From Candidatus Gastranaerophilales bacterium (GTDB lineage: Bacteria > Cyanobacteriota > Vampirovibrionia > Gastranaerophilales > Gastranaerophilaceae): 64,000 nt of DNA. The notes beneath the pieces were generated by a model that worked only from the letters and a program-made list of their open reading frames with translations, was not told where the DNA came from and ran no database searches. The stretch covers positions 1-64,000 of the forward strand of contig CALUPY010000006.1 of assembly GCA_944322755.1 (NCBI GenBank). The letters are read 5' to 3'. The translations under genes were made by a program, and so were the position numbers. Positions 1 through 64,000 of this stretch are shown one piece after another. Numbering within the stretch: the stretch's first letter is position 1; every line of letters starts with the position of its first letter.

Positions 1-59
1 CGCCAAAGCTGCCCCGGTCCGGGTAGGACCCGCCGGAGGCAAATTCCTCTTTATTTTGC
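1..59. other. GC-rich element at window edge
   Basis: The first ~45 bases are strongly GC-rich in an otherwise AT-rich sequence and contain overlapping short inverted repeats (GGTCC/GGACC around positions 16-30, CCGG/CCGG). Read on the minus strand all frames are open to the edge; one gives EFASGGSYPDRGSFG. It could be a small dispersed repeat, a stem-loop of an RNA, or the edge of a coding region lying outside. I cannot decide which; only the composition shift and the repeats are certain. Confidence 0.3.
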
Positions 60-115
60 GAATGAACGTAAAAAAAATTTGTTGGCTTTAATAATACGGT
101 TTATGTTTTTTTATT

Positions 116-471
116 CCACCCATTCTTTGATGCAAAGAACGGGTGGAGCCCAAGAAACTTGCCGACCTGCTGCTCCGCTCATACAGAAACTAAATTAAAC
201 CCGAGTCTCATAACTCGCAGCCCATATTTTCGCTTAAATTATTGCATTTTTACAGCATCATTGATATAACTACGGGCTGCTCAAACAGATGAGACTAACC
301 GTTGTTTAATTAACTTTCTGTAACTCGCTTTGCAAAGGTCGGCGGGTTGCTAAAGTCGTAAAATAGAAGCTTTTAGCTTTTTCTATTTACTTTTCAATTT
401 GCGATTTGTCTTTTTGGGCTGGAAGCTTTATCAGACAGCTTTTACAGTCCGAAAGACCTTACAATTACGAC
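116..471. ncRNA. Possible structured RNA or hairpin-rich element
   Basis: No protein gene is seen between positions 1 and 796, but this stretch holds many complementary arms. A hairpin pairs 116-121 with 141-146 and 123-128 with 134-139. AGCCCAA (147-153) can pair with TTGGGCT (414-420), enclosing a nested arm: 156-168 with 336-348 (13 pairs, two of them G-U on the plus strand), 184-189 with 315-320, 193-200 with 304-311, 204-211 with 289-296, and 217-223 with 274-280. A second hairpin pairs about 358-368 with 381-390. GTCGTAA (355-361) also matches TTACGAC (465-471), which would be a pseudoknot. The ~193-nt nested arm has the general outline of 6S RNA, but I recognise no conserved RNA core. 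A MITE-like element is an alternative. From 472 to 796 only a 9-bp inverted repeat (533-541/556-564) stands out. Confidence 0.35.
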
Positions 472-796
472 AAGAGATATCTCTTCATCCCTTTGTCTGT
501 ATTATGACCCATTACGACTGAATTGTGAATTGAACTTTAGTTTGAAGTTTTTCATACTAAAGTTGGAAAAAGTAAAAGTTTAGATGTTTTTGAATTGTGT
601 TCTTACAATGGCAGACCGGATTAATATTCCAAGAAATTCTAATTCGCTCCGCCGATTATATTACATTTACATTTTTATTCTGACGTATAAAATACTAATC
701 TGTTCGGCTAAGTCTGATATTTTGCTATAACCGGCAATGTTTTTTTCTTTAAAGACGTCACAATGTTAGTAACAAAAGTTTTGCAAAGGAATAAGT

Positions 797-1021
797 ATGA
801 AAAAGATAAAAAACGCCTTTTTAGTTTTGTTTGCTATATCTTTGCTGACACAAACCACAGTGTTTTGTGCTTGCGACAAAGTTAAAAAGGCGTGTTCTAT
901 TTCTGATTTAAATAAAATAAGCCAGGTATCAAAAACTCAAAAAACAGTGACAAAAGAACGATTGCCTGAAAAACAGGGAATAAAAGACTCTATAAAATCA
1001 TGGCTAAAATCATTAAAATAA
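797..1021 (+). CDS. Small secreted protein, function unknown
   Basis: A 74-residue protein preceded by a good ribosome-binding site (AAAGGAATAAGT then ATG). The first ~25 residues form a signal peptide: Lys-rich start, hydrophobic core FLVLFAISLLTQTTVF, then CAC. The FCAC stretch is not a standard lipobox, so export by signal peptidase I is as likely as lipidation. The mature part is short, Lys-rich and probably disordered, with a second Cys. Its last 32 bases overlap the 3' end of the convergent gene on the other strand. I do not recognise a family. Confidence 0.6.
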   Translation: MKKIKNAFLVLFAISLLTQTTVFCACDKVKKACSISDLNKISQVSKTQKTVTKERLPEKQGIKDSIKSWLKSLK

Positions 1022-1871
1022 CACCGCCTATCTGCATGCCTGTATTCAGACGATTCATCCACTTATTGTTATCATACTGTTTTGCGGTTTTCTGGGCAGT
1101 TGTGACAGCAAGAAGCCGCTGGGTTCTGGCTTCTATACTGTCATTAAAAGTTTTTTGAAAAACTTTCTGTTCAAGTTTAGACAGACGACTGTCTATACTG
1201 CCGTAGGATTTGTGACCGAGAACGGATTCTTCAAGTGTATCAATATCAAAAGTATCAATACTGCTGTTTGATGGTTTAGCAATTTTGTTCTTGGATTTTT
1301 CATAAGTGTAATAATTATATTTGCTGTCATCCATTAATTCTGATGAAGAAATATCATCCTCCATAGCCAGATTTATTTCGGGCTCGGATTCATAAAGGAC
1401 TTTCCCTCTCAATGCATCGACTCTTTCATTCAAAGAACCGGTGCTTTCTTTTTTAAAAACCTGTTTTTCAAGCCTTGCAAGCCGGTCATAAATATCTTCA
1501 TTTCCGTAAGTCTTTTTTAAAACTTTTTGTTCCATTTTATCCACTATCGGGTATTTTACATCGCTCTCAGCTTTTGGCAGTGGTCGTTCCTCCGATATAT
1601 CATCATTTTGAGAAAGCTGCTCCTGTTGTGTTTGGGTATTTATGTCTGCATAGAGGTTGCTTATACGTTCTGAAACCGGCTCTTGATATGTCCTTCCATA
1701 TATTGCAAGTTCAAGTCTGTTAAGACGATTCTTGTCAGTATCATCAGGGTAATCATAACCAAAATAAGCTTTTTCCAGCTCCTGTATCTGAGACGAAACA
1801 CTTGACGCAAATACGGGCAGACAAAAAGCAAAAAACATCATTGCAAAAATGAAGCATTTTTTTATTCTCAT
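990..1871 (-). CDS. Secreted repeat protein with C-terminal membrane anchor, unknown
   Basis: 293 residues. An N-terminal signal peptide (FIFAMMFFAFCLPVFA then SS) is followed by about three degenerate repeats of ~45 residues, near residues 30-70, 105-155 and 205-255. The core of each is LExxVFxKxY, a short linker with SI or N, then RLxxLExxVF; examples are RLARLEKQVFKKE and RLSKLEQKVFQKT. The C-terminus is a hydrophobic helix (GGVILMILAMIL), so the protein probably sits in the periplasm anchored at its C-terminus. The spaces between repeats are acidic and Ser/Asn-rich. A moderate ribosome-binding site (GAGTGAGAG) precedes the start. I know the repeat style only as an unassigned helical repeat and give no function. 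Confidence 0.65.
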   Translation of the reverse strand: MRIKKCFIFAMMFFAFCLPVFASSVSSQIQELEKAYFGYDYPDDTDKNRLNRLELAIYGRTYQEPVSERISNLYADINTQTQQEQLSQNDDISEERPLPKAESDVKYPIVDKMEQKVLKKTYGNEDIYDRLARLEKQVFKKESTGSLNERVDALRGKVLYESEPEINLAMEDDISSSELMDDSKYNYYTYEKSKNKIAKPSNSSIDTFDIDTLEESVLGHKSYGSIDSRLSKLEQKVFQKTFNDSIEARTQRLLAVTTAQKTAKQYDNNKWMNRLNTGMQIGGVILMILAMIL

Positions 1872-2092
1872 AGCATACTCTCACTCAGTTTATAGATTAT
1901 GTATGCACAGATTAAACAGTATTATTGACCTGTTCAATTGCTCCATTTTTGATAAAATCCTGAAAAAAAATAGTTATAAATATAGCCTGAATCGGGCTTA
2001 AAATCTCACAGACCGGATTTTATAAGCATAGCTTCATTGCCATAAAGTATTATTTTTGTTTTTTATTTTTTGTGAAAAAGATAATCGTTTTG

Positions 2093-3568
2093 CTACACAT
2101 ATTTTTTTACGATACTGTCAAGCAAGTCTATCATTGCTTTTTCATATCTTTTACAATTTTCTTCTGACTTTGCCTCGAATCTCAAAGTAAATACAGGCTC
2201 TGTATTACTTTGTCTTATCATTGCAAAACCGTCATCCAGCACTATTCTCATGCCATCCAGGGTAATTATGTTTTTTATATTTGTTTTGAAAAAGTCAGGG
2301 GTTTTTCTGATTGTTTTTTCAAGTTCTTCAAGTACCGGCGCTTTGTATTCGTTAGGACAGCGAAAGCGTGTTTCTTTTGATGTGAAAACCTGTTTAAACG
2401 GAGTCAGCAAATCCTCTATTTTAAAATCAGGATTGTTTAGTTTGTGTTTTGCAACTATCTCTATAATCCTGCAGCCCGCATAAATCGCGTCGTCAAATCC
2501 GTAATATCTGTCTTTGAAGAAAATATGGCCGCTCATTTCACCGCCTAAGATGGCATTTACTTCTTTCATTTTAGATTTAATGTAGCCGTGACCGGTTTTG
2601 CACATGACTGCATTTCCGCCATTAGTTTCAATAGTGTCATAAAGAACCTGTGAACATTTGACCTCTGAAACGACTGTAGGTTTTTCTCCGCGTTTTGTCA
2701 GGTCATCGATTATATCCATTGCATAGATTAATAAGAGTTTGTCACCTGTCAGGCTGTTACCTTTGCTGTCGATAACTCCGATTCTGTCAGAGTCACCATC
2801 AAATGCAATACCAAAATCCGCCTTTTCTTCCACAACTTTTTTCTTTATTGCATCAAGTGTTTTTTCATCACTCGGGTTGGGGTGATGGTTGGGGAAATTG
2901 CCGTCAGGTTCTGAGAACAGTTCGACGACCTCACATCCCAGTTCTCTGTATAAATCAGGCGCAACAATTCCGCCGGTTGCGTTTCCGCTGTCGACAACAA
3001 CTTTTATACCTTTGCCCATCATAACAAATTTATTGATAATATTTTCTGTATACAAATCAAGAATGCTGAACTTTTTTGAAATCCCATGCCGGTAAGAAGA
3101 TTCTCTTGCGTTGACTTCTTCAAGTGTAAACTGTTTTACTTCTTTAATTTGTTCTTCAGATAGAGAAGCTTTGTTGTAAGTCATTTTAAGACCGTTGTAT
3201 TCACTGGGATTGTGGCTTGCCGTGACAATAAGAGCACCGGAGATTTTTCCGCTGCCTATAACATCTGATGGGATTTGCGCAAACTCTGAAAAATATCCTA
3301 GCGGAGTCGGGACTATTCCGATGTCTAGGACATTTGCACCGGTTGAGGTTACGCCTTTTATAAGCGATTTTGTTAGTGGTTCGGAATGCAGACGAACGTC
3401 TCTTGCTACGCTTACCCATAAATCTTTAGCAGGAATGCCGGAATTTTCTTCAACAAATTTTATATAGCCTTTTGCGGCGTAATAGAATAGTTCTTCAGTA
3501 ACGTCTTCGCCGTATATTCCCCTGATATCATTTTTCCCGAAAGCTCTTAGTTCAAGTGTGTTCGTCAT
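2093..3568 (-). CDS. Phosphomannomutase/phosphoglucomutase
   Basis: 491-residue alpha-D-phosphohexomutase that moves phosphate between C1 and C6 of glucose- or mannose-phosphate, feeding glycogen, LPS and nucleotide-sugar synthesis in the cytosol. All four family signatures are present: the phosphoserine loop TASHNPSEYNG, the metal-binding loop DGDSDR, the sugar-specificity loop GEMSGH, and the phosphate-binding segment RQSNTEP near the C-terminus. The GEMSGH loop is typical of bifunctional PMM/PGM (AlgC-like) enzymes. I chose the ATG with AAAGGGGAT just upstream; an in-frame ATG seven codons earlier lies before this site and is less likely. It is a single gene divergent from the ABC permease. 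Confidence 0.93.
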   Translation of the reverse strand: MTNTLELRAFGKNDIRGIYGEDVTEELFYYAAKGYIKFVEENSGIPAKDLWVSVARDVRLHSEPLTKSLIKGVTSTGANVLDIGIVPTPLGYFSEFAQIPSDVIGSGKISGALIVTASHNPSEYNGLKMTYNKASLSEEQIKEVKQFTLEEVNARESSYRHGISKKFSILDLYTENIINKFVMMGKGIKVVVDSGNATGGIVAPDLYRELGCEVVELFSEPDGNFPNHHPNPSDEKTLDAIKKKVVEEKADFGIAFDGDSDRIGVIDSKGNSLTGDKLLLIYAMDIIDDLTKRGEKPTVVSEVKCSQVLYDTIETNGGNAVMCKTGHGYIKSKMKEVNAILGGEMSGHIFFKDRYYGFDDAIYAGCRIIEIVAKHKLNNPDFKIEDLLTPFKQVFTSKETRFRCPNEYKAPVLEELEKTIRKTPDFFKTNIKNIITLDGMRIVLDDGFAMIRQSNTEPVFTLRFEAKSEENCKRYEKAMIDLLDSIVKKYV

Positions 3569-3636
3569 TATATCCCCTTTTCTTCGCAACTGCTATTATG
3601 CCATAAAAAATTTCAAAGGTAAAATATGACATTATT

Positions 3637-3645
3637 TGTTATAAT
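3637..3645 (+). promoter_or_regulatory. Extended -10 promoter, predicted leaderless start
   Basis: TGTTATAAT: extended TG motif plus a perfect TATAAT. The hexamer ends six bases before the permease ATG, so transcription should begin at or within a base of the start codon. No ribosome-binding site and no -35 box are seen. Confidence 0.65.
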
Positions 3646-3651
3646 TTTTAA

Positions 3652-4509
3652 ATGAAGCTCAGTGAAGAAAGTGTGAAGAAATTATTTCTCCTGCCGGCAG
3701 CGGCGGGAACTCTTGTATTCATCGTCATACCGGTATTTTTTTCGTTTTTTTTAAGCTTTTGTGACTGGGATTTGCTTTCAGATATTAGGTTTGCAGGTCT
3801 GACAAATTACAAAACACTTTTAAACAGCTCTGAATTTGCTTTAATTCTGCAAAACACCTTCATTTTTTCACTCTCAACTACTGTTATTGCAATAATAATT
3901 CCGCTTCTGCTTGCGGCATGTTTGAACAGCAAAATAAGAGGAGCTGAATTTTTTAAAACAGCTTATTTCCTTCCTTTTGTAACCCCGATGATAGTCATTG
4001 CTATTGTTTGGGAATGGATATTTGATCCGAATTTTGGTCTTTTGAATCATATTTTAAAACTTCATATTAACTGGCTATACGACACAAAAACGGCAATGCT
4101 TGCACTGATAATAGTTTCGGCCTGGAAGCTAATCGGTTATAATATGGTAATTTTTCTGTCTGGATTTTCAACGATAAACCAGAGTCTTTATGAAGCCGCA
4201 AAAATAGATGGCGCAAACCCTATAAAAACATTTTTTAAAATCACTTTGCCGCTTTTAAGTCCGACTGTGTTTTTTGTTGCCATTATAACTACGATATCAT
4301 CATTTCAGGTGTTTGATTTGATTTATTTGATGACGCAGGGCGGGCCTTTGAACAGTACGAATGTGCTTGTATATTGGATTTACAAAAATTCTTTTGAATT
4401 TTTTAATATAGGAGAAGCCTCTGCCGGTGCATATATATTATTTCTCATTATCTTTGTTTTAACATATATACAGTGGATGGTGAGAAAAAAATGGGTTTTT
4501 AACGAATAA
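3652..4509 (+). CDS. Sugar ABC transporter permease, MalF/UgpA type
   Basis: 285 residues with about six transmembrane helices. The inner-membrane-component loop that docks on the ATPase is clear near residue 180: EAAKIDGANPIKTFFKITLP. This is the carbohydrate-uptake (CUT1) family, where a MalF-like and a MalG-like permease pair work with a binding protein and an MalK-type ATPase. None of those partners is nearby: the next downstream gene is on the opposite strand beyond a terminator. It must use partners encoded elsewhere or be a leftover. The start codon follows directly on a TATAAT box with no ribosome-binding site. The substrate cannot be told. Confidence 0.9.
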   Translation: MKLSEESVKKLFLLPAAAGTLVFIVIPVFFSFFLSFCDWDLLSDIRFAGLTNYKTLLNSSEFALILQNTFIFSLSTTVIAIIIPLLLAACLNSKIRGAEFFKTAYFLPFVTPMIVIAIVWEWIFDPNFGLLNHILKLHINWLYDTKTAMLALIIVSAWKLIGYNMVIFLSGFSTINQSLYEAAKIDGANPIKTFFKITLPLLSPTVFFVAIITTISSFQVFDLIYLMTQGGPLNSTNVLVYWIYKNSFEFFNIGEASAGAYILFLIIFVLTYIQWMVRKKWVFNE

Positions 4510-4510
4510 C

Positions 4511-4537
4511 AAAAAGCCCTTTAATTGTTAAAAGGGC
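4511..4537 (-). terminator. Rho-independent terminator of the flagellar cluster
   Basis: GCCCTTT (4516-4522) pairs with AAAGGGC (4531-4537) across an 8-nt loop. On the minus strand the stem is followed by TTTTTG, so it ends the minus-strand flagellar transcript. There is no T-run on the plus side, so it is a weaker stop for the permease transcript. Confidence 0.75.
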
Positions 4538-4661
4538 ATAAATAAATTAGGATTATTATTTCTAATTTTTGCATAGCAAAGCATTGTCGGAAATTTTTTG
4601 TTATTCCGTCAAAAAGTTTCAATAAAATTCAATAAAATGTCAAAATTTTACAATTCAACTC

Positions 4662-5498
4662 TTATGATGAAATCAATTCAAGAATTGACTGCAGAAGCTG
4701 TTTATTTGTTTGAATGATTTTGCTAGATACATCCAGCTGCATTTTCGCCTGCTGATAGTAAGCAATATTCGCTTTAAAATCGCAGTTAGACATTTCAAGT
4801 AGACCGCCTCTGACTTCACCTCTGCCCACGACGGGAGAGCCCGATTCTTCTGTTTCTATAAACTCACCCGGACGAATTTCATAGAGCCCTTCAGGGTTGT
4901 GGAAATTCATTATTGCCAGTTTGTATAAAGGTACCACTGTTTTCCCGCCGTCTGATTTTCCGTAGAGAATGCCTTCTTCTTTTATTTCAAATTCGTCATA
5001 TTTTCCGAGGTATTTACCGTTGTTCGGATCAATCCAGAGTTTTATGTTCGTAGTCGGAATGTTTACTGCGCCGCCTTTTATACCTGTTTCTGCGTAAATA
5101 TCAGCATCGACCGGTTTTGTACCTTGCATAATTTCGCCTTTGTCATTGAGAATGTAGCCTTGGACAGTCAATCCGCCAGGATTTCTGTATACACCTTCTT
5201 TGTCAAAAGTAAATTCGCCGAGTCTTGAATATACAATTTTTCCGTCATCTCTTCTTAATGTAAAGTAGCCTTCGCCCTCAAGAAAAACGTTTTCGTTAGA
5301 TGTACCGGGTGTTGATTTGCCTTGTCCTGTGTTTTTGTTCATTGTGTCAACAATAGCTGAATTCAGAAAAGTCTTGAACGTTGCCTGGGTTTCACGATAT
5401 CCCGGTGTGTATATGTTCATAAGGTTTTCTCCGACTGCGTCAATCCAATCAGAGGTTGCCATTTGAGTATTCAGCGCATTTACAAAAGAGTCGTTCAT
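4662..5498 (-). CDS. Flagellar hook/rod protein of the FlgE/FlgF/FlgG family
   Basis: 278 residues. The N-terminus (LNTQMATSDWIDAVGENLMNIYTPGY) is the rod-protein helix with the NxxNxxTPGY-like motif. The C-terminus (GGLLEMSNCDFKANIAYYQQAKMQLDVSSKIIQT) is the matching helix seen in FlgG and FlgE. Between them, EGEGYFTLRRDDGKIVYSRLGEFTFDKEG is the conserved FlgE/F/G core fold. The length is nearest FlgG/FlgF (about 250-260), and it lacks the long insert of a large hook protein, though its place after fliJ-fliK is typical of flgE. It acts outside the membrane as part of the rod or hook. Strong ribosome-binding site AAGGAGAG. Last gene of the cluster. Confidence 0.85.
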   Translation of the reverse strand: MNDSFVNALNTQMATSDWIDAVGENLMNIYTPGYRETQATFKTFLNSAIVDTMNKNTGQGKSTPGTSNENVFLEGEGYFTLRRDDGKIVYSRLGEFTFDKEGVYRNPGGLTVQGYILNDKGEIMQGTKPVDADIYAETGIKGGAVNIPTTNIKLWIDPNNGKYLGKYDEFEIKEEGILYGKSDGGKTVVPLYKLAIMNFHNPEGLYEIRPGEFIETEESGSPVVGRGEVRGGLLEMSNCDFKANIAYYQQAKMQLDVSSKIIQTNKQLLQSILELISS

Positions 5499-5501
5499 TT
5501 A

Positions 5502-6266
5502 TTACTCTCCTTCATTATTGTTTTGTTTTTTGTTTTGATTGTTATTTTGATTATGTCTGGATTGTCTGTACAAAATGTCGTTGTATCCGATATTCTGGTC
5601 GTCAAGTCTTTGTTTTAAAAATCTGATATTGTTGCGTAGATATTCTTCGACTGCTTTGTCTCCCGGAATAAATTCCGCAGAGACTTTGCCTTTTTTGTCT
5701 ACTTTAAGAATAACTGATACATTGTTATCAAAATCGATTCTGACAGGTTTGCCGTCCTCATAGGCTTTGTTGACAAGGTCAATTAAAATTTTTGAGGTTT
5801 GCTGTGTTTTGTATGTCGGTCCGACTTCGTCCGAAAATTTAATAAGGTTTGTTTTTCCGTCGTTATTTTGTATAGCAAACTGTTTGTTTTCGATGAGGTC
5901 GGAGAAAAACTTAGCATCCTCTTTGCTGATTTTAACAGTGTCATAGTTAAAAAGTGAGCTATATTTGTTTTTCAAAGAACTTCCGATATCGAATCCGAAT
6001 TTATTGACATAATTTTGATTAAGCTGCTCGTTATTGAGCTGATTATTCTGGTGTTGAATATTTTGCTGCTCAAGAGAAATTTTATCTGTATCTTTTGGCT
6101 CCAGAAGCTTTTTAAAATCACTGTCCTTGTCTTTTTTTGTTTTTTCTGTGCTTTCTGCCGAGTTTTTATTTGAGACAGATGATTGTTTTTCTGCAGCTGA
6201 AACCTGCGTATCATTCTGTGTCTGCTGGGTAGTTTCTATTGTCTGGGTATTGCTGCTGATATTCAT
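5502..6266 (-). CDS. FliK-like flagellar hook-length control protein
   Basis: 254 residues. The N-terminal half is Gln/Asn/Ser/Lys-rich and low in complexity, as in export-substrate hook-length proteins. The C-terminal half (about residues 165-235) matches the FliK hook-length domain pattern: PVRIDFDNNVSVILKVDKKG, then an amphipathic stretch ending LRNNIRFLKQRLDDQNIGY. The tail is again Asn/Gln-rich. It lies between fliJ and a hook/rod gene, the usual place for fliK. It is shorter than typical FliK (about 375-400). The start, with AAAGGAC ahead of it, lies 56 bases inside fliJ. The assignment rests on the C-terminal pattern and the context. Confidence 0.65.
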   Translation of the reverse strand: MNISSNTQTIETTQQTQNDTQVSAAEKQSSVSNKNSAESTEKTKKDKDSDFKKLLEPKDTDKISLEQQNIQHQNNQLNNEQLNQNYVNKFGFDIGSSLKNKYSSLFNYDTVKISKEDAKFFSDLIENKQFAIQNNDGKTNLIKFSDEVGPTYKTQQTSKILIDLVNKAYEDGKPVRIDFDNNVSVILKVDKKGKVSAEFIPGDKAVEEYLRNNIRFLKQRLDDQNIGYNDILYRQSRHNQNNNQNKKQNNNEGE

Positions 6267-6759
6267 TATTTTGTCCTTTTAATAAACGGAGTTCTTCGCG
6301 GGATAACATTGCTGCTTCTTCTTCTCTTGCAGCCTGGGTTTTTGCAAAGTATTTTTGTACGGCGACTTCTGAAAGTCTTTTGAGTTCTGCCTGCTTTTCT
6401 TCTTCTATATATGCATCACGGGCATGCTCTTTGTGTTTTTCAAGAACTTTTACTGCTTTTTCAAGTTCTCTTAGTTTTTCTTTTTCAACCTCAAGTGCTT
6501 CAAGAGCTTTTTGGCGATCCATTTCGAGGTTTTCACCTTTAACGTACAAATGTTTTAAATAATTGTCATAAGACTCATACATCATAAAGTCGGCCTGACG
6601 CATATTTATTCTTGTTTCTGCAATTTCTTTGTTGTTCCTTTCTATTAAAGCTTCTATTTTAAGAACTACTGCCTGGGCTTTTCGCACTTCCTGAAGCTGT
6701 TCTTCTTTTTTTCTGATTCTGAAATCCAGAATTTTTTGTAATCTGTAACGAAAAGGCAT
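6211..6759 (-). CDS. fliJ: Flagellar export chaperone FliJ
   Basis: 182 residues, almost entirely one charged coiled coil, beginning with the FliJ signature MPFRYRLQKILDFRIRKKEE. FliJ is the soluble stalk-like protein of the flagellar type III export gate that links the FliI ATPase to FlhA. The last ~25 residues are Gln/Asn/Pro-rich and lie in the overlap with the next gene, so they may be poorly conserved. No clear ribosome-binding site is seen. An extended -10 (TGGCATAAT on the minus strand, 6790-6798) lies ~30 bases upstream. It is first in the local fliJ-fliK-flg operon; fliI is not in the window. Confidence 0.85.
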   Translation of the reverse strand: MPFRYRLQKILDFRIRKKEEQLQEVRKAQAVVLKIEALIERNNKEIAETRINMRQADFMMYESYDNYLKHLYVKGENLEMDRQKALEALEVEKEKLRELEKAVKVLEKHKEHARDAYIEEEKQAELKRLSEVAVQKYFAKTQAAREEEAAMLSREELRLLKGQNNEYQQQYPDNRNYPADTE

Positions 6760-7153
6760 GATTGTACTAATTTACACTGATACATTTTGATTATGCCAGA
6801 GAATGCGCAACGGCACTACGTCTTTTTGGATGATTATGATTTAATTATTTTTTTTTTAAAGTCAATAGATGTTTCGTTATTTGAGTAAAAATAGTTTTGC
6901 CGTTTTTTTATATTTTATTTAACAAAATCCAAAAAGATATCGGAAAAACCCTAAAATCTTTTCTGAAACTTGCTCGTTTTAAGAAAGTGTAAGTAGGTAA
7001 TTAAGGGACTTTTATTCGTTGAGATAGAAGACAACAAACATGAGTAAATAACAGAAAAAACGTAATCTTGATGTAATAAACATGAATACGACGAATATCG
7101 CAGATTTACAGAAGTCGTTTTGGCTTTTTATAATTCGTTCTTTTTTACTTAGC
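6760..7153. other. AT-rich intergenic region with a likely fliJ promoter
   Basis: About 390 bases without a convincing gene. The end nearest fliJ has TGGCATAAT on the minus strand (6790-6798), an extended -10 that would drive the fliJ operon. The middle is poly-T/A-rich. A 62-codon plus-strand frame starting near 7082 lacks a ribosome-binding site and runs through the terminator and into the opposite-strand gene, so it is not called. Confidence 0.5.
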
Positions 7154-7198
7154 AAAAATCCGCTCTCACAGAAGAAATTGTTTTTTCTGCACCGGATT
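7154..7198 (-). terminator. Terminator after the cation-efflux fusion gene
   Basis: On the minus strand AATCCG and CGGATT form the base of a nested hairpin (TGCAGAA/TTCTGT higher up), followed directly by TTTTTG. The stem begins at the stop codon of the upstream gene. Confidence 0.6.
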
Positions 7199-9056
7199 AA
7201 TTTTGACAGTTTTCATCTTCCTCTGCCTGTTCTGAAGAATCAACGAATGGAGTCTCTTTATGCATTGTAATACGAGAAATTCTTCTTCCATCAATTTCGA
7301 GGACCTTATAGGTTATATTTTTGTCTTCAATAACATCGTTGACTTCAGGTTCACGACCTAAAAGTCCAAAAACGTAACCTCCGATAGTCTGAAAATCTTC
7401 ATTAGGAATATCAAGATCAAAACGCTCATTTATATCTTCTATATCCATTTTACAAGACACATTCAGTGTGTTGTCATCAATTTTTATGACCTCAGGTGAA
7501 TCTACCTTGTCAAACTCATCATATATTTCTCCGACAATTTCTTCAAGAATGTCTTCAATCGTTATTATTCCAGCAATGCCACCGTGTTCATCCACAACTG
7601 CTGCAATTTGATTTTTAGATGATGTAAAATCGCTTAAAAGATCGCTTATGAACTTATTTTCAGGTACAATAAGTATTTCTCTTGCTATTGATTCGATTGT
7701 AAAATTCTCGTCTACATTATTATTTTTTATAACTTTTAAAACGTCTTTTGCATTAACAACCCCGATTATATTGTCTACATTATCTTTGTAGATGGGGATT
7801 CTTGTGTGACCTGAATTAATCATCAAATCAGCGAGCGTGTTTATGTTTTCCTCGGCGTTCATCAGAAAAATTTCAGTCCTTGGCACCATAATCTCTTTAA
7901 CAACAGTATTTGCAAAACTAAAGAAATTAGAAAGCATTGTTGCTTCATGGGCGTCGATTGTACCTATGTTTTTACCCTCTGTTATTAGTCTTTCAAATTT
8001 TTCTTCCCAGTTGTCTTCTGCGTCATGCGCCTGAAGTTCGATAGTTATGTGATTTATATTCTTAATTCTTTTTCTAAGCTTTCTTTCAAGCATATCTGCT
8101 ATATCATCTGCATCCTTCATCTGGGTTTCAGGGTCAACTTCGATTGTCATATTTACAACAAGCCCAGAGGAACCCAAATCCATTGTTTTTAATTCAACAA
8201 CACTCGATATACCATGAATATTTTCTGCTATCCTTCTGATGGTTTCCTCCACACGCGGTTCTGCAGACTGAACGGTAAGTGAATTTACATTATGTTTCAA
8301 AAGATAAATCGCAAGTATCAACAGGATAAAACCGATTATTATGGAAGCAATACCATCCGGTACATGTACAAGTTCAGGAGGCATAAGAAACTTCGAAATA
8401 GTAAGTGCAATAAATGCAACAATTACACCGGTAAGAGCTGCTACATCCTCATACCATACGAATCTTGTGGTCGGACTTTTTATTTTTCTGATATATTTAA
8501 GCGATTGTATAAACTGAGAAAATATGTTTTTTTCGCTCAACTGCATTTCTGCAAGAACAGCCCGGGATGCGCTCGCTACTGCCCAGGATTCAAACAAAAT
8601 AGTAAAAATCAAAGCTATTGCCATATATGGATAGTTATTCAACAAATCGCTGTGGTCATGGCTGTTAAAAAACTTGTCAAAACCACTGTAAAAAGCGATA
8701 AAAGTACCACCCAGCATCAATATAGACGCAAACATTGCCCATACATTGGCTTCAAGTCCGTATCCGAAAGGATGTTCATTATCTGCCGGGCGTGAGCCTC
8801 TTTTTATACCAACCATAAGACAAATACTGTTAAATGAGTCTACTCCAGAGTGAATAGCCTCTGACAGCATTGCCGAACTGGATGAAAACAAGAAACAAAT
8901 GAATTTCACTGCAGCAATACCGATATTGGCAATAAATGCACGAATAACTGCACTTATTTTTGTTTTTTCATCCTCTTTTTCATCGTTACTCTTCTCTATT
9001 GAAACTGATATTTTTTTATCTTCTGTAATTTCTGTATTATGCGTGTCTGATGACAT
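7197..9056 (-). CDS. CDF cation efflux protein fused to CBS pair and CorC/HlyC domain
   Basis: 619 residues with an unusual domain order. Residues ~30-260 are a cation diffusion facilitator membrane domain: LSEAIHSGVDSFNSI in TM2, the HPFGYGLEANVWAMFAS loop, WYEDVAALTGVIVA in TM5, and VPDGIASIIIGFILL in TM6. The SEAIHS and EDxAA forms are those of the ZnT9-like branch rather than the DxxxD of YiiP. Residues ~265-345 are a CDF cytoplasmic domain. Residues ~380-525 are two CBS repeats beginning FANTVVKEIMVPRTEIF and ending DEHGGIAGIITIEDILEEIVGEI. The last ~85 residues are a CorC_HlyC domain (GGYVFGLLGREP). In known proteins this CBS-CorC module follows a CNNM/DUF21 membrane domain; here a CDF takes its place. 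Role inferred: divalent metal efflux gated by nucleotide or ion sensing. Confidence 0.9.
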   Translation of the reverse strand: MSSDTHNTEITEDKKISVSIEKSNDEKEDEKTKISAVIRAFIANIGIAAVKFICFLFSSSSAMLSEAIHSGVDSFNSICLMVGIKRGSRPADNEHPFGYGLEANVWAMFASILMLGGTFIAFYSGFDKFFNSHDHSDLLNNYPYMAIALIFTILFESWAVASASRAVLAEMQLSEKNIFSQFIQSLKYIRKIKSPTTRFVWYEDVAALTGVIVAFIALTISKFLMPPELVHVPDGIASIIIGFILLILAIYLLKHNVNSLTVQSAEPRVEETIRRIAENIHGISSVVELKTMDLGSSGLVVNMTIEVDPETQMKDADDIADMLERKLRKRIKNINHITIELQAHDAEDNWEEKFERLITEGKNIGTIDAHEATMLSNFFSFANTVVKEIMVPRTEIFLMNAEENINTLADLMINSGHTRIPIYKDNVDNIIGVVNAKDVLKVIKNNNVDENFTIESIAREILIVPENKFISDLLSDFTSSKNQIAAVVDEHGGIAGIITIEDILEEIVGEIYDEFDKVDSPEVIKIDDNTLNVSCKMDIEDINERFDLDIPNEDFQTIGGYVFGLLGREPEVNDVIEDKNITYKVLEIDGRRISRITMHKETPFVDSSEQAEEDENCQN

Positions 9057-9192
9057 TTTTGTCCTTTATGTTTATTAACCGTATATATATAATACCTAAA
9101 TGTCAGCTTACATGCAATGGATATTTTATTTATACGCTATTTGAGGGGTTTTTCAATACAATAAATGTAATATGTACAATTTATCCATTTAC

Positions 9193-9201
9193 TGTTATAA
9201 T
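9193..9201 (+). promoter_or_regulatory. Extended -10 promoter of the 50-aa gene
   Basis: TGTTATAAT, a perfect extended -10. It would start RNA near 9208, leaving a ~20-nt leader that carries the GGAGGG ribosome-binding site. No -35 is obvious. Confidence 0.6.
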
Positions 9202-9227
9202 AGTACTCTGATTCGGAGGGTAATTTA

Positions 9228-9380
9228 ATGAAAATATACAGTGTTAATTCATTGTGTTCCTGTTTATTTAAAAAAACTCTTTTTAAGCATAATGATTCTG
9301 TCAATATATATAATTCGATAAAATCATCTCCACTAAAGGAGTTGCAAGTTGATATTTTTGAAATAAAAACAAAAAATTGA
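9228..9380 (+). CDS. Small protein of 50 residues, unknown
   Basis: The reading frame begins MKIYSVNSLCSCLFKKTLF and ends DIFEIKTKN. Support comes from the signals rather than homology: TCGGAGGGTAATTTA ahead of the ATG is one of the best ribosome-binding sites in the window, and a perfect extended -10 stands ~27 bases before the start. The protein has two Cys in a CSC pattern, many Lys and Asn, and no clear membrane segment. It stands alone between the divergent efflux gene and the HD-GYP gene. I do not recognise it. Confidence 0.55.
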   Translation: MKIYSVNSLCSCLFKKTLFKHNDSVNIYNSIKSSPLKELQVDIFEIKTKN

Positions 9381-9527
9381 ATTTATCTATAGTGTCTGAA
9401 GTATTTTATTTGTAACGAAATTAATATATAATAAACTCAACCTTTAACTTTTGTAAATTTTACGGCTTAAACTATAAAGTTTTTGATAAAAAAAGCCGTT
9501 AAAAAAAGAGTAAAATGGTATAGAGAT

Positions 9528-10661
9528 ATGAATGAGTTTACTTTAACAGAAGACGATACATTTGTAAAAAGCTTAGGCGAAATACTACAAATCGATCCGA
9601 AAATAGAAAAACATACAATTCTGCTCGTTGATGACGAGGTGAACAATCTCCAGCTTCTCCGACGTACACTGCGTCATGATTATAATATTATGACAGCCAG
9701 TAACGGCAAGGAAGCTTTAGAAATTGTTGAACATCACGGCAAAGAGATTTCACTTATCGTAAGTGATCAGAAAATGCCAGAGATGCAGGGAACCGAATTT
9801 TTAAAACAGGTATCGGATGAGTATCCTGATATAATAAAAATTTTGTTAACCGGACATCTTGATGTTGATGCCATTGTTGATTCAATAAATGATTGTCATT
9901 TATATCAGTATATTGTCAAACCTTTTGATCCTGAAGTATTGAAATTGACTATAGACGGCGGTATACAAAAATACAATCTTTTGAACAATAAAACTCTGAT
10001 TTTAAAAGATTTACGTGAACTTTTCTATAAAACTATAAAACTTATTGCTGCAGCATTAGACGCCAAAGATCCGTATACTCATGGTCATTCTATGCGTGTC
10101 ACAATGTATTCGATGATTCTCGCTAAAAAGTTAAATCTTGATGACACAATGCTCGAAGAAATTGAAACAGCAGGACTGTTGCATGACATTGGCAAAATAG
10201 GTATACCACAGAGTATTCTTTGTAAACCGGGAAAACTTACGGATGAAGAGTTTGAAGTTATGAAATCGCATCCGGAGCAGGGTGAAAAGATGCTTAAAGA
10301 TATCAAAAAGCTGACTTTGATTTCAAACTGGCTCAGAACCCATCATGAGAAATGGGATGGTTCCGGATATCCAAATGGTTTAAAAGGTGAAGAAATTCCT
10401 CTGTCCGGTCGTATTATTGCTCTTGCTGATACTTATGATGCAATGACTTCTGACAGACCTTATCGTAAAGCATTGAGTCATGAAATAGCAATTGATGAAA
10501 TTAAAAGATGTGCAGGTACGCAGTTCGACCCTGTTTTGGCTCAGCTCTTTGTTGATAATCAGGAAGAAATAAAAGCGGCTAAAGAAAATCCTGAAGAATA
10601 CTATGACAAATACAGTTATCTATTGAAGATAATCAAGCAAACATCCCAAAATCAGGAATAA
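9528..10661 (+). CDS. Response regulator with HD-GYP c-di-GMP phosphodiesterase domain
   Basis: About 377 residues from the chosen ATG; a TTG 45 bases earlier is in frame and possible. Residues ~25-145 are a receiver domain: acidic pocket DDE in ILLVDDE, phosphoacceptor Asp in LIVSDQKMPEM, LTGH, and KPF. The C-terminal part is an HD-GYP domain: GHSMRV, LLHDIGKIGIP, the SHPEQG segment, HHEKWDGSGYPNGLKGEEIP, and ALADTYDAMTSDRPYR, all canonical, so c-di-GMP hydrolysis is expected. This is the RpfG-like layout. No histidine kinase is adjacent; the hybrid CheA lies ~10 kb away. It probably tunes motility against surface life. Its 3' end overlaps the convergent prenyltransferase gene by ~40 bases. 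Confidence 0.92.
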   Translation: MNEFTLTEDDTFVKSLGEILQIDPKIEKHTILLVDDEVNNLQLLRRTLRHDYNIMTASNGKEALEIVEHHGKEISLIVSDQKMPEMQGTEFLKQVSDEYPDIIKILLTGHLDVDAIVDSINDCHLYQYIVKPFDPEVLKLTIDGGIQKYNLLNNKTLILKDLRELFYKTIKLIAAALDAKDPYTHGHSMRVTMYSMILAKKLNLDDTMLEEIETAGLLHDIGKIGIPQSILCKPGKLTDEEFEVMKSHPEQGEKMLKDIKKLTLISNWLRTHHEKWDGSGYPNGLKGEEIPLSGRIIALADTYDAMTSDRPYRKALSHEIAIDEIKRCAGTQFDPVLAQLFVDNQEEIKAAKENPEEYYDKYSYLLKIIKQTSQNQE

Positions 10662-11525
10662 TGCAAATATCACAGGAAGTGACTGTGCTTTTTCAAAAAC
10701 ATTCATGAATTCTTCTTCAGTCTCTGGTTCTCTGTCTATATATTGTTCTGCAGTTTTGCAAAGTTTTACAGCTTGCCAGAGAGTCACACCAGTAACGAGG
10801 TATACAGCCGGTAAAAGCTTTATTGAAACAAGTCCAAAAATATAGAAATATGCTGTAAAAATCAAAAAAGTAAAAAGTTTGTATGCTTTTTCTTTTGTTT
10901 TCAACAGAGTACACAGGGTTCGTTTGTGGTCTATACAGTCATACTTAAAATCCATAAAAGAATGCACATACAATAACAAGACCGTTACTATTGCAAAAGG
11001 AACAGATAAAAGCAACAGTGTAACCGAGCATTTTTCTGCCATAACATAATAAACGCCACAAAATAGTAAAGGCGAAAAAATCGTGCCTATAATTAATTCC
11101 CCAAAGCCGTAATAACTTGAACGCGGGTATAAAAGACATAGCACACCCGTTATTGCCATAATTATAATAACAGGCAGTTTATATAAATAAATAAAAAAGC
11201 AGCCTACAAAAATTGCTATTCCAAAATAAATACCAACAGCAGACAAAACTTTTCTTTCCGTTGTTTCATTATTGAGAAGAAATGAACACTTTCCTTTTTG
11301 AAGAGGAATGGATTTTCCGTTTTTTACATACCTTTTGTAATCCATATAATCATCAAACAAGTTTGCACCGAGATGTGCAGAAATTATGCCCGCTAATGCG
11401 ATAATCCCGTATAATACATTTCCTTTATGTGTGATTCCGTACACAAACGGTATCAACCAAGCCGTAATCGACATAGGAAGAGAGTATGCACGTGCACAGT
11501 TTAGCCAAAAGAATATTTTTTTCAT
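10620..11525 (-). CDS. UbiA/MenA-family prenyltransferase
   Basis: About 301 residues with eight to nine membrane helices. The first prenyl-diphosphate site is NLFDDYMDYKRY near residue 55, and the second is MDFKYDCIDHKRTL near residue 195. The latter resembles the RDxxxDxxxGKRTL of MenA, as does LYPRSSYYGFGELIIG. The enzyme class attaches an isoprenoid chain to an aromatic or other acceptor in the membrane; 1,4-dihydroxy-2-naphthoate is one candidate, but no other quinone gene is in the window, so the acceptor is open. I chose MKKIFFWLNCARAY as the start. Upstream GTG and ATG codons are in frame, and none has a clear ribosome-binding site. Confidence 0.8.
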   Translation of the reverse strand: MKKIFFWLNCARAYSLPMSITAWLIPFVYGITHKGNVLYGIIALAGIISAHLGANLFDDYMDYKRYVKNGKSIPLQKGKCSFLLNNETTERKVLSAVGIYFGIAIFVGCFFIYLYKLPVIIIMAITGVLCLLYPRSSYYGFGELIIGTIFSPLLFCGVYYVMAEKCSVTLLLLSVPFAIVTVLLLYVHSFMDFKYDCIDHKRTLCTLLKTKEKAYKLFTFLIFTAYFYIFGLVSIKLLPAVYLVTGVTLWQAVKLCKTAEQYIDREPETEEEFMNVFEKAQSLPVIFALFLILGCLLDYLQ

Positions 11526-11676
11526 AATTATTAAGTTACCATAAAAACAATTTGTTAACATTTGTAAATTATTTGACACTATACTAACAAAAAATTTTCT
11601 GGACAGATTTCTAATAATCAGTAAACTCCTCTATAAACTCCGTAATACTAATTCTATCCATCTCGGCTCTAGTATT

Positions 11677-12309
11677 TTATATTTGAGCCGATTTTCTTTT
11701 TTTATTTGGGCTTTTTTCGCTATTTTCTGTGATAAACCATTCTATCAGCGGTTTCTTTTCTCCGAATTTAAAACCGAATGTCTGTTCAAATTCTTCATCC
11801 GTAAGGTATTTATAACTTATATTGAATCCTAAAGGTTCCTCTTTCACATTTAACTTTTTGTACTTTCTTGCAGATACAGTCCTTTTTTTCAAATTCAATA
11901 CATTTGAATAATTTAACCCCTGAAATGTACAAAAAGGTGCTCTGAGTTTATCATTTTCATACTTTGTCATAAGCCCGAAAGTTCTGCAGACAACACCTCT
12001 GTATTCATATACACTGCATTTTTCATCGATTAAAAAGGGACAGTCATACCGAAATTTTTTACCTTTAAAATGCTTACGATTTTCAAGAATGGTTTCAAGA
12101 TTTTTTTCTATCACTGCAATAGTTGTTTTATCCAAAGTGACAAGGCCGTTTAGCAGATATTTCATTTCTATAACAGAATATGGAAATTGAGCGTTTTTAC
12201 AGCATTTTGAACACCCTTGTTTACAAAAAATAAACGGTTTCTGGCTATGAAAAAATTTTTCAAGTTTTTCATTCAAAAAATTCAGGTATTCAATATATCC
12301 GTTAATCAT
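11677..12309 (-). CDS. YkgJ-type cysteine-cluster protein
   Basis: 210 residues. The family signature is a CxxCC group (CKQGCSKCCKN, near residue 30), followed about 80 residues later by CPFLIDEKCSVYEYRGVVCRTFG, which supplies three more Cys and the Y..R..CR motif. The cluster is believed to bind zinc or iron; the biochemical role is unknown. The C-terminal ~30 residues are Lys-rich. GGGGAGAG provides a strong ribosome-binding site, and TGCTATACT on the minus strand (12326-12334) is an extended -10 for it. A hairpin (CGGCTC/GAGCCG) overlaps the stop codon. Confidence 0.8.
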   Translation of the reverse strand: MINGYIEYLNFLNEKLEKFFHSQKPFIFCKQGCSKCCKNAQFPYSVIEMKYLLNGLVTLDKTTIAVIEKNLETILENRKHFKGKKFRYDCPFLIDEKCSVYEYRGVVCRTFGLMTKYENDKLRAPFCTFQGLNYSNVLNLKKRTVSARKYKKLNVKEEPLGFNISYKYLTDEEFEQTFGFKFGEKKPLIEWFITENSEKSPNKKRKSAQI

Positions 12310-12344
12310 GTCTCTCCCCAGCTACAGTATAGCAGAAGAATGAA

Positions 12345-12611
12345 TTACTTGTCTTTATCTTTAGAATTAAAAAATTTGTTTAACCAGTCTATGGGAGACT
12401 GCATAGAATCAGCCTGCAAACCGGCCATAACATCGGTTTCGGGATCATAGTTGTCACTAAAAATGCTTGCAGACTTTTCCGGGGTGCCCTGTATTTTTAA
12501 CAGAGATTCCGTGTCCTTAGGGATATAAACACCTCGGCTTGTCTTGTTTACTGTGTTGTATTTGGCAAACGGGTTAAAGTAGTTTGCCGGATTTATCATA
12601 TTGCTGTTCAT
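12345..12611 (-). CDS. Small protein of 88 residues, unknown
   Basis: Begins MNSNMINPANYFNPFAKYNT and ends KFFNSKDKDK. It is hydrophilic, without a signal peptide or membrane segment, and I recognise no domain. No ribosome-binding site precedes the ATG. Instead a -10-like TATATA ends seven bases upstream, with TTGACT (12641-12646 on the plus strand, read in reverse) 16 bases further up, predicting a leaderless mRNA. The start sits on the edge of a perfect palindrome. It lies between the cysteine-cluster gene and another unknown gene, all on the minus strand. Confidence 0.55.
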   Translation of the reverse strand: MNSNMINPANYFNPFAKYNTVNKTSRGVYIPKDTESLLKIQGTPEKSASIFSDNYDPETDVMAGLQADSMQSPIDWLNKFFNSKDKDK

Positions 12612-12632
12612 ATTTTCTTATATAAGAAAATA
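12611..12632. repeat. Perfect 22-bp palindrome over promoter and start codon
   Basis: TATTTTCTTAT is followed immediately by its exact reverse complement ATAAGAAAATA, with no spacer. The palindrome covers the predicted -10 and touches the start codon of the 88-aa gene, which is where a repressor operator would act. No regulator gene is adjacent. Confidence 0.6.
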
Positions 12633-12672
12633 TTTTGTACAGTCAAAAATGCCGGAGGAGTTTTTACAAAAC

Positions 12673-13527
12673 TTAACCTAACAAAGGATTTTCTTTTATT
12701 TCTTTAATATATTTGTTAATTATGTTTTCCGGCATATACATATAAAGGCCGCAAAGATCTCTGGTATCAACCCTTTGTCCTTTCGGAGTATTTTTTATTC
12801 GCTCTGCAATGACTTTGTTGGGGTCTAAAGTTCCATATGTTTTTTTGAATTCATATGCATCAATATCAGGGTCATGTTTTGAGATTTCAAAAAATCTGCG
12901 ACCTCTCATATAGTGTGCAGCATGTGAATTGTAGTCCGCTACTGATGTAATATTTGGTTTTATACCATTTTTTAAACAGTATTCAACAGCAAGTTTGTCT
13001 GCAAGTTTTCCTATACCGGAAAATGTATCTTCAAAATTATTCTGCAAAAAGTCTATTGAAATTCTGTCACCAACTATGCCCTGTTTGGGAAAATCTTCTA
13101 ATAGTCTTGAAAAACTGAAATTGTACTGCTGAACAACCGAAGGTGCTTTTCGCCAGTCAATTATTTTTACATATCCGATTTCTTTTTTTGTATTTTTATC
13201 AAGGAAATGAAAAGTGGTCATATATGAGTCATCATGTCTGGCTATATTTATCTCATAAGGAACTTTCATCACCTCACCCGTTGTGTTCAACATAATTTTT
13301 CTTTGTATAAAAGCTGTCTTTGGAAGCAGCGTAGCTGTCACCTGTTCTGTTTTCCCTTTTGTTCTTTCTATTTCTTTTGGCAGAATATGTGTTATTTTAA
13401 CTTTATTGGATAAAGTTAAAACATCTCTGTCGAGCTTAAATATAGGTGTTTTCATTCTCAAATGAAAATCGTTTCGCACAACAGGGTTTTTGCTTATAAA
13501 TAGTGATAAATTATGTATTAATGCCAT
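12673..13527 (-). CDS. Unknown protein with GNAT-like C-terminal half
   Basis: 284 residues, soluble. About residues 105-230 follow the plan of a GNAT acetyltransferase: strands and a helix around GYVKIIDWR, then ISIDFLQNNFEDTFSGIGKLADKLAVEYC, where GIGKLADKL resembles the acetyl-CoA pyrophosphate loop QxxGxG, then a strand ITSVAD, and NSHAAHYMRGRRFFEI resembling the usual final helix and strand. This is pattern inference only. The N-terminal ~90 residues match nothing I know. The start has no ribosome-binding site; TGTTAATAT on the minus strand (13535-13543) ends seven bases before the ATG, again suggesting a leaderless transcript. Confidence 0.6.
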   Translation of the reverse strand: MALIHNLSLFISKNPVVRNDFHLRMKTPIFKLDRDVLTLSNKVKITHILPKEIERTKGKTEQVTATLLPKTAFIQRKIMLNTTGEVMKVPYEINIARHDDSYMTTFHFLDKNTKKEIGYVKIIDWRKAPSVVQQYNFSFSRLLEDFPKQGIVGDRISIDFLQNNFEDTFSGIGKLADKLAVEYCLKNGIKPNITSVADYNSHAAHYMRGRRFFEISKHDPDIDAYEFKKTYGTLDPNKVIAERIKNTPKGQRVDTRDLCGLYMYMPENIINKYIKEIKENPLLG

Positions 13528-13591
13528 GATATTTATATTAACAAAATATGCAATAAAAAATTGCCTAAAAATTTAAGAATTTTATTTTAAT

Positions 13592-13620
13592 AAAAAAGAC
13601 CCGGAGAAAGCCGGGTCTTT
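13592..13620 (-). terminator. Rho-independent terminator after the acyl-CoA synthetase gene
   Basis: AAAGACCCGG (13595-13604) pairs perfectly with CCGGGTCTTT (13611-13620) across a 6-nt loop. On the minus strand it is followed by a run of T, placing it after the ADP-forming acyl-CoA synthetase gene. Confidence 0.85.
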
Positions 13621-13638
13621 AGTTATATTTTTACCGGT

Positions 13639-15804
13639 CTACTTGCTGCAGAGGCTGCATTCCGCACCGCATCCGAAGTATTCTTTAACTTCTTCAACGC
13701 GGACTTTGATACGTCCGTCCACTGCAATGCCTTCACCTGATTTCTCAGAGATGAGCAGCGGGTTAATATCGAGTTCATCAATGAATTTGAAGTCATTAAC
13801 AAGCTGCGATAGTCTCAGGAGAGTTTCCTGAATCTGTTCCATATTAGCCGGTTTTGTACCTCTTGCACCTTTTAAGAGTTCGTAAGCTTTTACTGATTTA
13901 ATCATTTCATCAGCGTCAACATCAGTCAACGGAGCAATTCTGAAGGTTACGTCCTTCATTGTTTCAATGAATACGCCGCCTAAACCGAACATCATCATCG
14001 GACCGTACTGCGGATCTGTTGCAATACCGCAAACCATTTCACGGTTGCCCTTAACCATTTCCTGAATTATAACACCTTCAAGACCTTCAATAAGTCCTTT
14101 TTCCGTAAGTTTTTGGATGAGGTCTTGGTATTCTGCTCTTAACTGTTCTTCTGACTGGATGTTTACTCTTACGCCGCCGACATCTGTTTTGTGAGAAGTA
14201 GTTTTTGATGTCATTTTCATAACAACCGGATATCCGATTGAATTGCCGAGTTCAACAACTTCTTCTTCGTTAGTTGCAAGACCGTATTTGCAAGCTCTGA
14301 TACCGTAAGCGTCCAGTACGTCAATAGACTCTAATGTAGTCAACTGTGCACGTCCGTCAGCTACAGCGCCTTTAATAATTTTTTCGGCTTTTGCTTTGTC
14401 TACGTCGTAGACGGGGATTTTGCCTTCCGGTCTTTCCATCCATTTTCTCTGCTGGTTGAGTCTGTTGAATCCGTCTGCAGCTTCTTCTGCGTACATAAAG
14501 AACGGCATGTTGACATCCATATTTGAAAGCTGTGTGAAGAACTCATTTTTCGTCATGAAAATACCGATAATCGGTTTTTCAGGATTTTTAGCTTTAATTT
14601 CCATCAAAGCTTTAGCTACATCAATATCTTTCAAACCGAGGAACGGCAGATAGATTACCGCTATCATATCTACGTTTTCATCTGCAATAACGGTTTCAAG
14701 TGTTTGTTTGTAGTGTTCGATAGGTGCTGATGCAATCATATCTATCGGGTTTTTAACACTTGCTGCAGCAGGCAGGAAGCTTCTTAATTTTTCTTTTGTT
14801 GCATCGGAAATTTTTGCCATCTGCATTCCGTATTCACAAACAGCGTCTGTTGCCATGATTCCCGGGCCGCCGGAGTTTGTGATGATAGCTACTCTGTCGC
14901 CTTTCGGGATAGGAGATGTAGCAAAAACTTTAGCTGTTGCAAAAAGGTTTTTCAAAGAGTATTCTCTGATTACGCCTGATTGCATAAGAAGTGCGTTTGC
15001 AGCTTTATCTGCACCTGCAAGAGAACCTGTGTGAGATGATGCTGCAGAAGCACCTGCTGCTGAACGACCTGCTTTAAGTGCCAAAATAGGTTTTTTCTTT
15101 GTAATTCTGGAAGCCAGTTTTCTGAAATTAGCAGGATTCTGAATAGATTCCATATAAAGAAGAATTTGTTCTACATCATCTTCATTTTCCCAGTATTCCA
15201 TTGCTGTTTCAGCGTTTATGTCAGCCTGATTTCCTATTGAGATAAACTGTGCAAAACCGAGATTCAGGTCTTTTAATATATTTAAAATACCGCCGCCTAA
15301 TGCACCTGACTGTGAAACAAAACCGATGTTTCCTCTTTCAGGCAGCGATTCTGCAAAACAACCGTCCATTCTGATATCCGGAGCTGTGTTTACAACGCCT
15401 AAGCAGTTAGGACCAACGCATCTCATACCGTATTCTTTTAATTTTGCAACGAGCTGTTTTTCAGCCTCAGCGCCTTCTGCGCCTGCTTCTTTAAATCCTG
15501 CTGAAATAATGCAGATACCTTTGATACCCTTTTCGTGGCATTCGTCGATTGCATTCAAAACGAATTTTTGTGCAATAACAATTATTGCCAAATCAACGTC
15601 ACCGGGGATTTCTTTTACGTTTGTATAAGCTTTGAAACCTTGAATTTCTCCGCCTTTAGGGTTTACAGGATAAATTTTGCCGGTAAACTCGTATTCTTTA
15701 AGTCTTTTCATAATGTCGGAACCGATTGTATGTTCCTTTGTAGAAGCGCCGATTACCGCAATAGCTTTCGGGCGCATAATTTTGTCAAGTTGTTCTTTTA
15801 GCAT
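13639..15804 (-). CDS. ADP-forming acetate/acyl-CoA synthetase, fused alpha-beta
   Basis: 721 residues. The N-terminal part is a CoA-binding Rossmann domain (GASTKEHTIGSDIMKRL), then succinyl-CoA-ligase-like domains with FVSQSGALGGGIL and SHTGSLAGADKA, whose His is the expected phosphorylated residue. The C-terminal ~220 residues are an ATP-grasp beta subunit (YPVVMKMTSKTTSHKTDVGGV, GLGGVFIE, ELDINPLL). The enzyme converts acyl-CoA, ADP and Pi to acid, CoA and ATP, making ATP directly in fermentation, usually acetate. The extra tail GCGAECSLCSK, with three Cys, is unusual. Good ribosome-binding site (AAAGGTG). The gene is transcribed alone, with a TATAAT-type -10 on the minus strand about 35 bases ahead of the start. 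Confidence 0.92.
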   Translation of the reverse strand: MLKEQLDKIMRPKAIAVIGASTKEHTIGSDIMKRLKEYEFTGKIYPVNPKGGEIQGFKAYTNVKEIPGDVDLAIIVIAQKFVLNAIDECHEKGIKGICIISAGFKEAGAEGAEAEKQLVAKLKEYGMRCVGPNCLGVVNTAPDIRMDGCFAESLPERGNIGFVSQSGALGGGILNILKDLNLGFAQFISIGNQADINAETAMEYWENEDDVEQILLYMESIQNPANFRKLASRITKKKPILALKAGRSAAGASAASSHTGSLAGADKAANALLMQSGVIREYSLKNLFATAKVFATSPIPKGDRVAIITNSGGPGIMATDAVCEYGMQMAKISDATKEKLRSFLPAAASVKNPIDMIASAPIEHYKQTLETVIADENVDMIAVIYLPFLGLKDIDVAKALMEIKAKNPEKPIIGIFMTKNEFFTQLSNMDVNMPFFMYAEEAADGFNRLNQQRKWMERPEGKIPVYDVDKAKAEKIIKGAVADGRAQLTTLESIDVLDAYGIRACKYGLATNEEEVVELGNSIGYPVVMKMTSKTTSHKTDVGGVRVNIQSEEQLRAEYQDLIQKLTEKGLIEGLEGVIIQEMVKGNREMVCGIATDPQYGPMMMFGLGGVFIETMKDVTFRIAPLTDVDADEMIKSVKAYELLKGARGTKPANMEQIQETLLRLSQLVNDFKFIDELDINPLLISEKSGEGIAVDGRIKVRVEEVKEYFGCGAECSLCSK

Positions 15805-15996
15805 TTTTTCACCTTTCTAAGTTTATAAATACTTTTCACGATTATAATCAACAATTGGGATATGACTCCTCTTGCTTTTTATTATCACGCAAAAAAAATT
15901 TTTTGTAAAAACAAATGCTATGTTTCATCATCAACTCAGCAAAGACTTAAAAAGACGGTTATGTTTAGAGATATTTGCGTAATTGGTGTATACCAA

Positions 15997-16731
15997 TCAA
16001 GACCGATAAGCACCTATGACTTTTTTAAAATTCTCTATATCTTCCTGGGTATCTATTCCTATTGGAGCACAAGTTGCTACAGCAGTTATGATTTTCATAC
16101 CGGCTTGAAGAGCCCTTAACTGTTCAAGACTTTCTGTTTTTTCCAACATTGATTGTGACAGTGAAGTCATTTTAAAAAGAGCCTCCCTTCTATAACCGTA
16201 AAGACCGATGTGTCCATAAAAGACTGCTTCATTCCGGTTGCGTTCATAGGGAATTTTAGCCCGTGAGAAATACAAAGCAAATCCATTTTCATCTGTTACA
16301 CATTTTACAAGGTTCGGATTTTCTGCTTCCTGAGAGGTAATTTTTCTTATCAGTGTTGATATATCCGCTTTTTCATTATCTTTAAGTATGGATATTGCAC
16401 TGTCTATGCTTTCAGGTGTAATCATCGGTTCATCACCCTGGAGGTTGATTATATATTCAAATTCTTCATGTCTATTTGCTACTTCTGCTATTCTGTCAGA
16501 TCCGCTTTTGTGTTCTGTTGAAGTCATTTCAACATTTGCATTGAAAGATTTTGCACAGTTGAAGATTGCTTCATGATCTGTGGCAATAATTACCATGTCC
16601 GCAAGCTTAGCTGCCGAAGCTTTTTCATATACCCACTGTATTATGGGCTTGCCTCCGACTTCTATAAGCGGTTTTGCATGAAGTCTTGTTGATGCATAAC
16701 GGGAAGGAATTATTATTGCTGTTTTAGACAT
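15997..16731 (-). CDS. kdsB: CMP-KDO synthetase (3-deoxy-manno-octulosonate cytidylyltransferase)
   Basis: 244 residues, full family length. Makes CMP-Kdo from CTP and Kdo, activating Kdo for the LPS inner core. Motifs: [16 protein letters not shown] nucleotide-binding loop at the N-terminus, ATDHEAI, the [15 protein letters not shown] segment, NLQGDEPMI with metal-binding acid, and [12 protein letters not shown]. The C-terminus [12 protein letters not shown] and GIDTQEDIE is typical. Ribosome-binding site CGGAG. Divergent from ruvB; its partner kdsA lies ~30 kb away. It shows the cell has an outer membrane with Kdo. Confidence 0.94.
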
Positions 16732-16805
16732 ATTTTTTTACTCCGTATTTTTTTGATTTTATTATCTCAAAAAAAAATCGTGGTATCTACTAATTTTTTA
16801 AGACA

Positions 16806-16814
16806 TGCTATAAT
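16806..16814 (+). promoter_or_regulatory. Extended -10 promoter of ruvB
   Basis: TGCTATAAT, with transcription expected near 16821 and a short leader holding CAGGAG ahead of the ruvB ATG. Confidence 0.6.
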
Positions 16815-16836
16815 TTTTACCAGGCAGGAGAAAACA

Positions 16837-17922
16837 ATGACAATAATTTCTGATGATAATAATTTTTTTCAGGAAAAAGACACTTCAAAAAACGCTGACA
16901 AAACAAGAGTTTCTGAGGTTGTCGAACCTGCTGTATCTGATTTTGACAAGTCTTTTGAATCAAATATCAGACCCAAAAAATTTAATGAATATATCGGGCA
17001 AAGTGCACTTAAAAATACTTTAAAAATTACAATCGAGGCTGCAAAAAAACGCAACCAACCTTTGGATCACCTTTTGTTTTACGGCCCTCCCGGACTGGGG
17101 AAAACTACACTGGCGAGTGTTATTGCAAATGAGCTTGGTACAAAAATCAGGATAACTTCTGCACCTGCACTTGAACGTCCGCGGGATATAATTGGTATTT
17201 TAATGTCTTTAAAGGACGGAGAAATTTTGTTTATTGATGAAATCCACAGGCTTAATAAAGTTGCGGAAGAAATTTTATATCCTGCAATGGAAGATTTTTT
17301 TCTGGACATGACAACAGGTAAAGCCCAGACCGTGAAAACACTTCGTGTTCCATTGCCGAAATTTACTTTAATTGGCGCTACAACAAAAGCCGGTGCACTT
17401 TCAGGACCGCTAAGAGACAGATTCGGAATAATCCACAGACTCCAGTTTTATACAAAAGAAGAACTCGCACAGGTTATTACAAGAACGGCAAAACTTTTGA
17501 ATATTGATATAAAACAAGACGGAGCACTTGCCATTGCTGCACGCTCCAGAGGAACTCCGAGGATTGCAAACCGTTTAATCAAAAGGGTCTGTGACTATGC
17601 AATAGTTAAAAGTGACGGAATTGTGGATGAAAAAACAGCAAATTTGGCTCTTGATACCCTTCATATAGACAAATGCGGGCTGGATACGACAGACAGAGCC
17701 CTGATGACATTAATCATTGAAAAATACGACGGTGGCCCTGTCGGTATTGAAACTCTGGCTGCGGCTCTCGGTGAGGATTCAAAAACAATAGAAGATGTTT
17801 ATGAACCATATTTGCTTCAGGAAGGTTTTTTGCAAAGAACACCACGCGGACGAAAAGTATCGCCGGAAGGTTACAGACATCTTGGCTATAAAATGCAAAT
17901 AGAGCAAAAAACGTTGTTTTAA
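16837..17922 (+). CDS. ruvB: Holliday junction branch-migration ATPase RuvB
   Basis: 361 residues from the ATG preceded by GCAGGAGAAAACA; an earlier in-frame start lies upstream of the promoter and is rejected. AAA+ motor that drives RuvA-bound Holliday junctions. Walker [10 protein letters not shown], Walker B LFIDEIHR, sensor GATTKAGAL, arginine finger region GPLRDRFG, and the winged-helix C-terminus ending [17 protein letters not shown]. The first ~35 residues are a variable acidic extension before [20 protein letters not shown]. ruvA and ruvC are not adjacent. The stop codon overlaps the convergent CheW gene by four bases. Confidence 0.96.
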
Positions 17923-18950
17923 TCCTGTTCTTTACCTATAAATATCCTTTCATCGTTTAACAAACGCTGCATATCAAGAATATTATATACTTTATTGTCT
18001 ATATATATTTCGGATTTTATAAACATTTTATTCAAATTGAGGTCGTTTTGTGAGTGAAATTTTTCTGGAGAAATGTTGATAAGATTACCTATTTCATCAA
18101 CAAGAAACACAACCTTCATTTCATTGGATGCAATTACTATCATTTTTTCTTCATCCAAAACTTCCTGTGTATCCATACCGACAAGCTCTTTAAGACTAAA
18201 CACAGTATAAAAATCCCCTTTAAGATTTATTACTCCCTTTAAGTAAAGGGGAACATAGGGGATTTTTGTTATAGCATTGTTTTTTGTACTTATAACTTCT
18301 TTTACCATTTCTGCATTTATACAATAAATATGTTTTCCAAGATTAAATGTCAGATATTTATCTTTAGAAATAAAAGATTCTGATAAATTCATTCTTGATT
18401 TCAGAGCAATATCATTACTTCTCTTTTCTAATACACGTTTGGCTTTAGCATCATCCGGAAAAAGTTCTCTATAGTTTATTTCATTTTCTTCTTCATTAAT
18501 ATTTTTGATAAATTTCTCAAGTGTATAAATATCCATAATATTTATGATTTCATCACCTTCTCTACAGAAAGAATTCACAAGGCTTGTAAATGAGGTATTC
18601 GCAATAGTTTGAATATTTTCAGGAAGGACAGTATAAAAATCAGTAACTTTGTCTACTATTATAGAAATTAAGGACTCTTCGCCTTTAATTACGATAATTT
18701 GGTTATTCACTTCAAATTTTTTTTGCGGGAAATTAAGAATTTTTCTTAAATCACATACGTTTATAATAATGTTATTATAGTTTAGTATACCTGCTACATA
18801 TTTTGGCAATTTTTGCGGGTAATTCAACTGGGGAAGCATTAGGATTTCCATGACATTTTCTGTATTAAGAGCATATACTTTATCATCTAAGCAAAAGCAA
18901 AGATAAAGATTATTTTCGGATGACTGGTTCAATAACAGCTGTTCTGGCAT
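17919..18950 (-). CDS. Double CheW-domain chemotaxis adaptor
   Basis: 343 residues with two CheW folds, about residues 10-150 ([56 protein letters not shown]) and 200-340 ([54 protein letters not shown]), joined by a charged linker. CheW links receptors to CheA; tandem versions probably bridge two partners in the array. The gene is divergent from the MCP and hybrid CheA genes, so it most likely belongs to that pathway. AAAGGAATC ribosome-binding site and TATAAT (minus strand, 18983-18988) upstream. Confidence 0.9.
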
Positions 18951-19077
18951 TATAGATTCCTTTGTAACAATTTTCTGTACATATTATAGCGTATTTTCTT
19001 AATTTTTGTTTGGCTAAAAGTTTGAATTGTAATAGAATGATTATATTCATATGGGTAGAAAATAACAAGGAGATTTT

Positions 19078-20106
19078 ATGAATAACGATTTTAGCTTTAA
19101 AAAGAAATCTGATTTAAAATTTATTCTGGATATATTTCTGCTTCTTGTTTTTCTTTTGTATGTAATAATAATTATTTCAAAAGATGCAGTAAATACCCGT
19201 AATATTATAAGTATTTGTATATTTTTCTTTATTTATCTGGCACAGTATGTTGTTACACGACAGCTGCTTATGAAAGAATTAAGAAAGGTTGTAAAGCAAA
19301 AAATAGGAATTGCCCGTGAATCTGCGGATAAAATATTCGGTCTTTCTGTTGAGCAGAAAAATATTGCGGAAAATTACAAATATATGGCAGAAAATACAAA
19401 TGAATTGATTGTCAAAATAAAATCACTAAGTGATTCTTTAAATAAAACTGCCCAGATGACAGCGGCCGAGTCAAAAAAAACATTTTCAAACGGTGAAAAA
19501 TCAGGAACTGTAAAAGCTAATATAGAAAAAATGATTGTTCTAAAACAAAGAATCCAGATTATTGCAGAACTTATTCTCGAATTGAGTGAATATATTCAAC
19601 AGATTGGTTCAATTATCGGACTTGTAGAAGATATTGCTGAACAGACAAATATGCTCGCACTAAATGCGGCAGTTGAAGCAGCAAGAGCCGGTGAACACGG
19701 AAAAGGTTTTGCTGTTGTAGCCGGAGAAATCAGAAAGCTCGCTGATGAATCAAAGCAGGCAACAACAAAAATTGCTTCACTAATTAATGATATACAACAT
19801 ACAACAAACTCTACCGTTATGGCTACGGAAGAAGGAACAAAGGAAATTGAATCCGGCGTAAAACTGGCAGGTACGATTGAAGAAACATATGTGGAGCTTG
19901 GAACTGCTATCAGGAAAATAGATAGCTTCATTAACGAAACTATTCTTGAAACATCAGAACAATCAAAATTGTCCTCAGAAGCTCTAACTGAACTGCAAAA
20001 ACTGACAACAAATCTTCACCGCTCCATAACTTCTATAGATGCAAGTATAGAAAATATAAAAAGTTTAAAAGATTTTTCAGAACAAGCTGCAAATCCAGAA
20101 GAATAG
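19078..20106 (+). CDS. Methyl-accepting chemotaxis protein without external sensor
   Basis: 342 residues. Two membrane helices near residues 15-32 and 40-58 are separated by only a few residues, so there is no periplasmic ligand domain. No HAMP domain is obvious. The signalling tip is canonical: [43 protein letters not shown], near residues 180-225. The flanking helices are the coiled-coil bundle. The signal must come from the membrane, the cytosol or a partner protein. AAGGAG ribosome-binding site. It is followed after nine bases by the hybrid cheA, with which it must be co-transcribed. Confidence 0.92.
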
Positions 20107-20115
20107 GATGAAAAT

Positions 20116-23100
20116 ATGGATTTTTCTCCGGAAGAATTTGATGAAATACTTAATATATTCAGAGAAGAAACAGAGGAAATAATTGAAAAACTCAATAATA
20201 ATCTTCTGCGTCTTGAAAATACCCCAAAAGATAAAGAAATCCTCGTCTATATGTTTCGTGACGCGCATTCCCTAAAAGGCGCGGCTAGAATGATAGGATT
20301 TAACAATATTCAGCGTCTTGCGCATAAAATTGAAGATGTTTTAGGACTTGCTAAAGAAAATAAAATAAGCATTAATGGTTCAATTTCAGACATTTTATAT
20401 AAATCTCTGGATTTTTTGTCAGACATTATTCAAAAGTCTATAAGTATAAAAAAAGAATTTTATACGGATGATATTCAAAAATATATTGATGATATAAGTA
20501 AAACCATTGAATTAGATGAAGACAACACAACAGTTAAAGAACAACAAGATACTATATGTATTGAAGACAACTTCAATATTGACCTTTTCAAAAAAGAAGC
20601 CTCAAATATTGACGCATTAATGATAGAGTCTTTTTTGATTATGTCCAAAATGGAAATGGATGACGAAATAAAATATCTTGATACATTTCTTGACATTATT
20701 CAAAAACTCATCGAAATATTTAAGCCCCTTCCTTTTTATGAAATAAAACGCAATCTTGAAGATATAGATATAAAACTGACTTTCGTTTCAAAAAATTCAA
20801 ATATTATAACAAAAGAAGAGCAGATAGAATTATTGAAAAAACTTGATGATATAGCAGTTTTTTTATCTGAGATTTACAAAAAGTATAATATCCCTATTGT
20901 TGATTATAAAACTCTTGTAAAAAACAAACTGTCAGTTCCTATTAACAGTAATAATAAGAGCAATAACGATAAAGATTTCGATAGAAATGTGGTTTCCAAG
21001 TTTGAAACAATAAAATCAGAACTAAACAAAATGGAACACGATCTCTCAAGAATTCCCGAAATAAATGAAATACTAGGCTCCATTATTTCTCATCACATAG
21101 ACAATGAATCAAATCATATATTAGAAAAAATAATAGACGTTCTCGGATTAATCAAGAAAAACAATACCCTTCCAGAAAAAGAAGTTATTACTATATTAAA
21201 ACAAAGTTTATGTTCTGCAGAAAAAATGCTAATAAAGCATAATAAAGAGGAAAAAGAAGATGCAACGCTTATTATTCAGCGTCTTGATATTATTCGACAG
21301 ATGCTTGACCTGACAACATCCGTCAATCCTTTAACTAATCTGACAGAAAATATAAAAGAGTCTGGACTGACATTACAAAAACCAAAAGACTTTTTTAATT
21401 CGTTTGAAGCAACTTCAATAAAAACACTCCGCGTTGACACAAAGAAGCTGGATAAACTTGTAAATCAAACGGGAGAACTTATTATAAGCCGTATAAAACA
21501 TAAAAAACATTTATCGGAACTTGATAGTATTCTTGAAGAAATCAATGAATGGAAAAATTTTAATCACAAATCACAGAGTTTCATAAAATATTATGACAAA
21601 AAATTGTTAAATGCAGTCACTCTGGGAGACTTAAACAGTCTTTCTGTATTTAGCAAACAGATTTATTCTCTTTTTCAGGAAAATTCTACACGTATTATTA
21701 AATTGAATAACCATATATTGAACTTACAAAAATCTATTGATGAAGACGATACAAAACTTAATCTTATCGTCAATCAACTGGAAGGTATGGTCAAAAATAT
21801 TCGTGTACTGCCACTTGCGACTATTTTTCATATGTTTCCACGAATGATTCGTGATATCTCAAACGATACAGGGAAACAAATTGAGCTGTTGATTTCAGGA
21901 AGTGAAACAAGCGCTGATAAAAAAATAATTGAGGAAATAAAATCACCCCTAATTCATATAATCAGAAATTCAATAGACCATGGTATAGAACATCCTGATG
22001 AACGTGTAGCAGAAGGGAAATCGCCTGTCGGAAAAATTCATCTTCATGCAAAAAATTTAGAAAATAAAATCGTTATAGAAATAACAGATGACGGCAGAGG
22101 CATTGACCTTGAAAAAATTAAACAAAGAGCAATAGACAAAAAACTTATCACTCCTAAAGAATGCGCATATCTTACTGACGAACAGGTTATGAATATGATT
22201 TTCTGGTCAGGCTTTTCTACCGGAGATACGGTTACGGAAATTTCAGGACGCGGTGTCGGGCTTGATATTGTACAGACGAAGATTGCCCAGCTAAACGGAA
22301 AAGTCAAAGTTTTTTCGCTAGTCGGGCGCGGTACAAAAATCAGTATAGAACTTCCTGTTTCGATGTCTACCCTAAAAGCCTTTATTGTCGAGACGTCAAA
22401 TCAGCTTTTTGCTTTGCCAATGTCTGCAATAAAGACTGTTATGTGGGTAAATAATGAGGACATATATTCAAGAAATGACATAAAATCTATACTCATTGAC
22501 GGAAATTCAACACCAGTGTATTATCTTTCAGAACTGCTGGAATTACCAATGCCTGAAAAAATTTCAAGCACCAAACTTACTCTTGTTGTGATAGAGATAG
22601 AAAATAGCTACATGGGTCTGATTGTTGATTCGATTGTAGGAGATCAAGAAATCTTACACAAAAAACTTTCTGCTCCGATAATAAAACTGAAAAATATTTC
22701 AGGTATAACAACACTTGTCACAGGGAAAGTCTGTCTTATTCTTAACCTTCCTGAATTGTACAAAAATACTTATATCGGAAAAGATAAAGCTCTGGAAAAT
22801 ATTAAAAACAGACTTATCAGAAAGGACAACAAAGATTACCGCATCCTTATCGTTGATGATTCAATAACAACAAGAGCACTAATGAAAAGTATTTTCAACT
22901 CCCGCGGCTACAGCTATGAAATGGTCAAAAATCCGAAGGAGGCATTTGAAATGCTCAGTACGATGAAGTTTGACATTATCATCTCCGACCTTGAAATGCC
23001 GGAGATGAACGGTATTGAATTTGTAAATATATTAAAGAGCAATGAAAAATATGCTAAAATACCTATAATAATTCTTTCTTCATATGAATCGGAAAAAATA

Positions 23101-23193
23101 GATGAACTCGGTGCACGTGCTGATGCCTTTATTACAAAGTCTGAATTCAATCAGGATTACTTATTGCAAATCATTAGAAACTTCCTTGAATGA
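20116..23193 (+). CDS. Hybrid chemotaxis histidine kinase CheA with receiver domain
   Basis: 1025 residues. An N-terminal Hpt domain carries His51 in AHSLKGAARMIGF. A long middle region (about 130-430) of helical, poorly conserved sequence replaces the usual P2. The P3/P4 kinase follows with TLRVDTKKLDKLVNQTGELI, N-box IRNSIDHGIEHP, G1 ITDDGRGID and G2 SGRGVGLDIVQ. The CheW-like P5 domain starts at AFIVETSNQLFALPMSAI. The C-terminal receiver (about 905-1025) has ILIVDDS, the phosphoacceptor Asp in ISDLEMPEMNG and the Lys in ITKSEF. This is the hybrid arrangement of PatA/Pil-type chemosensory systems, which often control pili or gliding as well as flagella. The stop overlaps the HD gene by ATGA. 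Confidence 0.93.
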   Translation: MDFSPEEFDEILNIFREETEEIIEKLNNNLLRLENTPKDKEILVYMFRDAHSLKGAARMIGFNNIQRLAHKIEDVLGLAKENKISINGSISDILYKSLDFLSDIIQKSISIKKEFYTDDIQKYIDDISKTIELDEDNTTVKEQQDTICIEDNFNIDLFKKEASNIDALMIESFLIMSKMEMDDEIKYLDTFLDIIQKLIEIFKPLPFYEIKRNLEDIDIKLTFVSKNSNIITKEEQIELLKKLDDIAVFLSEIYKKYNIPIVDYKTLVKNKLSVPINSNNKSNNDKDFDRNVVSKFETIKSELNKMEHDLSRIPEINEILGSIISHHIDNESNHILEKIIDVLGLIKKNNTLPEKEVITILKQSLCSAEKMLIKHNKEEKEDATLIIQRLDIIRQMLDLTTSVNPLTNLTENIKESGLTLQKPKDFFNSFEATSIKTLRVDTKKLDKLVNQTGELIISRIKHKKHLSELDSILEEINEWKNFNHKSQSFIKYYDKKLLNAVTLGDLNSLSVFSKQIYSLFQENSTRIIKLNNHILNLQKSIDEDDTKLNLIVNQLEGMVKNIRVLPLATIFHMFPRMIRDISNDTGKQIELLISGSETSADKKIIEEIKSPLIHIIRNSIDHGIEHPDERVAEGKSPVGKIHLHAKNLENKIVIEITDDGRGIDLEKIKQRAIDKKLITPKECAYLTDEQVMNMIFWSGFSTGDTVTEISGRGVGLDIVQTKIAQLNGKVKVFSLVGRGTKISIELPVSMSTLKAFIVETSNQLFALPMSAIKTVMWVNNEDIYSRNDIKSILIDGNSTPVYYLSELLELPMPEKISSTKLTLVVIEIENSYMGLIVDSIVGDQEILHKKLSAPIIKLKNISGITTLVTGKVCLILNLPELYKNTYIGKDKALENIKNRLIRKDNKDYRILIVDDSITTRALMKSIFNSRGYSYEMVKNPKEAFEMLSTMKFDIIISDLEMPEMNGIEFVNILKSNEKYAKIPIIILSSYESEKIDELGARADAFITKSEFNQDYLLQIIRNFLE

Positions 23194-23753
23194 TAGAAAA
23201 TATTCTCGAAAAATTTGATATAAATATTGATCATGCATTGCAGGTAAAAAGTTATGCAATGATGATTTTCGATGCGATTAACACAAATACAAATGAATTT
23301 TCAGAATCAGACAGAAATTATCTGAAGTCTGCTGCATTGCTTCATGATATTGGATATAGTATAGACAAAAAGTCTCACCACAAGCATTCTCTTTCTGTTA
23401 TAAAAAATCTTGATATGGAGGAATACAGCACTTATGAAAAACTGATTATCGGAAATATTGCGAGATACCATCGCTGTGCCCTGCCAAATGTGGATAAACA
23501 TGAAGATTATGCGGCACTTAATGAATCAGACAGAATAAAAGTCTCTAAACTTGCTGCTATGTTAAAAATTGCAGACGGACTTGACAAACCGCACAAAAAC
23601 CTTATAACAGGCATATCTGCGGAATTTGATGATTTAAGTATTGTTTTTCATTTAAAAACTATGGGATTTGTGCCTAAAGTCGAGATGGCTGTTGAAAAAT
23701 CAGATTTAATGCAACAAATTTATAACAGAGATGTAAAATTTAGTTGTGAATAA
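23190..23753 (+). CDS. HD-domain phosphohydrolase, Ppx C-terminal-like
   Basis: 187 residues. LLHDIGYSIDKKSHHKHS is the HD metal site, NIARYHR supplies the next His, and LAAMLKIADGLDK the final Asp. The order and spacing resemble the HD-type domain found at the C-terminus of exopolyphosphatase/GppA, here free-standing without the ASKHA domains. The substrate cannot be told; nucleotide or polyphosphate signals are possible. It is translationally coupled to the hybrid CheA (ATGA overlap), so a role in that signalling pathway is likely. The final ~30 residues are not part of the HD fold. Confidence 0.8.
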   Translation: MIENILEKFDINIDHALQVKSYAMMIFDAINTNTNEFSESDRNYLKSAALLHDIGYSIDKKSHHKHSLSVIKNLDMEEYSTYEKLIIGNIARYHRCALPNVDKHEDYAALNESDRIKVSKLAAMLKIADGLDKPHKNLITGISAEFDDLSIVFHLKTMGFVPKVEMAVEKSDLMQQIYNRDVKFSCE

Positions 23754-23761
23754 AATTTACA

Positions 23762-23770
23762 TGTTAAAAT
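23762..23770 (+). promoter_or_regulatory. Extended -10 promoter of the PC4-like gene
   Basis: TGTTAAAAT just after the HD gene stop codon; a start near 23777 gives a ~34-nt leader with AAAGAGG before the ATG. Confidence 0.5.
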
Positions 23771-23810
23771 ATTGCTTGAACAAATAAATTAGTATGGAAA
23801 GAGGAAAAAC

Positions 23811-24053
23811 ATGGCTACAGAACCAAAATTGATTGCAACTATCCCGAGAAGCGCAACAGAACAGCTTCAAATTTCAATAAATGAATACAAAGGAAAATGT
23901 TATCTTGATTTAAGAATTTTTTACACAACAGATGACGGAATGAACTGGCTTCCAACGAAAAAGGGAGTTACTGTTGCTCCTGACAATCTTGAACTATTGA
24001 GAGATGCTGTTGATGAGGCAATGAAAGAATTAATGACAGTTGAAGAAGAATAG
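23811..24053 (+). CDS. PC4/p15-like single-strand DNA-binding protein
   Basis: 80 residues. The segment ISINEYKGKCYLDLRIFYTTDDGMNWLPTKKGVTVAPDNLELLRDAV matches the transcriptional coactivator PC4 fold: the EYxGKxYxDxR strand pair, then PTKKG and a helix. In bacteria such small proteins are thought to bind single-stranded DNA as dimers. AAAGAGG ribosome-binding site. It lies directly before priA, a replication-restart helicase that also acts on single-strand/fork DNA, so joint action is plausible but unproven. The last residues are acidic. Confidence 0.8.
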   Translation: MATEPKLIATIPRSATEQLQISINEYKGKCYLDLRIFYTTDDGMNWLPTKKGVTVAPDNLELLRDAVDEAMKELMTVEEE

Positions 24054-24090
24054 TACATTAGATAAAAATGAAAATATTCAGGAATTGGGC

Positions 24091-26505
24091 ATGTTTCATA
24101 AATATGCCCAAATTCTTACTTGTATAAGCGGAATAGGCGTGAAAACTTTCAGCTATGAAATACCTGAAATTTTAAAAGATGTTATAAAAATCGGGCAGCC
24201 CGTTCTTGTTCCGTTCGGGCGAATGGGACTTATAAATGCTTTTGTTACAGGATTTTCAAACTATCTTCCGGAGGAAATCAAAGCAAAGCCTGTTGCTGAA
24301 ATTCTGGATGAAAAACCGCTTTTCGATTTAAAATATCTGCAATTTCTTGAATGGGTTTCGTCGTATTATCTTGCTGATATCCAAAGCGTTCTTGAGTGTG
24401 CAATTCCGATGAAGTTTTTAAAACAGTCAAAGAGACTTGTTCAAAAAGTCGGAAATGTTAACCCGGAAAATGATATAGAAGCCAGGATTCTAAATAATAT
24501 AGGAAATACATCCGTTCCGGTTTCTGTTTTGTTAAAGCGTACAAAACTGCCTTCTTCAAAATTTTATACAGGATTGCGCAAGCTAAAAAATCGCGGTGCT
24601 GTTGATGTTCAAAATATTCTAGATGAGTCGTCGCAAAAACAGCAGATTGAAAAATTTATAAAATTTAAAACTAAAGACGGTGCTGCCGCAAGACAGCTTG
24701 AAATACTTAACAGTCTTGAAAAGGCGAGAGAGGTCAGGCTTATTGACTTTGAAAAAGAAGTAAAAACGACCAGAACAACCATAAAAAAACTTGCAGAAGC
24801 AGGATTTGCGGAAATAATCGAGCGAGACGTATACAGAAATCCGCTGGATATTTTTAAAACCGCCTCACCAGAACCTTTTCCCGAACTTTCAGAGGAACAA
24901 AAGCAGGCATACGAAAAAATTGTAGAGAAATTGGGCACATCCGAAACATTGCTTTTGCATGGAGTTACTTCTTCCGGTAAGACGGAGGTTTATTTTAATG
25001 TTATTAAAAAAGTACTGGAGACAGGCAAAAATGTTTTGTTTCTTGCGCCTGAAATTGCACTTGCTTCTATGCTGACAAAAAGGATTGCGAAAAGATTCGG
25101 CACGGAAAAAGTTGCAATCTGGCATTCTAATATTTCAGATGGTGAAAAGTATGATGTATGGAATAAAATACAAAACAATGAAATCCGGATATTGGCTGGT
25201 GCTCGCTCGGCTGTGTTTGCACCATTAAAAAATATCGGCGCAATAATAATCGATGAAGAACATGAGAGTTCTTATAAACAAACAACCCCGTCTCCCCGGT
25301 ATAATGCAAAAGATGTTGCACAAAAACTTGCACAATTGAATGAATGTCCGATTATTCTGGGTAGTGCAACGCCGGATGTGAGTGTATATTACCGTGCTAA
25401 AAATACCGGAAATTTAGTAGAAATGAAAAACAGGTACAATAACTACGAACTTGCAAATGTTCATGTTATTGATATGCGCGAAGAAGCTTTCAGAAAAAAT
25501 CACGGTATTTTTTCAAGGCCGCTCGTTACTGCAATTGAAGAAAATTTGAAAGCAAAAAAGCAAACTTTACTTTTGATGAACAGACGCGGATTTTCAAAAT
25601 ATACACAGTGTCTGGCTTGCGGAGAGGTAATTCAGTGCAGCAAATGCGCAATACCGCTCGTTTTTCATTCCCAAACCCAAACGCTTAAATGCCACTATTG
25701 TAATGAAGAAACTGCAATGCCGCAGGTTTGTCCTAAATGCGGAAGCGACGCACTTAGAAATTGCGGAACAGGAGTTCAAAAAGTTGAAATAATTGCACAA
25801 AAACTTTTTCCTGATGCAAGAATAGAGCGTCTGGACAGCGATTCTCTTGCAAAAAAGAACAGACATATAGAAATACTAAACGATTTTTCAAACGGAAATA
25901 TTGATATTTTAATCGGCACTCAAATGATAGCCAAAGGTCTTGATAACCCTAATGTTACTCTTGTCGGGGTTATAAATGCCGACGGCAGTTTTAATATTCC
26001 TGATTTTCGTTCTTGTGAAAGGGGATTCCAGCTTTTGACGCAGGTTGCAGGGCGTGCAGGGCGCTCGGAGCTTAAAGGCAGCGTTTATTTCCAGACTTTT
26101 AATCCTGAATTTTTTGCGCTTGAAACGGCAAAGGAACAAGATTACATCAGTTTTTATAAAACGGAAATAGAAGCCAGAGAGATGTTTGATTATCCGCCTT
26201 TCAGTAAAATAATAAGAGTTGTGCTCTCATCTGAGAATCAGTACAGAGCTGAAAGAAGTGCGGAAGAAATAGCTATGCGTTTAAGAGATGTAATAAGCAA
26301 TAGAAATTGGACAGAACCGATAGCTGTTCTTGGCGCAGGTCAGTGCATTCTTGAACGCATACAGAACAATTACAGATACCAGATTATAATAAAAAATAAA
26401 CTCGAAGATCGCGGACACAGATTCATCGCAGGTTTTTTACAGTCAATAAAACTTCCGCCGGACATAAAAATGGTGGTTGATGTTGACCCGTTGGATATAT
26501 TATAG
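24091..26505 (+). CDS. priA: Primosomal helicase PriA
   Basis: About 804 residues from the chosen ATG, which has AGGA eight bases upstream; a TTG 51 bases earlier overlaps the PC4-like gene. PriA reloads the replisome at stalled forks. N-terminal fork-binding domain (FHKYAQILTCI...), Walker A HGVTSSGKTEVY, DEAH-type box IIDEEHESSYKQ, and a zinc-binding insert with Cys pairs (CLACGEVIQCSKC, CHYCNEE, CPKCGS). Helicase motifs V-VI are IGTQMIAKGLDNPNVTLVGV and TQVAGRAGR. The C-terminal domain ends DVDPLDIL, a typical PriA tail. Runs with the PC4-like gene as an operon. Confidence 0.95.
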   Translation: MFHKYAQILTCISGIGVKTFSYEIPEILKDVIKIGQPVLVPFGRMGLINAFVTGFSNYLPEEIKAKPVAEILDEKPLFDLKYLQFLEWVSSYYLADIQSVLECAIPMKFLKQSKRLVQKVGNVNPENDIEARILNNIGNTSVPVSVLLKRTKLPSSKFYTGLRKLKNRGAVDVQNILDESSQKQQIEKFIKFKTKDGAAARQLEILNSLEKAREVRLIDFEKEVKTTRTTIKKLAEAGFAEIIERDVYRNPLDIFKTASPEPFPELSEEQKQAYEKIVEKLGTSETLLLHGVTSSGKTEVYFNVIKKVLETGKNVLFLAPEIALASMLTKRIAKRFGTEKVAIWHSNISDGEKYDVWNKIQNNEIRILAGARSAVFAPLKNIGAIIIDEEHESSYKQTTPSPRYNAKDVAQKLAQLNECPIILGSATPDVSVYYRAKNTGNLVEMKNRYNNYELANVHVIDMREEAFRKNHGIFSRPLVTAIEENLKAKKQTLLLMNRRGFSKYTQCLACGEVIQCSKCAIPLVFHSQTQTLKCHYCNEETAMPQVCPKCGSDALRNCGTGVQKVEIIAQKLFPDARIERLDSDSLAKKNRHIEILNDFSNGNIDILIGTQMIAKGLDNPNVTLVGVINADGSFNIPDFRSCERGFQLLTQVAGRAGRSELKGSVYFQTFNPEFFALETAKEQDYISFYKTEIEAREMFDYPPFSKIIRVVLSSENQYRAERSAEEIAMRLRDVISNRNWTEPIAVLGAGQCILERIQNNYRYQIIIKNKLEDRGHRFIAGFLQSIKLPPDIKMVVDVDPLDIL

Positions 26506-26514
26506 GTCTTTTGG

Positions 26515-26523
26515 TGCTAAAAT
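26515..26523 (+). promoter_or_regulatory. Extended -10 promoter, predicted leaderless mfd
   Basis: TGCTAAAAT immediately after priA. The -10 hexamer ends six bases before the mfd ATG and no ribosome-binding site is present, so mfd should have its own leaderless transcript. Confidence 0.6.
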
Positions 26524-26529
26524 AACTAC

Positions 26530-29500
26530 ATGCTAAACTATATTAACAGCCAGAATTATATAAACATAGAAAAAACCAGGGCTTTTTTGAACAAGAATTG
26601 TTCTTTTACACTGACCGGTTTGACCTCGTTTTTGAGGCTGTTTTTGCTTGCAGAAATTTCTCTTTCTAAAAAAGTTATTTTTGTTACAAACACAGAGCAG
26701 AATGCCCTGAAATACAAACACGACCTGGAAAAAATGTTTGATATCCCGTCGAAAATATTCCCGTATCAGGATGTTTCGCCTTATGACGGAGTGTCAGGCA
26801 ATTTGTACAAATATTCTCAGCAAATTTCAATACTAAAAAATCTGTTGAATGAAAACTTGCTGCTTGTACCGGTAAAGGCTTTGGCTGATAAATTTCCGGC
26901 TGTTGATTTTTATGAAAAAAATTCTTTTGAAATAAAAGTAGACGGCGAAGTTGATTTGACAGAATTGCCTAAAAAACTTGTATCGATGGGCTATAAGCGT
27001 GTTACCATGGTCAGTGATATCGGAGAGTTCAGTGTCAGAGGGGATATTGTAGATATCTATACACATACTGATAACGGAAAACCCGTTCGTATTGAACTCT
27101 GGGGAGATACGGTTGTTGATATAAGATATTTTAATAATGAGACCCAGCGCAGTATAAAAAAGATAAAAGAAATTACAATACTTCCCGTGTATAAATTTGT
27201 TCTAAATGACCAAAATATCAAGGACTTTAAGCAAACTGTAACGGCGCTTGTAAAAGAAAAAGAGTACGGTGAAAACATAAATATTGCGAATGAATTGCTG
27301 CGGGAAACTCTTGAAAAAGCTGATAACGAAGGATATTTTGACGGAATCGAATATTTGCAGACTTATTTTAATCCGCGGTTAAAAAGCTTGTTTGAATTGT
27401 CTGACGGTGAGTTTTTGGTAATTTTTGATGAATCAACCGAGATTTTTTCCAGGTATAGACAGTTTGATGAAATATACGATAAACAGATAGAAGAAAATGA
27501 TGCAAAGGCTCTGAATCTTCCGTTGAAACAGAAAAATCACGTTACGTATGATGAATTTCATAAGTCTGCTGCCGGTCTCGAGAAAGTCTTTTTTGACAAT
27601 TTTATGGATTTTTACTCAGATTTTGTTGTGGATTTTGACAGTTCCTTGATTACCGGTTTTTCATCTCACGTGGACGATATCGCGGTTTTTGTTGAAGAAA
27701 AAATAAAAGACGGGTATAAAGTTGTAATAGCTACTGATTACCGGAAGCGCGTTGAAGAAATATTGAATGATTTTGGCATTCCTTATTCTGATGCTTTTTC
27801 ACAGAGACGTTGTGTTTATCTGTCGGAAAACCTTGCTTTGGGAGGGTCGGCAGTTGAAGATTTAAAACTTGTTGTTTTGACGGATAAGGAGCTGTTTAAT
27901 AAAAAATCAAAAGACATAACAGGTCAAAAACAGTCATATTACAAAGAAAAAGCGGAATATATAGAGTCAATAAACGATATAAAAGAGGGTGAATACGTTG
28001 TCCATTCCGTTCACGGTGTCGGACTTTATAAAGGTCTTTCAAAACAGGAAATTGACGGACAGGAGAAGGATTATCTGACGATTGAATATGCCGCGGGCGA
28101 CAAATTGCACATGCCTGCTGAGCAGATAAACCTCCTTGCCCGCTACAGAGGCTCGGGAAGTGTACACCCCAAACTCTCGAGAATGGGCGGCAATGACTGG
28201 CAAAATACCAAAACCAGAGCAAAAAAAGCAATTGAAGATATTGCACGAGATTTACTCGAGCTTTATGCAAAACGTGAAATATCGGAGGGCATTGCTTTTG
28301 AACCGGATACTGTATGGCAGTATGAGATGGAGGACGCGTTTGAATTTACTGAGACCCCTGACCAGATGAAAGCTATTCAGGAAACGAAAGCGGACATGGA
28401 GAGCCAAAAACCAATGGACAGGCTTATCTGTGCCGATGTCGGTTTTGGGAAAACAGAGGTTGCTATTCGTGCTATATTTAAAGCCGTTATGTCCGGTAAA
28501 CAGGCTGCTATTATTGTTCCTACGACGATTCTTGCCCTGCAGCACTATCAGACCATCTCGGAACGGTTTAAACCATTTCCCCTGAAAGTTGAGTTATTGT
28601 CCCGTTTTAGAACCGCAAAAGAACAAAAGCAGACAATAAAAAATATAACAACAGGTGAATGTGATGTTGTTGTCGGTACGCACAGACTTTTGCAAAATGA
28701 TGTAGTGTTTAAAAATCTCGGACTGCTTGTAATTGATGAGGAGCACAGATTTGGTGTTAAACACAAAGAAAAACTTAAAATGATGAGAAAAAATATAGAT
28801 ATTCTCAGTATGTCAGCGACTCCGATACCGAGGACTTTGTACATGTCATTGTCAGGTATAAAGGATATGAGCGTCATAAATACAGCGCCGATGAACAGAC
28901 TTCCTGTGAAAACGTATGTCGGTGTGTACAACGATACTTATGTAAAAAACGCAATAAATCATGAACTTGAGCGTGACGGGCAGGTCTTTTTCCTTTATAA
29001 CAGAGTTGAAACAATTTATGAATTTGCAAATCAACTGCAGGAGATTGTACCTAATGCAAGAATAGCGGTTGCGCATGGTCAGCTTGACGAAAAAGTGCTT
29101 GAGAAAATAATGGTAGAGTATGCTGAACACAAATACGATATTTTGCTTTGTACTACGATTATTGAATCCGGACTTGATATTCCCAACGCAAACACAATGA
29201 TAATATATGATTCAGACAGGTTTGGACTTGCACAGCTTTACCAGCTCAGAGGGCGAGTCGGACGTTCTGACAGACAGGCGTATTGTTACTGTTTTTACAG
29301 ACCAAAGAAAGAACTTACACCGGAAGCTATACAAAGACTCGGTGCCATAAAGGAATTTTCAACTCTTGGCGGCGGTTATCAGATTGCTCTGAGGGATATT
29401 GAAATCAGAGGAGTCGGAAACATTCTCGGCACAAAACAGCACGGACACATGACCAGTGTTGGTTTTGATACATACTGCCAGCTTCTGGAAGAAACAATAA

Positions 29501-30030
29501 ACGAGTTGACCGACAGGGAAGTTGAAAAACAGCAGCCGGCTATTGTGGATATAAATGTTACCGCATTTATTCCGGACGAGTGGGTTGGTTCCAAAGAGCA
29601 GAAAATGATTGAGTATAAGCGGCTTGCAGATGTTGCAACTATCGAAGAATTGAATTTGATAAGAGAAGAATGGGTGGACAGATTCTCGAAAATTCCGCAG
29701 GAAGTTGAAAACCTTATAAAACTTATACATCTAAGGCTTCTTGCTACACAGGCGAAAATCAGTCTAATCAGGGAAACGCCTGAGAATATCAGAATTTACA
29801 TGCCTTATACAAAGGCTGAATGGGGCATAATTGCGACGCGATTAGACAGAAATATTACAAAATATATAAAATATACAATTGCCCCGAAGTCTTGCCGGGA
29901 AGGCAATTCCATACTTCTGTTCAATAATGCTATTCTTAATTTTGAAGAAGTATTTAACATATTGGCGGATTTATTTTATTATATAAATAAGATTAGCTAT
30001 GAATATACAAATAATAACAAACAGACTTAA
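26530..30030 (+). CDS. mfd: Transcription-repair coupling factor Mfd
   Basis: 1166 residues, normal length. Mfd removes RNA polymerase stalled at lesions and recruits UvrA. The N-terminal UvrB-like region includes FPYQDVSPYDG and GEFSVRGDIVDIY. The polymerase-binding domain near 475-540 has GEYVVHSVHGVGLYKGL and DKLHMPAEQINLL. The translocase motor has Walker A ICADVGFGKTEVAIRA, DEEH in VIDEEHRFGVKHKE, SATPIPRTL, and QLRGRVGRSDR. The C-terminal regulatory domain follows. It has a predicted leaderless promoter. Downstream the PpiC lipoprotein gene begins eleven bases after the stop, so the genes probably share a transcript. Confidence 0.96.
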   Translation: MLNYINSQNYINIEKTRAFLNKNCSFTLTGLTSFLRLFLLAEISLSKKVIFVTNTEQNALKYKHDLEKMFDIPSKIFPYQDVSPYDGVSGNLYKYSQQISILKNLLNENLLLVPVKALADKFPAVDFYEKNSFEIKVDGEVDLTELPKKLVSMGYKRVTMVSDIGEFSVRGDIVDIYTHTDNGKPVRIELWGDTVVDIRYFNNETQRSIKKIKEITILPVYKFVLNDQNIKDFKQTVTALVKEKEYGENINIANELLRETLEKADNEGYFDGIEYLQTYFNPRLKSLFELSDGEFLVIFDESTEIFSRYRQFDEIYDKQIEENDAKALNLPLKQKNHVTYDEFHKSAAGLEKVFFDNFMDFYSDFVVDFDSSLITGFSSHVDDIAVFVEEKIKDGYKVVIATDYRKRVEEILNDFGIPYSDAFSQRRCVYLSENLALGGSAVEDLKLVVLTDKELFNKKSKDITGQKQSYYKEKAEYIESINDIKEGEYVVHSVHGVGLYKGLSKQEIDGQEKDYLTIEYAAGDKLHMPAEQINLLARYRGSGSVHPKLSRMGGNDWQNTKTRAKKAIEDIARDLLELYAKREISEGIAFEPDTVWQYEMEDAFEFTETPDQMKAIQETKADMESQKPMDRLICADVGFGKTEVAIRAIFKAVMSGKQAAIIVPTTILALQHYQTISERFKPFPLKVELLSRFRTAKEQKQTIKNITTGECDVVVGTHRLLQNDVVFKNLGLLVIDEEHRFGVKHKEKLKMMRKNIDILSMSATPIPRTLYMSLSGIKDMSVINTAPMNRLPVKTYVGVYNDTYVKNAINHELERDGQVFFLYNRVETIYEFANQLQEIVPNARIAVAHGQLDEKVLEKIMVEYAEHKYDILLCTTIIESGLDIPNANTMIIYDSDRFGLAQLYQLRGRVGRSDRQAYCYCFYRPKKELTPEAIQRLGAIKEFSTLGGGYQIALRDIEIRGVGNILGTKQHGHMTSVGFDTYCQLLEETINELTDREVEKQQPAIVDINVTAFIPDEWVGSKEQKMIEYKRLADVATIEELNLIREEWVDRFSKIPQEVENLIKLIHLRLLATQAKISLIRETPENIRIYMPYTKAEWGIIATRLDRNITKYIKYTIAPKSCREGNSILLFNNAILNFEEVFNILADLFYYINKISYEYTNNNKQT

Positions 30031-30040
30031 GGAGTTTCAC

Positions 30041-31174
30041 ATGAAAAAAACAAAATTATTGGCGACAATTGCTCTTTCAACAATGTTGCTGAGCGGTTGC
30101 GTACTTAGTGATAGAAATGCGATTATTAAAGTTAATAACGAAGCTATTACAAAACAGCAGTACCAGCAGGCATTTGACGCTGTAGCGAACAATTCTATGT
30201 TTTCACAAATGGGTATAGACATGAAAAAAGACCCGAACAGCTTTATGCACCTTATGCTGAAAGACAGAGTTGTTAACGAACTTATTGTAAAAAAACTGCT
30301 TGATCAGGAAATCAAAAAGAAACATATCAAAGTTTCAAACGAAGATATTGATAATAAGCTGAAAACTATTATTGATAAAGTCGGTTCAAAAGACAAATTT
30401 AACCAGATTTTGAAAGAAAACGGCATTTCGGCTTCCCAGTTCAGAAAAGACCTGACTGACGAAGTTAAAGTGGAAAAACTTGTTGATACACTTTCCGTTG
30501 TTTCTGTAAGCGACACAGAGGCTAAAAAATTCTATGAAAAGAATATTGAACAGTTCAAATATCCTGACAAAGTCAGAGCTTCTCATATTCTTGTAAGTGC
30601 CAATGCTGAAGAAATAAAAGAAAAGATTGCATCATCGGAAGCAGGCAAAGGCTTAACTGCTGAACAGATTGACGCTCAGGTTAAACAAGAAATGTCAAAA
30701 AGACTTGAAAAAGCACAAAAACTTCTTGCTGAGCTGAAAAAAGATTCTTCCAAGTTTGCTAAGATTGCAAAAGACAACTCGGATGACACAATGAGTGCAA
30801 AACAGGGCGGAGACTTAGGCTTCTTTGCTAAAGAAGAAATGGTAGAACCGTTTGCTAACGCTGCATTCGCTATGAAACCGAATACACTGAGCGATGTTGT
30901 TGTAACACCTTACGGCTATCATATAATTTATGTTACAGACAGAAAGAAAGCCGGTGCAGAGTCCTTTGAAAAGGTAAAACCGGAAATTAAAGCATTCCTT
31001 GAAAATCAAGAAAAAGTAAAAGTTTTGCAAGAATATGTTAACACTTTGAAAAATAATGCTAAAATAGAGTATAAAGATGCAAGCTTTAATCCTGAAGTTA
31101 TCCAAAAGCAGCTTAAGGAACAGGCAAAAAGCAATCCTGCATTGATGGACTCACAAAAATCAGCAAAGGAATAG
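30041..31174 (+). CDS. PpiC-type peptidyl-prolyl isomerase lipoprotein (PrsA/SurA-like)
   Basis: 377 residues from the ATG with AAGGAGTTTCAC ahead; an earlier in-frame ATG lies inside mfd. Signal peptide with a clear lipobox LLSGC, so it is a lipoprotein at the cell envelope. A SurA-like helical N-domain is followed by the parvulin domain at about 180-300: VRASHILVSANAEE, then DNSDDTMSAKQGGDLGFFAKEEMVEPF and VVTPYGYHIIYV. It helps fold exported proteins, in this organism probably outer-membrane or surface proteins. A long charged coiled insert (about 210-250) sits inside the domain. It is followed after three bases by rfaE1. Confidence 0.92.
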   Translation: MKKTKLLATIALSTMLLSGCVLSDRNAIIKVNNEAITKQQYQQAFDAVANNSMFSQMGIDMKKDPNSFMHLMLKDRVVNELIVKKLLDQEIKKKHIKVSNEDIDNKLKTIIDKVGSKDKFNQILKENGISASQFRKDLTDEVKVEKLVDTLSVVSVSDTEAKKFYEKNIEQFKYPDKVRASHILVSANAEEIKEKIASSEAGKGLTAEQIDAQVKQEMSKRLEKAQKLLAELKKDSSKFAKIAKDNSDDTMSAKQGGDLGFFAKEEMVEPFANAAFAMKPNTLSDVVVTPYGYHIIYVTDRKKAGAESFEKVKPEIKAFLENQEKVKVLQEYVNTLKNNAKIEYKDASFNPEVIQKQLKEQAKSNPALMDSQKSAKE

Positions 31175-31177
31175 AAT

Positions 31178-32194
31178 ATGAACAAAATCCTTAAGGACAA
31201 TTTGTTTTCATTAATAGAAAATTTTAAAAACGCAAAAATTCTTGTTCTTGGGGATATAATACTTGACGAGTATCTTTGGGGGAAGGCAAACAGGCTTTCT
31301 CCCGAGGCACCCGTACCGATTCTTGAAGTTCAGAACAAAACTTATCTCCCCGGCGGCGCTTCAAATGTTGCCAATAACATTGCTTCACTTGGCGGAAGTG
31401 TTTTTCTTTCCGGTGTTATAGGGGATGATTTATACAAAAGTCTTTTTGAAAACCTGATTAAAAAGAACAATATCAATAATGACTTTGTTGTTGTGGATAA
31501 TTCCCGTCCGACTACGGTAAAAACGAGACTTATTGCCCACAATAATAAACATCTCGCCAGAGTAGACCATGAGGTCAGTACGCCTGTTTCAAACGAGATT
31601 GCCGACCGGCTCTTTGAGAATGCGGAAAAAATTATCAACGATGTGGATTTGATTATACTTTCCGATTATGTAAAGGGCGTTTTGACTAATGAGTTGATAA
31701 AAAAGATTATAAAACTGGCAAAGAACCATAAAAAGCCTATTCTAATGGATCCTAAAGGTCAGGATTTTTCAAAATATTCCGGCGTCGATATTCTTGTGCC
31801 TAATATTAATGAGGCACTGATTGCTACAAAATCGCCTGCCGAAAAACCTGTAAGAGAGATTGCGGAAGAACTCAGAAAAATTTGCAAGGCGGATAAGGTT
31901 GTCATAACATTATCTGACGAAGGCGCGTATTATTTTGACGGTAAAGAAGAGATAAACCTTAAATCATATTCTACAGAAGTGTATGATGCAACCGGCGCCG
32001 GAGATACGTTTGTTGCTGCATTGGGTTTGGGGCTTGTATGCTCCGGGTTTAAGTTTGATGAATCACTTGCGCTTGCGAATTATGCGGCTGCTGTGGCGGT
32101 TAGAAAAGTCGGAACTTATGCAATAAAACCCGTGCAGTTGAAAGAAATTGTAAAGGTTGCTTATAACAACATAAAACTCGGAACGGAGATATAA
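31178..32194 (+). CDS. rfaE1: Heptose-7-phosphate kinase (RfaE domain I)
   Basis: 338 residues, PfkB-family sugar kinase. It phosphorylates D-glycero-beta-D-manno-heptose 7-phosphate at C1 for LPS core heptose. Signatures: VLGDIILDEYLWGKANRLSPEAPVPI, GGASNVANNIASLGG (first PfkB motif), VDHE, ILMDPKGQDFSKYSG, and the anion-hole motif DATGAGDTFVAALG. In E. coli this is the N-terminal half of HldE; here it is a separate gene followed directly by the adenylyltransferase gene. Confidence 0.93.
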   Translation: MNKILKDNLFSLIENFKNAKILVLGDIILDEYLWGKANRLSPEAPVPILEVQNKTYLPGGASNVANNIASLGGSVFLSGVIGDDLYKSLFENLIKKNNINNDFVVVDNSRPTTVKTRLIAHNNKHLARVDHEVSTPVSNEIADRLFENAEKIINDVDLIILSDYVKGVLTNELIKKIIKLAKNHKKPILMDPKGQDFSKYSGVDILVPNINEALIATKSPAEKPVREIAEELRKICKADKVVITLSDEGAYYFDGKEEINLKSYSTEVYDATGAGDTFVAALGLGLVCSGFKFDESLALANYAAAVAVRKVGTYAIKPVQLKEIVKVAYNNIKLGTEI

Positions 32195-32665
32195 TTGGGA
32201 AAACTTGTAAAAAGAGAGGAATTGCCGGAACTTTTAAAAGAGCTGCGCTCTCAGGGAAAGACTATAGTTACGACGAACGGATGTTTTGATATACTTCATG
32301 TCGGACATGTCAGGTATCTGCAAAAAACAAAGACATTTGCGGATGTGCTGATTGTTGCATTGAACTCCGATATATCCGTAAAAAAAATTAAAGGACCTGA
32401 CAGACCTGTAAACAATGAAAATGACCGTGCTGAAATTTTATGTGCACTGTCTTGCGTGGATTATGTAGTACTTTTTGATGAATCTTCTCCGGAAAAGCTG
32501 CTTGTTGAAATAAAACCGGATGTTCATACAAAAGGCGCTGATTACACGGTGGAAACCCTGCCGGAAGCAAAAGCCATTATTGCAAACGGCGGAAGAATTG
32601 AGTTTATAAGCTTTGTAGAGGGGAAATCTACGACTGCAGTTATAGAAAAAATGAGAAATTCATAA
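32195..32665 (+). CDS. rfaE2: Heptose 1-phosphate adenylyltransferase (RfaE domain II)
   Basis: 156 residues, the partner of the preceding kinase and equal to the C-terminal half of HldE. It makes ADP-heptose. Nucleotidyltransferase motifs: TTNGCFDILHVGHVRYLQ with the HxGH site, ALNSDISVKKIKGPDRPVN, KGADYTVETLPEA and SFVEGKSTTAVIEKM. The start appears to be a TTG immediately after the TAA of the kinase gene, with GGAG a few bases before it inside the kinase end; the spacing suggests coupled translation. Confidence 0.92.
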   Translation: MGKLVKREELPELLKELRSQGKTIVTTNGCFDILHVGHVRYLQKTKTFADVLIVALNSDISVKKIKGPDRPVNNENDRAEILCALSCVDYVVLFDESSPEKLLVEIKPDVHTKGADYTVETLPEAKAIIANGGRIEFISFVEGKSTTAVIEKMRNS

Positions 32666-32724
32666 AATTGTCTTTTTATTGTATGATTTATTCATAAATT
32701 ATTAAGTAATAGAGGGATGATGTT

Positions 32725-34020
32725 ATGAATAATTCTGTAAAAGCGGTAATTCTTGCTGCAGGCAAAGGCACCAGAATGAAATCTGAGACGCCTAAAGTTT
32801 TGCATAAAATTTTAAATAAGACCATATTGGGTTATGTTCTTGATGCGGTGAATGCAACCGGGGAAGTTACGGAAAATTATGTTATAGTAGGACATCAGGC
32901 AGAGCTTGTGGAAAATTTTGTAAAAGAGAATTATTCCAATGCAAAATGCTGTCTCCAATCACCGCAGCTTGGCACCGGACACGCTGTGTATCAAGCTTAT
33001 GACTCCTTGAAGAGCTTTGATGGGGAAGTTGTTATCTTAAACGGTGATATTCCTCTTATTACTCCGGAAACATTGAAAGAGTTTATTGCTGCTCACAGGG
33101 AGCATAAAGCTTCGCTTACCGTTATGTCTGCCATTTTTAACGACCCCTCTAACTACGGCAGAATTATAAGGGATGAAAAAGGTTCGGTAAAAGCAATTAT
33201 AGAGGAAAAAGATGCAACACCCGCGCAGAAAAAAATACAGGAAATCAACACAGGCGTCTATCTTTTGAACTGGAAGGATATGTCAGATGCGTTTTTGCAC
33301 CTTGATTCAAACAATGCACAGGGAGAATATTACCTGACAGATATTGTAAAATGGGCAATAGCAAACGGTCTTAAGACAGAAGCTTATGTGCTTAAAAACA
33401 ATGAAGAATCTTTCGGAATAAATTCAAAAATCCAGCTTGCTCAGGCAGGAAAAATATTGAATAAACGTACACTTTGCAAACTTATGGAAGACGGCGTTAC
33501 AATTGTCGACCCAGACACAACTTATATTTCTTGTGATACTGAAATCGGCGCGGATACGATTGTATACCCTTGCACTTACATTGAGGGAAAAAATAAAATC
33601 GGTAAAGACTGTAAAATCGGGCCGTTTGCAAGGCTGCGCGGGGATGTTGAAATCGGCGACAGTGTAAAAATCGGAAATTTTGTGGAAGTTAAAAAATCTG
33701 TTATAAAAAGCAACACGAATGTTTCTCATTTAAGCTATATAGGCGACAGCGAGCTTGGCTCGGGGGTAAATATCGGTGCCGGAACTATAACAGCAAATTA
33801 TGACCCGATATCTAAAGTTAAAAGCAGAACGGTTCTTGAAGACGGCGCAAATACCGGTTCAAACACGGTTCTTGTAGCTCCGGTTACGCTGAAAGAAAAC
33901 GCAATGACAGCCGCAGGTTCAGTCGTTTCAAAAAATATTGAAAAAGATGCCCTGGCTATCACGAGAGCACCGTTGAAAGTTATTTCAGGCTGGGTTTCAA
34001 GATTGAAAAAACATGATTAG
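32725..34020 (+). CDS. glmU: Bifunctional GlmU (UDP-GlcNAc synthesis)
   Basis: 431 residues, slightly shorter than the usual ~456. The N-terminal uridylyltransferase has LAAGKGTRMKSETPKVLH, QLGTGHAV, LNGDIPLI and EINTGVYL. The C-terminal left-handed beta-helix acetyltransferase has hexapeptide repeats from about residue 255, and KIGNFVEVKKSVI, SHLSYIGDSELGSGVNIGAGTITANYD with its catalytic His. It makes UDP-GlcNAc for peptidoglycan and LPS from glucosamine-1-phosphate. Ribosome-binding site AGAGGGATGATGTT. The short tail ends soon after the helix. The stop overlaps the exporter gene by eight bases. Confidence 0.95.
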   Translation: MNNSVKAVILAAGKGTRMKSETPKVLHKILNKTILGYVLDAVNATGEVTENYVIVGHQAELVENFVKENYSNAKCCLQSPQLGTGHAVYQAYDSLKSFDGEVVILNGDIPLITPETLKEFIAAHREHKASLTVMSAIFNDPSNYGRIIRDEKGSVKAIIEEKDATPAQKKIQEINTGVYLLNWKDMSDAFLHLDSNNAQGEYYLTDIVKWAIANGLKTEAYVLKNNEESFGINSKIQLAQAGKILNKRTLCKLMEDGVTIVDPDTTYISCDTEIGADTIVYPCTYIEGKNKIGKDCKIGPFARLRGDVEIGDSVKIGNFVEVKKSVIKSNTNVSHLSYIGDSELGSGVNIGAGTITANYDPISKVKSRTVLEDGANTGSNTVLVAPVTLKENAMTAAGSVVSKNIEKDALAITRAPLKVISGWVSRLKKHD

Positions 34021-34873
34021 TACATTAATTGCCCTGACTGCAAGAATAGTTACGAATCCGCTTGCGAATGTTTTTCAAAAAAAGCTGGCACAAAACAATG
34101 TTTCTTCTTTGCACATTAACGTACTGACCTATTTGTGTTTGAGCGTTATGTGTATGTTTCCTGCTTTTTATATACCGTGGCTGAATTATTCAAACTCTTT
34201 ATGGGGCTGGGCTGCGGTAAGCGGGATGTTTGGCGCTATGGGCAACGGCTGTTTGATAAAAGCATTGCAAGGGGGAGAGCTTTCGGTTCTCGGTCCGGTC
34301 AATTCTTACAAGTCTGTAGTTGCAATGATTATCGGATTTTTTCTGCTGCAGGAGGTGCTTGATTTTTGCGGTGTTCTGGGGGTGCTTCTTATAATATGGG
34401 GCAGCTATTTTGTGTTTGATACTCAGAAAGAAGGTTTTTCTTTGGCGCTGTTTAAAAGAAAAGACATACAATTCAGAATATTTGCGACTATTTTCACTGC
34501 AATAGAAGCTGTATTTATAAAAAAAGTTATTCTGCTTTCGTCGGCTCTCGCTGCATTTGTGCTGTGGTGCTGGTTTGGTTTTTTGTTTGCACTTATTTTA
34601 ACGGTTATACTAAAACCAAAATCAAATACATTATTCTCTTTAAAAACAGTCATATATTTTATTTGCATTGCCCTATGTGTCGGCTTAATGCAGTTTTCCA
34701 CAAACTACGTGTTTGAGCTTATGAATGTCAGTTATGCACTGGCTTTATTCCAGCTTTCTCTTGTTTTGAGCGTGATTTTCGGGTTTGTTTTTTTCAAAGA
34801 AAAAGATATTATAAAAAAGCTTATCGGCTCTTTTATAATGATTTTCGGCTCTGTTTTGATAATTCTGTATTAA
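34013..34873 (+). CDS. EamA/DMT-family membrane transporter
   Basis: 286 residues with about nine to ten membrane helices arranged as two related halves, as in drug/metabolite transporters. The first half ends with GPVNSYKSVVAMIIGFFLLQEVLDFCGVLGVLLIIWGSY, the second with LALFQLSLVLSVIFGFVFFKEKDIIKKLIGSFIMIFGS, showing the repeated 'replacement plus E' pattern of the family. The substrate is unknown. Overlap with glmU suggests co-expression and perhaps export of an envelope precursor or metabolite, but that is inference. Its stop overlaps convergent rph by four bases. Confidence 0.85.
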   Translation: MISTLIALTARIVTNPLANVFQKKLAQNNVSSLHINVLTYLCLSVMCMFPAFYIPWLNYSNSLWGWAAVSGMFGAMGNGCLIKALQGGELSVLGPVNSYKSVVAMIIGFFLLQEVLDFCGVLGVLLIIWGSYFVFDTQKEGFSLALFKRKDIQFRIFATIFTAIEAVFIKKVILLSSALAAFVLWCWFGFLFALILTVILKPKSNTLFSLKTVIYFICIALCVGLMQFSTNYVFELMNVSYALALFQLSLVLSVIFGFVFFKEKDIIKKLIGSFIMIFGSVLIILY

Positions 34874-35571
34874 TACATTTCTATGATATCTTTTATGGCT
34901 TTTTCTGCTGTATCAAGTATCTCATATAGCTGTTCTTTGTTGAAGGGATTGCCCTCTGCTGTTGTTTGAAATTCAATTATTTTTCCGCTTTTTGTCATAA
35001 CAACATTTGCATCAACCTGTGCATGAGAATCTTCCGAGTAGTCCAAATCGAGCTTTATTTCACCGTCAATAATTCCGGCTGAGACAGCGGCAATCTCTTC
35101 AAGTATCGGATTTTCATTAAGCTCGCCTCTCTCCATAAGTTTTTTAACAGCATCTTCCACTGCAATGTAAGCTCCGCAGATACTTGCGCATCTTGTACCG
35201 CCGTCTGCCTGAATAACATCAGCGTCTATAGTGATTGTTTTATCTGTAATTTTTTCAAGGTTAACACAGGAACGTATGCTTCTGCCTATGAGCCTTTGGA
35301 TTTCCTGTGTTCTTCCTGAAATTTTTGAACGTTCTCTCTGGCAGCGTGTGTGGGTTGAGGTCGGAAGAAGCGAGTATTCTGCAGTTATCCAGCCGCGTTT
35401 GTCTTCTTTTTCCATCCATTTTGGTTTGCCGTCTTCAACGGTTGCCGTTACAATAACTTTTGTATCCCCAAACTCCACAAGTACTGAGCTTAGGGCATGT
35501 TTTGTGTAATTACGTGTGAATTTTATTTTTCTTAACTCTTTATTACCTCGTGAATTTAAACGTTCTGACAT
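34870..35571 (-). CDS. rph: Ribonuclease PH
   Basis: 233 residues. Phosphorolytic 3'-5' exoribonuclease trimming tRNA 3' ends. It has GDTKVIVTATVEDGKPKW, the RGWITAEYSLLPTSTHTR stretch, GRTQEIQRLIGRSIRS, IDADVIQADGGTRCASICGAYIA with the phosphate-binding region, and DLDYSEDSHAQVDANVVMT. This is the standard RNase PH order. AAGGAG ribosome-binding site. Single gene, divergent from metG. Confidence 0.95.
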   Translation of the reverse strand: MSERLNSRGNKELRKIKFTRNYTKHALSSVLVEFGDTKVIVTATVEDGKPKWMEKEDKRGWITAEYSLLPTSTHTRCQRERSKISGRTQEIQRLIGRSIRSCVNLEKITDKTITIDADVIQADGGTRCASICGAYIAVEDAVKKLMERGELNENPILEEIAAVSAGIIDGEIKLDLDYSEDSHAQVDANVVMTKSGKIIEFQTTAEGNPFNKEQLYEILDTAEKAIKDIIEMY

Positions 35572-35635
35572 ATTTATAATTCTCCTTATTTATGATAATT
35601 TATATTTATAATAACAGAATACACGGGATAAGAGT

Positions 35636-37210
35636 ATGAAAAAATATTACTTAACAACAGCTATTGATTATGCAAACGGTGCTCCGCATATCGGGCATGC
35701 TTATGAAAAAATACAGACGGATGTTCTTGCACGTCATTTCCGCCAGAGATGTGATGATGTGTATTTTTTGACAGGCACAGACGAGCACGGTATAAAAATT
35801 CAAAAAACTGCTGCGGCGCAAGGTATGACACCTAAAGAACTATGTGATATGAATGCCGGAAAGTTCAGAGAATGCTGGGACGGGCTTGATATTTCATACA
35901 ATCAGTTTATCAGAACCACGGACGAACAGCATGAAGCTATTGTTCAAAAAATATTTAAAAAGCTGCAGGATAACGGTGATATCTATAAACATTCATACAC
36001 CGGATTGTACTGTTCGGGCTGCGAGTCATTTCTTAACCCCCGTGATTTAACCGAAGACGGTCTTTGTCCCGACCATCAGAAAAAACCGGAAGAAGTTAAG
36101 GAAGAAAACTACTTTTTTAAACTCTCAAAATATAAAGACAAAATTATTGAACACATAAAAAACAACCCTGAATTTATTCAGCCGGAATTTAGAGCAAATG
36201 AAGTGTTGAACCAGCTTGAACACATTGAAGATATCTCGGTTTCCCGTTCAAAAGAGTCTGTAAGCTGGGGGATACCGGTTTTGGGTGATGACAGCCAGAT
36301 AATTTACGTATGGATAGATGCTCTGTCTAACTACATTACGGCACTCGGCTTCGACCCTGAAAACCCTTCTGAAAAATTCAATAAATACTGGCCTGCGGAT
36401 GTTCAGGTTATAGGTAAAGATATACTGAAATTTCATGCAATTTACTGGCCTGCATTTTTGATGGCACTTGATATTCCGCTGCCGAAAACTATTTTTGCGC
36501 ATGGCTGGATTACCATAGACCAGACGAAAATGAGTAAATCAATCGGGAATGTTATTGCGCCGAAAGATGTTATGGATGCTTTTGAGCTTTCTCATCCGGA
36601 TGCTTTCAGATATTTCATGATGGTTACTGCTCCTGCCGGACGAGATGGAAACTATTCCGATTTGGATTTTAAAGAGAGAGTAAACGCCGACCTTGCAAAC
36701 AATATCGGAAACCTCCTGAACAGAACGCTCAATATGCAGGTTAAATACTTTGACGGCGAGATAAAGCCTGAATTTGTTACATCATCTGACGATGAGATAG
36801 CGAAAGAGGCACTAAAAACCGTTGAAGCTGTGAAAGCGAGATTTGACAAATTTGAAGTGGCAGAAGCTGCTCAGGAGATTGTTAATTTCTCAAATGTCGT
36901 AAACAAATACGTAAACGACACAGCACCGTGGAGCCTTGCAAAAGAAGAAAAAATGGAGGAATGCGCGAAAGTTCTGTATAATGTGCTCGAGTCGATGAGA
37001 TTTATCGGTGCACTTCTTGCGCCTTATACTCCTAATATTTCACAGGATATTTACGAACAGTTGAACAGAGAAGAAAAAGCCTGTGAAGTAAAGCTCGATG
37101 ATTTGAAATGGGGCGGAATTCCAGCCGGTGTAATCACTGAAAAATCGAAAATAAAACCTGTTTTTCTGAGACTTGATTCAGAAATTGCCGGTGCTGCAAA
37201 AAAAGGATAA
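35636..37210 (+). CDS. metG: Methionyl-tRNA synthetase
   Basis: 524 residues. Class I synthetase: HIGH-type motif PHIGHAYEK near residue 20, KMSKS in QTKMSKSIGNV near residue 298. A zinc knuckle CSGC...C..H lies in the connective peptide (YCSGCESFL, LCPDHQ), of the one-knuckle type. The C-terminus ends after the anticodon-binding helices without the dimerising EMAP/tRNA-binding extension found in many bacterial MetRS. The 3' end holds a fairly A-rich stretch before the next gene. GGGATAAGAG precedes the ATG. Confidence 0.95.
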   Translation: MKKYYLTTAIDYANGAPHIGHAYEKIQTDVLARHFRQRCDDVYFLTGTDEHGIKIQKTAAAQGMTPKELCDMNAGKFRECWDGLDISYNQFIRTTDEQHEAIVQKIFKKLQDNGDIYKHSYTGLYCSGCESFLNPRDLTEDGLCPDHQKKPEEVKEENYFFKLSKYKDKIIEHIKNNPEFIQPEFRANEVLNQLEHIEDISVSRSKESVSWGIPVLGDDSQIIYVWIDALSNYITALGFDPENPSEKFNKYWPADVQVIGKDILKFHAIYWPAFLMALDIPLPKTIFAHGWITIDQTKMSKSIGNVIAPKDVMDAFELSHPDAFRYFMMVTAPAGRDGNYSDLDFKERVNADLANNIGNLLNRTLNMQVKYFDGEIKPEFVTSSDDEIAKEALKTVEAVKARFDKFEVAEAAQEIVNFSNVVNKYVNDTAPWSLAKEEKMEECAKVLYNVLESMRFIGALLAPYTPNISQDIYEQLNREEKACEVKLDDLKWGGIPAGVITEKSKIKPVFLRLDSEIAGAAKKG

Positions 37211-37271
37211 AAAACGCAAAAAAATTTATGTGCGGTTTTTCTATAAATGTGAAAATAAGAAGGGCGGGAAT

Positions 37272-37868
37272 ATGCACATAAATTTTTTCAACAACTCTAA
37301 CACCAAATCAAAACAGACTTTTAAAGCGAGATTGTTCGACCAAAACGGACAGCAGATTAAAGCTTTTGATTTGCAAAGCTGTCTTAAAAACATTGATGTT
37401 ATGTCAAAAAGAGGCGGAAAGAAAACTGATATTTTTGTTAAAGAATTTATCAGTGAAGATGCAGGCTATGCCGGATATGACAATTATGTAAGACTTACTC
37501 TCTCAAATCCGTTGTTTGGCGAACAGAGCTTTGTACAGAACCTGCATCACACAACTAACAATCCCGTAAAAGGTGATACAGGCAATGAATTGTATCACAT
37601 GGATTTACTTACGGGAATACAAACTAATAATTGTAAAAATTTAGAAAATAAAGCATTCAGAATGTCTTTACTCAAAAAAATACAAAAAGCTGCCGCACAA
37701 AAAGATACGGAAAATATGAATCCGGTAAATATTGTGAATAATATGCTCTCAAAAATTCCGCCGAAAGAACACGGATTTAGCGCAGAAAGACTCTCTGATT
37801 TCAGAACTGTTGCTCAGGATATGCTGGAGCAGATACTCTATAAAGGAATAGAACAAATAAAAAAATAA
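37272..37868 (+). CDS. Unknown protein of 198 residues
   Basis: Starts MHINFFNNSNTKSKQTFKAR after a strong AAGGGCGGG ribosome-binding site; a longer frame upstream overlaps metG and is not favoured. The protein is soluble and Asn/Lys-rich, with no signal peptide or recognised domain. The central part (YDNYVRLTLSNPLFGEQSFVQNLHH, then GDTGNELYHMDLL) looks folded. The short opening with TFKA resembles N-termini of other lineage-specific proteins here. It sits between metG and prfB on the same strand. Confidence 0.65.
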   Translation: MHINFFNNSNTKSKQTFKARLFDQNGQQIKAFDLQSCLKNIDVMSKRGGKKTDIFVKEFISEDAGYAGYDNYVRLTLSNPLFGEQSFVQNLHHTTNNPVKGDTGNELYHMDLLTGIQTNNCKNLENKAFRMSLLKKIQKAAAQKDTENMNPVNIVNNMLSKIPPKEHGFSAERLSDFRTVAQDMLEQILYKGIEQIKK

Positions 37869-37954
37869 ATTTTTTGTTCAACTTTCTATTTGCACAACGT
37901 GTATTTTTTGCTATTTTATAGAATATAAATAACAATCTTTGAATGATGGCAGTT

Positions 37955-39059
37955 ATGACAGATATTGAGCAAAAACAAAAAATTGAAGAATTAAACAGTA
38001 AAGTGCTTAAAGCCAAGGAGTGTCTTTGACCTTCCTGCAGTCGAAAAGCGAATAGATGAACTTGAAGCTGAATTGCAGGCTCCTGATATTTGGAACAATC
38101 CCGACAAAGCTTCTAAACTTTCCCAAGAACTCACTGAAAATAAAAACACGGTAGCTGAAGTGACCGGCTGGGAAAGCAAAATTGCAGACTGTCTGCTGCT
38201 TTTGGAACTCTACGATGAATCGCAGGATGAGTCTCTCTGGGAAGAATTGCAGAATGATTTAGAAAAACTCGAGGCAGAGCTGACTCAGTGGGAAATAAAA
38301 AAGACCCTCTCCGGTGAATATGATGAGAACGGTGCAATTTTGACCGTGAATGCAGGTGCAGGCGGCACTGACGCACAGGACTGGGCGCAGATGCTGCTCA
38401 GGATGTATATGCGCTGGGCAGAATCGAAAGGATGGAAAGTTGAGCTTCTGGACAAATCTGACGGAGATGAAGCCGGTATAAAGTCTGCGACAATAAAGGT
38501 TGACGGAAAATATGCCTTCGGGCTTGCAAAGGCAGAAAGGGGCGTGCACAGACTTGTGCGTATATCTCCATTTAATGCAAACGGAAAAAGACAGACGAGT
38601 TTTGCAAGCCTTGAAGTCAGTCCGGTGATTGAGGATTTTGAAAAAGAAATTCATATTCCTCCCGAGGATTTGGAAGTTGATACTATGCGCTCGGGCGGTG
38701 CTGGCGGACAAAATGTAAATAAAGTTGAGACTGCAGTTCGTATTTTGCACAAGCCCACCGGTATTGTAGTAAAATGCCAGCAGCAGCGTTCTCAGCTCCA
38801 GAATAAAGAAACAGCAATGCAAATGCTTGCCTCAAAACTTCTCGCTATAAAACAGGCAGAGCACGACAAAAAACTTGCTGAGTTAAAGGGAGAAAATGTA
38901 GATATAAATTTCGGCTCGCAGATAAGGTCTTATGTTTTTCATCCCTATAAAATGGTTAAAGACCACAGAACGAACTATGAAATGGGTAATGTGGACGCCG
39001 TTATGGACGGTGAAATTGATGGATTTATTGAAGCATACTTGAAACAAAATATAAAATAA
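37955..39059 (+). CDS. prfB: Peptide chain release factor 2, with programmed +1 frameshift
   Basis: About 367 residues read as two joined frames: codons 37955-38026, then +1 from 38028 on. The first frame ([20 protein letters not shown]) stops at a TGA after 24 codons. The protein continues in the next frame as [20 protein letters not shown], exactly the start of RF2 domain 1. RF2 reads UGA and UAA: the tripeptide SPF is present in [10 protein letters not shown] and the catalytic GGQ in [11 protein letters not shown]. In-frame ATGs at 37943 and 37946 are alternative starts. The frameshift lets RF2 control its own level. The gene lies between the unknown protein and the phosphoesterase. Confidence 0.95.
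38015..38030 (+). promoter_or_regulatory. RF2 autoregulatory frameshift site
   Basis: AAGGAG, three bases, then CTT TGA C. An internal Shine-Dalgarno sequence three bases before the slippery CTT and a UGA stop followed by C are the same elements, with the same spacing, as in E. coli prfB. Low RF2 allows slippage and full-length synthesis. Confidence 0.93.
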
Positions 39060-39069
39060 CGGAGAAATA

Positions 39070-40041
39070 ATGACAAAGGATAGAAAACAAAAAAAAGGGT
39101 TTATAAAAAAGTTTGCATGCTTGATACTGTTTGCAGTGTGTATATTTGCGGGGTTAAAGACTTTTTCTTATCCCGATACCCTAAAGTTTGTTCAGATATC
39201 CGATGTTCACCTGTCCGACAGAAAAGAAAATACAACCTATAAAATGCTTGCACAATCAAAAGCCCTTTTTAAAGATGAATTATCGCAAATAAATGCTATA
39301 TCCGGTGTCAATTTTGTGATTGTGACAGGCGATATGACAGACCGCCCCAAAAAAGAATTAATCACTGAATTTTTAACAGGCATGAACAGCTTAAATGAGC
39401 CGTGGTATTCATCTTTTGGAAATCATGATTTAGTGTTCGGCAGTGATATATCAAGAGAAGATTATGTAAAACTGTTAAAACAGAACAACAAAAGCTATAA
39501 ATTCGACAAATCATACTATGCATTTACACCTAAAAAAGGCTACAGAGTAATTGTTCTTGACTGTATAAACAATACAAAACTTACGGCAAACGGCAAAATT
39601 CCCAAAGAGCAGCTGCTCTGGCTGGATAACGAACTTTCACTTGCTCAGAAAAATAATGAAGTTCCTCTGATGTTTATGCACTGTCCCCTGCATGAACCAT
39701 TTTCGAGTTTTCATCACAGAATGCTAAACCCTGATGAAATTTATGCTGTGCTGAAAAAACACAAAACCCCGATTGCTATTTTCAGCGGACATTATCATGC
39801 AACAAAAATATACAAAGAGGGTAACATACTTCACGTAAGCACTCCCTCACTCGTTTCATATCCCAACGCTTTTAGGGTTGTAACAGTAAATAATTTACCT
39901 AAAAAAGTTGTATTTAAGTTTGAATTTAAAGAGACAGGATTAAAAGAAATTCAGAAAAAAGCTAAACTGCTTGTGTTTTCATCAAAAATTTATTACGGCG
40001 AAGAAACAGACAGGCAGGGAACATATATTCTGGACAAATAG
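39070..40041 (+). CDS. Membrane-anchored or secreted metallophosphoesterase
   Basis: 323 residues. The N-terminal ~35 residues hold a charged start and a hydrophobic segment (FACLILFAVCIFAGLKTF), so the catalytic part is outside the inner membrane. Calcineurin-like motifs in order: ISDVHLSD, VTGDMTDR, FGNHDLV, MHCPLHE, and FSGHYHA. These supply the binuclear metal ligands. The substrate is unknown; related proteins hydrolyse phosphodiesters or phospholipid headgroups. GGAG ribosome-binding site; it follows prfB by ten bases. Confidence 0.88.
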   Translation: MTKDRKQKKGFIKKFACLILFAVCIFAGLKTFSYPDTLKFVQISDVHLSDRKENTTYKMLAQSKALFKDELSQINAISGVNFVIVTGDMTDRPKKELITEFLTGMNSLNEPWYSSFGNHDLVFGSDISREDYVKLLKQNNKSYKFDKSYYAFTPKKGYRVIVLDCINNTKLTANGKIPKEQLLWLDNELSLAQKNNEVPLMFMHCPLHEPFSSFHHRMLNPDEIYAVLKKHKTPIAIFSGHYHATKIYKEGNILHVSTPSLVSYPNAFRVVTVNNLPKKVVFKFEFKETGLKEIQKKAKLLVFSSKIYYGEETDRQGTYILDK

Positions 40042-40074
40042 CATAAAATAACATAATATTTAGATAACTAATTG

Positions 40075-41025
40075 ATGGATAACGGTTATATGCAAGATTC
40101 GAAAAATAAATTCAGTGTAAAATTCCGTGGTGTAAGAGGAAGTTATCCCACACCGGATTTAAGTTTTATGAAATACGGCGGAAATACTGCCTGTGTTGAG
40201 GTTAATGTGAACAATCACCTTATATTTCTCGATGCGGGGACAGGAATTATCAATGCCGGTAATGATATGCTGAAAGACTATATATCTTCCTCTCACAATG
40301 AAGATATGACTGCCACTGTGCTTCTTAGCCATCTTCATCAGGATCATATACAGGGAATTCCGTTTTTTAAACCGGTATTTGTACGATCCTCTCTGATAAA
40401 TCTTGTCAGCAATGTAGAATACGGAAAACAGCTGGATGAAACTATTTCAGAACTTTTGTTTGATGAAACATTCCCGTTAGATTTGGCAGATATTTCAGCG
40501 GATATAAACTTTTTTAATATAAATGACAACTACATCCTTGTATTTCAGGAGGATGCAGATGTTCCTGAAATTATAAAAGTTGACACTGATGACGATTACC
40601 TTCCGCAGGACGGGGAAGTTGTGATTAGCTGCCTGAAACTAAACTGCCATCCTAAACGTGGTGTTATGGTATACAAAATCGCCTATCAGGATAAATCTAT
40701 TGTTTATGCAACCGACAAAGAGGGTTATGTCGGCGGAGACAGAAAACTCTCTATGTTCGCAAGAAATACAGATTTACTGATACACGATGCACAGTATACT
40801 ACGGATGAATATCTAAGCGCCTATGTCTCAAAACAGGGTTACGGACATTCGACATTCGATATGGCATTAGAGGCATACAGCCAGTCACACGCAAAATCAC
40901 TTGCCTTTTTCCATCTTGACCCGAATTATACTGATGAAATGTTGATTGAGATAGAAAATCATTATACTAAAACATGTAATAATGTATTTATACCCAAAGA
41001 AGGTCAGGAAATCACAATCTTATGA
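40075..41025 (+). CDS. Metallo-beta-lactamase-fold hydrolase
   Basis: About 316 residues. The zinc site SHLHQDHIQG (HxHxDH) near residue 85 and a later His in DHAQ/GYGHSTF-type context (HDAQYTT, KQGYGHSTFD) and FHLDP place it in the MBL superfamily. The N-terminal KFRGVRGSYPTP and YGGNTACVEV resemble cyclic-phosphodiesterase/PhnP-like members and MBL-HD-GYP-associated proteins. The substrate is unknown. The exact start is uncertain: TTG one codon earlier, or an ATG five codons later. Its end overlaps the TPR gene by four bases. Confidence 0.85.
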   Translation: MDNGYMQDSKNKFSVKFRGVRGSYPTPDLSFMKYGGNTACVEVNVNNHLIFLDAGTGIINAGNDMLKDYISSSHNEDMTATVLLSHLHQDHIQGIPFFKPVFVRSSLINLVSNVEYGKQLDETISELLFDETFPLDLADISADINFFNINDNYILVFQEDADVPEIIKVDTDDDYLPQDGEVVISCLKLNCHPKRGVMVYKIAYQDKSIVYATDKEGYVGGDRKLSMFARNTDLLIHDAQYTTDEYLSAYVSKQGYGHSTFDMALEAYSQSHAKSLAFFHLDPNYTDEMLIEIENHYTKTCNNVFIPKEGQEITIL

Positions 41026-41579
41026 AAAAACTACTTATAGTGTTATGTCTTTTCTTGTGTCCGTCGTGTTATGCAAAGGAGCCATTTTTAAAATTCGAAA
41101 TTGATGCAGAGAAAAATGCAAACAGCCACAACAACATGGGTATAATCTACGTTCAGGACAGATACTATGCTGCAGCAATAAAAGAATTTCAGACTGCAAT
41201 ACTCCTCTGTCCGGACAAACAATCCTCGGCAATTTATTACACAAACCTTGCAAATGTTTATATGAAAATAGGATATCCCGCTCTCGCTCAGGACACTCTG
41301 GAAAGAGCAATAAGGCTTTATCCCATGAATTTTTCATATTACCAGGATGTTGTGCAAGCCTATAAGCAGCAAGGACTCTTGGCCTCGAAATTAAAACAGT
41401 ATAAAAATGATATAAAAAATCCTATGTCAGAGATAATGGTTGGTTTAATATTGATAGAGCAGGGTCAGGTTCAGGAGGGCTTGAGTACATTGCATCAGTT
41501 CTGTCTGCTTGAACCGGATTTGATTATCTCAAAAGGGGTTATGAATTATATTAAAGCAAACAGTAATGTTAAATTGTAA
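41022..41579 (+). CDS. Secreted TPR-repeat protein
   Basis: 185 residues. Signal peptide MKKLLIVLCLFLCPSCYA then KEP. Two to three tetratricopeptide repeats follow: NSHNNMGIIYVQDRYYAAAIKEFQTAILLCP, then AIYYTNLANVYMKIGYPALAQDTLERAIRLYP, and a degenerate third. Such periplasmic proteins scaffold others; the partner is unknown. The gene overlaps the MBL hydrolase gene (ATGA), so the pair is likely translationally coupled. About 200 bases of intergenic DNA follow, in which I see nothing convincing. Confidence 0.8.
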   Translation: MKKLLIVLCLFLCPSCYAKEPFLKFEIDAEKNANSHNNMGIIYVQDRYYAAAIKEFQTAILLCPDKQSSAIYYTNLANVYMKIGYPALAQDTLERAIRLYPMNFSYYQDVVQAYKQQGLLASKLKQYKNDIKNPMSEIMVGLILIEQGQVQEGLSTLHQFCLLEPDLIISKGVMNYIKANSNVKL

Positions 41580-41779
41580 TTATAAATTCTTTGAATACGA
41601 CTGTACTTGTAAGAGTGTACGCAGAGTGTGAATGGTGCTGAGTCTAAGCAGGAAGTGACCCCATACACTTTTTGCCAATACAGGACTTGTTAGTGATGAA
41701 CAGACTTGATTTATACACAGATTCAACATGTAGTCGGAGCAGTTGACTATATGAAAAATATCGCATATCCTCCGGCAGT

Positions 41780-42460
41780 TTATTCAGATAACATTCGCTG
41801 AATATGTGCTTCTGTACAGCTTGTTGTAAAGGCAGTAATATCAAATATATCCACATCAAAAAATGCCTGAATCATAGCCTTTAGAGTACTTCCTGTGGTC
41901 AAAATATCATCTATAATAAGCAAATGTTCACCGTCATAATGCGTTTTGTCAACCTCAAAAGCCCCTCTCAGGTTTTCTTCACGTTCTTTTATACTCAGAC
42001 GGTACTGGGGTTTGGTTTCTCTATTGCGGGATATTAAATCACCCGCAATAGTATATCCCGTCATTTTTGAAAATTCCTCGGCAACAATCGCCATATGATT
42101 ATATTTTCTGTCCTTCATACGTTTTTTGTGCAATGGCACCGGCACGATAACAAATTTTTCCCCGGAAACAGGCAATGTCTGCCAGTATTCATACATAATT
42201 TTTGCCTGAAAATATGCAAGTTCCGTTTGATTATGATATTTGAGACCTCTGATGAGTTTTTGAAGTGTTTTTGCATAAATTGCCGCACTGTAAACATTCT
42301 TTTTCATAATCTTCATCACTGGCCGCGGCTGCAAAAATTCAATTGTGTCATAACAATCATTGCACATCTTAGTATTCTCTCGTGATGAACGACAGAAATA
42401 ACACCGTTTTTTGTAAATAAAATCCAGCAAACCGGATAATTGTTTTAATATTCTCAGCAT
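41780..42460 (-). CDS. comF: ComF-family phosphoribosyltransferase
   Basis: 226 residues. An N-terminal zinc finger (CYFCRSS, then CNDCYD) is followed by a phosphoribosyltransferase fold with VPVPLHKKRMKDRKYNHM and the PRPP loop LLIIDDILTTGSTLKAM. ComF proteins act in DNA uptake during natural competence, in a type IV pilus-linked pathway; two PilT genes elsewhere in the window are consistent with that. The ATG has no ribosome-binding site; a TATAAT box (42467-42472, minus strand) ends six bases ahead. Confidence 0.9.
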   Translation of the reverse strand: MLRILKQLSGLLDFIYKKRCYFCRSSRENTKMCNDCYDTIEFLQPRPVMKIMKKNVYSAAIYAKTLQKLIRGLKYHNQTELAYFQAKIMYEYWQTLPVSGEKFVIVPVPLHKKRMKDRKYNHMAIVAEEFSKMTGYTIAGDLISRNRETKPQYRLSIKEREENLRGAFEVDKTHYDGEHLLIIDDILTTGSTLKAMIQAFFDVDIFDITAFTTSCTEAHIQRMLSE

Positions 42461-42466
42461 ATAATA

Positions 42467-42472
42467 ATTATA
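42467..42472 (-). promoter_or_regulatory. -10 box, predicted leaderless comF
   Basis: TATAAT on the minus strand followed by TATTAT and then the comF ATG: six-base gap, no ribosome-binding site. The sequence is low in complexity here, so chance is not excluded. Confidence 0.5.
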
Positions 42473-42490
42473 GTATGAATTAAGCTTGCA

Positions 42491-42499
42491 TGCTAAAAT
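42491..42499 (+). promoter_or_regulatory. Extended -10 promoter of rseP
   Basis: TGCTAAAAT, back-to-back with the comF promoter. Expected leader ~26 nt with AAAGAGAG before the rseP ATG. Confidence 0.55.
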
Positions 42500-42531
42500 A
42501 GAAATTATAGAAAAAAATAGAAAGAGAGTTT

Positions 42532-43902
42532 ATGAATATAATTATAATGATTCTGCTGATAAGCTTCCTGATTCTTATCCATGAAATGGGGCACTTTATG
42601 GCCGCAAAAGCATTCAGGATTAAAGTGGACAAATTCGGATTCGGCTTGCCTTTCGGCCCTGTTTTATATAGAAAGCAAATCGGAGAAACAGAATTTTTGA
42701 TACATGCCCTGCTTTTAGGCGGTTATGTGAGTTTTCCTGATGACGACGTAAACTCTGATTTACCTGAAGACTCACCTGAACGTTTTCAGAATAAACCGAT
42801 TTATCAAAAAGCAATTGTTGTATCAGCAGGGGTTATAGCAAATGTTATTTGTGCAATATTTCTCGTAATGTTAACTGCACTGATTTGGCACAAACTTCCT
42901 GCTGGAAAATATGATATTGAAATTGCAAAAATTATTGCGCCGAAAGAAGCTGCTGTCCACAAATCAGGACTTCAAGCAAATGATAAAATTTACAAAATCA
43001 ACGGCTCCTTGATTACATTACCTTATCAAGTAAACAAATACGCTTCTTTAAGTAAAAAATATGACGGAAAAATTTCCTCTGAATCATATGCCAAAAGTAT
43101 AAAAGAGCTGCAAAACTTAAATAAAGATATAAAAGCAATAAATGAGCCTGTCAAAAAAGGAGAAAAAATCAAATTATTTGTACCTCAGGACGAACCGGCA
43201 CTGCACCTTTCCCAGGATGTACTGATGGGGCTCGGACAGTATAAAGAAAAACTATTACCTCTCAATGACAAACAGACAAAATTAAGGGACACTGTTCAAG
43301 GTAAAAAAGAATATATATCTGACGGTGAAACAACCCTTGAAGATATTGCATATGCTCTGTCCGATACGAAAAGACCAATGAATTTTACGGTAATCAGAGA
43401 CGGAAAAGAAATTAACCTGAAACCGATTTATTCCGATGAAAACGGAACAATCGGCATACAGCAAAAAATTACAGAAGTTCTTATTCCCACAAATACACCC
43501 GGACAAATTATAAAAGCGTCGTCTGAATATGTGTGGACAAATACCGAACTTATGATTCTCGGTCTTGTAAAGCTCTTCACCGGTCAAATTCCAATGCAGG
43601 ATTTGCACGGTATAGTAGCTATAACTAAACTCGGCGGAGATGTTATAGAGAATCAGGGACTGTTTAAAGGACTTTTGCTTACTGCTATAATCAGTATAAA
43701 CCTCGCAATAATAAACCTTCTTCCGATACCGGCCCTTGACGGCGGACATCTTCTGTTCCTTACAATTGAAAAAATAAAGGGCAAGCCGCTTGATGAAAAG
43801 ACTATCGAAAAAATAGGAAACATTGGTTTTAGTTTCTTATTGATACTAATGTTTTTGATAATATTTAACGATATTTTTGCTTTAATTACGAAAAAGATAT
43901 AA
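42532..43902 (+). CDS. rseP: Site-2 protease RseP (M50 zinc metalloprotease)
   Basis: 456 residues, membrane-embedded. The zinc motif HEMGH (residues 17-21) lies in the first helix. A PDZ domain follows (EAAVHKSGLQANDKIYKING), with a second, degenerate periplasmic part (PMNFTVIRDGKEINLKPIY). The last helices hold NLLPIPALDGGHLLFLTIEKIKGKPL with the third zinc ligand. RseP cuts membrane-bound anti-sigma factors and signal peptides. Between the PDZ regions is a charged, low-conservation insert. Followed after 18 bases by the matrixin-like gene. Confidence 0.93.
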   Translation: MNIIIMILLISFLILIHEMGHFMAAKAFRIKVDKFGFGLPFGPVLYRKQIGETEFLIHALLLGGYVSFPDDDVNSDLPEDSPERFQNKPIYQKAIVVSAGVIANVICAIFLVMLTALIWHKLPAGKYDIEIAKIIAPKEAAVHKSGLQANDKIYKINGSLITLPYQVNKYASLSKKYDGKISSESYAKSIKELQNLNKDIKAINEPVKKGEKIKLFVPQDEPALHLSQDVLMGLGQYKEKLLPLNDKQTKLRDTVQGKKEYISDGETTLEDIAYALSDTKRPMNFTVIRDGKEINLKPIYSDENGTIGIQQKITEVLIPTNTPGQIIKASSEYVWTNTELMILGLVKLFTGQIPMQDLHGIVAITKLGGDVIENQGLFKGLLLTAIISINLAIINLLPIPALDGGHLLFLTIEKIKGKPLDEKTIEKIGNIGFSFLLILMFLIIFNDIFALITKKI

Positions 43903-43920
43903 TAATATATCAGGTGGGAT

Positions 43921-44736
43921 ATGCAAAAAATAACGTACCTTCAAAGCAATGTTAAAGAAAACAAACTTATACGCTGGATGGATAACAGTTTCCCTCTGAA
44001 ATTCTATGCAGCACCATTCAGGTGGTATAAAGCACAGAATGAAGGATATAAGTATCAGGCTCTGGTAAAACGTGCTCTTGATGCCTGGGAAAGAGCGAGT
44101 AACGGCAAAGTGAGATTTACTATGGTAAATACACTTCTCGAATCTCAGGTAAATTTGGACTGGAAACGTATAGACAGACAGGCTCTGGGACACTGTTATT
44201 TTAATTTTGACAATGCAGGCAGGCTCTACTCCGCAGAGGTACAAATAGGTCTTTCGGATGGTACGATACATGCCAGATATCAGGATGAAAATGAAGTGTA
44301 TCACACTATTCTGCACGAAATAGGGCATGCTCTGGGACTCGGGCACAGTTCTTTTACCTCAGATATTATGTATACACCGCACAGATACGGAGTCGTAAAC
44401 CTGTCTGAAAACGATAAACGTTCTATACAGTGGCTCTACAGACTTCCATATGGAAGTACTGTCGATGAAATCGCTAAAAGATACGGTATTCATTCCAACA
44501 ATATTGACGATATAATTCTTCAGCTCTCACAAAGAAACGGTTCGTCAGAGTTTGAAAATGTAAAAAATTCTATAAAAATGCCGCAAAAAGATTTGCTGGA
44601 AGAACAGCAAAACATAGCCGAATTGAAAAAATACAATATCGGTTTGCAAAATATTCAGGTGTCTTCTGATGTTCAGGAATATCTAAAAAAGAATTTATCA
44701 ATGAAAAATCAGAAAAAACCGCCTAGAACGCATTAG
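43921..44736 (+). CDS. Matrixin-like (M10) zinc metalloprotease
   Basis: 271 residues. The extended zinc motif HEIGHALGLGH (residues 132-142) followed by SSFTSDIMY, whose Met is the Met-turn, is characteristic of metzincins of the M10 type. The preceding YKYQALVKRALDAWERASNGKVRFTMV is the usual start of the catalytic domain. No signal peptide is visible, which is odd for a matrixin. The C-terminal ~100 residues include a LysM-like pattern (GSTVDEIAKRYGIHSNNIDDIILQLS) that may bind peptidoglycan. AGGTGGGAT precedes the ATG. Its 3' end overlaps convergent pilT by 14 bases. Confidence 0.85.
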   Translation: MQKITYLQSNVKENKLIRWMDNSFPLKFYAAPFRWYKAQNEGYKYQALVKRALDAWERASNGKVRFTMVNTLLESQVNLDWKRIDRQALGHCYFNFDNAGRLYSAEVQIGLSDGTIHARYQDENEVYHTILHEIGHALGLGHSSFTSDIMYTPHRYGVVNLSENDKRSIQWLYRLPYGSTVDEIAKRYGIHSNNIDDIILQLSQRNGSSEFENVKNSIKMPQKDLLEEQQNIAELKKYNIGLQNIQVSSDVQEYLKKNLSMKNQKKPPRTH

Positions 44737-45799
44737 CACCGAGCATTCTCTTAAGTTCATCCGGTCTGCTGGATTTAGAAAGAGCATCTTCTGCTGTAAC
44801 AAGCCCCTTTCTGTATAAATCAGCCAGTGCACTCTCAAGAGTCTGCATTCCGTATTGCGCACCGGTCTGAATCATAGAATACATCTGAGCTGTTTTTCCT
44901 TCTCTGATAAGGTTAGAAACAGCTCCGTTTACTACAAGAACCTCCTGCGCCATTACACGACCTTTTTTATTTCCTTCACGGTCTATTTTTTGAAGCAGAG
45001 TTTGTGAAAATACAGCGACCAAACTGCTCGAAAGCTGAATACGAATCTGCTGCTGCTGAGCTTCGGGAAAGACGTCAACTATACGGTCTACTGTCTGGCT
45101 GGCAGAAGACGTGTGCAGCGTACCCATAACAAGGTGACCTGTTTCAGCTGCGGTAATAGCAAGTGAAATGGTTTCAAGGTCACGCAGCTCGCCGACCAGA
45201 ATGATATCAGGGTCTTCTCTTAATGCAGCTCTTAATGCATTGGAGAAAGAACGTGTATCCTGTCCGAGCTCTCTTTGGTGCACAACACTTTTTTTCGATT
45301 TATGCAAAAATTCAATCGGGTCTTCGATTGTAAGAATGTGTTCGTTTCTGTTTTCGTTGATATAGTCAATCATCGAAGCCAGAGTAGTAGATTTACCGCT
45401 TCCTGTAGGACCTGTTACAAGAATTAATCCTCTCGGTTTTTCCGTAATTTTTCTAACGATTTCAGGAAGTCCCAGTGTTTCAAAAGATGGGACCTCTGTG
45501 TTAATAGTCCTGAATGCAGCAGCAAATGTACCGCGGTTTTTGTAAACATTAACCCTGAAACGTCCGATACCATGGATACCATAACTCATATCGAGTTCCC
45601 AATCCTGTTCGAGCTTTCTTCTTTGTTCATTATTCAAAATCGGAAATACAAGTGTTTCAACGTTATCTGAAGTTAAAGGCGGAAGACTTGTTCTGATTAA
45701 CTGACCGTCTATACGGAAAACTGGCGGTAAGTTTGATGAAATATGTATATCACTTGCGCCTTTAGACACCGCTTCTTCTAACAATTCCTCTATTAACAT
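44723..45799 (-). CDS. pilT: Type IV pilus retraction ATPase PilT
   Basis: 358 residues. PilT signature order: N-terminal [21 protein letters not shown], Walker [11 protein letters not shown] near residue 130, Asp box IEDPIEF, Walker B region [24 protein letters not shown] His box, and the C-terminal helices. PilT pulls pili back by depolymerising pilin, giving twitching and DNA uptake. No other pilus genes adjoin. AAAAGGAG ribosome-binding site. A second, diverged PilT lies ~11 kb away. Confidence 0.93.
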
Positions 45800-45891
45800 T
45801 CCATTCTCCTTTTAATTTTATTTATTTAATGTACAATATATATTACAAGCTGGTTCATATATTGTCAAAGTACATCTGGAGGAGTTTTAAA

Positions 45892-46710
45892 GTGACTAAA
45901 GTTAAATTGAAAGATTTTGAAATAGGAAGTGATAAATTAACTATTCTTGCCGGTCCGTGTGCTATAGAGAGCAAAGACATTCTTTTTATGACGGCTGAAA
46001 AACTGAAAACAATAACCAAAAAACTCGGCATAAATTTTGTTTTTAAATCATCATTTGACAAAGCAAACAGAAGTTCAATAAAATCATTCAGAGGCCCGGG
46101 TATTGAAAAAGGACTTGAGCTTTTGAATGAAGTTAAAAAAGAGTTTAATGTGCCTATAGTAACAGATATTCATGAACCTTCACAGGCAAAAATTGCAGCA
46201 GAAGTTGCAGATATTATCCAAATACCAGCATTCCTCTGCCGTCAGACAGATTTGCTTGTTGCTGCAGCAAAAACGGAGAAAATCGTAAATATAAAAAAAG
46301 GACAGTTTCTTGCTCCCGCACAAATGGCACCGCTTGTAAAAAAAGTTGAAGAATCCGGAAACAGAAATATTCTTCTCACAGACAGAGGGGTAAGCTTTGG
46401 ATACAACAATCTCGTTGTTGATATGAGAGCAATACCGATTATGCAAGAGACTGGCTATCCGGTAGTCTTTGATGCAACCCACAGTGTCCAGCTTCCGGGT
46501 GGTGCAGGGGAATGTTCCGGCGGAGAGCGCAAATACGTTGCTACTCTGGCCAAAGCAGCAATCGCAGCAGGAGCTGATGCGCTGTTTTTCGAAGTTCATC
46601 CAAATCCTGATAAAGCTTTATGCGACGGTCCTAACATGTTATTTCTTGATAAAACAGAGGATTTGTTCAGGACGTGCAACGACATTTTTAAGCTTGTCCA
46701 CGGTCTTTGA
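45892..46710 (+). CDS. kdsA: Kdo-8-phosphate synthase
   Basis: 272 residues from a GTG preceded by GGAGGAG; an upstream in-frame start precedes this site and is not favoured. KdsA condenses PEP and arabinose-5-phosphate to Kdo-8-phosphate, first step of Kdo for LPS. Motifs: [77 protein letters not shown]. Residue choice (Cys/Asn class of metal dependence) was not assigned. Single gene upstream of metK. Confidence 0.95.
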
Positions 46711-46805
46711 TTAAGCTATGTAAAGCGAAAAACTAACCATTCTTTTCTTTTCATCTCTTTTGATTTACTATCTTGTTGATAATTGTTAGAAAGGGAAGTA
46801 AAAAA

Positions 46806-48074
46806 ATGGCTTCAAAAAGATTTTTGTTTACATCCGAATCTGTAACTGAAGGTCACCCAGACAAAGTTTGTGACCAAATTTCAGATGCAATTTTGGATGA
46901 ATTTTTAACAAAAGACCGTAATTCCAGAGTTGCCGCAGAAACCACGGTCACAACAGGTATGGCTCTTGTATGCGGAGAAATCACCTCCGACTGCTATGTA
47001 GACATCCCTTCTATTGTAAGAAATACTATTAAAAATATCGGATATAACGGCAAAGAAGGCGGCGGATTTGATTACAAAACCTGTGCAGTATTGACATCTA
47101 TTGATGAACAGTCTACAGATATTGCCGGCGGCGTAAACAAAGCGCTCGAATCCAGAAACAATAATGCTGACACCTCTGCACAAGAAACAGAAAATGTCGG
47201 TGCAGGCGACCAAGGTATTATGTTTGGTTACGCTTGTGATGAAACTCCTGAACTTATGCCGCTGCCCATCAGCCTTGCACACAAACTGGCATACAGACTT
47301 GCACAGGTCAGAAAAAACGGCTCTCTGGGCTATTTGAGACCTGACGGTAAATCACAGGTAACTGTTGAATATATAGACGGAAAACCTTCAAGAATCGATA
47401 CAATCGTTCTTTCCACACAGCATGACCCTGAAATCAACGGTGTATCCGACAACAAAGAAGTTCAAGAAATAATCAGAGAAGATTTAATCGAAAAAGTTAT
47501 AAAACCCGTATTTGAAGATTGCAATATCAAACCTGACGAAAAAACAAAATACCTCATCAACCCGTCAGGAAGATTCGTCATAGGCGGGCCTCAGGGAGAC
47601 GCCGGTCTTACGGGAAGGAAAATTATTGTTGATACATACGGCGGATATTCAAGACATGGCGGCGGAGCTTTCTCCGGCAAAGACCCTACAAAAGTTGACC
47701 GCTCAGCTGCTTATGCGACAAGATATGTTGCGAAAAACATTGTAGCAGCAGGCTTGGCTTCAAAATGTGAAGTCGAACTCGGGTATGCTATCGGCGTTGC
47801 TGAACCTGTTTCAGTTATGGTTGATACATTCGGAACAGGTAAAATTTCTGACGACGAAATAGCCGAATTAATCAAAAAGAACTTTGATTTGAGACCGGCT
47901 GCTATTATAAATCAGTTTGACCTCAGAGGACTTCCGGCAAAAAATGACGGCAAATTCTACCAGAAACTTGCTGCATACGGACATATGGGACGTACTGATA
48001 TTAATGTTCCGTGGGAACAAACCGACAAGGCAGCTATTTTGAAAGAACAGGCTGCTTCTAATTGTTACTGCTAG
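46806..48074 (+). CDS. metK: S-adenosylmethionine synthetase
   Basis: 422 residues. Makes SAM from methionine and ATP. Canonical stretches: [20 protein letters not shown] at the N-terminus, [24 protein letters not shown], and the P-loop-like [45 protein letters not shown]. Slightly longer than the usual ~385-400; the C-terminus ends with SNCYC, an extra Cys-containing tail. GGGAAG ribosome-binding site; an earlier ATG is upstream of it. A strong terminator follows. Confidence 0.97.
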
Positions 48075-48095
48075 CTAATTTCAGCATTGTGTAAT

Positions 48096-48129
48096 AAAAG
48101 CCTTTCTGATAGTATCAGAAAGGCTTTTT
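48096..48129 (+). terminator. Rho-independent terminator of metK
   Basis: AAAAGCCTTTCTGAT (48096-48110) pairs perfectly with ATCAGAAAGGCTTTT (48114-48128) across a three-base loop and runs into T's. It is one of the longest stems in the window. Confidence 0.92.
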
Positions 48130-48568
48130 GTTATTAATTTTCCACCAAAAGCTAGTATTTAGTTCAATTAAATAAAAAATAATGCAAGAAAATTAAAGAT
48201 ATATATGTGTGTTCACAATCTTAAATACGAACAGTTTGTAGCTAATCCCAAGCAATTAATGTTGGAATAAATTCAGAATGAACGTTTTTGGCAGCGTGGG
48301 TTGGACACGCCTGAAGTGTGCCCCCAAATTTAATAAAATAGCAAACAATAATCTTTTTGGTTCATTTCTTCTAATCTTTTCACTGCTTGCAGAAGCTATG
48401 CTCTTAACTTGCCATACAAAAACGTAACATTAGTGACATTACGGACTGCCCCTTACACCTGCCTTCTCTTTAAAATCCTTTGGTTTTCCCTCTCTTTAGA
48501 ACCCAAGATGATACGGACAAGTCAACTTTAGAGTCGTAATCTTAAAAAAACAGCATTGCACCCGCAAT
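48130..48568. other. Intergenic region without recognised gene
   Basis: About 440 bases between the metK terminator and convergent cca. I find no frame with a start, ribosome-binding site and sensible composition. A short GC-richer patch near 48288-48325 (GCGTGGGTTGGACACGCC and nearby GTGTGCCCCC) can form small hairpins. GAATGAACGT at 48276-48285 also occurs at 60-69, next to the GC-rich element at the left edge. It could be a decayed repeat or a non-coding RNA; the evidence is thin. Confidence 0.4.
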
Positions 48569-49993
48569 TCATAAGGCTTTGTCGGCTAATTTTTTTACAA
48601 ATTCAACAGCCTCTTCTTTTGTAACAACATCAGAAGAAATCTGTGCCTCATAGAGCATGTCGACAATTTTACCAAGCTCAGGTGACGGTTTTATATTCAA
48701 AATCTGCATAATTTCATTACCGCTTAGAAGTTTTGGAAGCGGTGTCAGATTACATTTATTCGCCAAATATTTTTCAAGCAAATGCTTTAGACCGGTTAAA
48801 TTCTTTTCTACTATTTCATCCGTAATATCAGGGCCCCTTGCGGAAAGCCTGTCTCCGTATGCTATTGCAATAAGGTCAATAACCTCATCTCCCATCTTTC
48901 TGAAAAAGCGCATGACAGCCTTCTCGTTATTTTCCTCAATCATAGCTACATTCGCAGGATACAGGTGATATTTTATAATTTTTTGAATGTAAGCTATTTG
49001 TTTATTTGAAAACTTCAAATTTTTTAACGGTTTTTCAGCTATTTTGGCTCCTATATCATCATGTTTTATGAATCTGTGGCGTCCCGTTCCTTCTTCTATC
49101 TCCCATGTAGCCGGCTTTCCTATGTCATGCAAAAAAGCAGCCAGCTTTAAAAACGCCTGACGTGGATTTGCTCCGAAAATAATCTCATCAAAATGCGCCT
49201 TAACTTCATCATTTCCGTTTTCATAAAAATTTTGAACATAGTCTACAACAGCATAACAGTGCTCCAAAAGGCACAAATGATGATGGGAGTTCGGTGGAAC
49301 TTTTTTTATCTCCTTAACCTCAGGAAATATCAATTCAAGCATGCCGCAATTATCCATATCTTTTAGACTATCAACGCAACTTTTCCCTAAAAACAGTTTC
49401 ACAAGCTCTGCGTTAATTCTCTCAGGTGCTGTCTGTTTTAACAATCCGGCATGTTTTTCTGTTATTTGTTTTAACTTTTCGTCCATAGTAAACCCGAGAG
49501 TACTTTGAAACCTGAATGCCCGCAAAACTCTAATCGGATCATCCAATATATTCTTTTCAGATATTGCTTTAATTATTTTATTTTCAATACTTTTGACACC
49601 GCCGTACGGGTCTGTAAGCTGCATGCTTTTGATATTAAGCGCAAGTGCATTCATGGAAAAATCCCGGCGGGCTAAATCTTCATAAATATCAGCACCTTCA
49701 ATATCAGCTATATCTATATAATCCTTTTTGTTTTCAAAAACCACTCTATAGATGTGATTCACATCATCGAGTTTTACAAAATACCCGGAGATACTGTCTG
49801 CAATAAACTTTGCCATTTTTTCCGCAGTTCCTGATTTTACAGCCAAATCAATATCTGAGCTGTCTTTGTTAAGCAGAAAGTCTCTTAAAAATCCGCCCAC
49901 TATATATGTTTCATCATCAATATAAGGGCTAATTGTTCTTATTATAGGATGGTTTTTAATCTTTTCCGCTATATTATTTTCCGTATTATTCAT
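48569..49993 (-). CDS. cca: CCA-adding tRNA nucleotidyltransferase with HD domain
   Basis: 474 residues. The class II polymerase head has YIVGGFLRDFLL and the catalytic SSDIDLAV, then RRDFSMNALAL and DPIRVLRAFRFQ. Downstream is an HD domain (FLHDIGKPATWEIEEGTGRHRFIKHD). It adds or repairs the CCA end of tRNAs; a poly(A) polymerase cannot be excluded from sequence alone. The start lies eight bases inside rsmE, so the two are co-translated. Confidence 0.9.
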   Translation of the reverse strand: MNNTENNIAEKIKNHPIIRTISPYIDDETYIVGGFLRDFLLNKDSSDIDLAVKSGTAEKMAKFIADSISGYFVKLDDVNHIYRVVFENKKDYIDIADIEGADIYEDLARRDFSMNALALNIKSMQLTDPYGGVKSIENKIIKAISEKNILDDPIRVLRAFRFQSTLGFTMDEKLKQITEKHAGLLKQTAPERINAELVKLFLGKSCVDSLKDMDNCGMLELIFPEVKEIKKVPPNSHHHLCLLEHCYAVVDYVQNFYENGNDEVKAHFDEIIFGANPRQAFLKLAAFLHDIGKPATWEIEEGTGRHRFIKHDDIGAKIAEKPLKNLKFSNKQIAYIQKIIKYHLYPANVAMIEENNEKAVMRFFRKMGDEVIDLIAIAYGDRLSARGPDITDEIVEKNLTGLKHLLEKYLANKCNLTPLPKLLSGNEIMQILNIKPSPELGKIVDMLYEAQISSDVVTKEEAVEFVKKLADKAL

Positions 49994-50723
49994 CTTCCCA
50001 CTCGTAAATCACATTAGAAAGTGCACTTATAACAGCTGTCTCTGCCCGTAAAATAAGTTTTCCTATACCGAGTTTAGGTAAATTATAATGCTCAAACATA
50101 CCTATCTCTTCGGCACTGAAACCACCCTCAGGTCCTACTATTACAAGAACTTTTTCTTTTTTTAACTGACTGTTTTTTTTCAAAAAATCTTTCAGGGTCA
50201 TATCCTGAGAACGCTCTACACAGGCTATTTTTACTTTATATTCGTCATTTTCAAGTATTTCTTTCAAATTTTGTCTTTTAAAAATAACAGGTTTGTCCGC
50301 TCTTTCACACTGTTTTGAGGCTTCATCCGCAATTTTTTGCCATTTTTCAATTTTTGAATCCGCAACATCTTCTTTTATAACCGAATTGTCACTCAAAAAT
50401 GGTATGATGCCCTTAACTCCAAGCTCTGTCGCCTTTTGAACCAGTAGATTCTGGGCATCTGTTTTTATAACACTTTGAGCCAGGTAAAGCTGCAACCCAA
50501 GACTGTGATTTGATTTAAACTTTTCTACAACTTTAGTTGTAATAGTATGAGAAGAAATTTCTATAACCTCTGTTTTGTACTTAATTCCGTTTTCATCAAT
50601 CAGGTAAAGTGTTTCGCCGATTTTTACACGCAAAACGCGTGCAAGATGATGGAAATTTGCAGCGTCGGAAATAGCTATTATATCGTTGTTTACGTCATTT
50701 GTACTGATGAAAAAGTGCGGCAT
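49986..50723 (-). CDS. rsmE: 16S rRNA m3U1498 methyltransferase RsmE
   Basis: 245 residues. The N-terminal PUA-like domain contains HHLARVLRVKIGETLYLID. The C-terminal SPOUT knot has VLVIVGPEGGFSAEEIGMFEHY and LGIGKLILRAETAVISALS, which form the SAM-binding trefoil. Middle signature KATELGVKGIIPFLSDNS and KWQKIADEASKQCERA is standard for the family. Upstream are a good sigma-70 promoter and an operator-like repeat shared with the divergent flagellin gene. Confidence 0.95.
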   Translation of the reverse strand: MPHFFISTNDVNNDIIAISDAANFHHLARVLRVKIGETLYLIDENGIKYKTEVIEISSHTITTKVVEKFKSNHSLGLQLYLAQSVIKTDAQNLLVQKATELGVKGIIPFLSDNSVIKEDVADSKIEKWQKIADEASKQCERADKPVIFKRQNLKEILENDEYKVKIACVERSQDMTLKDFLKKNSQLKKEKVLVIVGPEGGFSAEEIGMFEHYNLPKLGIGKLILRAETAVISALSNVIYEWEDE

Positions 50724-50761
50724 AAGCTGTTTTTACCTTTTTTTATACACCGAATAGAGGA

Positions 50762-50864
50762 TTTCTCATACTAAAGTATAATACACTGAAAATCTTTTTG
50801 TATCAATACTTTTCAGGTTTTTCAAAAAGATATTTTGCAAAAAACTATACTAAAGTATGAGAAA
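50762..50864. repeat. Inverted pair of operator-like motifs
   Basis: TTTCTCATACTAAAGTAT (50762-50779) and ATACTAAAGTATGAGAAA (50847-50864) are inverted copies except for the central AAA, which keeps the same sense. They are 67 bases apart. Each contains the near-palindrome ATACTAAAGTAT. One overlaps the rsmE -10, the other supplies the -35 of the flagellin promoter. A shared regulator site is the simplest reading. Confidence 0.65.
50778..50806 (-). promoter_or_regulatory. Sigma-70 promoter of rsmE-cca
   Basis: On the minus strand, TTGATA (50801-50806), 17 bases, then TATTAT (50778-50783). It is among the few clear -35/-10 pairs in the window. The -10 overlaps one copy of the ATACTAAAGTAT motif. 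Confidence 0.7.
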
Positions 50865-50877
50865 TAAGTTTCGATAT
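50851..50877 (+). promoter_or_regulatory. Sigma-28 (FliA) type promoter of flagellin
   Basis: TAAAGTAT, 11 bases, then TTCGATAT. This fits the sigma-28 consensus TAAAGTTT-N11-GCCGATAA with correct spacing. Transcription would start near 50884, giving a ~45-nt leader ending in GA-rich Shine-Dalgarno sequence. Confidence 0.75.
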
Positions 50878-50930
50878 ATAAGGTGTAAGCAAATTTAGTT
50901 ATTACAGAAAGAGAGAAAGAGAGAGAACAA

Positions 50931-51863
50931 ATGGGAATTTATGTAAACACTAACATCAACTCCCTGATCGCACAGAGAAGCTTGACAAGTTCAACAAGCA
51001 ACATGCAAAATGCAATTACCAGGCTTTCTACCGGTCTCAGAGTAAACCACGCAGGTGATGACGCAGCAGGTCTTTGCGTAGCTCAAGGTTTGGAAACCCT
51101 CATCAGAGGTAACAGCAGAGCTAAATTAAATATTCAAGACGGCTTGAATATGATGTATATCGCAGAAGGCGGTATGGAAGGTGTAACAGAGGACTTGCAG
51201 AGAATTCGTGAGTTGTGTGTACAGGTAGCGAGTGATATTTACTCACCTGAACAGAAACAAACACTGATGAACGAAATCCAGCAGAGACTCGAAGACATCG
51301 ATGTTATCGCAAACACTACTTCCTTCAACGGTGTTGTCCTTACAAACGGTACAAACCCTGAAAAAATGACAATTCAGTCAGGAAGTGGCTGGGACGAAGT
51401 TAACAACTCTATCGACATTGCACCGGCATTGACCAATATGTTAACATCAGCTCTTGGTATTAAGTTGAATATCGTTGCTATTACAGAAACTGTTGATGCA
51501 GGAGCTTCTGTAGGAAACATGACTTACACAGAAAATGGTGTTACTGGTATGGCCATTAACGGCAGTAACTGGGACAGTGACATGGTTCGTGCATATATTG
51601 CAAAGCTCGATGATGCCATTAACCTGATTGCAGAAAACAGATCATCTTTAGGTGCTTATCAGAACCGTCTGACTTCCGCAAGCAACAACCTGACCATCAT
51701 GAACGAAAACTATGAACAAAGTAAATCCCAGATTATGGATGCTGATATGGCTGAAGAAAGTGCAAATATGGTTAAATACCAAGTTCTCCAGCAGACATCA
51801 GCAACAATGTTAGCACAGGCTAACCAGATACCTTCAATCGCTCTTACATTACTCGGAGCATAA
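50931..51863 (+). CDS. fliC: Flagellin
   Basis: 310 residues, a short flagellin. The conserved N-terminal D0/D1 helices (VNTNINSLIAQRSLTSSTSNMQNAITRLSTGLRVNHAGDDAAGLCVA) and C-terminal helix (NENYEQSKSQIMDADMAEESANMVKYQVLQQTSATMLAQANQ) are complete. The variable outer domain is reduced to about 100 residues. The usual ISINSAKDDAAG form is altered to VNHAGDDAAGLCVA, with an unusual Cys. It forms the flagellar filament. The promoter is flagellar sigma-28 type and no other flagellar gene adjoins; rsmE is divergent. Confidence 0.95.
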   Translation: MGIYVNTNINSLIAQRSLTSSTSNMQNAITRLSTGLRVNHAGDDAAGLCVAQGLETLIRGNSRAKLNIQDGLNMMYIAEGGMEGVTEDLQRIRELCVQVASDIYSPEQKQTLMNEIQQRLEDIDVIANTTSFNGVVLTNGTNPEKMTIQSGSGWDEVNNSIDIAPALTNMLTSALGIKLNIVAITETVDAGASVGNMTYTENGVTGMAINGSNWDSDMVRAYIAKLDDAINLIAENRSSLGAYQNRLTSASNNLTIMNENYEQSKSQIMDADMAEESANMVKYQVLQQTSATMLAQANQIPSIALTLLGA

Positions 51864-51921
51864 TCAACCTTTTCTCCAAGGTTTCAATATAATTTACAAA
51901 GTCCCTAAAAAGGATCTCTCT

Positions 51922-51946
51922 GCGCCGGTAGGTCATCTATCGGCGC
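51922..51946 (+). terminator. GC-rich hairpin after flagellin, likely terminator
   Basis: GCGCCGGTAG (51922-51931) pairs with CTATCGGCGC (51937-51946), one G-U pair, 5-base loop. There is no T-run after it, only CTCTCTAG, so it may stabilise the mRNA 3' end rather than terminate on its own. Confidence 0.5.
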
Positions 51947-51990
51947 CTCTCTAGCATCTGCAAGAGTTTATTTTATTTTTTTTCGTTGTT

Positions 51991-51999
51991 TGTTATAAT
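51991..51999 (+). promoter_or_regulatory. Extended -10 promoter of the aro operon
   Basis: TGTTATAAT upstream of aroC; expected leader ~26 nt, containing GAAAG. No -35 is evident. Confidence 0.6.
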
Positions 52000-52031
52000 T
52001 TTATTGATTTTAAGAGTAAAAGAAAGCAGTT

Positions 52032-53219
52032 ATGTCAAAATTTAGATTTTTAACCTCCGGTGAATCCCACGGAAAATGCTTGAATGCCATTGTTGAAGGT
52101 GTTCCGGCTGGATTTGCAATTAATAAAAATTTTATAAACACAGAACTTGCCCGCCGTCAGGTCGGATACGGCAGAGGGGGCAGAATGGCAATTGAAAAAG
52201 ACACGGCAGAAATTCTCTCCGGCGTAAGATTCGGTATTTCAACCGGTGCTCCTGTGTCTCTTGAAATCCAGAATAAAGACTGGGAAAACTGGGAAATTTC
52301 TATGTCAACAGATCCTGTTGACCTGAATGACGGTTATGTACAAAATATTATAAAAAGCCGTGAAATCACACGTATACGCCCCGGGCATGCCGATTTTGCC
52401 GGAGCAATAAAATACGGGCACCTTGACATAAGAAATGTACTTGAACGCTCAAGTGCAAGAGAAACTGCAACAAGAGTGGCAGTTGGCGCAATTGCAAAGT
52501 GCATACTGTCAGCATTTAGCATAAACGGTTTCTCTCACGTCACAAGAATCGGCAAAATTGCGGCTGACAACAAAGACTTGATGTTTCAGACACTAAAACT
52601 AAAAGCAGAAAACTCAGACCTCAGATGTGCCGATGATGTGGCTTATGAAAAGATGAAGGCTGAAATCGATTCCGCAAAAGAAAACGGAGACACTCTCGGC
52701 GGAGATTTCGAGATAGTATTTGAAAACGTTCCGGTAGGGTTGGGGTCGTTTGTACATTGGGACAGAAAGTTGGACGGACTTATTGCACAGGCAGTTATGA
52801 GCATCCCTGCCGTAAAATCCGTAGAAATAGGCAGAGGTAAAGAAGCCGGTGAACTTTTCGGTTCAGAAATGCATGATGAAGTATTCTACGAAAATTGGAA
52901 GTACGTTCGCCGTACAAACAATGCGGGCGGACTCGAAGGCGGCATGACAAACGGCGAAAATATTATAGTCAAAGGCACAATGAAAGCAATACCGACATTA
53001 AAAAAACCGCTTGATTCCATTGATATTATTTCAAATGAAAGCTATAAAGCGCATTTTGAACGCTCGGATGTCTGTGCAGTGCCAGCTTGTGCAGTTGTTG
53101 CAGAAGCAATGGTGGCAATTGTCCTTGCAAACGCTTTCCTTGAAAAATTCGGCGGAGACAGCTACGGCGAAATCCGCTGCAATTTCGATAATTACCAGAA
53201 CTATATAAAGAAAAGATAG
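52032..53219 (+). CDS. aroC: Chorismate synthase
   Basis: 395 residues. Last step of the shikimate pathway, EPSP to chorismate, with reduced FMN. Signatures: SGESHGKCLNAIVEGVPAGF at the N-terminus, RRQVGYGRGGRMAIEKD, RPGHADFAGAIKYGHLDIRNVLERSSARETATRVA, and NNAGGLEGGMTNGENI. Followed after three bases by aroK, then aroB: a compact aromatic amino-acid operon behind an extended -10. Confidence 0.97.
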   Translation: MSKFRFLTSGESHGKCLNAIVEGVPAGFAINKNFINTELARRQVGYGRGGRMAIEKDTAEILSGVRFGISTGAPVSLEIQNKDWENWEISMSTDPVDLNDGYVQNIIKSREITRIRPGHADFAGAIKYGHLDIRNVLERSSARETATRVAVGAIAKCILSAFSINGFSHVTRIGKIAADNKDLMFQTLKLKAENSDLRCADDVAYEKMKAEIDSAKENGDTLGGDFEIVFENVPVGLGSFVHWDRKLDGLIAQAVMSIPAVKSVEIGRGKEAGELFGSEMHDEVFYENWKYVRRTNNAGGLEGGMTNGENIIVKGTMKAIPTLKKPLDSIDIISNESYKAHFERSDVCAVPACAVVAEAMVAIVLANAFLEKFGGDSYGEIRCNFDNYQNYIKKR

Positions 53220-53222
53220 GTC

Positions 53223-53738
53223 ATGAAAAATATTATACTAACAGGCATGATGGGCGCCGGAAAAACTACTGCAGGTAAAGAATTATCCGGTATACTAACT
53301 GATTTTTCCTTTATTGATATGGATAGTGAGATTGAAAAAAAACTCGGTATCAGCATTTCAGAAATATTTAAAGAACGCGGTGAAGCATACTTCCGTGATA
53401 TAGAAACGAATTTTCTCAAGAAATACTCTAATCAGAACAACCTTATCATATCAACAGGCGGAGGAATAGTTGAGAGAAGCGACAATATAGATTTAATAAA
53501 GAAAAATGGGGTTATGTTTTATTTAAGTGCGCCGTCAGAAGAACTTTTCGAGCGTATAAAACTCACAACCCACAGACCGCTTCTTGCCATTCCAAACCCC
53601 TGTGATAAAATTAAAGAACTCCTCAACAGACGGGAAAAATACTACAAAAAATCTGATTTTGAAATAATAACCACAAATAAAACCATACAGGAAATTGCAC
53701 AAGAAATATTGAAAAAGTATAAAAATTATGGAAAATAA
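53223..53738 (+). CDS. aroK: Shikimate kinase
   Basis: 171 residues. Phosphorylates shikimate at the 3-OH. P-loop GMMGAGKTTAGKELS at the N-terminus, DMDSEIEKKLG with shikimate-binding Asp, FKERGEAYFRDIE, STGGGIVER, and the lid Arg in THRPLL. Full length for the family. Its final 11 bases overlap aroB. Confidence 0.95.
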   Translation: MKNIILTGMMGAGKTTAGKELSGILTDFSFIDMDSEIEKKLGISISEIFKERGEAYFRDIETNFLKKYSNQNNLIISTGGGIVERSDNIDLIKKNGVMFYLSAPSEELFERIKLTTHRPLLAIPNPCDKIKELLNRREKYYKKSDFEIITTNKTIQEIAQEILKKYKNYGK

Positions 53739-54816
53739 TACTCTTAATATAAAAATTTCAGAAAAGCCTGCATACTCCTATCCCATAATAATCGGACAGG
53801 ACTTGGACTTTTTTGAATACATAAAAAAATATACAAAAGCAAAAAAGCTTCTCATTGTCACTAACAAGACCATTTTTTCACTTTATGAAAAAAAGATAAA
53901 AGCGGACAATGCATATTATGTAATCCTTGAAGACGGCGAGGAGTACAAAAACTTTGACTCGCTAAAGAAAATCCTCGACACAGCAATTGAAAACAGACTT
54001 GAAAGACGTGACTGTTTTGTTGCATTTGGAGGCGGGGTCGTCGGAGATGTCACAGGATATGCTGCTGCATCATATCTAAGAGGGGTAGATTTTATACAAA
54101 TTCCGACTACGCTGCTTGCTCATGTGGATTCTTCTGTCGGGGGTAAAGTAGCGATAAACCATGAAAAAGGTAAAAATCTCATAGGCGCATTTTATCAGCC
54201 GAAAGCTGTTCTTGCCGACACAAATCTGCTCAGCACACTGGACAAACGCCAGTTAAAAACCGGTCTTGCAGAGGTTTTGAAATATGCATTTATTGAAAAA
54301 TCCTGCGGTGCCGAGCTTAATTACAGATTTTACGACTTTTTAGATGCATATTCAGAAAAAATTCTTAAGTTAGACAGCGTAATTTTAGAAAAATTAATCT
54401 TAATTTGCTGCACTCTTAAAGCTTCCGTAGTGGAAAAAGACGAAACAGAAAAAGGTCTGAGGGCGGTTTTAAACTTCGGTCACACATTTGCCCACGCAAT
54501 TGAAAACCTGACCGGATACACAAAATATACGCACGGCGAGGCGGTTGCAGCCGGAATGATAATGGCTGCAAAGCTCGCACTGAAACTTGAAATGATTGAG
54601 CGCAGCTACTTTGTCAAAATCAATGAATTAATCAACAAATATGAACTTCTGCCGGAACTGCCCGGCTTTGATAAAGATGAATTTATAGAAGCAATGCATC
54701 TTGACAAAAAGGCTGACGCTGACAAAATACGTTTCATCCTGCCGGATTCTGAATTTTCTGTCAAAATGGTCACTGATGTAGATGAATCACTGATTAAAGA
54801 CTGTATTGAAATCTAA
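53728..54816 (+). CDS. aroB: 3-Dehydroquinate synthase
   Basis: 362 residues. NAD- and metal-dependent cyclisation of DAHP to dehydroquinate, second step of the shikimate pathway. EDGEEYKNFDSLKKI, FVAFGGGVVGDVTGYAAASYLRGVDFIQIPTTLLAHVDSSVGGKVAINHEKGKNLIGAFYQP, and the metal site NFGHTFAHAIEN and THGEAVAAGM are all standard. Ends four bases into the convergent deoC. Confidence 0.97.
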   Translation: MENNTLNIKISEKPAYSYPIIIGQDLDFFEYIKKYTKAKKLLIVTNKTIFSLYEKKIKADNAYYVILEDGEEYKNFDSLKKILDTAIENRLERRDCFVAFGGGVVGDVTGYAAASYLRGVDFIQIPTTLLAHVDSSVGGKVAINHEKGKNLIGAFYQPKAVLADTNLLSTLDKRQLKTGLAEVLKYAFIEKSCGAELNYRFYDFLDAYSEKILKLDSVILEKLILICCTLKASVVEKDETEKGLRAVLNFGHTFAHAIENLTGYTKYTHGEAVAAGMIMAAKLALKLEMIERSYFVKINELINKYELLPELPGFDKDEFIEAMHLDKKADADKIRFILPDSEFSVKMVTDVDESLIKDCIEI

Positions 54817-55463
54817 GAAACTATAGCAACACCAGAGCTTGTTCCGAGACGTTCTGCACCGGCATTAAGCATCTGCAAAGCTTTTTCTTTATCTCTGATA
54901 CCGCCTGAGGCCTTGACTTTCAGACCATATGGAGAAACTGTTTTGTACATAAGCTCGACGTCTTCGACTTTTGCACCAACCCCGTTTTTTACAAAACCCG
55001 TTGATGTTTTTACAAAGTCAGCTTTTGCCTCAACACACAGTTCACACGCCTTTTTTATTTCATCTTTTTCAAGAAGGTCTGTTTCCAGAATGACTTTCAA
55101 TGGATGTGTTCCGCAAGCAGCTTTGACCTTTTTAATATCCTTTTTTACTAAATCATAGTCTCTATTTTTTAAGGCAGAAACATTTATAACCATGTCAATT
55201 TCATCAGCGCCGTCTTGTATTGCGAGTTTTGTCTCAAATGCTTTTACCTCAGATACATTTGCCCCTAAAGGAAAACCTATAACTGTAACAATATTTACTT
55301 CCGTATCTTTAAGCGCTTCTTTTGCAAGTTTTACATTACAGGGATTTATGCAAACACCTTTAAAATGGTATTTCTTCGCTTCTTCAAAGAGTTTTTCCAG
55401 TTCCTGCTTTGTTGCATCCTGTTTTAACAAAGTGTGTTCTATATGTTGTTCCAGATTTTGCAT
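54813..55463 (-). CDS. deoC: Deoxyribose-phosphate aldolase
   Basis: 216 residues. Splits 2-deoxyribose-5-phosphate to acetaldehyde and glyceraldehyde-3-phosphate in deoxynucleoside salvage. VTVIGFPLGANVSEVKAFETKLAIQDGADEIDMVIN, the Schiff-base lysine region FVKTSTGF, and VKASGGIRDKEKALQMLNAGAERLGTSSG are family hallmarks. AAAGGAC ribosome-binding site. It follows recO closely on the minus strand. Confidence 0.95.
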   Translation of the reverse strand: MQNLEQHIEHTLLKQDATKQELEKLFEEAKKYHFKGVCINPCNVKLAKEALKDTEVNIVTVIGFPLGANVSEVKAFETKLAIQDGADEIDMVINVSALKNRDYDLVKKDIKKVKAACGTHPLKVILETDLLEKDEIKKACELCVEAKADFVKTSTGFVKNGVGAKVEDVELMYKTVSPYGLKVKASGGIRDKEKALQMLNAGAERLGTSSGVAIVS

Positions 55464-55475
55464 AATTTTGTCCTT

Positions 55476-56237
55476 TTATTCGATAATAGCAAGTATTTCA
55501 GTTGATTTAAATTTTTTGGGCGAAAAGTGTTCGACGTAAGATTTCATAAGCTTAAAACAAAACTCGCACACCTTCTCATTAGCAAGTTCCTCATATCTGC
55601 TTTTGGCGTTATAATCAAGCTGCAAGAGTGTTGTCATAAAATCACGCAGTTTATAGTGGAGCTTTGCAGCATGCAAGGATTTTATTTTACATTTAGGGCA
55701 GACTATACCGCCTTTTTCCGCTGAAAAATATATATTTTCCCTGTCTATCGGACATCCGCACTCAACACAGTTTTCAAGCTCCAGTGAATAACCCGTTATA
55801 TGCATAAGTTTAAGCTGAAACTTTAAGACGGAAATCAAAAGTTCTACTTTGTTTTTTGACTGTGAAATGCTCTGCAGCGTGGTGTAAAAAAGGTCATAAA
55901 TTTCAGAGCTGTTCGGATCGTTTTCTATACCGAAATTGTGTACTATTTCAGCACAGTAAATTGAGTAGAACAACTTATTCATGTCGTTTCTTGTGTTTTT
56001 GAATGTGTTTATTGCCTCTGCCTGACAGATTGTATCGAGGTTTTTGCCTTTGTGCAGCATAAGTTTGTTGGCAATCAGCATATCCATCCTGCCCCCAAGC
56101 TTGCTTGTCGTTTTTTTTACGCCTTTAGCAACTCCTCTTATGATGCCTTTGTCCTTTGAATACATGACGATGATTTTGTCAGATTCGCTGAGATTGTAGG
56201 ACTTAAGATTAATGGCATTTGTGACAAAGTTTTGCAT
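55476..56237 (-). CDS. recO: DNA repair protein RecO
   Basis: 253 residues. OB-fold N-terminus (NLKSYNLSESDKIIVMYSKDKGIIRGVAKGVKK), helical middle, and a zinc finger (CVECGCPI, then CPKC) about residue 150. RecO helps RecR load RecA on SSB-coated DNA. The ATG has GAGGGTTTTG upstream; a TTG one codon earlier is less likely. Between pilT paralog and deoC, same strand. Confidence 0.92.
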   Translation of the reverse strand: MQNFVTNAINLKSYNLSESDKIIVMYSKDKGIIRGVAKGVKKTTSKLGGRMDMLIANKLMLHKGKNLDTICQAEAINTFKNTRNDMNKLFYSIYCAEIVHNFGIENDPNSSEIYDLFYTTLQSISQSKNKVELLISVLKFQLKLMHITGYSLELENCVECGCPIDRENIYFSAEKGGIVCPKCKIKSLHAAKLHYKLRDFMTTLLQLDYNAKSRYEELANEKVCEFCFKLMKSYVEHFSPKKFKSTEILAIIE

Positions 56238-56246
56238 CAAAACCCT

Positions 56247-57353
56247 CTAAAACTGGATATTTATTTTTTCCACAGTGCCTTGATAAGCGCCTCTGAGCAT
56301 TTGTTCAATCTCGACTTTGTTATCACTGACCTCAAGAGCTGTTTCCTGGCTTATAAGACCTGCTTTAAGCAGTTTAATCAATGACATATTCATTGTAATC
56401 ATATCGTTGTATGAACCTTTTTTAACAAGGTCATAAACCTGCTCAAGCTCGTCTTTAATGATAAAATCTTTAATTGTCGGTGTAACGACCATAATTTCAC
56501 ATGCCGGAATACGGCCGGATTTGTCTTTTTTAGGCAATAGTTTCTGTGAGATACTGCCGCGTAATGTATTAGCCAGCTGTCTTCTGATATGTTCTCTGTC
56601 TTGCGGCTGGAACATATTAACGATTCTGTTAACAGTCTGAATAGCATCATTTGTGTGTAATGTAGAAATGACCAAATGTCCGGTTTCTGCTGCTTTCAGG
56701 GCACTTGTCAATGTTTCAATATCTCTGATTTCACCGATTAGTATGACATCAGGGTCTTGCCTTAAAGCATATTTAACACCGTCAGGGAATGACATTGTAT
56801 CTATTTCAACCTGTCTTTGGGTAATAATCGATTTTTTATTTGTATAAATAAACTCAATAGGGTCTTCTATTGTTATAATATGTTTCTGTTCATTCTGGTT
56901 TATAAGGTCAATCAGAGATGCGATGGTAGTGGTTTTACCTGAACCTGTCGGGCCTGTTACGAGAATAATACCGTTGTGAAAATTGGCAAAACCTTTAATT
57001 GTCGGAGGAAGTAATAATTCCTCAATTGTCGGTGTCTCATATGGAATTATACGGAAAACCAGAGCTGTATGCCCCAGCTGTCTTGCGAGGTTAATCCTGA
57101 ATCTGGACACGCCTTTAATCTCGTATGAAAAGTCAAGGTCAAATGCAGACTGGACTTTTGTTTTCAAGTATTTGGGCAAAACTGTATTCAACACATGCGA
57201 CAGGTCTTTTTCTGTCACAGGCGGAAGTGTCGTTCTGATAATCTTTCCGTTTTTTCTTATTGCAGGAGCCTCGTCTATACGTAAATGCACGTCAGAAGCG
57301 CCTTCTTTAACAGCTTTTGTTAAAAATTCGTTTATATTAAGTGTATTTTCCAT
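56247..57353 (-). CDS. Second PilT/PilU-like pilus ATPase
   Basis: 368 residues. Same architecture as the other PilT: GASDVHLRIDEAPAIRKNGKI, GPTGSGKTTTIASLIDL, IEDPIEFIY, LRQDPDVILIGEIRDIETL, and HLVISTLHTNDA. The C-terminal region is diverged from PilT (KDELEQVYDLVKKGSYNDMITMN), so it may be the accessory retraction ATPase, PilU-like. AUG preceded by GGAGGAG some distance upstream. It ends ten bases before recO, so the two genes are likely one operon though functionally unrelated. Confidence 0.88.
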   Translation of the reverse strand: MENTLNINEFLTKAVKEGASDVHLRIDEAPAIRKNGKIIRTTLPPVTEKDLSHVLNTVLPKYLKTKVQSAFDLDFSYEIKGVSRFRINLARQLGHTALVFRIIPYETPTIEELLLPPTIKGFANFHNGIILVTGPTGSGKTTTIASLIDLINQNEQKHIITIEDPIEFIYTNKKSIITQRQVEIDTMSFPDGVKYALRQDPDVILIGEIRDIETLTSALKAAETGHLVISTLHTNDAIQTVNRIVNMFQPQDREHIRRQLANTLRGSISQKLLPKKDKSGRIPACEIMVVTPTIKDFIIKDELEQVYDLVKKGSYNDMITMNMSLIKLLKAGLISQETALEVSDNKVEIEQMLRGAYQGTVEKINIQF

Positions 57354-57438
57354 AAAACTAATTATTCTCCTCCATACAATATTCTAAAGTCTTTTTTGTC
57401 CAATTAAAAGTATTTTATATTTTTTAACAAAAGTTTAC

Positions 57439-57465
57439 TTAAGTTTTTAAAAAAGATGCCGATAT
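57439..57465 (+). promoter_or_regulatory. Sigma-28 (FliA) type promoter of the 51-aa gene
   Basis: TTAAGTTT, exactly 11 bases, then GCCGATAT: seven of eight -35 and seven of eight -10 positions match TAAAGTTT-N11-GCCGATAA. The -10 continues as CGATATATA, as in the flagellin promoter. The leader then holds a hairpin CAAACC/GGTTTG. Confidence 0.75.
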
Positions 57466-57526
57466 ATAGAATATCAAACCAAGGATATGCGGTTTGTGTG
57501 TAGTTACATTATAGGAGGCGTATTTC

Positions 57527-57682
57527 GTGATTTCAAAAAACAAGTACTATGGGATGGACACTTCAATCGAAGAATTGGAGGAAGATCTCCGGGATCTCAA
57601 ATGTATGTTCAATGAGAAGAGTTTTTTAAAGACAAGAAAAAAGGAGAAAAAATTCAAAAATAAAATAGCATGGGAGCAATAA
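57527..57682 (+). CDS. Small flagellar-regulon protein of 51 residues, unknown
   Basis: GTG start with a perfect AGGAGG eight bases before. Sequence opens MISKNKYYGMDTSIEELEED and is a charged helix (IEELEEDLRDLKCMF) followed by a very Lys-rich region (KTRKKEKKFKNK) and WEQ. No signal peptide or membrane segment. A flagellar sigma-28 promoter precedes it and a strong terminator follows, so it is an independent transcription unit expected to be expressed with flagellin. A chaperone, FlgM-like regulator or RNA-binding protein are possible; none is supported by motif. Not recognised. Confidence 0.72.
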   Translation: MISKNKYYGMDTSIEELEEDLRDLKCMFNEKSFLKTRKKEKKFKNKIAWEQ

Positions 57683-57706
57683 AGTAAACAATTAAATAAT
57701 TTTATG

Positions 57707-57732
57707 AAAAGGGCAGCAAAAGCTGCCTTTTT
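57707..57732 (+). terminator. Rho-independent terminator of the 51-aa gene
   Basis: GGCAGC (57712-57717), four A, GCTGCC (57722-57727), then TTTTT. The hairpin is flanked by A and T runs that extend the stem. Confidence 0.85.
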
Positions 57733-57843
57733 GTATCCTTAGAAATGTTTATTTCAGAACTATAGTATTATAAAGCAATTTTTGAAGCCTTTTTGTTTTT
57801 ATATGTATAGAAAATAATATGGACAAAAGAGGATTAAAAAGAG

Positions 57844-58674
57844 ATGAGTTTTGAACTGACACCGCTTGCAAAACGCATTTTCTTAAATGATTATGAAAAA
57901 TCTGACAAACAAAAAACAAGTTTGGCAGACGAAACTCCTATGTTTAATACAGGTATGTCGATGTATCAGATGCCTGTATTTAATTATGGCGTTGGCATGG
58001 ACTCTTTTTACACTATGTATCTGGCCATGCAAAATATGATGAATCAGTATATTGCATTTATGCAGCAGCCTGCATTTGATTTCAGCAGTTTTAATAATAC
58101 GGGTATGGATTACAGTAATCTGTTTACATATCCATCTGTTAACATGGATATGAATATGGCAACAAATCCTTATCGACCCGCTGTAACAGATACATTTACG
58201 CCGAATGGAAATTTAACAGGATACAACAATCACAAATATTCTAATATGTCAGTGACGACTCCATATACAGGTACTGCAGAAGATTTGAATAAGAGCTTGA
58301 AAGGCAAAGGACTATTAGAAGGAAAAGGCGAAAAACTTCTTGAACTACAACAGAAATACGGAGTCAATGCAGCATTCATTGCTGCAATAGCAAGAGCTGA
58401 ATCAGGCGGCACAAGTTCTCTTGCTAAAAATAACAATAACCTGACAGGTATTACAAACCCTGGCGGTCATGGTTTTAGAAAATTCAACAGCGTTGATGAA
58501 TGCCTTGAATATACCGCTAAATTAATCAAAACAAATTATATAGACAAAAATTTAACGACTATTGCGCAAATTCACAAAAAATACTGTCCTATCGGTGCAA
58601 ATAATGATCCGACTAACTTAAACAAAAACTGGGGATATGTAGTCGGCAGCTGTATGAATCAGATGATGGTCTAG
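57844..58674 (+). CDS. Protein with C-terminal glucosaminidase/lysozyme-like domain
   Basis: 276 residues. The N-terminal ~155 residues are low-complexity, Met/Asn/Tyr/Phe-rich, with no signal peptide. The C-terminal ~120 residues fit the Glucosaminidase-type fold: LLEGKGEKLLELQQKYGVNAAFIAAIARAESGGTSSLAKNNNNLTGI, where the Glu in ARAESGG is the candidate catalytic acid, then FNSVDECLEYTAKLI. Peptidoglycan cleavage is likely. The related gene directly downstream is a paralog. Start has AGAGG nearby; a 12-codon overlapping frame begins at 57819. Not in a recognisable operon with flagellar genes, although FlgJ-type hydrolases look similar. Confidence 0.75.
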   Translation: MSFELTPLAKRIFLNDYEKSDKQKTSLADETPMFNTGMSMYQMPVFNYGVGMDSFYTMYLAMQNMMNQYIAFMQQPAFDFSSFNNTGMDYSNLFTYPSVNMDMNMATNPYRPAVTDTFTPNGNLTGYNNHKYSNMSVTTPYTGTAEDLNKSLKGKGLLEGKGEKLLELQQKYGVNAAFIAAIARAESGGTSSLAKNNNNLTGITNPGGHGFRKFNSVDECLEYTAKLIKTNYIDKNLTTIAQIHKKYCPIGANNDPTNLNKNWGYVVGSCMNQMMV

Positions 58675-58790
58675 CTTATTCGATAATATAATACGTAATT
58701 TTTATTAATCTATGATAAATTTTTGTGTTTTGTAAGTTTTTTTAAAATTTTTAAAACAAATATCAAAAAAAATTTTTCAGCATTTTTAGA

Positions 58791-58796
58791 TACAAT
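58791..58796 (+). promoter_or_regulatory. -10 box, predicted near-leaderless start
   Basis: TACAAT ends six bases before ATG 58803. If translation instead starts at ATG 58818, the GGAG at 58806 would act as ribosome-binding site inside a ~15-nt leader. Confidence 0.45.
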
Positions 58797-58802
58797 GAAA
58801 AA

Positions 58803-59600
58803 ATGGAGATGCTAAAAATGAAAGTGCTGAATAATATTTTTAACACAAATTTCAATTTTAAAAGTAATGAAAAAAACAATCCGCACAGAAAAATGCAAAT
58901 GATAAAAGTGCTGCCTGTTGCGGTTGCTTTGTCAATTGCGCAGCCCCAACCAAGAGTATCAAGGCTGCAGACAGACAATTTCGATATAAAAAATGATATA
59001 AAAATGACTGATAAAAATCATCTTTATGCAAAACCGGACGGAACATATATAAACAGACCTTATAAATATTCTGCACAAGAAATATCTCAAAGATTTAACG
59101 AGCTTTTAGAAAAATTCAAAAAAGAACAGGCCCGCACAAGAGCTTTGGCTATGGGAACATACGGGATAGTAAATACCAAACTAAATATCTCAAAAACGAG
59201 ATATGACGGAAGAGCAGAGGTTTTCAACAAATATTTTAAAGGCGGTGTACTGGAAGGAAAAGGCGCAAAACTCATTGAGCTCCAGGATAAATATGGAATA
59301 AATGCCCTGTTTCTTGCTGCTGTTACGCTTGTTGAATCAGGGGGAGGAAAAAGTAAAGCAGCAAAAACAAAATTTAATGTCGCTGGTATAAGAACCAGCC
59401 AAAATGGAAAATATGTCATTAAAAAATTCAAAAATGTTGATGAATGTTTAGAATATTTAGCAAAAACTCTCAGTAAAAATTACATAAACAAAAATATTGA
59501 AACAATAGAAAATATAAACAAAAAATATGCCGAATCACAAGTCTGGGCAGAGCATATAGTTTATCATATTAATAAAATAATTCATGACTCAAAAGTATAG
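58803..59600 (+). CDS. Paralogous glucosaminidase-like protein
   Basis: 265 residues (or 260 from the ATG at 58818). The C-terminal domain parallels the preceding gene: VLEGKGAKLIELQDKYGINALFLAAVTLVESGGGKSKAAKTKFNVAGI and FKNVDECLEYLAKTLSKNYINKN, with the same Glu in LVESGG. The N-terminal half differs and contains a short hydrophobic stretch (VLPVAVALSIA) after a basic segment, which might be a signal or anchor. Probable peptidoglycan hydrolase. The pair looks like a tandem duplication that has diverged outside the catalytic domain. Confidence 0.75.
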   Translation: MEMLKMKVLNNIFNTNFNFKSNEKNNPHRKMQMIKVLPVAVALSIAQPQPRVSRLQTDNFDIKNDIKMTDKNHLYAKPDGTYINRPYKYSAQEISQRFNELLEKFKKEQARTRALAMGTYGIVNTKLNISKTRYDGRAEVFNKYFKGGVLEGKGAKLIELQDKYGINALFLAAVTLVESGGGKSKAAKTKFNVAGIRTSQNGKYVIKKFKNVDECLEYLAKTLSKNYINKNIETIENINKKYAESQVWAEHIVYHINKIIHDSKV

Positions 59601-59655
59601 TATTATAACCAATCAGGCAATTTCTCTAATTTTATTGGCTTTAATTTATTTTTTT

Positions 59656-59664
59656 TGTTAAAAT
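59656..59664 (+). promoter_or_regulatory. Extended -10 promoter of secD
   Basis: TGTTAAAAT, giving a ~29-nt leader with AGGGG before the secD ATG. Confidence 0.55.
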
Positions 59665-59699
59665 AATGAAGTCAATTACTAGATTTAGGGGCATGACTT

Positions 59700-61007
59700 A
59701 TGAAAAATAAAAAGATTATGTTTTGGGCTATAATGCTGCTCGTTATTGTCGCACTTGTTTTTATAAAAATAAAACCGACAAAACTGGGCCTCGATCTTGT
59801 CGGCGGTTCCAGACTCATACTTGAAGCACAGACCACTGAAACAATAGCAAAAATTACACCTGAGATGATGGACAGTTTGCAGTATGCAATAGAAAATCGT
59901 GTAAACGCTCTTGGTGTTTCAGAAACAACTGTTCAACAAATAGGTGAAAAACGTTTGATGATAGAAATTCCGAGTATCAAAGACCCTGCTAAAGCCAAAG
60001 AATTTCTCGGCGAAACAGCTGAACTCGAATTCAAAAAAGAAGCACAGGGCTTTAACGGTACAACTAACTGGATTTCAACGGGCTTAAGCGGTAAAGATGT
60101 TGCCAAAGCAATGGTTTCAACAAGCAATAACGGTCAATGGGTTGTATCACTTGAATTTAAACCCGAAGGTGCTAAGAAATTCGGAAAACTAACCCAGGAG
60201 CTCGTTGGCAAGCCTATGGCAATATTTTTCAACGGAGAAATGCAATCTGCTCCTGTTATTCAAGAGCCGATTCTTGGCGGACATGCTCAAATTTCAGGCG
60301 GGGACAGCGGTTTTGCTTATGAAGAAGCAAAGAAAATGGTTGACTTAATTAACGCCGGTGCACTTCCCGTTCCTGCTAAAATTATTGAAGAAAGTCTTGT
60401 TGGGCCTACTTTAGGTGCGGACAGTATTGCAAAAAGTAAGACAGCAGGTGTTATCGGTATCAGTCTTGTTATGATATTTATGCTTTTATACTACAGATTA
60501 CCCGGATTGATTGCTGATATGGCACTTATTATTTACAGCCTTATTGTGTTTGCGATTTTCAAAATAGTACCTGTAACATTGACTCTTGCAGGTATTGCCG
60601 GTTTTATCCTGAGTATTGGTATGGCAGTCGATGCAAACATCCTGATTTTTGAAAGAACTAAAGAGGAATTGAGATCGGGAAGAACTCTATTTACTGCAAT
60701 TAACGCCGGTTTTGACCGTGCCTTTACCAGTATTTTTGATTCAAACATGACGACTATTATCACATGTGTAATCTTGTATTTCTTAGGTACAAGCATTATC
60801 AAAGGTTTTGCGCTGACTCTGGTTATAGGTGTTTTAGTCAGTATGTTTACGGCAATTACTGTTACAAAAAACTTTATGCACCTGATGTTCGGCGCAGGTC
60901 AACTCAAACATCCGGGCTGGTTTGGTCTTAAACAGAGTGACATCGGAAAAGCTTACGAAGTTCAGGAAACAAAAAGAGAAAAAGCCAAATTCGGTGTATT
61001 AGACTAA
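59700..61007 (+). CDS. secD: Protein translocase subunit SecD
   Basis: 435 residues. The first helix is followed by LGLDLVGGSRLILEA (D1 motif), the large periplasmic P1 domain with ENRVNALGVSETTVQQIGEKRLMIEIP, LGGHAQISGG, and five C-terminal helices holding GPTLGADSIAKS, AVDANILIFERTKEELRSGRTL (D4-D5) and ITVTKNFM. SecDF uses the proton motive force to finish protein export. Shorter than E. coli SecD because P1 is reduced, as in many bacteria. secF follows after 38 bases. Confidence 0.95.
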   Translation: MKNKKIMFWAIMLLVIVALVFIKIKPTKLGLDLVGGSRLILEAQTTETIAKITPEMMDSLQYAIENRVNALGVSETTVQQIGEKRLMIEIPSIKDPAKAKEFLGETAELEFKKEAQGFNGTTNWISTGLSGKDVAKAMVSTSNNGQWVVSLEFKPEGAKKFGKLTQELVGKPMAIFFNGEMQSAPVIQEPILGGHAQISGGDSGFAYEEAKKMVDLINAGALPVPAKIIEESLVGPTLGADSIAKSKTAGVIGISLVMIFMLLYYRLPGLIADMALIIYSLIVFAIFKIVPVTLTLAGIAGFILSIGMAVDANILIFERTKEELRSGRTLFTAINAGFDRAFTSIFDSNMTTIITCVILYFLGTSIIKGFALTLVIGVLVSMFTAITVTKNFMHLMFGAGQLKHPGWFGLKQSDIGKAYEVQETKREKAKFGVLD

Positions 61008-61045
61008 TCAGACTACTTAAAAATTTATTAAGGAGAATATAAACA

Positions 61046-62077
61046 ATGAATGAAACAATCCTGCATGATAAAAAAATAATAGACGTTGTAAAATACAGAT
61101 GGGTATGGTTTAGCCTTTCATTTTTACTGGTTGTGCCAGGTCTTATTGCTATGGGCTATTCAATGTTGAAATATCCGACGCATTTTCCTGTAAAAGTCGG
61201 TATTGATTTCACAGGCGGTACAATTACCCAGTATACGGTTTCGGATGACGTCAGCAATAATGAAATCGGAAAAATAAGGACAAATCTGGAAAAAGCAGGT
61301 ATCGAAAGTCCTGTTATTCAGGTTTTAAAATCTAATAATGCCATAACAAAAAATACGGACAAAAAAAATAACATAGGCAGTATTATTTCAATAAAGACTG
61401 CTTTCCAAAGTAACGATAAACTATCTGAACAAAAAATAGCAACTGTTATAAAAAAAGACTATCCAAATGCTGAACTGGTTCAGGTAAGTTCAATCGGGCC
61501 GACGCTTGGCAGTGAATTATTCAAGAATTCAATGTTTGCAGTTATCCTAGCTTTCGTCGGTATTGTTGCTTATCTTACAATACGTTTTCAGCTTGATTAT
61601 GCGGTTATTGCGATTATATCCCTTGCACATGACGCTTTGTTTGTTCTCGGTGTATTTTCTATTTTAGGTATATTATTCGATGTTCATATTGATGCACTGT
61701 TTATAACAGCTGTTCTGACTGTCATTGGTTTTTCTAACCACGATACAATCGTTGTTTTTGACCGTATCAGAGAAAACTGCAGATTTCTCGCGAAAAAGGC
61801 AAGTTTCCCTGAAATAGTAAACGCCAGTGTTAACCAGACTTTAGCTAGAAGTATAAATACTTCCTTAACCACATTAATTACTCTTGCCGCTTTATACCTC
61901 TTCGGCGGTGAAACAACAAAAGAATTCGTATTTGCGATGATAGTCGGTATTGCTATCGGTACATATTCTAGTATTTTCTTTGCAAGTACACTGCTCGACT
62001 GGTGGAGAGAAAGACAGGACTCAAAAGGCGGCAAGTCGTCGGGTGCTGCAAAAGCTAAAGAAGGAGCTATTGCTTAG
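61046..62077 (+). CDS. secF: Protein translocase subunit SecF
   Basis: 343 residues, six membrane helices. GIDFTGGTITQYTV near residue 55, SSIGPTLGSELFKNS, HDALFVLGVFSILG, GFSNHDTIVVFDRIRENCR, and the C-terminal ARSINTSLTTLITLAALYLFGGETTKEFVFAMIVGIAIGTYSSIF. The usual GYSINDTVVVFDRIRE is here GFSNHDTIVVFDR with the key Asp kept. AAGGAG ribosome-binding site. Ends with a Lys/Gly/Ala-rich cytoplasmic tail. Confidence 0.95.
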   Translation: MNETILHDKKIIDVVKYRWVWFSLSFLLVVPGLIAMGYSMLKYPTHFPVKVGIDFTGGTITQYTVSDDVSNNEIGKIRTNLEKAGIESPVIQVLKSNNAITKNTDKKNNIGSIISIKTAFQSNDKLSEQKIATVIKKDYPNAELVQVSSIGPTLGSELFKNSMFAVILAFVGIVAYLTIRFQLDYAVIAIISLAHDALFVLGVFSILGILFDVHIDALFITAVLTVIGFSNHDTIVVFDRIRENCRFLAKKASFPEIVNASVNQTLARSINTSLTTLITLAALYLFGGETTKEFVFAMIVGIAIGTYSSIFFASTLLDWWRERQDSKGGKSSGAAKAKEGAIA

Positions 62078-62080
62078 AGC

Positions 62081-62521
62081 ATGTCTTGCGAAAAAAAACT
62101 CAAAAAATCAGATATGTCTCTGGCTCAGTTTGTGTCAGAAACCAGAGAAAAAATTGGTCTTTCACAGACAGGTCTGGCTAAAAAAAGCAGCCTTCCTCTA
62201 AAGACTATTGAGGAAATAGAAAGCGGAGAAGAACTGTTTTTGGCTTCGACTATAAGACAAAAGCTTGCGAGAGGTTTGAAGCTTAACCCTTCTGATATCA
62301 AAGTTCACGAAAAACATCCGGACTTGTCATTGCTGCCAGAAACCGAGCAGATTTCAATAATAAAAGAACGAATACTCTATCACGATGTAGAAGATTTGAG
62401 ATGTCCGGTTTGTGATTCTAAATTAATAACCAGAATTGCTAAAATGTATGATCTTGAGGACAATCTTATACTCGTTCCCAAGGCCAGATGCGAAAAGTGT
62501 CCGTTCCAGATAAAAGGTTAA
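62081..62521 (+). CDS. XRE-type helix-turn-helix protein with C-terminal zinc ribbon
   Basis: 146 residues. The N-terminal ~70 residues form a Cro/C1-type HTH: LAQFVSETREKIGLSQTGLAKKSSLPLKTIEEIESGEEL. The C-terminal half has CPVCDSKLIT and CEKCPFQ, two CxxC pairs 33 residues apart that would bind one zinc. It follows secF after three bases, so it is in that operon. DNA-binding role is probable, the target unknown. No clear ribosome-binding site close to the ATG; translation may be coupled to secF. Confidence 0.8.
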   Translation: MSCEKKLKKSDMSLAQFVSETREKIGLSQTGLAKKSSLPLKTIEEIESGEELFLASTIRQKLARGLKLNPSDIKVHEKHPDLSLLPETEQISIIKERILYHDVEDLRCPVCDSKLITRIAKMYDLEDNLILVPKARCEKCPFQIKG

Positions 62522-62547
62522 TATTTGTATAAAACGGCATTATATAG

Positions 62548-62553
62548 TAATAT
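62548..62553 (+). promoter_or_regulatory. -10 box, predicted leaderless crcB
   Basis: TAATAT ends six bases before the crcB ATG; no ribosome-binding site is present in the 40 bases between genes. A TATAGT five bases upstream is an alternative -10. Confidence 0.45.
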
Positions 62554-62559
62554 TGATGT

Positions 62560-62946
62560 ATGTTAAACGTACTTGCTGTATTTTTTGGCGGCGGCCTGGG
62601 GTCGCTATTAAGATATCTGGTTAATACTCTTTTCACCAGATACAATATATTAAAATTTCCATATGCGACACTGTTTGTTAATATAACAGGAAGTTTTATA
62701 CTCGGGGCATTGTTCGCAATTTTTATTCAAAAGACGGACATTCATCCGGCTCTGAGGTTAGCTTTGTCCGTCGGGTTTTGCGGTGGATTAACAACTTTTT
62801 CAACATTTTCTGTTGAGACATTTGAAATTCTAAAAAACGGACAAATTCTAAGTGCATGTTTATATATAATAATCAGCGTTGCCGCCTGCATTGTTGCGGC
62901 TGGTGCAGGATATTATTCGGGAGGCAGTATTGGAAAGTATGTATAA
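62560..62946 (+). CDS. crcB: Fluoride channel CrcB/Fluc
   Basis: 128 residues, four helices. GGGLGSLLRYLVNTLF at the start, FVNITGSFILGALFAIF with the channel Asn, and GFCGGLTTFSTFSVETFE with the Phe and Thr residues of the fluoride path. It forms dual-topology dimers exporting fluoride. I see no fluoride riboswitch upstream, only the -10. The stop overlaps the formyltransferase gene by eight bases. Confidence 0.93.
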   Translation: MLNVLAVFFGGGLGSLLRYLVNTLFTRYNILKFPYATLFVNITGSFILGALFAIFIQKTDIHPALRLALSVGFCGGLTTFSTFSVETFEILKNGQILSACLYIIISVAACIVAAGAGYYSGGSIGKYV

Positions 62947-63868
62947 AACGAAAATTATATTTTTCGGAATGCCTGATATGGCATTAGTTTGTCTGAGCAA
63001 ACTTGTGCAAGAAGAACTTAATGTTATAGGTGTAGTTCCGCCCCATCATTCTGACCCGACATACAATCTTATGTGCCAATACACAAACAGCTGCGGGCTG
63101 AATATCATTAATTACGAAAAATCTTTAGATGAGCCTGACTTTTTAAATAAAATTAAGATTCTTAATCCGGATGTCGGTATTGTATGTTCATACAATAGAA
63201 AATTTCCGCCTGCTTTATTAAAAACAGTGAAAGGCGGAATTATTAACTGTCATCCTTCTCTGCTTCCTGATTACAGAGGAGGAAATCCGTATTCAAACGT
63301 AATTTTAAACGGAGAAAAAGAAACAGGTATAACCCTTCACTATATGGATGAAAATTTTGATACAGGAAATATTATATGGCAGAGAAAAGTAGCTATATCT
63401 CCTAAAGAGACAATGGGTACTTTGTTTAATAAACAGAATTACATAGCGGCTGACATGATAGCGGAATTTTTCAAAAAATATGAAACTAATCCAAATCCTG
63501 TTTCCACTCCACAGCCGCAAGGTGATTTTAAAAAAGCACCTGTTATTGACAGCAAAAATTATAAAAACTATATTAACTGGGAAAACAGCGCGGAAGAGAT
63601 AGAAAGATTTGTCAGAGCTTTGAATCCATTTATCTCTGCAATGACGACTTTCAGAGGCATTTTTGTAAAAGTCTATTCTTCTGATGTTGTCCACAAAAAA
63701 GCAAAATATCCGCCGGGTTCTGTGTGTTATGCAAAAGATATACTCGGTATAGCAACCGGGGATGGGATTCTGGAAATCAAGGTACTGCAGTTCGGTTCAT
63801 ATATGATTACAGATGCAAAAGAATTTATAAACACATTTAAGCCGCAGCCGGGAGAAATTTTAAGATAA
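62939..63868 (+). CDS. Formyltransferase of the Fmt family
   Basis: 309 residues. Formyltetrahydrofolate-binding core: GIINCHPSLLPDYRGGNPYSNVILNGEKETGITLHYMDENFDTGNII, with the usual catalytic His and Asp replaced around HPSLLPxYRG as expected. The N-terminal FFGMPDMALVCLSKLVQEEL and IVCSYNRKFPPALL are family-typical. A C-terminal OB-like domain (about 215-309) is present. It resembles Fmt but diverges in sequence, so a sugar N-formyltransferase of surface-glycan synthesis is a real alternative. The start overlaps crcB; GGAAAG precedes it. Confidence 0.78.
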   Translation: MYKTKIIFFGMPDMALVCLSKLVQEELNVIGVVPPHHSDPTYNLMCQYTNSCGLNIINYEKSLDEPDFLNKIKILNPDVGIVCSYNRKFPPALLKTVKGGIINCHPSLLPDYRGGNPYSNVILNGEKETGITLHYMDENFDTGNIIWQRKVAISPKETMGTLFNKQNYIAADMIAEFFKKYETNPNPVSTPQPQGDFKKAPVIDSKNYKNYINWENSAEEIERFVRALNPFISAMTTFRGIFVKVYSSDVVHKKAKYPPGSVCYAKDILGIATGDGILEIKVLQFGSYMITDAKEFINTFKPQPGEILR

Positions 63869-64000
63869 TGAATAAACTTAATTTTACAACAGCAGGTCAG
63901 CCTATTTGCACAGAAGGTGCAGGTTATGAAAGAGCTTTTGAAATATTGGAAGAACTGAAGCTTGACGGAATGGAACTGGAATTTGTGCACGGTGTCAGGA
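63868..64000 (+). CDS. Endonuclease IV-like AP endonuclease (5' part only)
   Basis: Partial: the frame runs off the window. The visible 44 residues, beginning MNKLNFTTAGQPICTEGAGY and ending KLDGMELEFVHGVR, match the first strand and helix of the TIM-barrel deoxyribonuclease IV family, notably FxTAGxP and the DGMELEFV segment, closest to the archaeal-type versions. The start overlaps the formyltransferase stop by one base (TAATG), so translation is coupled. Family placement rests on this short piece. Confidence 0.65.
   Translation, partial: MNKLNFTTAGQPICTEGAGYERAFEILEELKLDGMELEFVHGVR

Follow-up and report, generated by a model that had tools for sequence, protein, structure and literature searches.

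A CDF metal transporter joined to a CBS–CorC module in Candidatus Gastranaerophilales and related non-photosynthetic Cyanobacteriota

Candidatus Gastranaerophilales are non-photosynthetic Cyanobacteriota, gut relatives of the cyanobacteria. The window analyzed here is a stretch of 64,000 nucleotides (positions 1 to 64,000 of contig CALUPY010000006.1) from a 2.19 Mb genome assembly of 43 contigs (GCA_944322755.1). It contains an uninterrupted open reading frame that begins with ATG at position 9056 and ends at position 7197, encoding 619 amino acids; the original prediction had reported a frame of this length and position but was silent on the strand, which is minus. The gene and its features are given below, with conservation counted across 46 representatives (fusion homologs clustered at 85% identity).

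7197..9056 (stop codon included), minus strand: whole CDF–CBS–CorC fusion gene, 619 aa (open reading frame, Pfam, orthologs)
8277..8945, minus strand: CDF six-helix membrane domain (Cation_efflux), residues 38-260 (Pfam; YiiP fold match)
8838..8852, minus strand: TM2 HxxxD, His69 and Asp73, half of metal site A (invariant, 46/46)
8772..8783, minus strand: Asp92 and His95 in the TM2-TM3 loop, YiiP site B region (Asp92 46/46, His95 45/46)
8445..8450, minus strand: TM5 acidic pair Glu203-Asp204, replacing HxxxD (Glu203 46/46, Asp204 45/46)
8037..8252, minus strand: CDF cytoplasmic ferredoxin-like domain (ZT_dimer), residues 269-340 (Pfam; YiiP/MamM fold)
7899..8024, minus strand: junction and two CNNM-type acidic-bundle helices, residues 345-386 (MtCorB alignment; fixed length)
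7530..7901, minus strand: CBS pair, residues 386-509 (Pfam; MtCorB CBS fold)
7800..7805, minus strand: Thr418-Arg419, equivalent to MtCorB Ser234/Arg235, ATP phosphate contacts (Thr/Ser 46/46, Arg/Lys 46/46; PMC8242095)
7551..7562, minus strand: Thr499 to Asp502, equivalent to MtCorB Thr313/Asp316, ATP ribose contacts (invariant, 46/46; PMC8242095)
7257..7484, minus strand: CorC_HlyC domain, residues 525-600 (Pfam; fold match)

The Pfam matches, all above gathering cut-offs, agree with the predicted order of CDF membrane domain, CDF cytoplasmic domain, CBS pair and CorC_HlyC domain without DUF21: Cation_efflux (PF01545) at residues 38-260 (E 8e-32), ZT_dimer (PF16916) at residues 269-340 (E 1e-10), two CBS repeats from residue 386 (E 1.5e-14), and CorC_HlyC at residues 525-600 (E 1.5e-20). 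CNNM/DUF21 (PF01595) had no Pfam match in this protein or in four distant members of the family, which have the same four domains; the stand-alone CNNM of the window's own genome (L002) matched PF01595 at 2e-54. Among NCBIfam models, the CDF superfamily (TIGR01297) covers the first half with 153 bits versus a cut-off of 82, and GldE/CorC-type models cover the second half below cut-off. The protein's fold and profile matches are those of a CDF to which a further module has been added. Lacking DUF21, it does not count as a CNNM; nor is it a soluble CorC (YbeX), which has no membrane domain, given the six-helix CDF domain. The same genome also encodes a normal CNNM with DUF21 (L002) and, separately, an ordinary CDF (L003).

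On the same strand, 437 bases downstream of the fusion gene, lie flagellar genes (4662-6759; FlgE/F/G-type and FliK-like), a set that includes a FliJ-like open reading frame without a Pfam match. The divergent neighbor (9483-10661) encodes a response regulator whose HD_5 domain is of the HD-GYP type, which is suggestive of c-di-GMP signaling. In one relative (L035, 6977-7334), the fusion is closely followed, on the opposite strand, by a gene for RNase P class A RNA. Regarding a metal riboswitch upstream of the gene, Rfam returned nothing in the window and no riboswitch was found in 13 related loci; a promoter and terminator scan gave no more than expected by chance.

The fusion was found at full length in 93 of the 382 genomes sampled across the class (our own count), spread over several orders of non-photosynthetic Cyanobacteriota. 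In this sample it is present in part of the window's own family, in families f3, f4, and f7 of the order, and in the distant families f9, f14, and f15 at 37-44% identity; a separate homolog search added families f2 and f5 of the order. Together with the four distant members checked by Pfam, this recovers the same domain order in several genomes without DUF21, as the original prediction had proposed to look for, and three congeners carry the full-length fusion at 94-97% identity, contrary to the absence from all close relatives that would have spoken against it. Conservation of this extent is far beyond chance. None of 203 sampled genomes from other classes of the phylum contained the fusion. 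Scanning of contigs with peptide patterns retrieved the fusion at 45 loci of Gastranaerophilales type, plus one unrelated CDF; these patterns are lineage-specific, so other phyla may hold the fusion too. Among plasmids, the sole near-full-length match consisted of two separate genes rather than a fusion. In four genomes of family f14 (G064, G075, G100, and G117) the fusion is the sole protein matching either half at E 0.001; thus, these genomes seem to be without a separate CNNM.

We considered whether a frameshift, a gene-prediction error, or an assembly join had merged a CDF gene with a CorC gene. A CDF gene beside a separate CNNM gene does exist elsewhere: on a plasmid of Azospirillum ramasamyi (L184, 3899-6580), a stand-alone ZnT9-like CDF gene and, directly after it in the same orientation, a separate CNNM gene form an unfused version of the combination seen here. 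However, the recurrence of the fusion across the class argues against an artefact, as does the junction itself. Positions 338 to 386 are 48 residues long in 46/46 representatives, including sequences at 37% identity, which excludes a join or frameshift between about residues 345 and 380, the stretch where the original prediction had foreseen one. Compared with the nearest congener, the whole gene has dN 0.020 and dS 1.25 (dN/dS ~0.02), and the low ratio continues through the junction (residues 338-390: dN 0.008, dS 0.79); the fusion gene is under purifying selection. We regard an artefactual origin as scarcely credible.

Flagellar genes also adjoin the fusion in distant families. At the f9/f15 loci L114, L116-L120, L124, L125, and L129, the fusion lies on the same strand just downstream of flhA and a gene for a small membrane protein (100-165 aa), with gaps of about 70-220 bases; L115 is arranged likewise with one extra open reading frame between. 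The flhA assignments at the f9/f15 loci agree with TIGR01398 matches at the same places, and flhB (named by eye) precedes flhA where seen. Across the class-level sample, the distributions of the fusion and of a true flagellar FlhA (scoring over cut-off) largely coincide: families f9, f14, and f15 have both and families f8 and f10-f13 have neither. Within family f1, both are mostly present in genera g1, g6, g20, g22, and g33; the fusion occurs without FlhA in g53 and g13, and FlhA without the fusion in g9, g16, g17, g25, g26, g30, g31, g52, and g56. Shared ancestry alone could explain this co-occurrence.

The predicted model of residues 33-344 matches the fold of YiiP (8f6k, Z 19.0). The modeled cytoplasmic domain superposes on that of YiiP (3j1z) with an rmsd of 1.3 over 81 residues and on the MamM cytoplasmic domain with an rmsd of 1.6, and the YiiP and MamM matches to this domain span 1.3-1.9 angstrom. 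The fusion shares six transmembrane helices, the ferredoxin-like domain, the TM2 HxxxD, and Asp92/His95 with YiiP/FieF and with stand-alone ZnT9-like CDFs (L158-L163, L190-L195), and differs from all of these in its additional 270-residue CBS-CorC module. An HxxxD motif in TM2 is typical of Zn CDFs. Judged against the canonical Zn-CDF pattern (ZitB, CzcD, and most ZnT), the fusion has the TM2 HxxxD but not the TM5 HxxxD: YiiP His153 and Asp157 align to W201 and V205, and Glu203-Asp204 sits between them. This acidic pair is present in the stand-alone ZnT9-like CDFs, and in the alignment it is common to the nearest stand-alone relatives; the CDF half clusters with stand-alone bacterial CDFs that share the pair, apart from the other CDFs of the order. 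Since TM5 lacks the canonical HxxxD, the metal and the activity are unsure.

The original prediction had called the membrane domain ZnT9-like. The nearest bacterial relatives agree with this label, as does the C. elegans mitochondrial zinc exporter SLC-30A9, in which the residues that matter include H198, D202, and D221, spaced as are His69, Asp73, and Asp92 of the fusion, a comparison made on residue spacing (PMC8901913). We treat "ZnT9-like" as a lead. By kinship the metal is probably Zn2+, with Mn2+, Co2+, Fe2+, or Cd2+ also possible. The fusion does not keep the cytoplasmic zinc ligands of YiiP: in the profile alignment, YiiP H232, H248, and H261 correspond to V287, T304, and A316, and by eye, past the end of that alignment, H283 and D285 correspond to E340 and Q342. 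Nor are YiiP-type ligands for zinc conserved in the cytoplasmic domain across the alignment columns of the fusion representatives.

The second half resembles the cytoplasmic part of CNNM/CorB proteins (MtCorB, TpCorC, PaeA, and L002) in its acidic-bundle helices, CBS Mg-ATP contacts, and CorC_HlyC domain, all in the same order and with the same spacing. Fusion residue 351 aligns with MtCorB residue 167, where the acidic helical bundle (166-199; PMC8242095) begins. Thus, a complete CDF takes the place of the CNNM membrane and juxtamembrane part (MtCorB residues up to ~165). The model of the CBS pair matches the ATP-bound CBS pair of MtCorB (7msu) with Z 15.4 and an rmsd of 1.6 over 113 residues. 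The MtCorB contacts to Mg-ATP include S234, R235, T313, and D316 (PMC8242095), and the acidic helical linker and most of the ATP-contact residues are kept in the fusion. The exceptions are the ribose contact Thr207, which is Val or Ile, and the stacking residue Phe233, which is mostly His; E. coli CorC likewise has Ile and His at these positions (4hg0 alignment). The model of the CorC domain superposes on 2r2z with an rmsd of 1.4 angstrom over 82 residues; CorC_HlyC has no known biochemical function (PMC12421838).

The two halves were aligned and treed separately, with 29 fusions in each tree. In the tree of the CBS-CorC half, the fusions form one clade against 28 CNNM/CorC proteins (SH-aLRT 99), and in the tree of the CDF half the same 29 form one clade (SH-aLRT 97). 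The neighbors of this CDF clade are 13 stand-alone CDFs of cyanobacteria and other phyla, and it is clearly separated from the order's own stand-alone CDFs (99* split). Both trees have two main branches, one with the sequences of the order and the other with those of families f9, f14, and f15. Because each half is a single clade in its own tree, the account that fits best, and the simplest, would be a single ancient fusion in a shared ancestor that was later lost from many genera and from entire families.

The premise that CBS-CorC normally follows CNNM/DUF21 holds for CNNM but is too narrow: the module also occurs after TerC (MgpA/YoaE and YegH) and alone, as membrane-free CorC (PMC12421838). 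MgpA and YegH thus resemble the fusion in having CBS-CorC on a non-CNNM membrane domain, although theirs is TerC and not CDF, and CorC (YbeX) resembles it in the CorC domain, the His in place of Phe233, and the non-Thr residue in place of Thr207, but is soluble and without a membrane domain. In CvrA, a CorC_HlyC domain likewise stands at the C-terminus of a proton antiporter, in that case a Na/H exchanger with RCK instead of a CBS pair (PMC12421838). The portable regulatory cassette is therefore not a new idea, and plug-and-play CBS domains on transporters have already been reviewed (PMC10710835). No description of a CDF-CBS or CDF-CorC fusion, and hence of CDF as a membrane partner of CBS-CorC, was found in the open-access literature.

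In known CDF transporters, regulation comes from metal that binds to the transporter's own cytoplasmic domain. Members of both parent families form homodimers in which the cytoplasmic domains control the membrane part, the signal being zinc binding in YiiP and Mg-ATP in CorB (PMC10710835). We propose that a single ancient fusion supplied a CDF metal/proton antiporter, beyond its own cytoplasmic domain, with the cytoplasmic part of a CNNM/CorC protein (acidic-bundle helices, CBS pair, and CorC domain). The product would be a homodimer that exports divalent metal from the cytoplasm; its CBS pair would bind Mg-ATP or another adenine nucleotide, and binding would alter the dimer below the CDF cytoplasmic domains, or their packing, and so change the rate of transport. 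The kept ATP-contact residues and acidic helical linker make nucleotide-gated efflux plausible. The original prediction had expected structure prediction to dock CBS onto the CDF cytoplasmic domain. Both AF2 models leave the linker and the domain arrangement loose and do not place the CBS pair relative to the CDF (full length: pLDDT 72.5, pTM 0.43, linker under 55; residues 262-604: pTM 0.42), so the coupling is something that we infer. Taken as a whole, a protein of single ancient origin that acts as a homodimeric, proton-coupled exporter of divalent metal, with Zn2+ the likeliest substrate, and is regulated through CBS-bound Mg-ATP or another adenine nucleotide, is in our judgment about an even prospect. 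More tentatively, and with chances that we would place short of even, the CDF exporter may be gated directly by adenine nucleotide or Mg2+ through CBS-CorC, and antiporters of the CDF type may be the natural targets of soluble CorC.

Other readings of the same features have to be set against this proposal. CBS-CorC might sense cytoplasmic Mg2+ or an excess of cation, with ATP as a constant co-ligand and the CDF as a relief valve that is perhaps not zinc-specific. The Salmonella CorC domain or CBS-CorC pair has been postulated to be a cation sensor, and CorC, MgpA, and PaeA relieve excess-cation stress (PMC12421838); moreover, a CDF cytoplasmic domain without YiiP-type zinc ligands leaves room for another sensor. 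On the other hand, site A retains the TM2 motif of Zn CDFs, and the equally spaced worm SLC-30A9 bound Zn2+, not Mg2+ (PMC8901913), so that we find this reading doubtful. It is less likely still that CBS-CorC is mainly a scaffold that holds the dimer together, or a surface for docking a partner, and does not gate transport. CBS pairs do dimerize, the missing zinc ligands would leave dimerization to something other than the CDF cytoplasmic domain, and the small membrane protein encoded with flhB-flhA ahead of the f9/f15 genes is a possible partner; yet ATP-contact residues that are invariant down to 37% identity would be needless for scaffolding alone, and no partner gene is conserved throughout the whole group.

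The departure of TM5 from HxxxD also raises the prospect that the CDF part no longer transports and that the protein serves as a sensor or regulator in the membrane, much as mammalian ZnT6 has lost site A and transport (PMC10932157). We consider this very unlikely, given that His69, Asp73, Asp92, Glu203, and Asp204 are invariant or nearly so, that the nearest stand-alone relatives have the same acidic pair in TM5, and that the zinc exporter SLC-30A9 of C. elegans needs the TM2 pair and an Asp 19 residues on (PMC8901913).

The CDF-CBS-CorC fusion has been kept in one bacterial class since before its orders split, and it adds one more family, CDF, to the membrane partners of this cassette (CNNM and TerC, and a Na/H exchanger that has CorC alone). 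Soluble CorC is presumed to work in trans on some transporter; the fusion is useful because it links this cassette covalently to a transporter. With the cassette and a metal/proton antiporter naturally joined in one chain, the fusion offers a direct, purifiable system in which to learn what CBS-CorC senses and how the transporter is moved. The known zinc ligands are gone from the CDF cytoplasmic domain and a nucleotide-sensor cassette is attached instead, an arrangement which suggests that metal export may be tuned by the Mg-ATP level of the cell. If the gating is true, transition-metal efflux in these bacteria would be tied to their energy or magnesium state.
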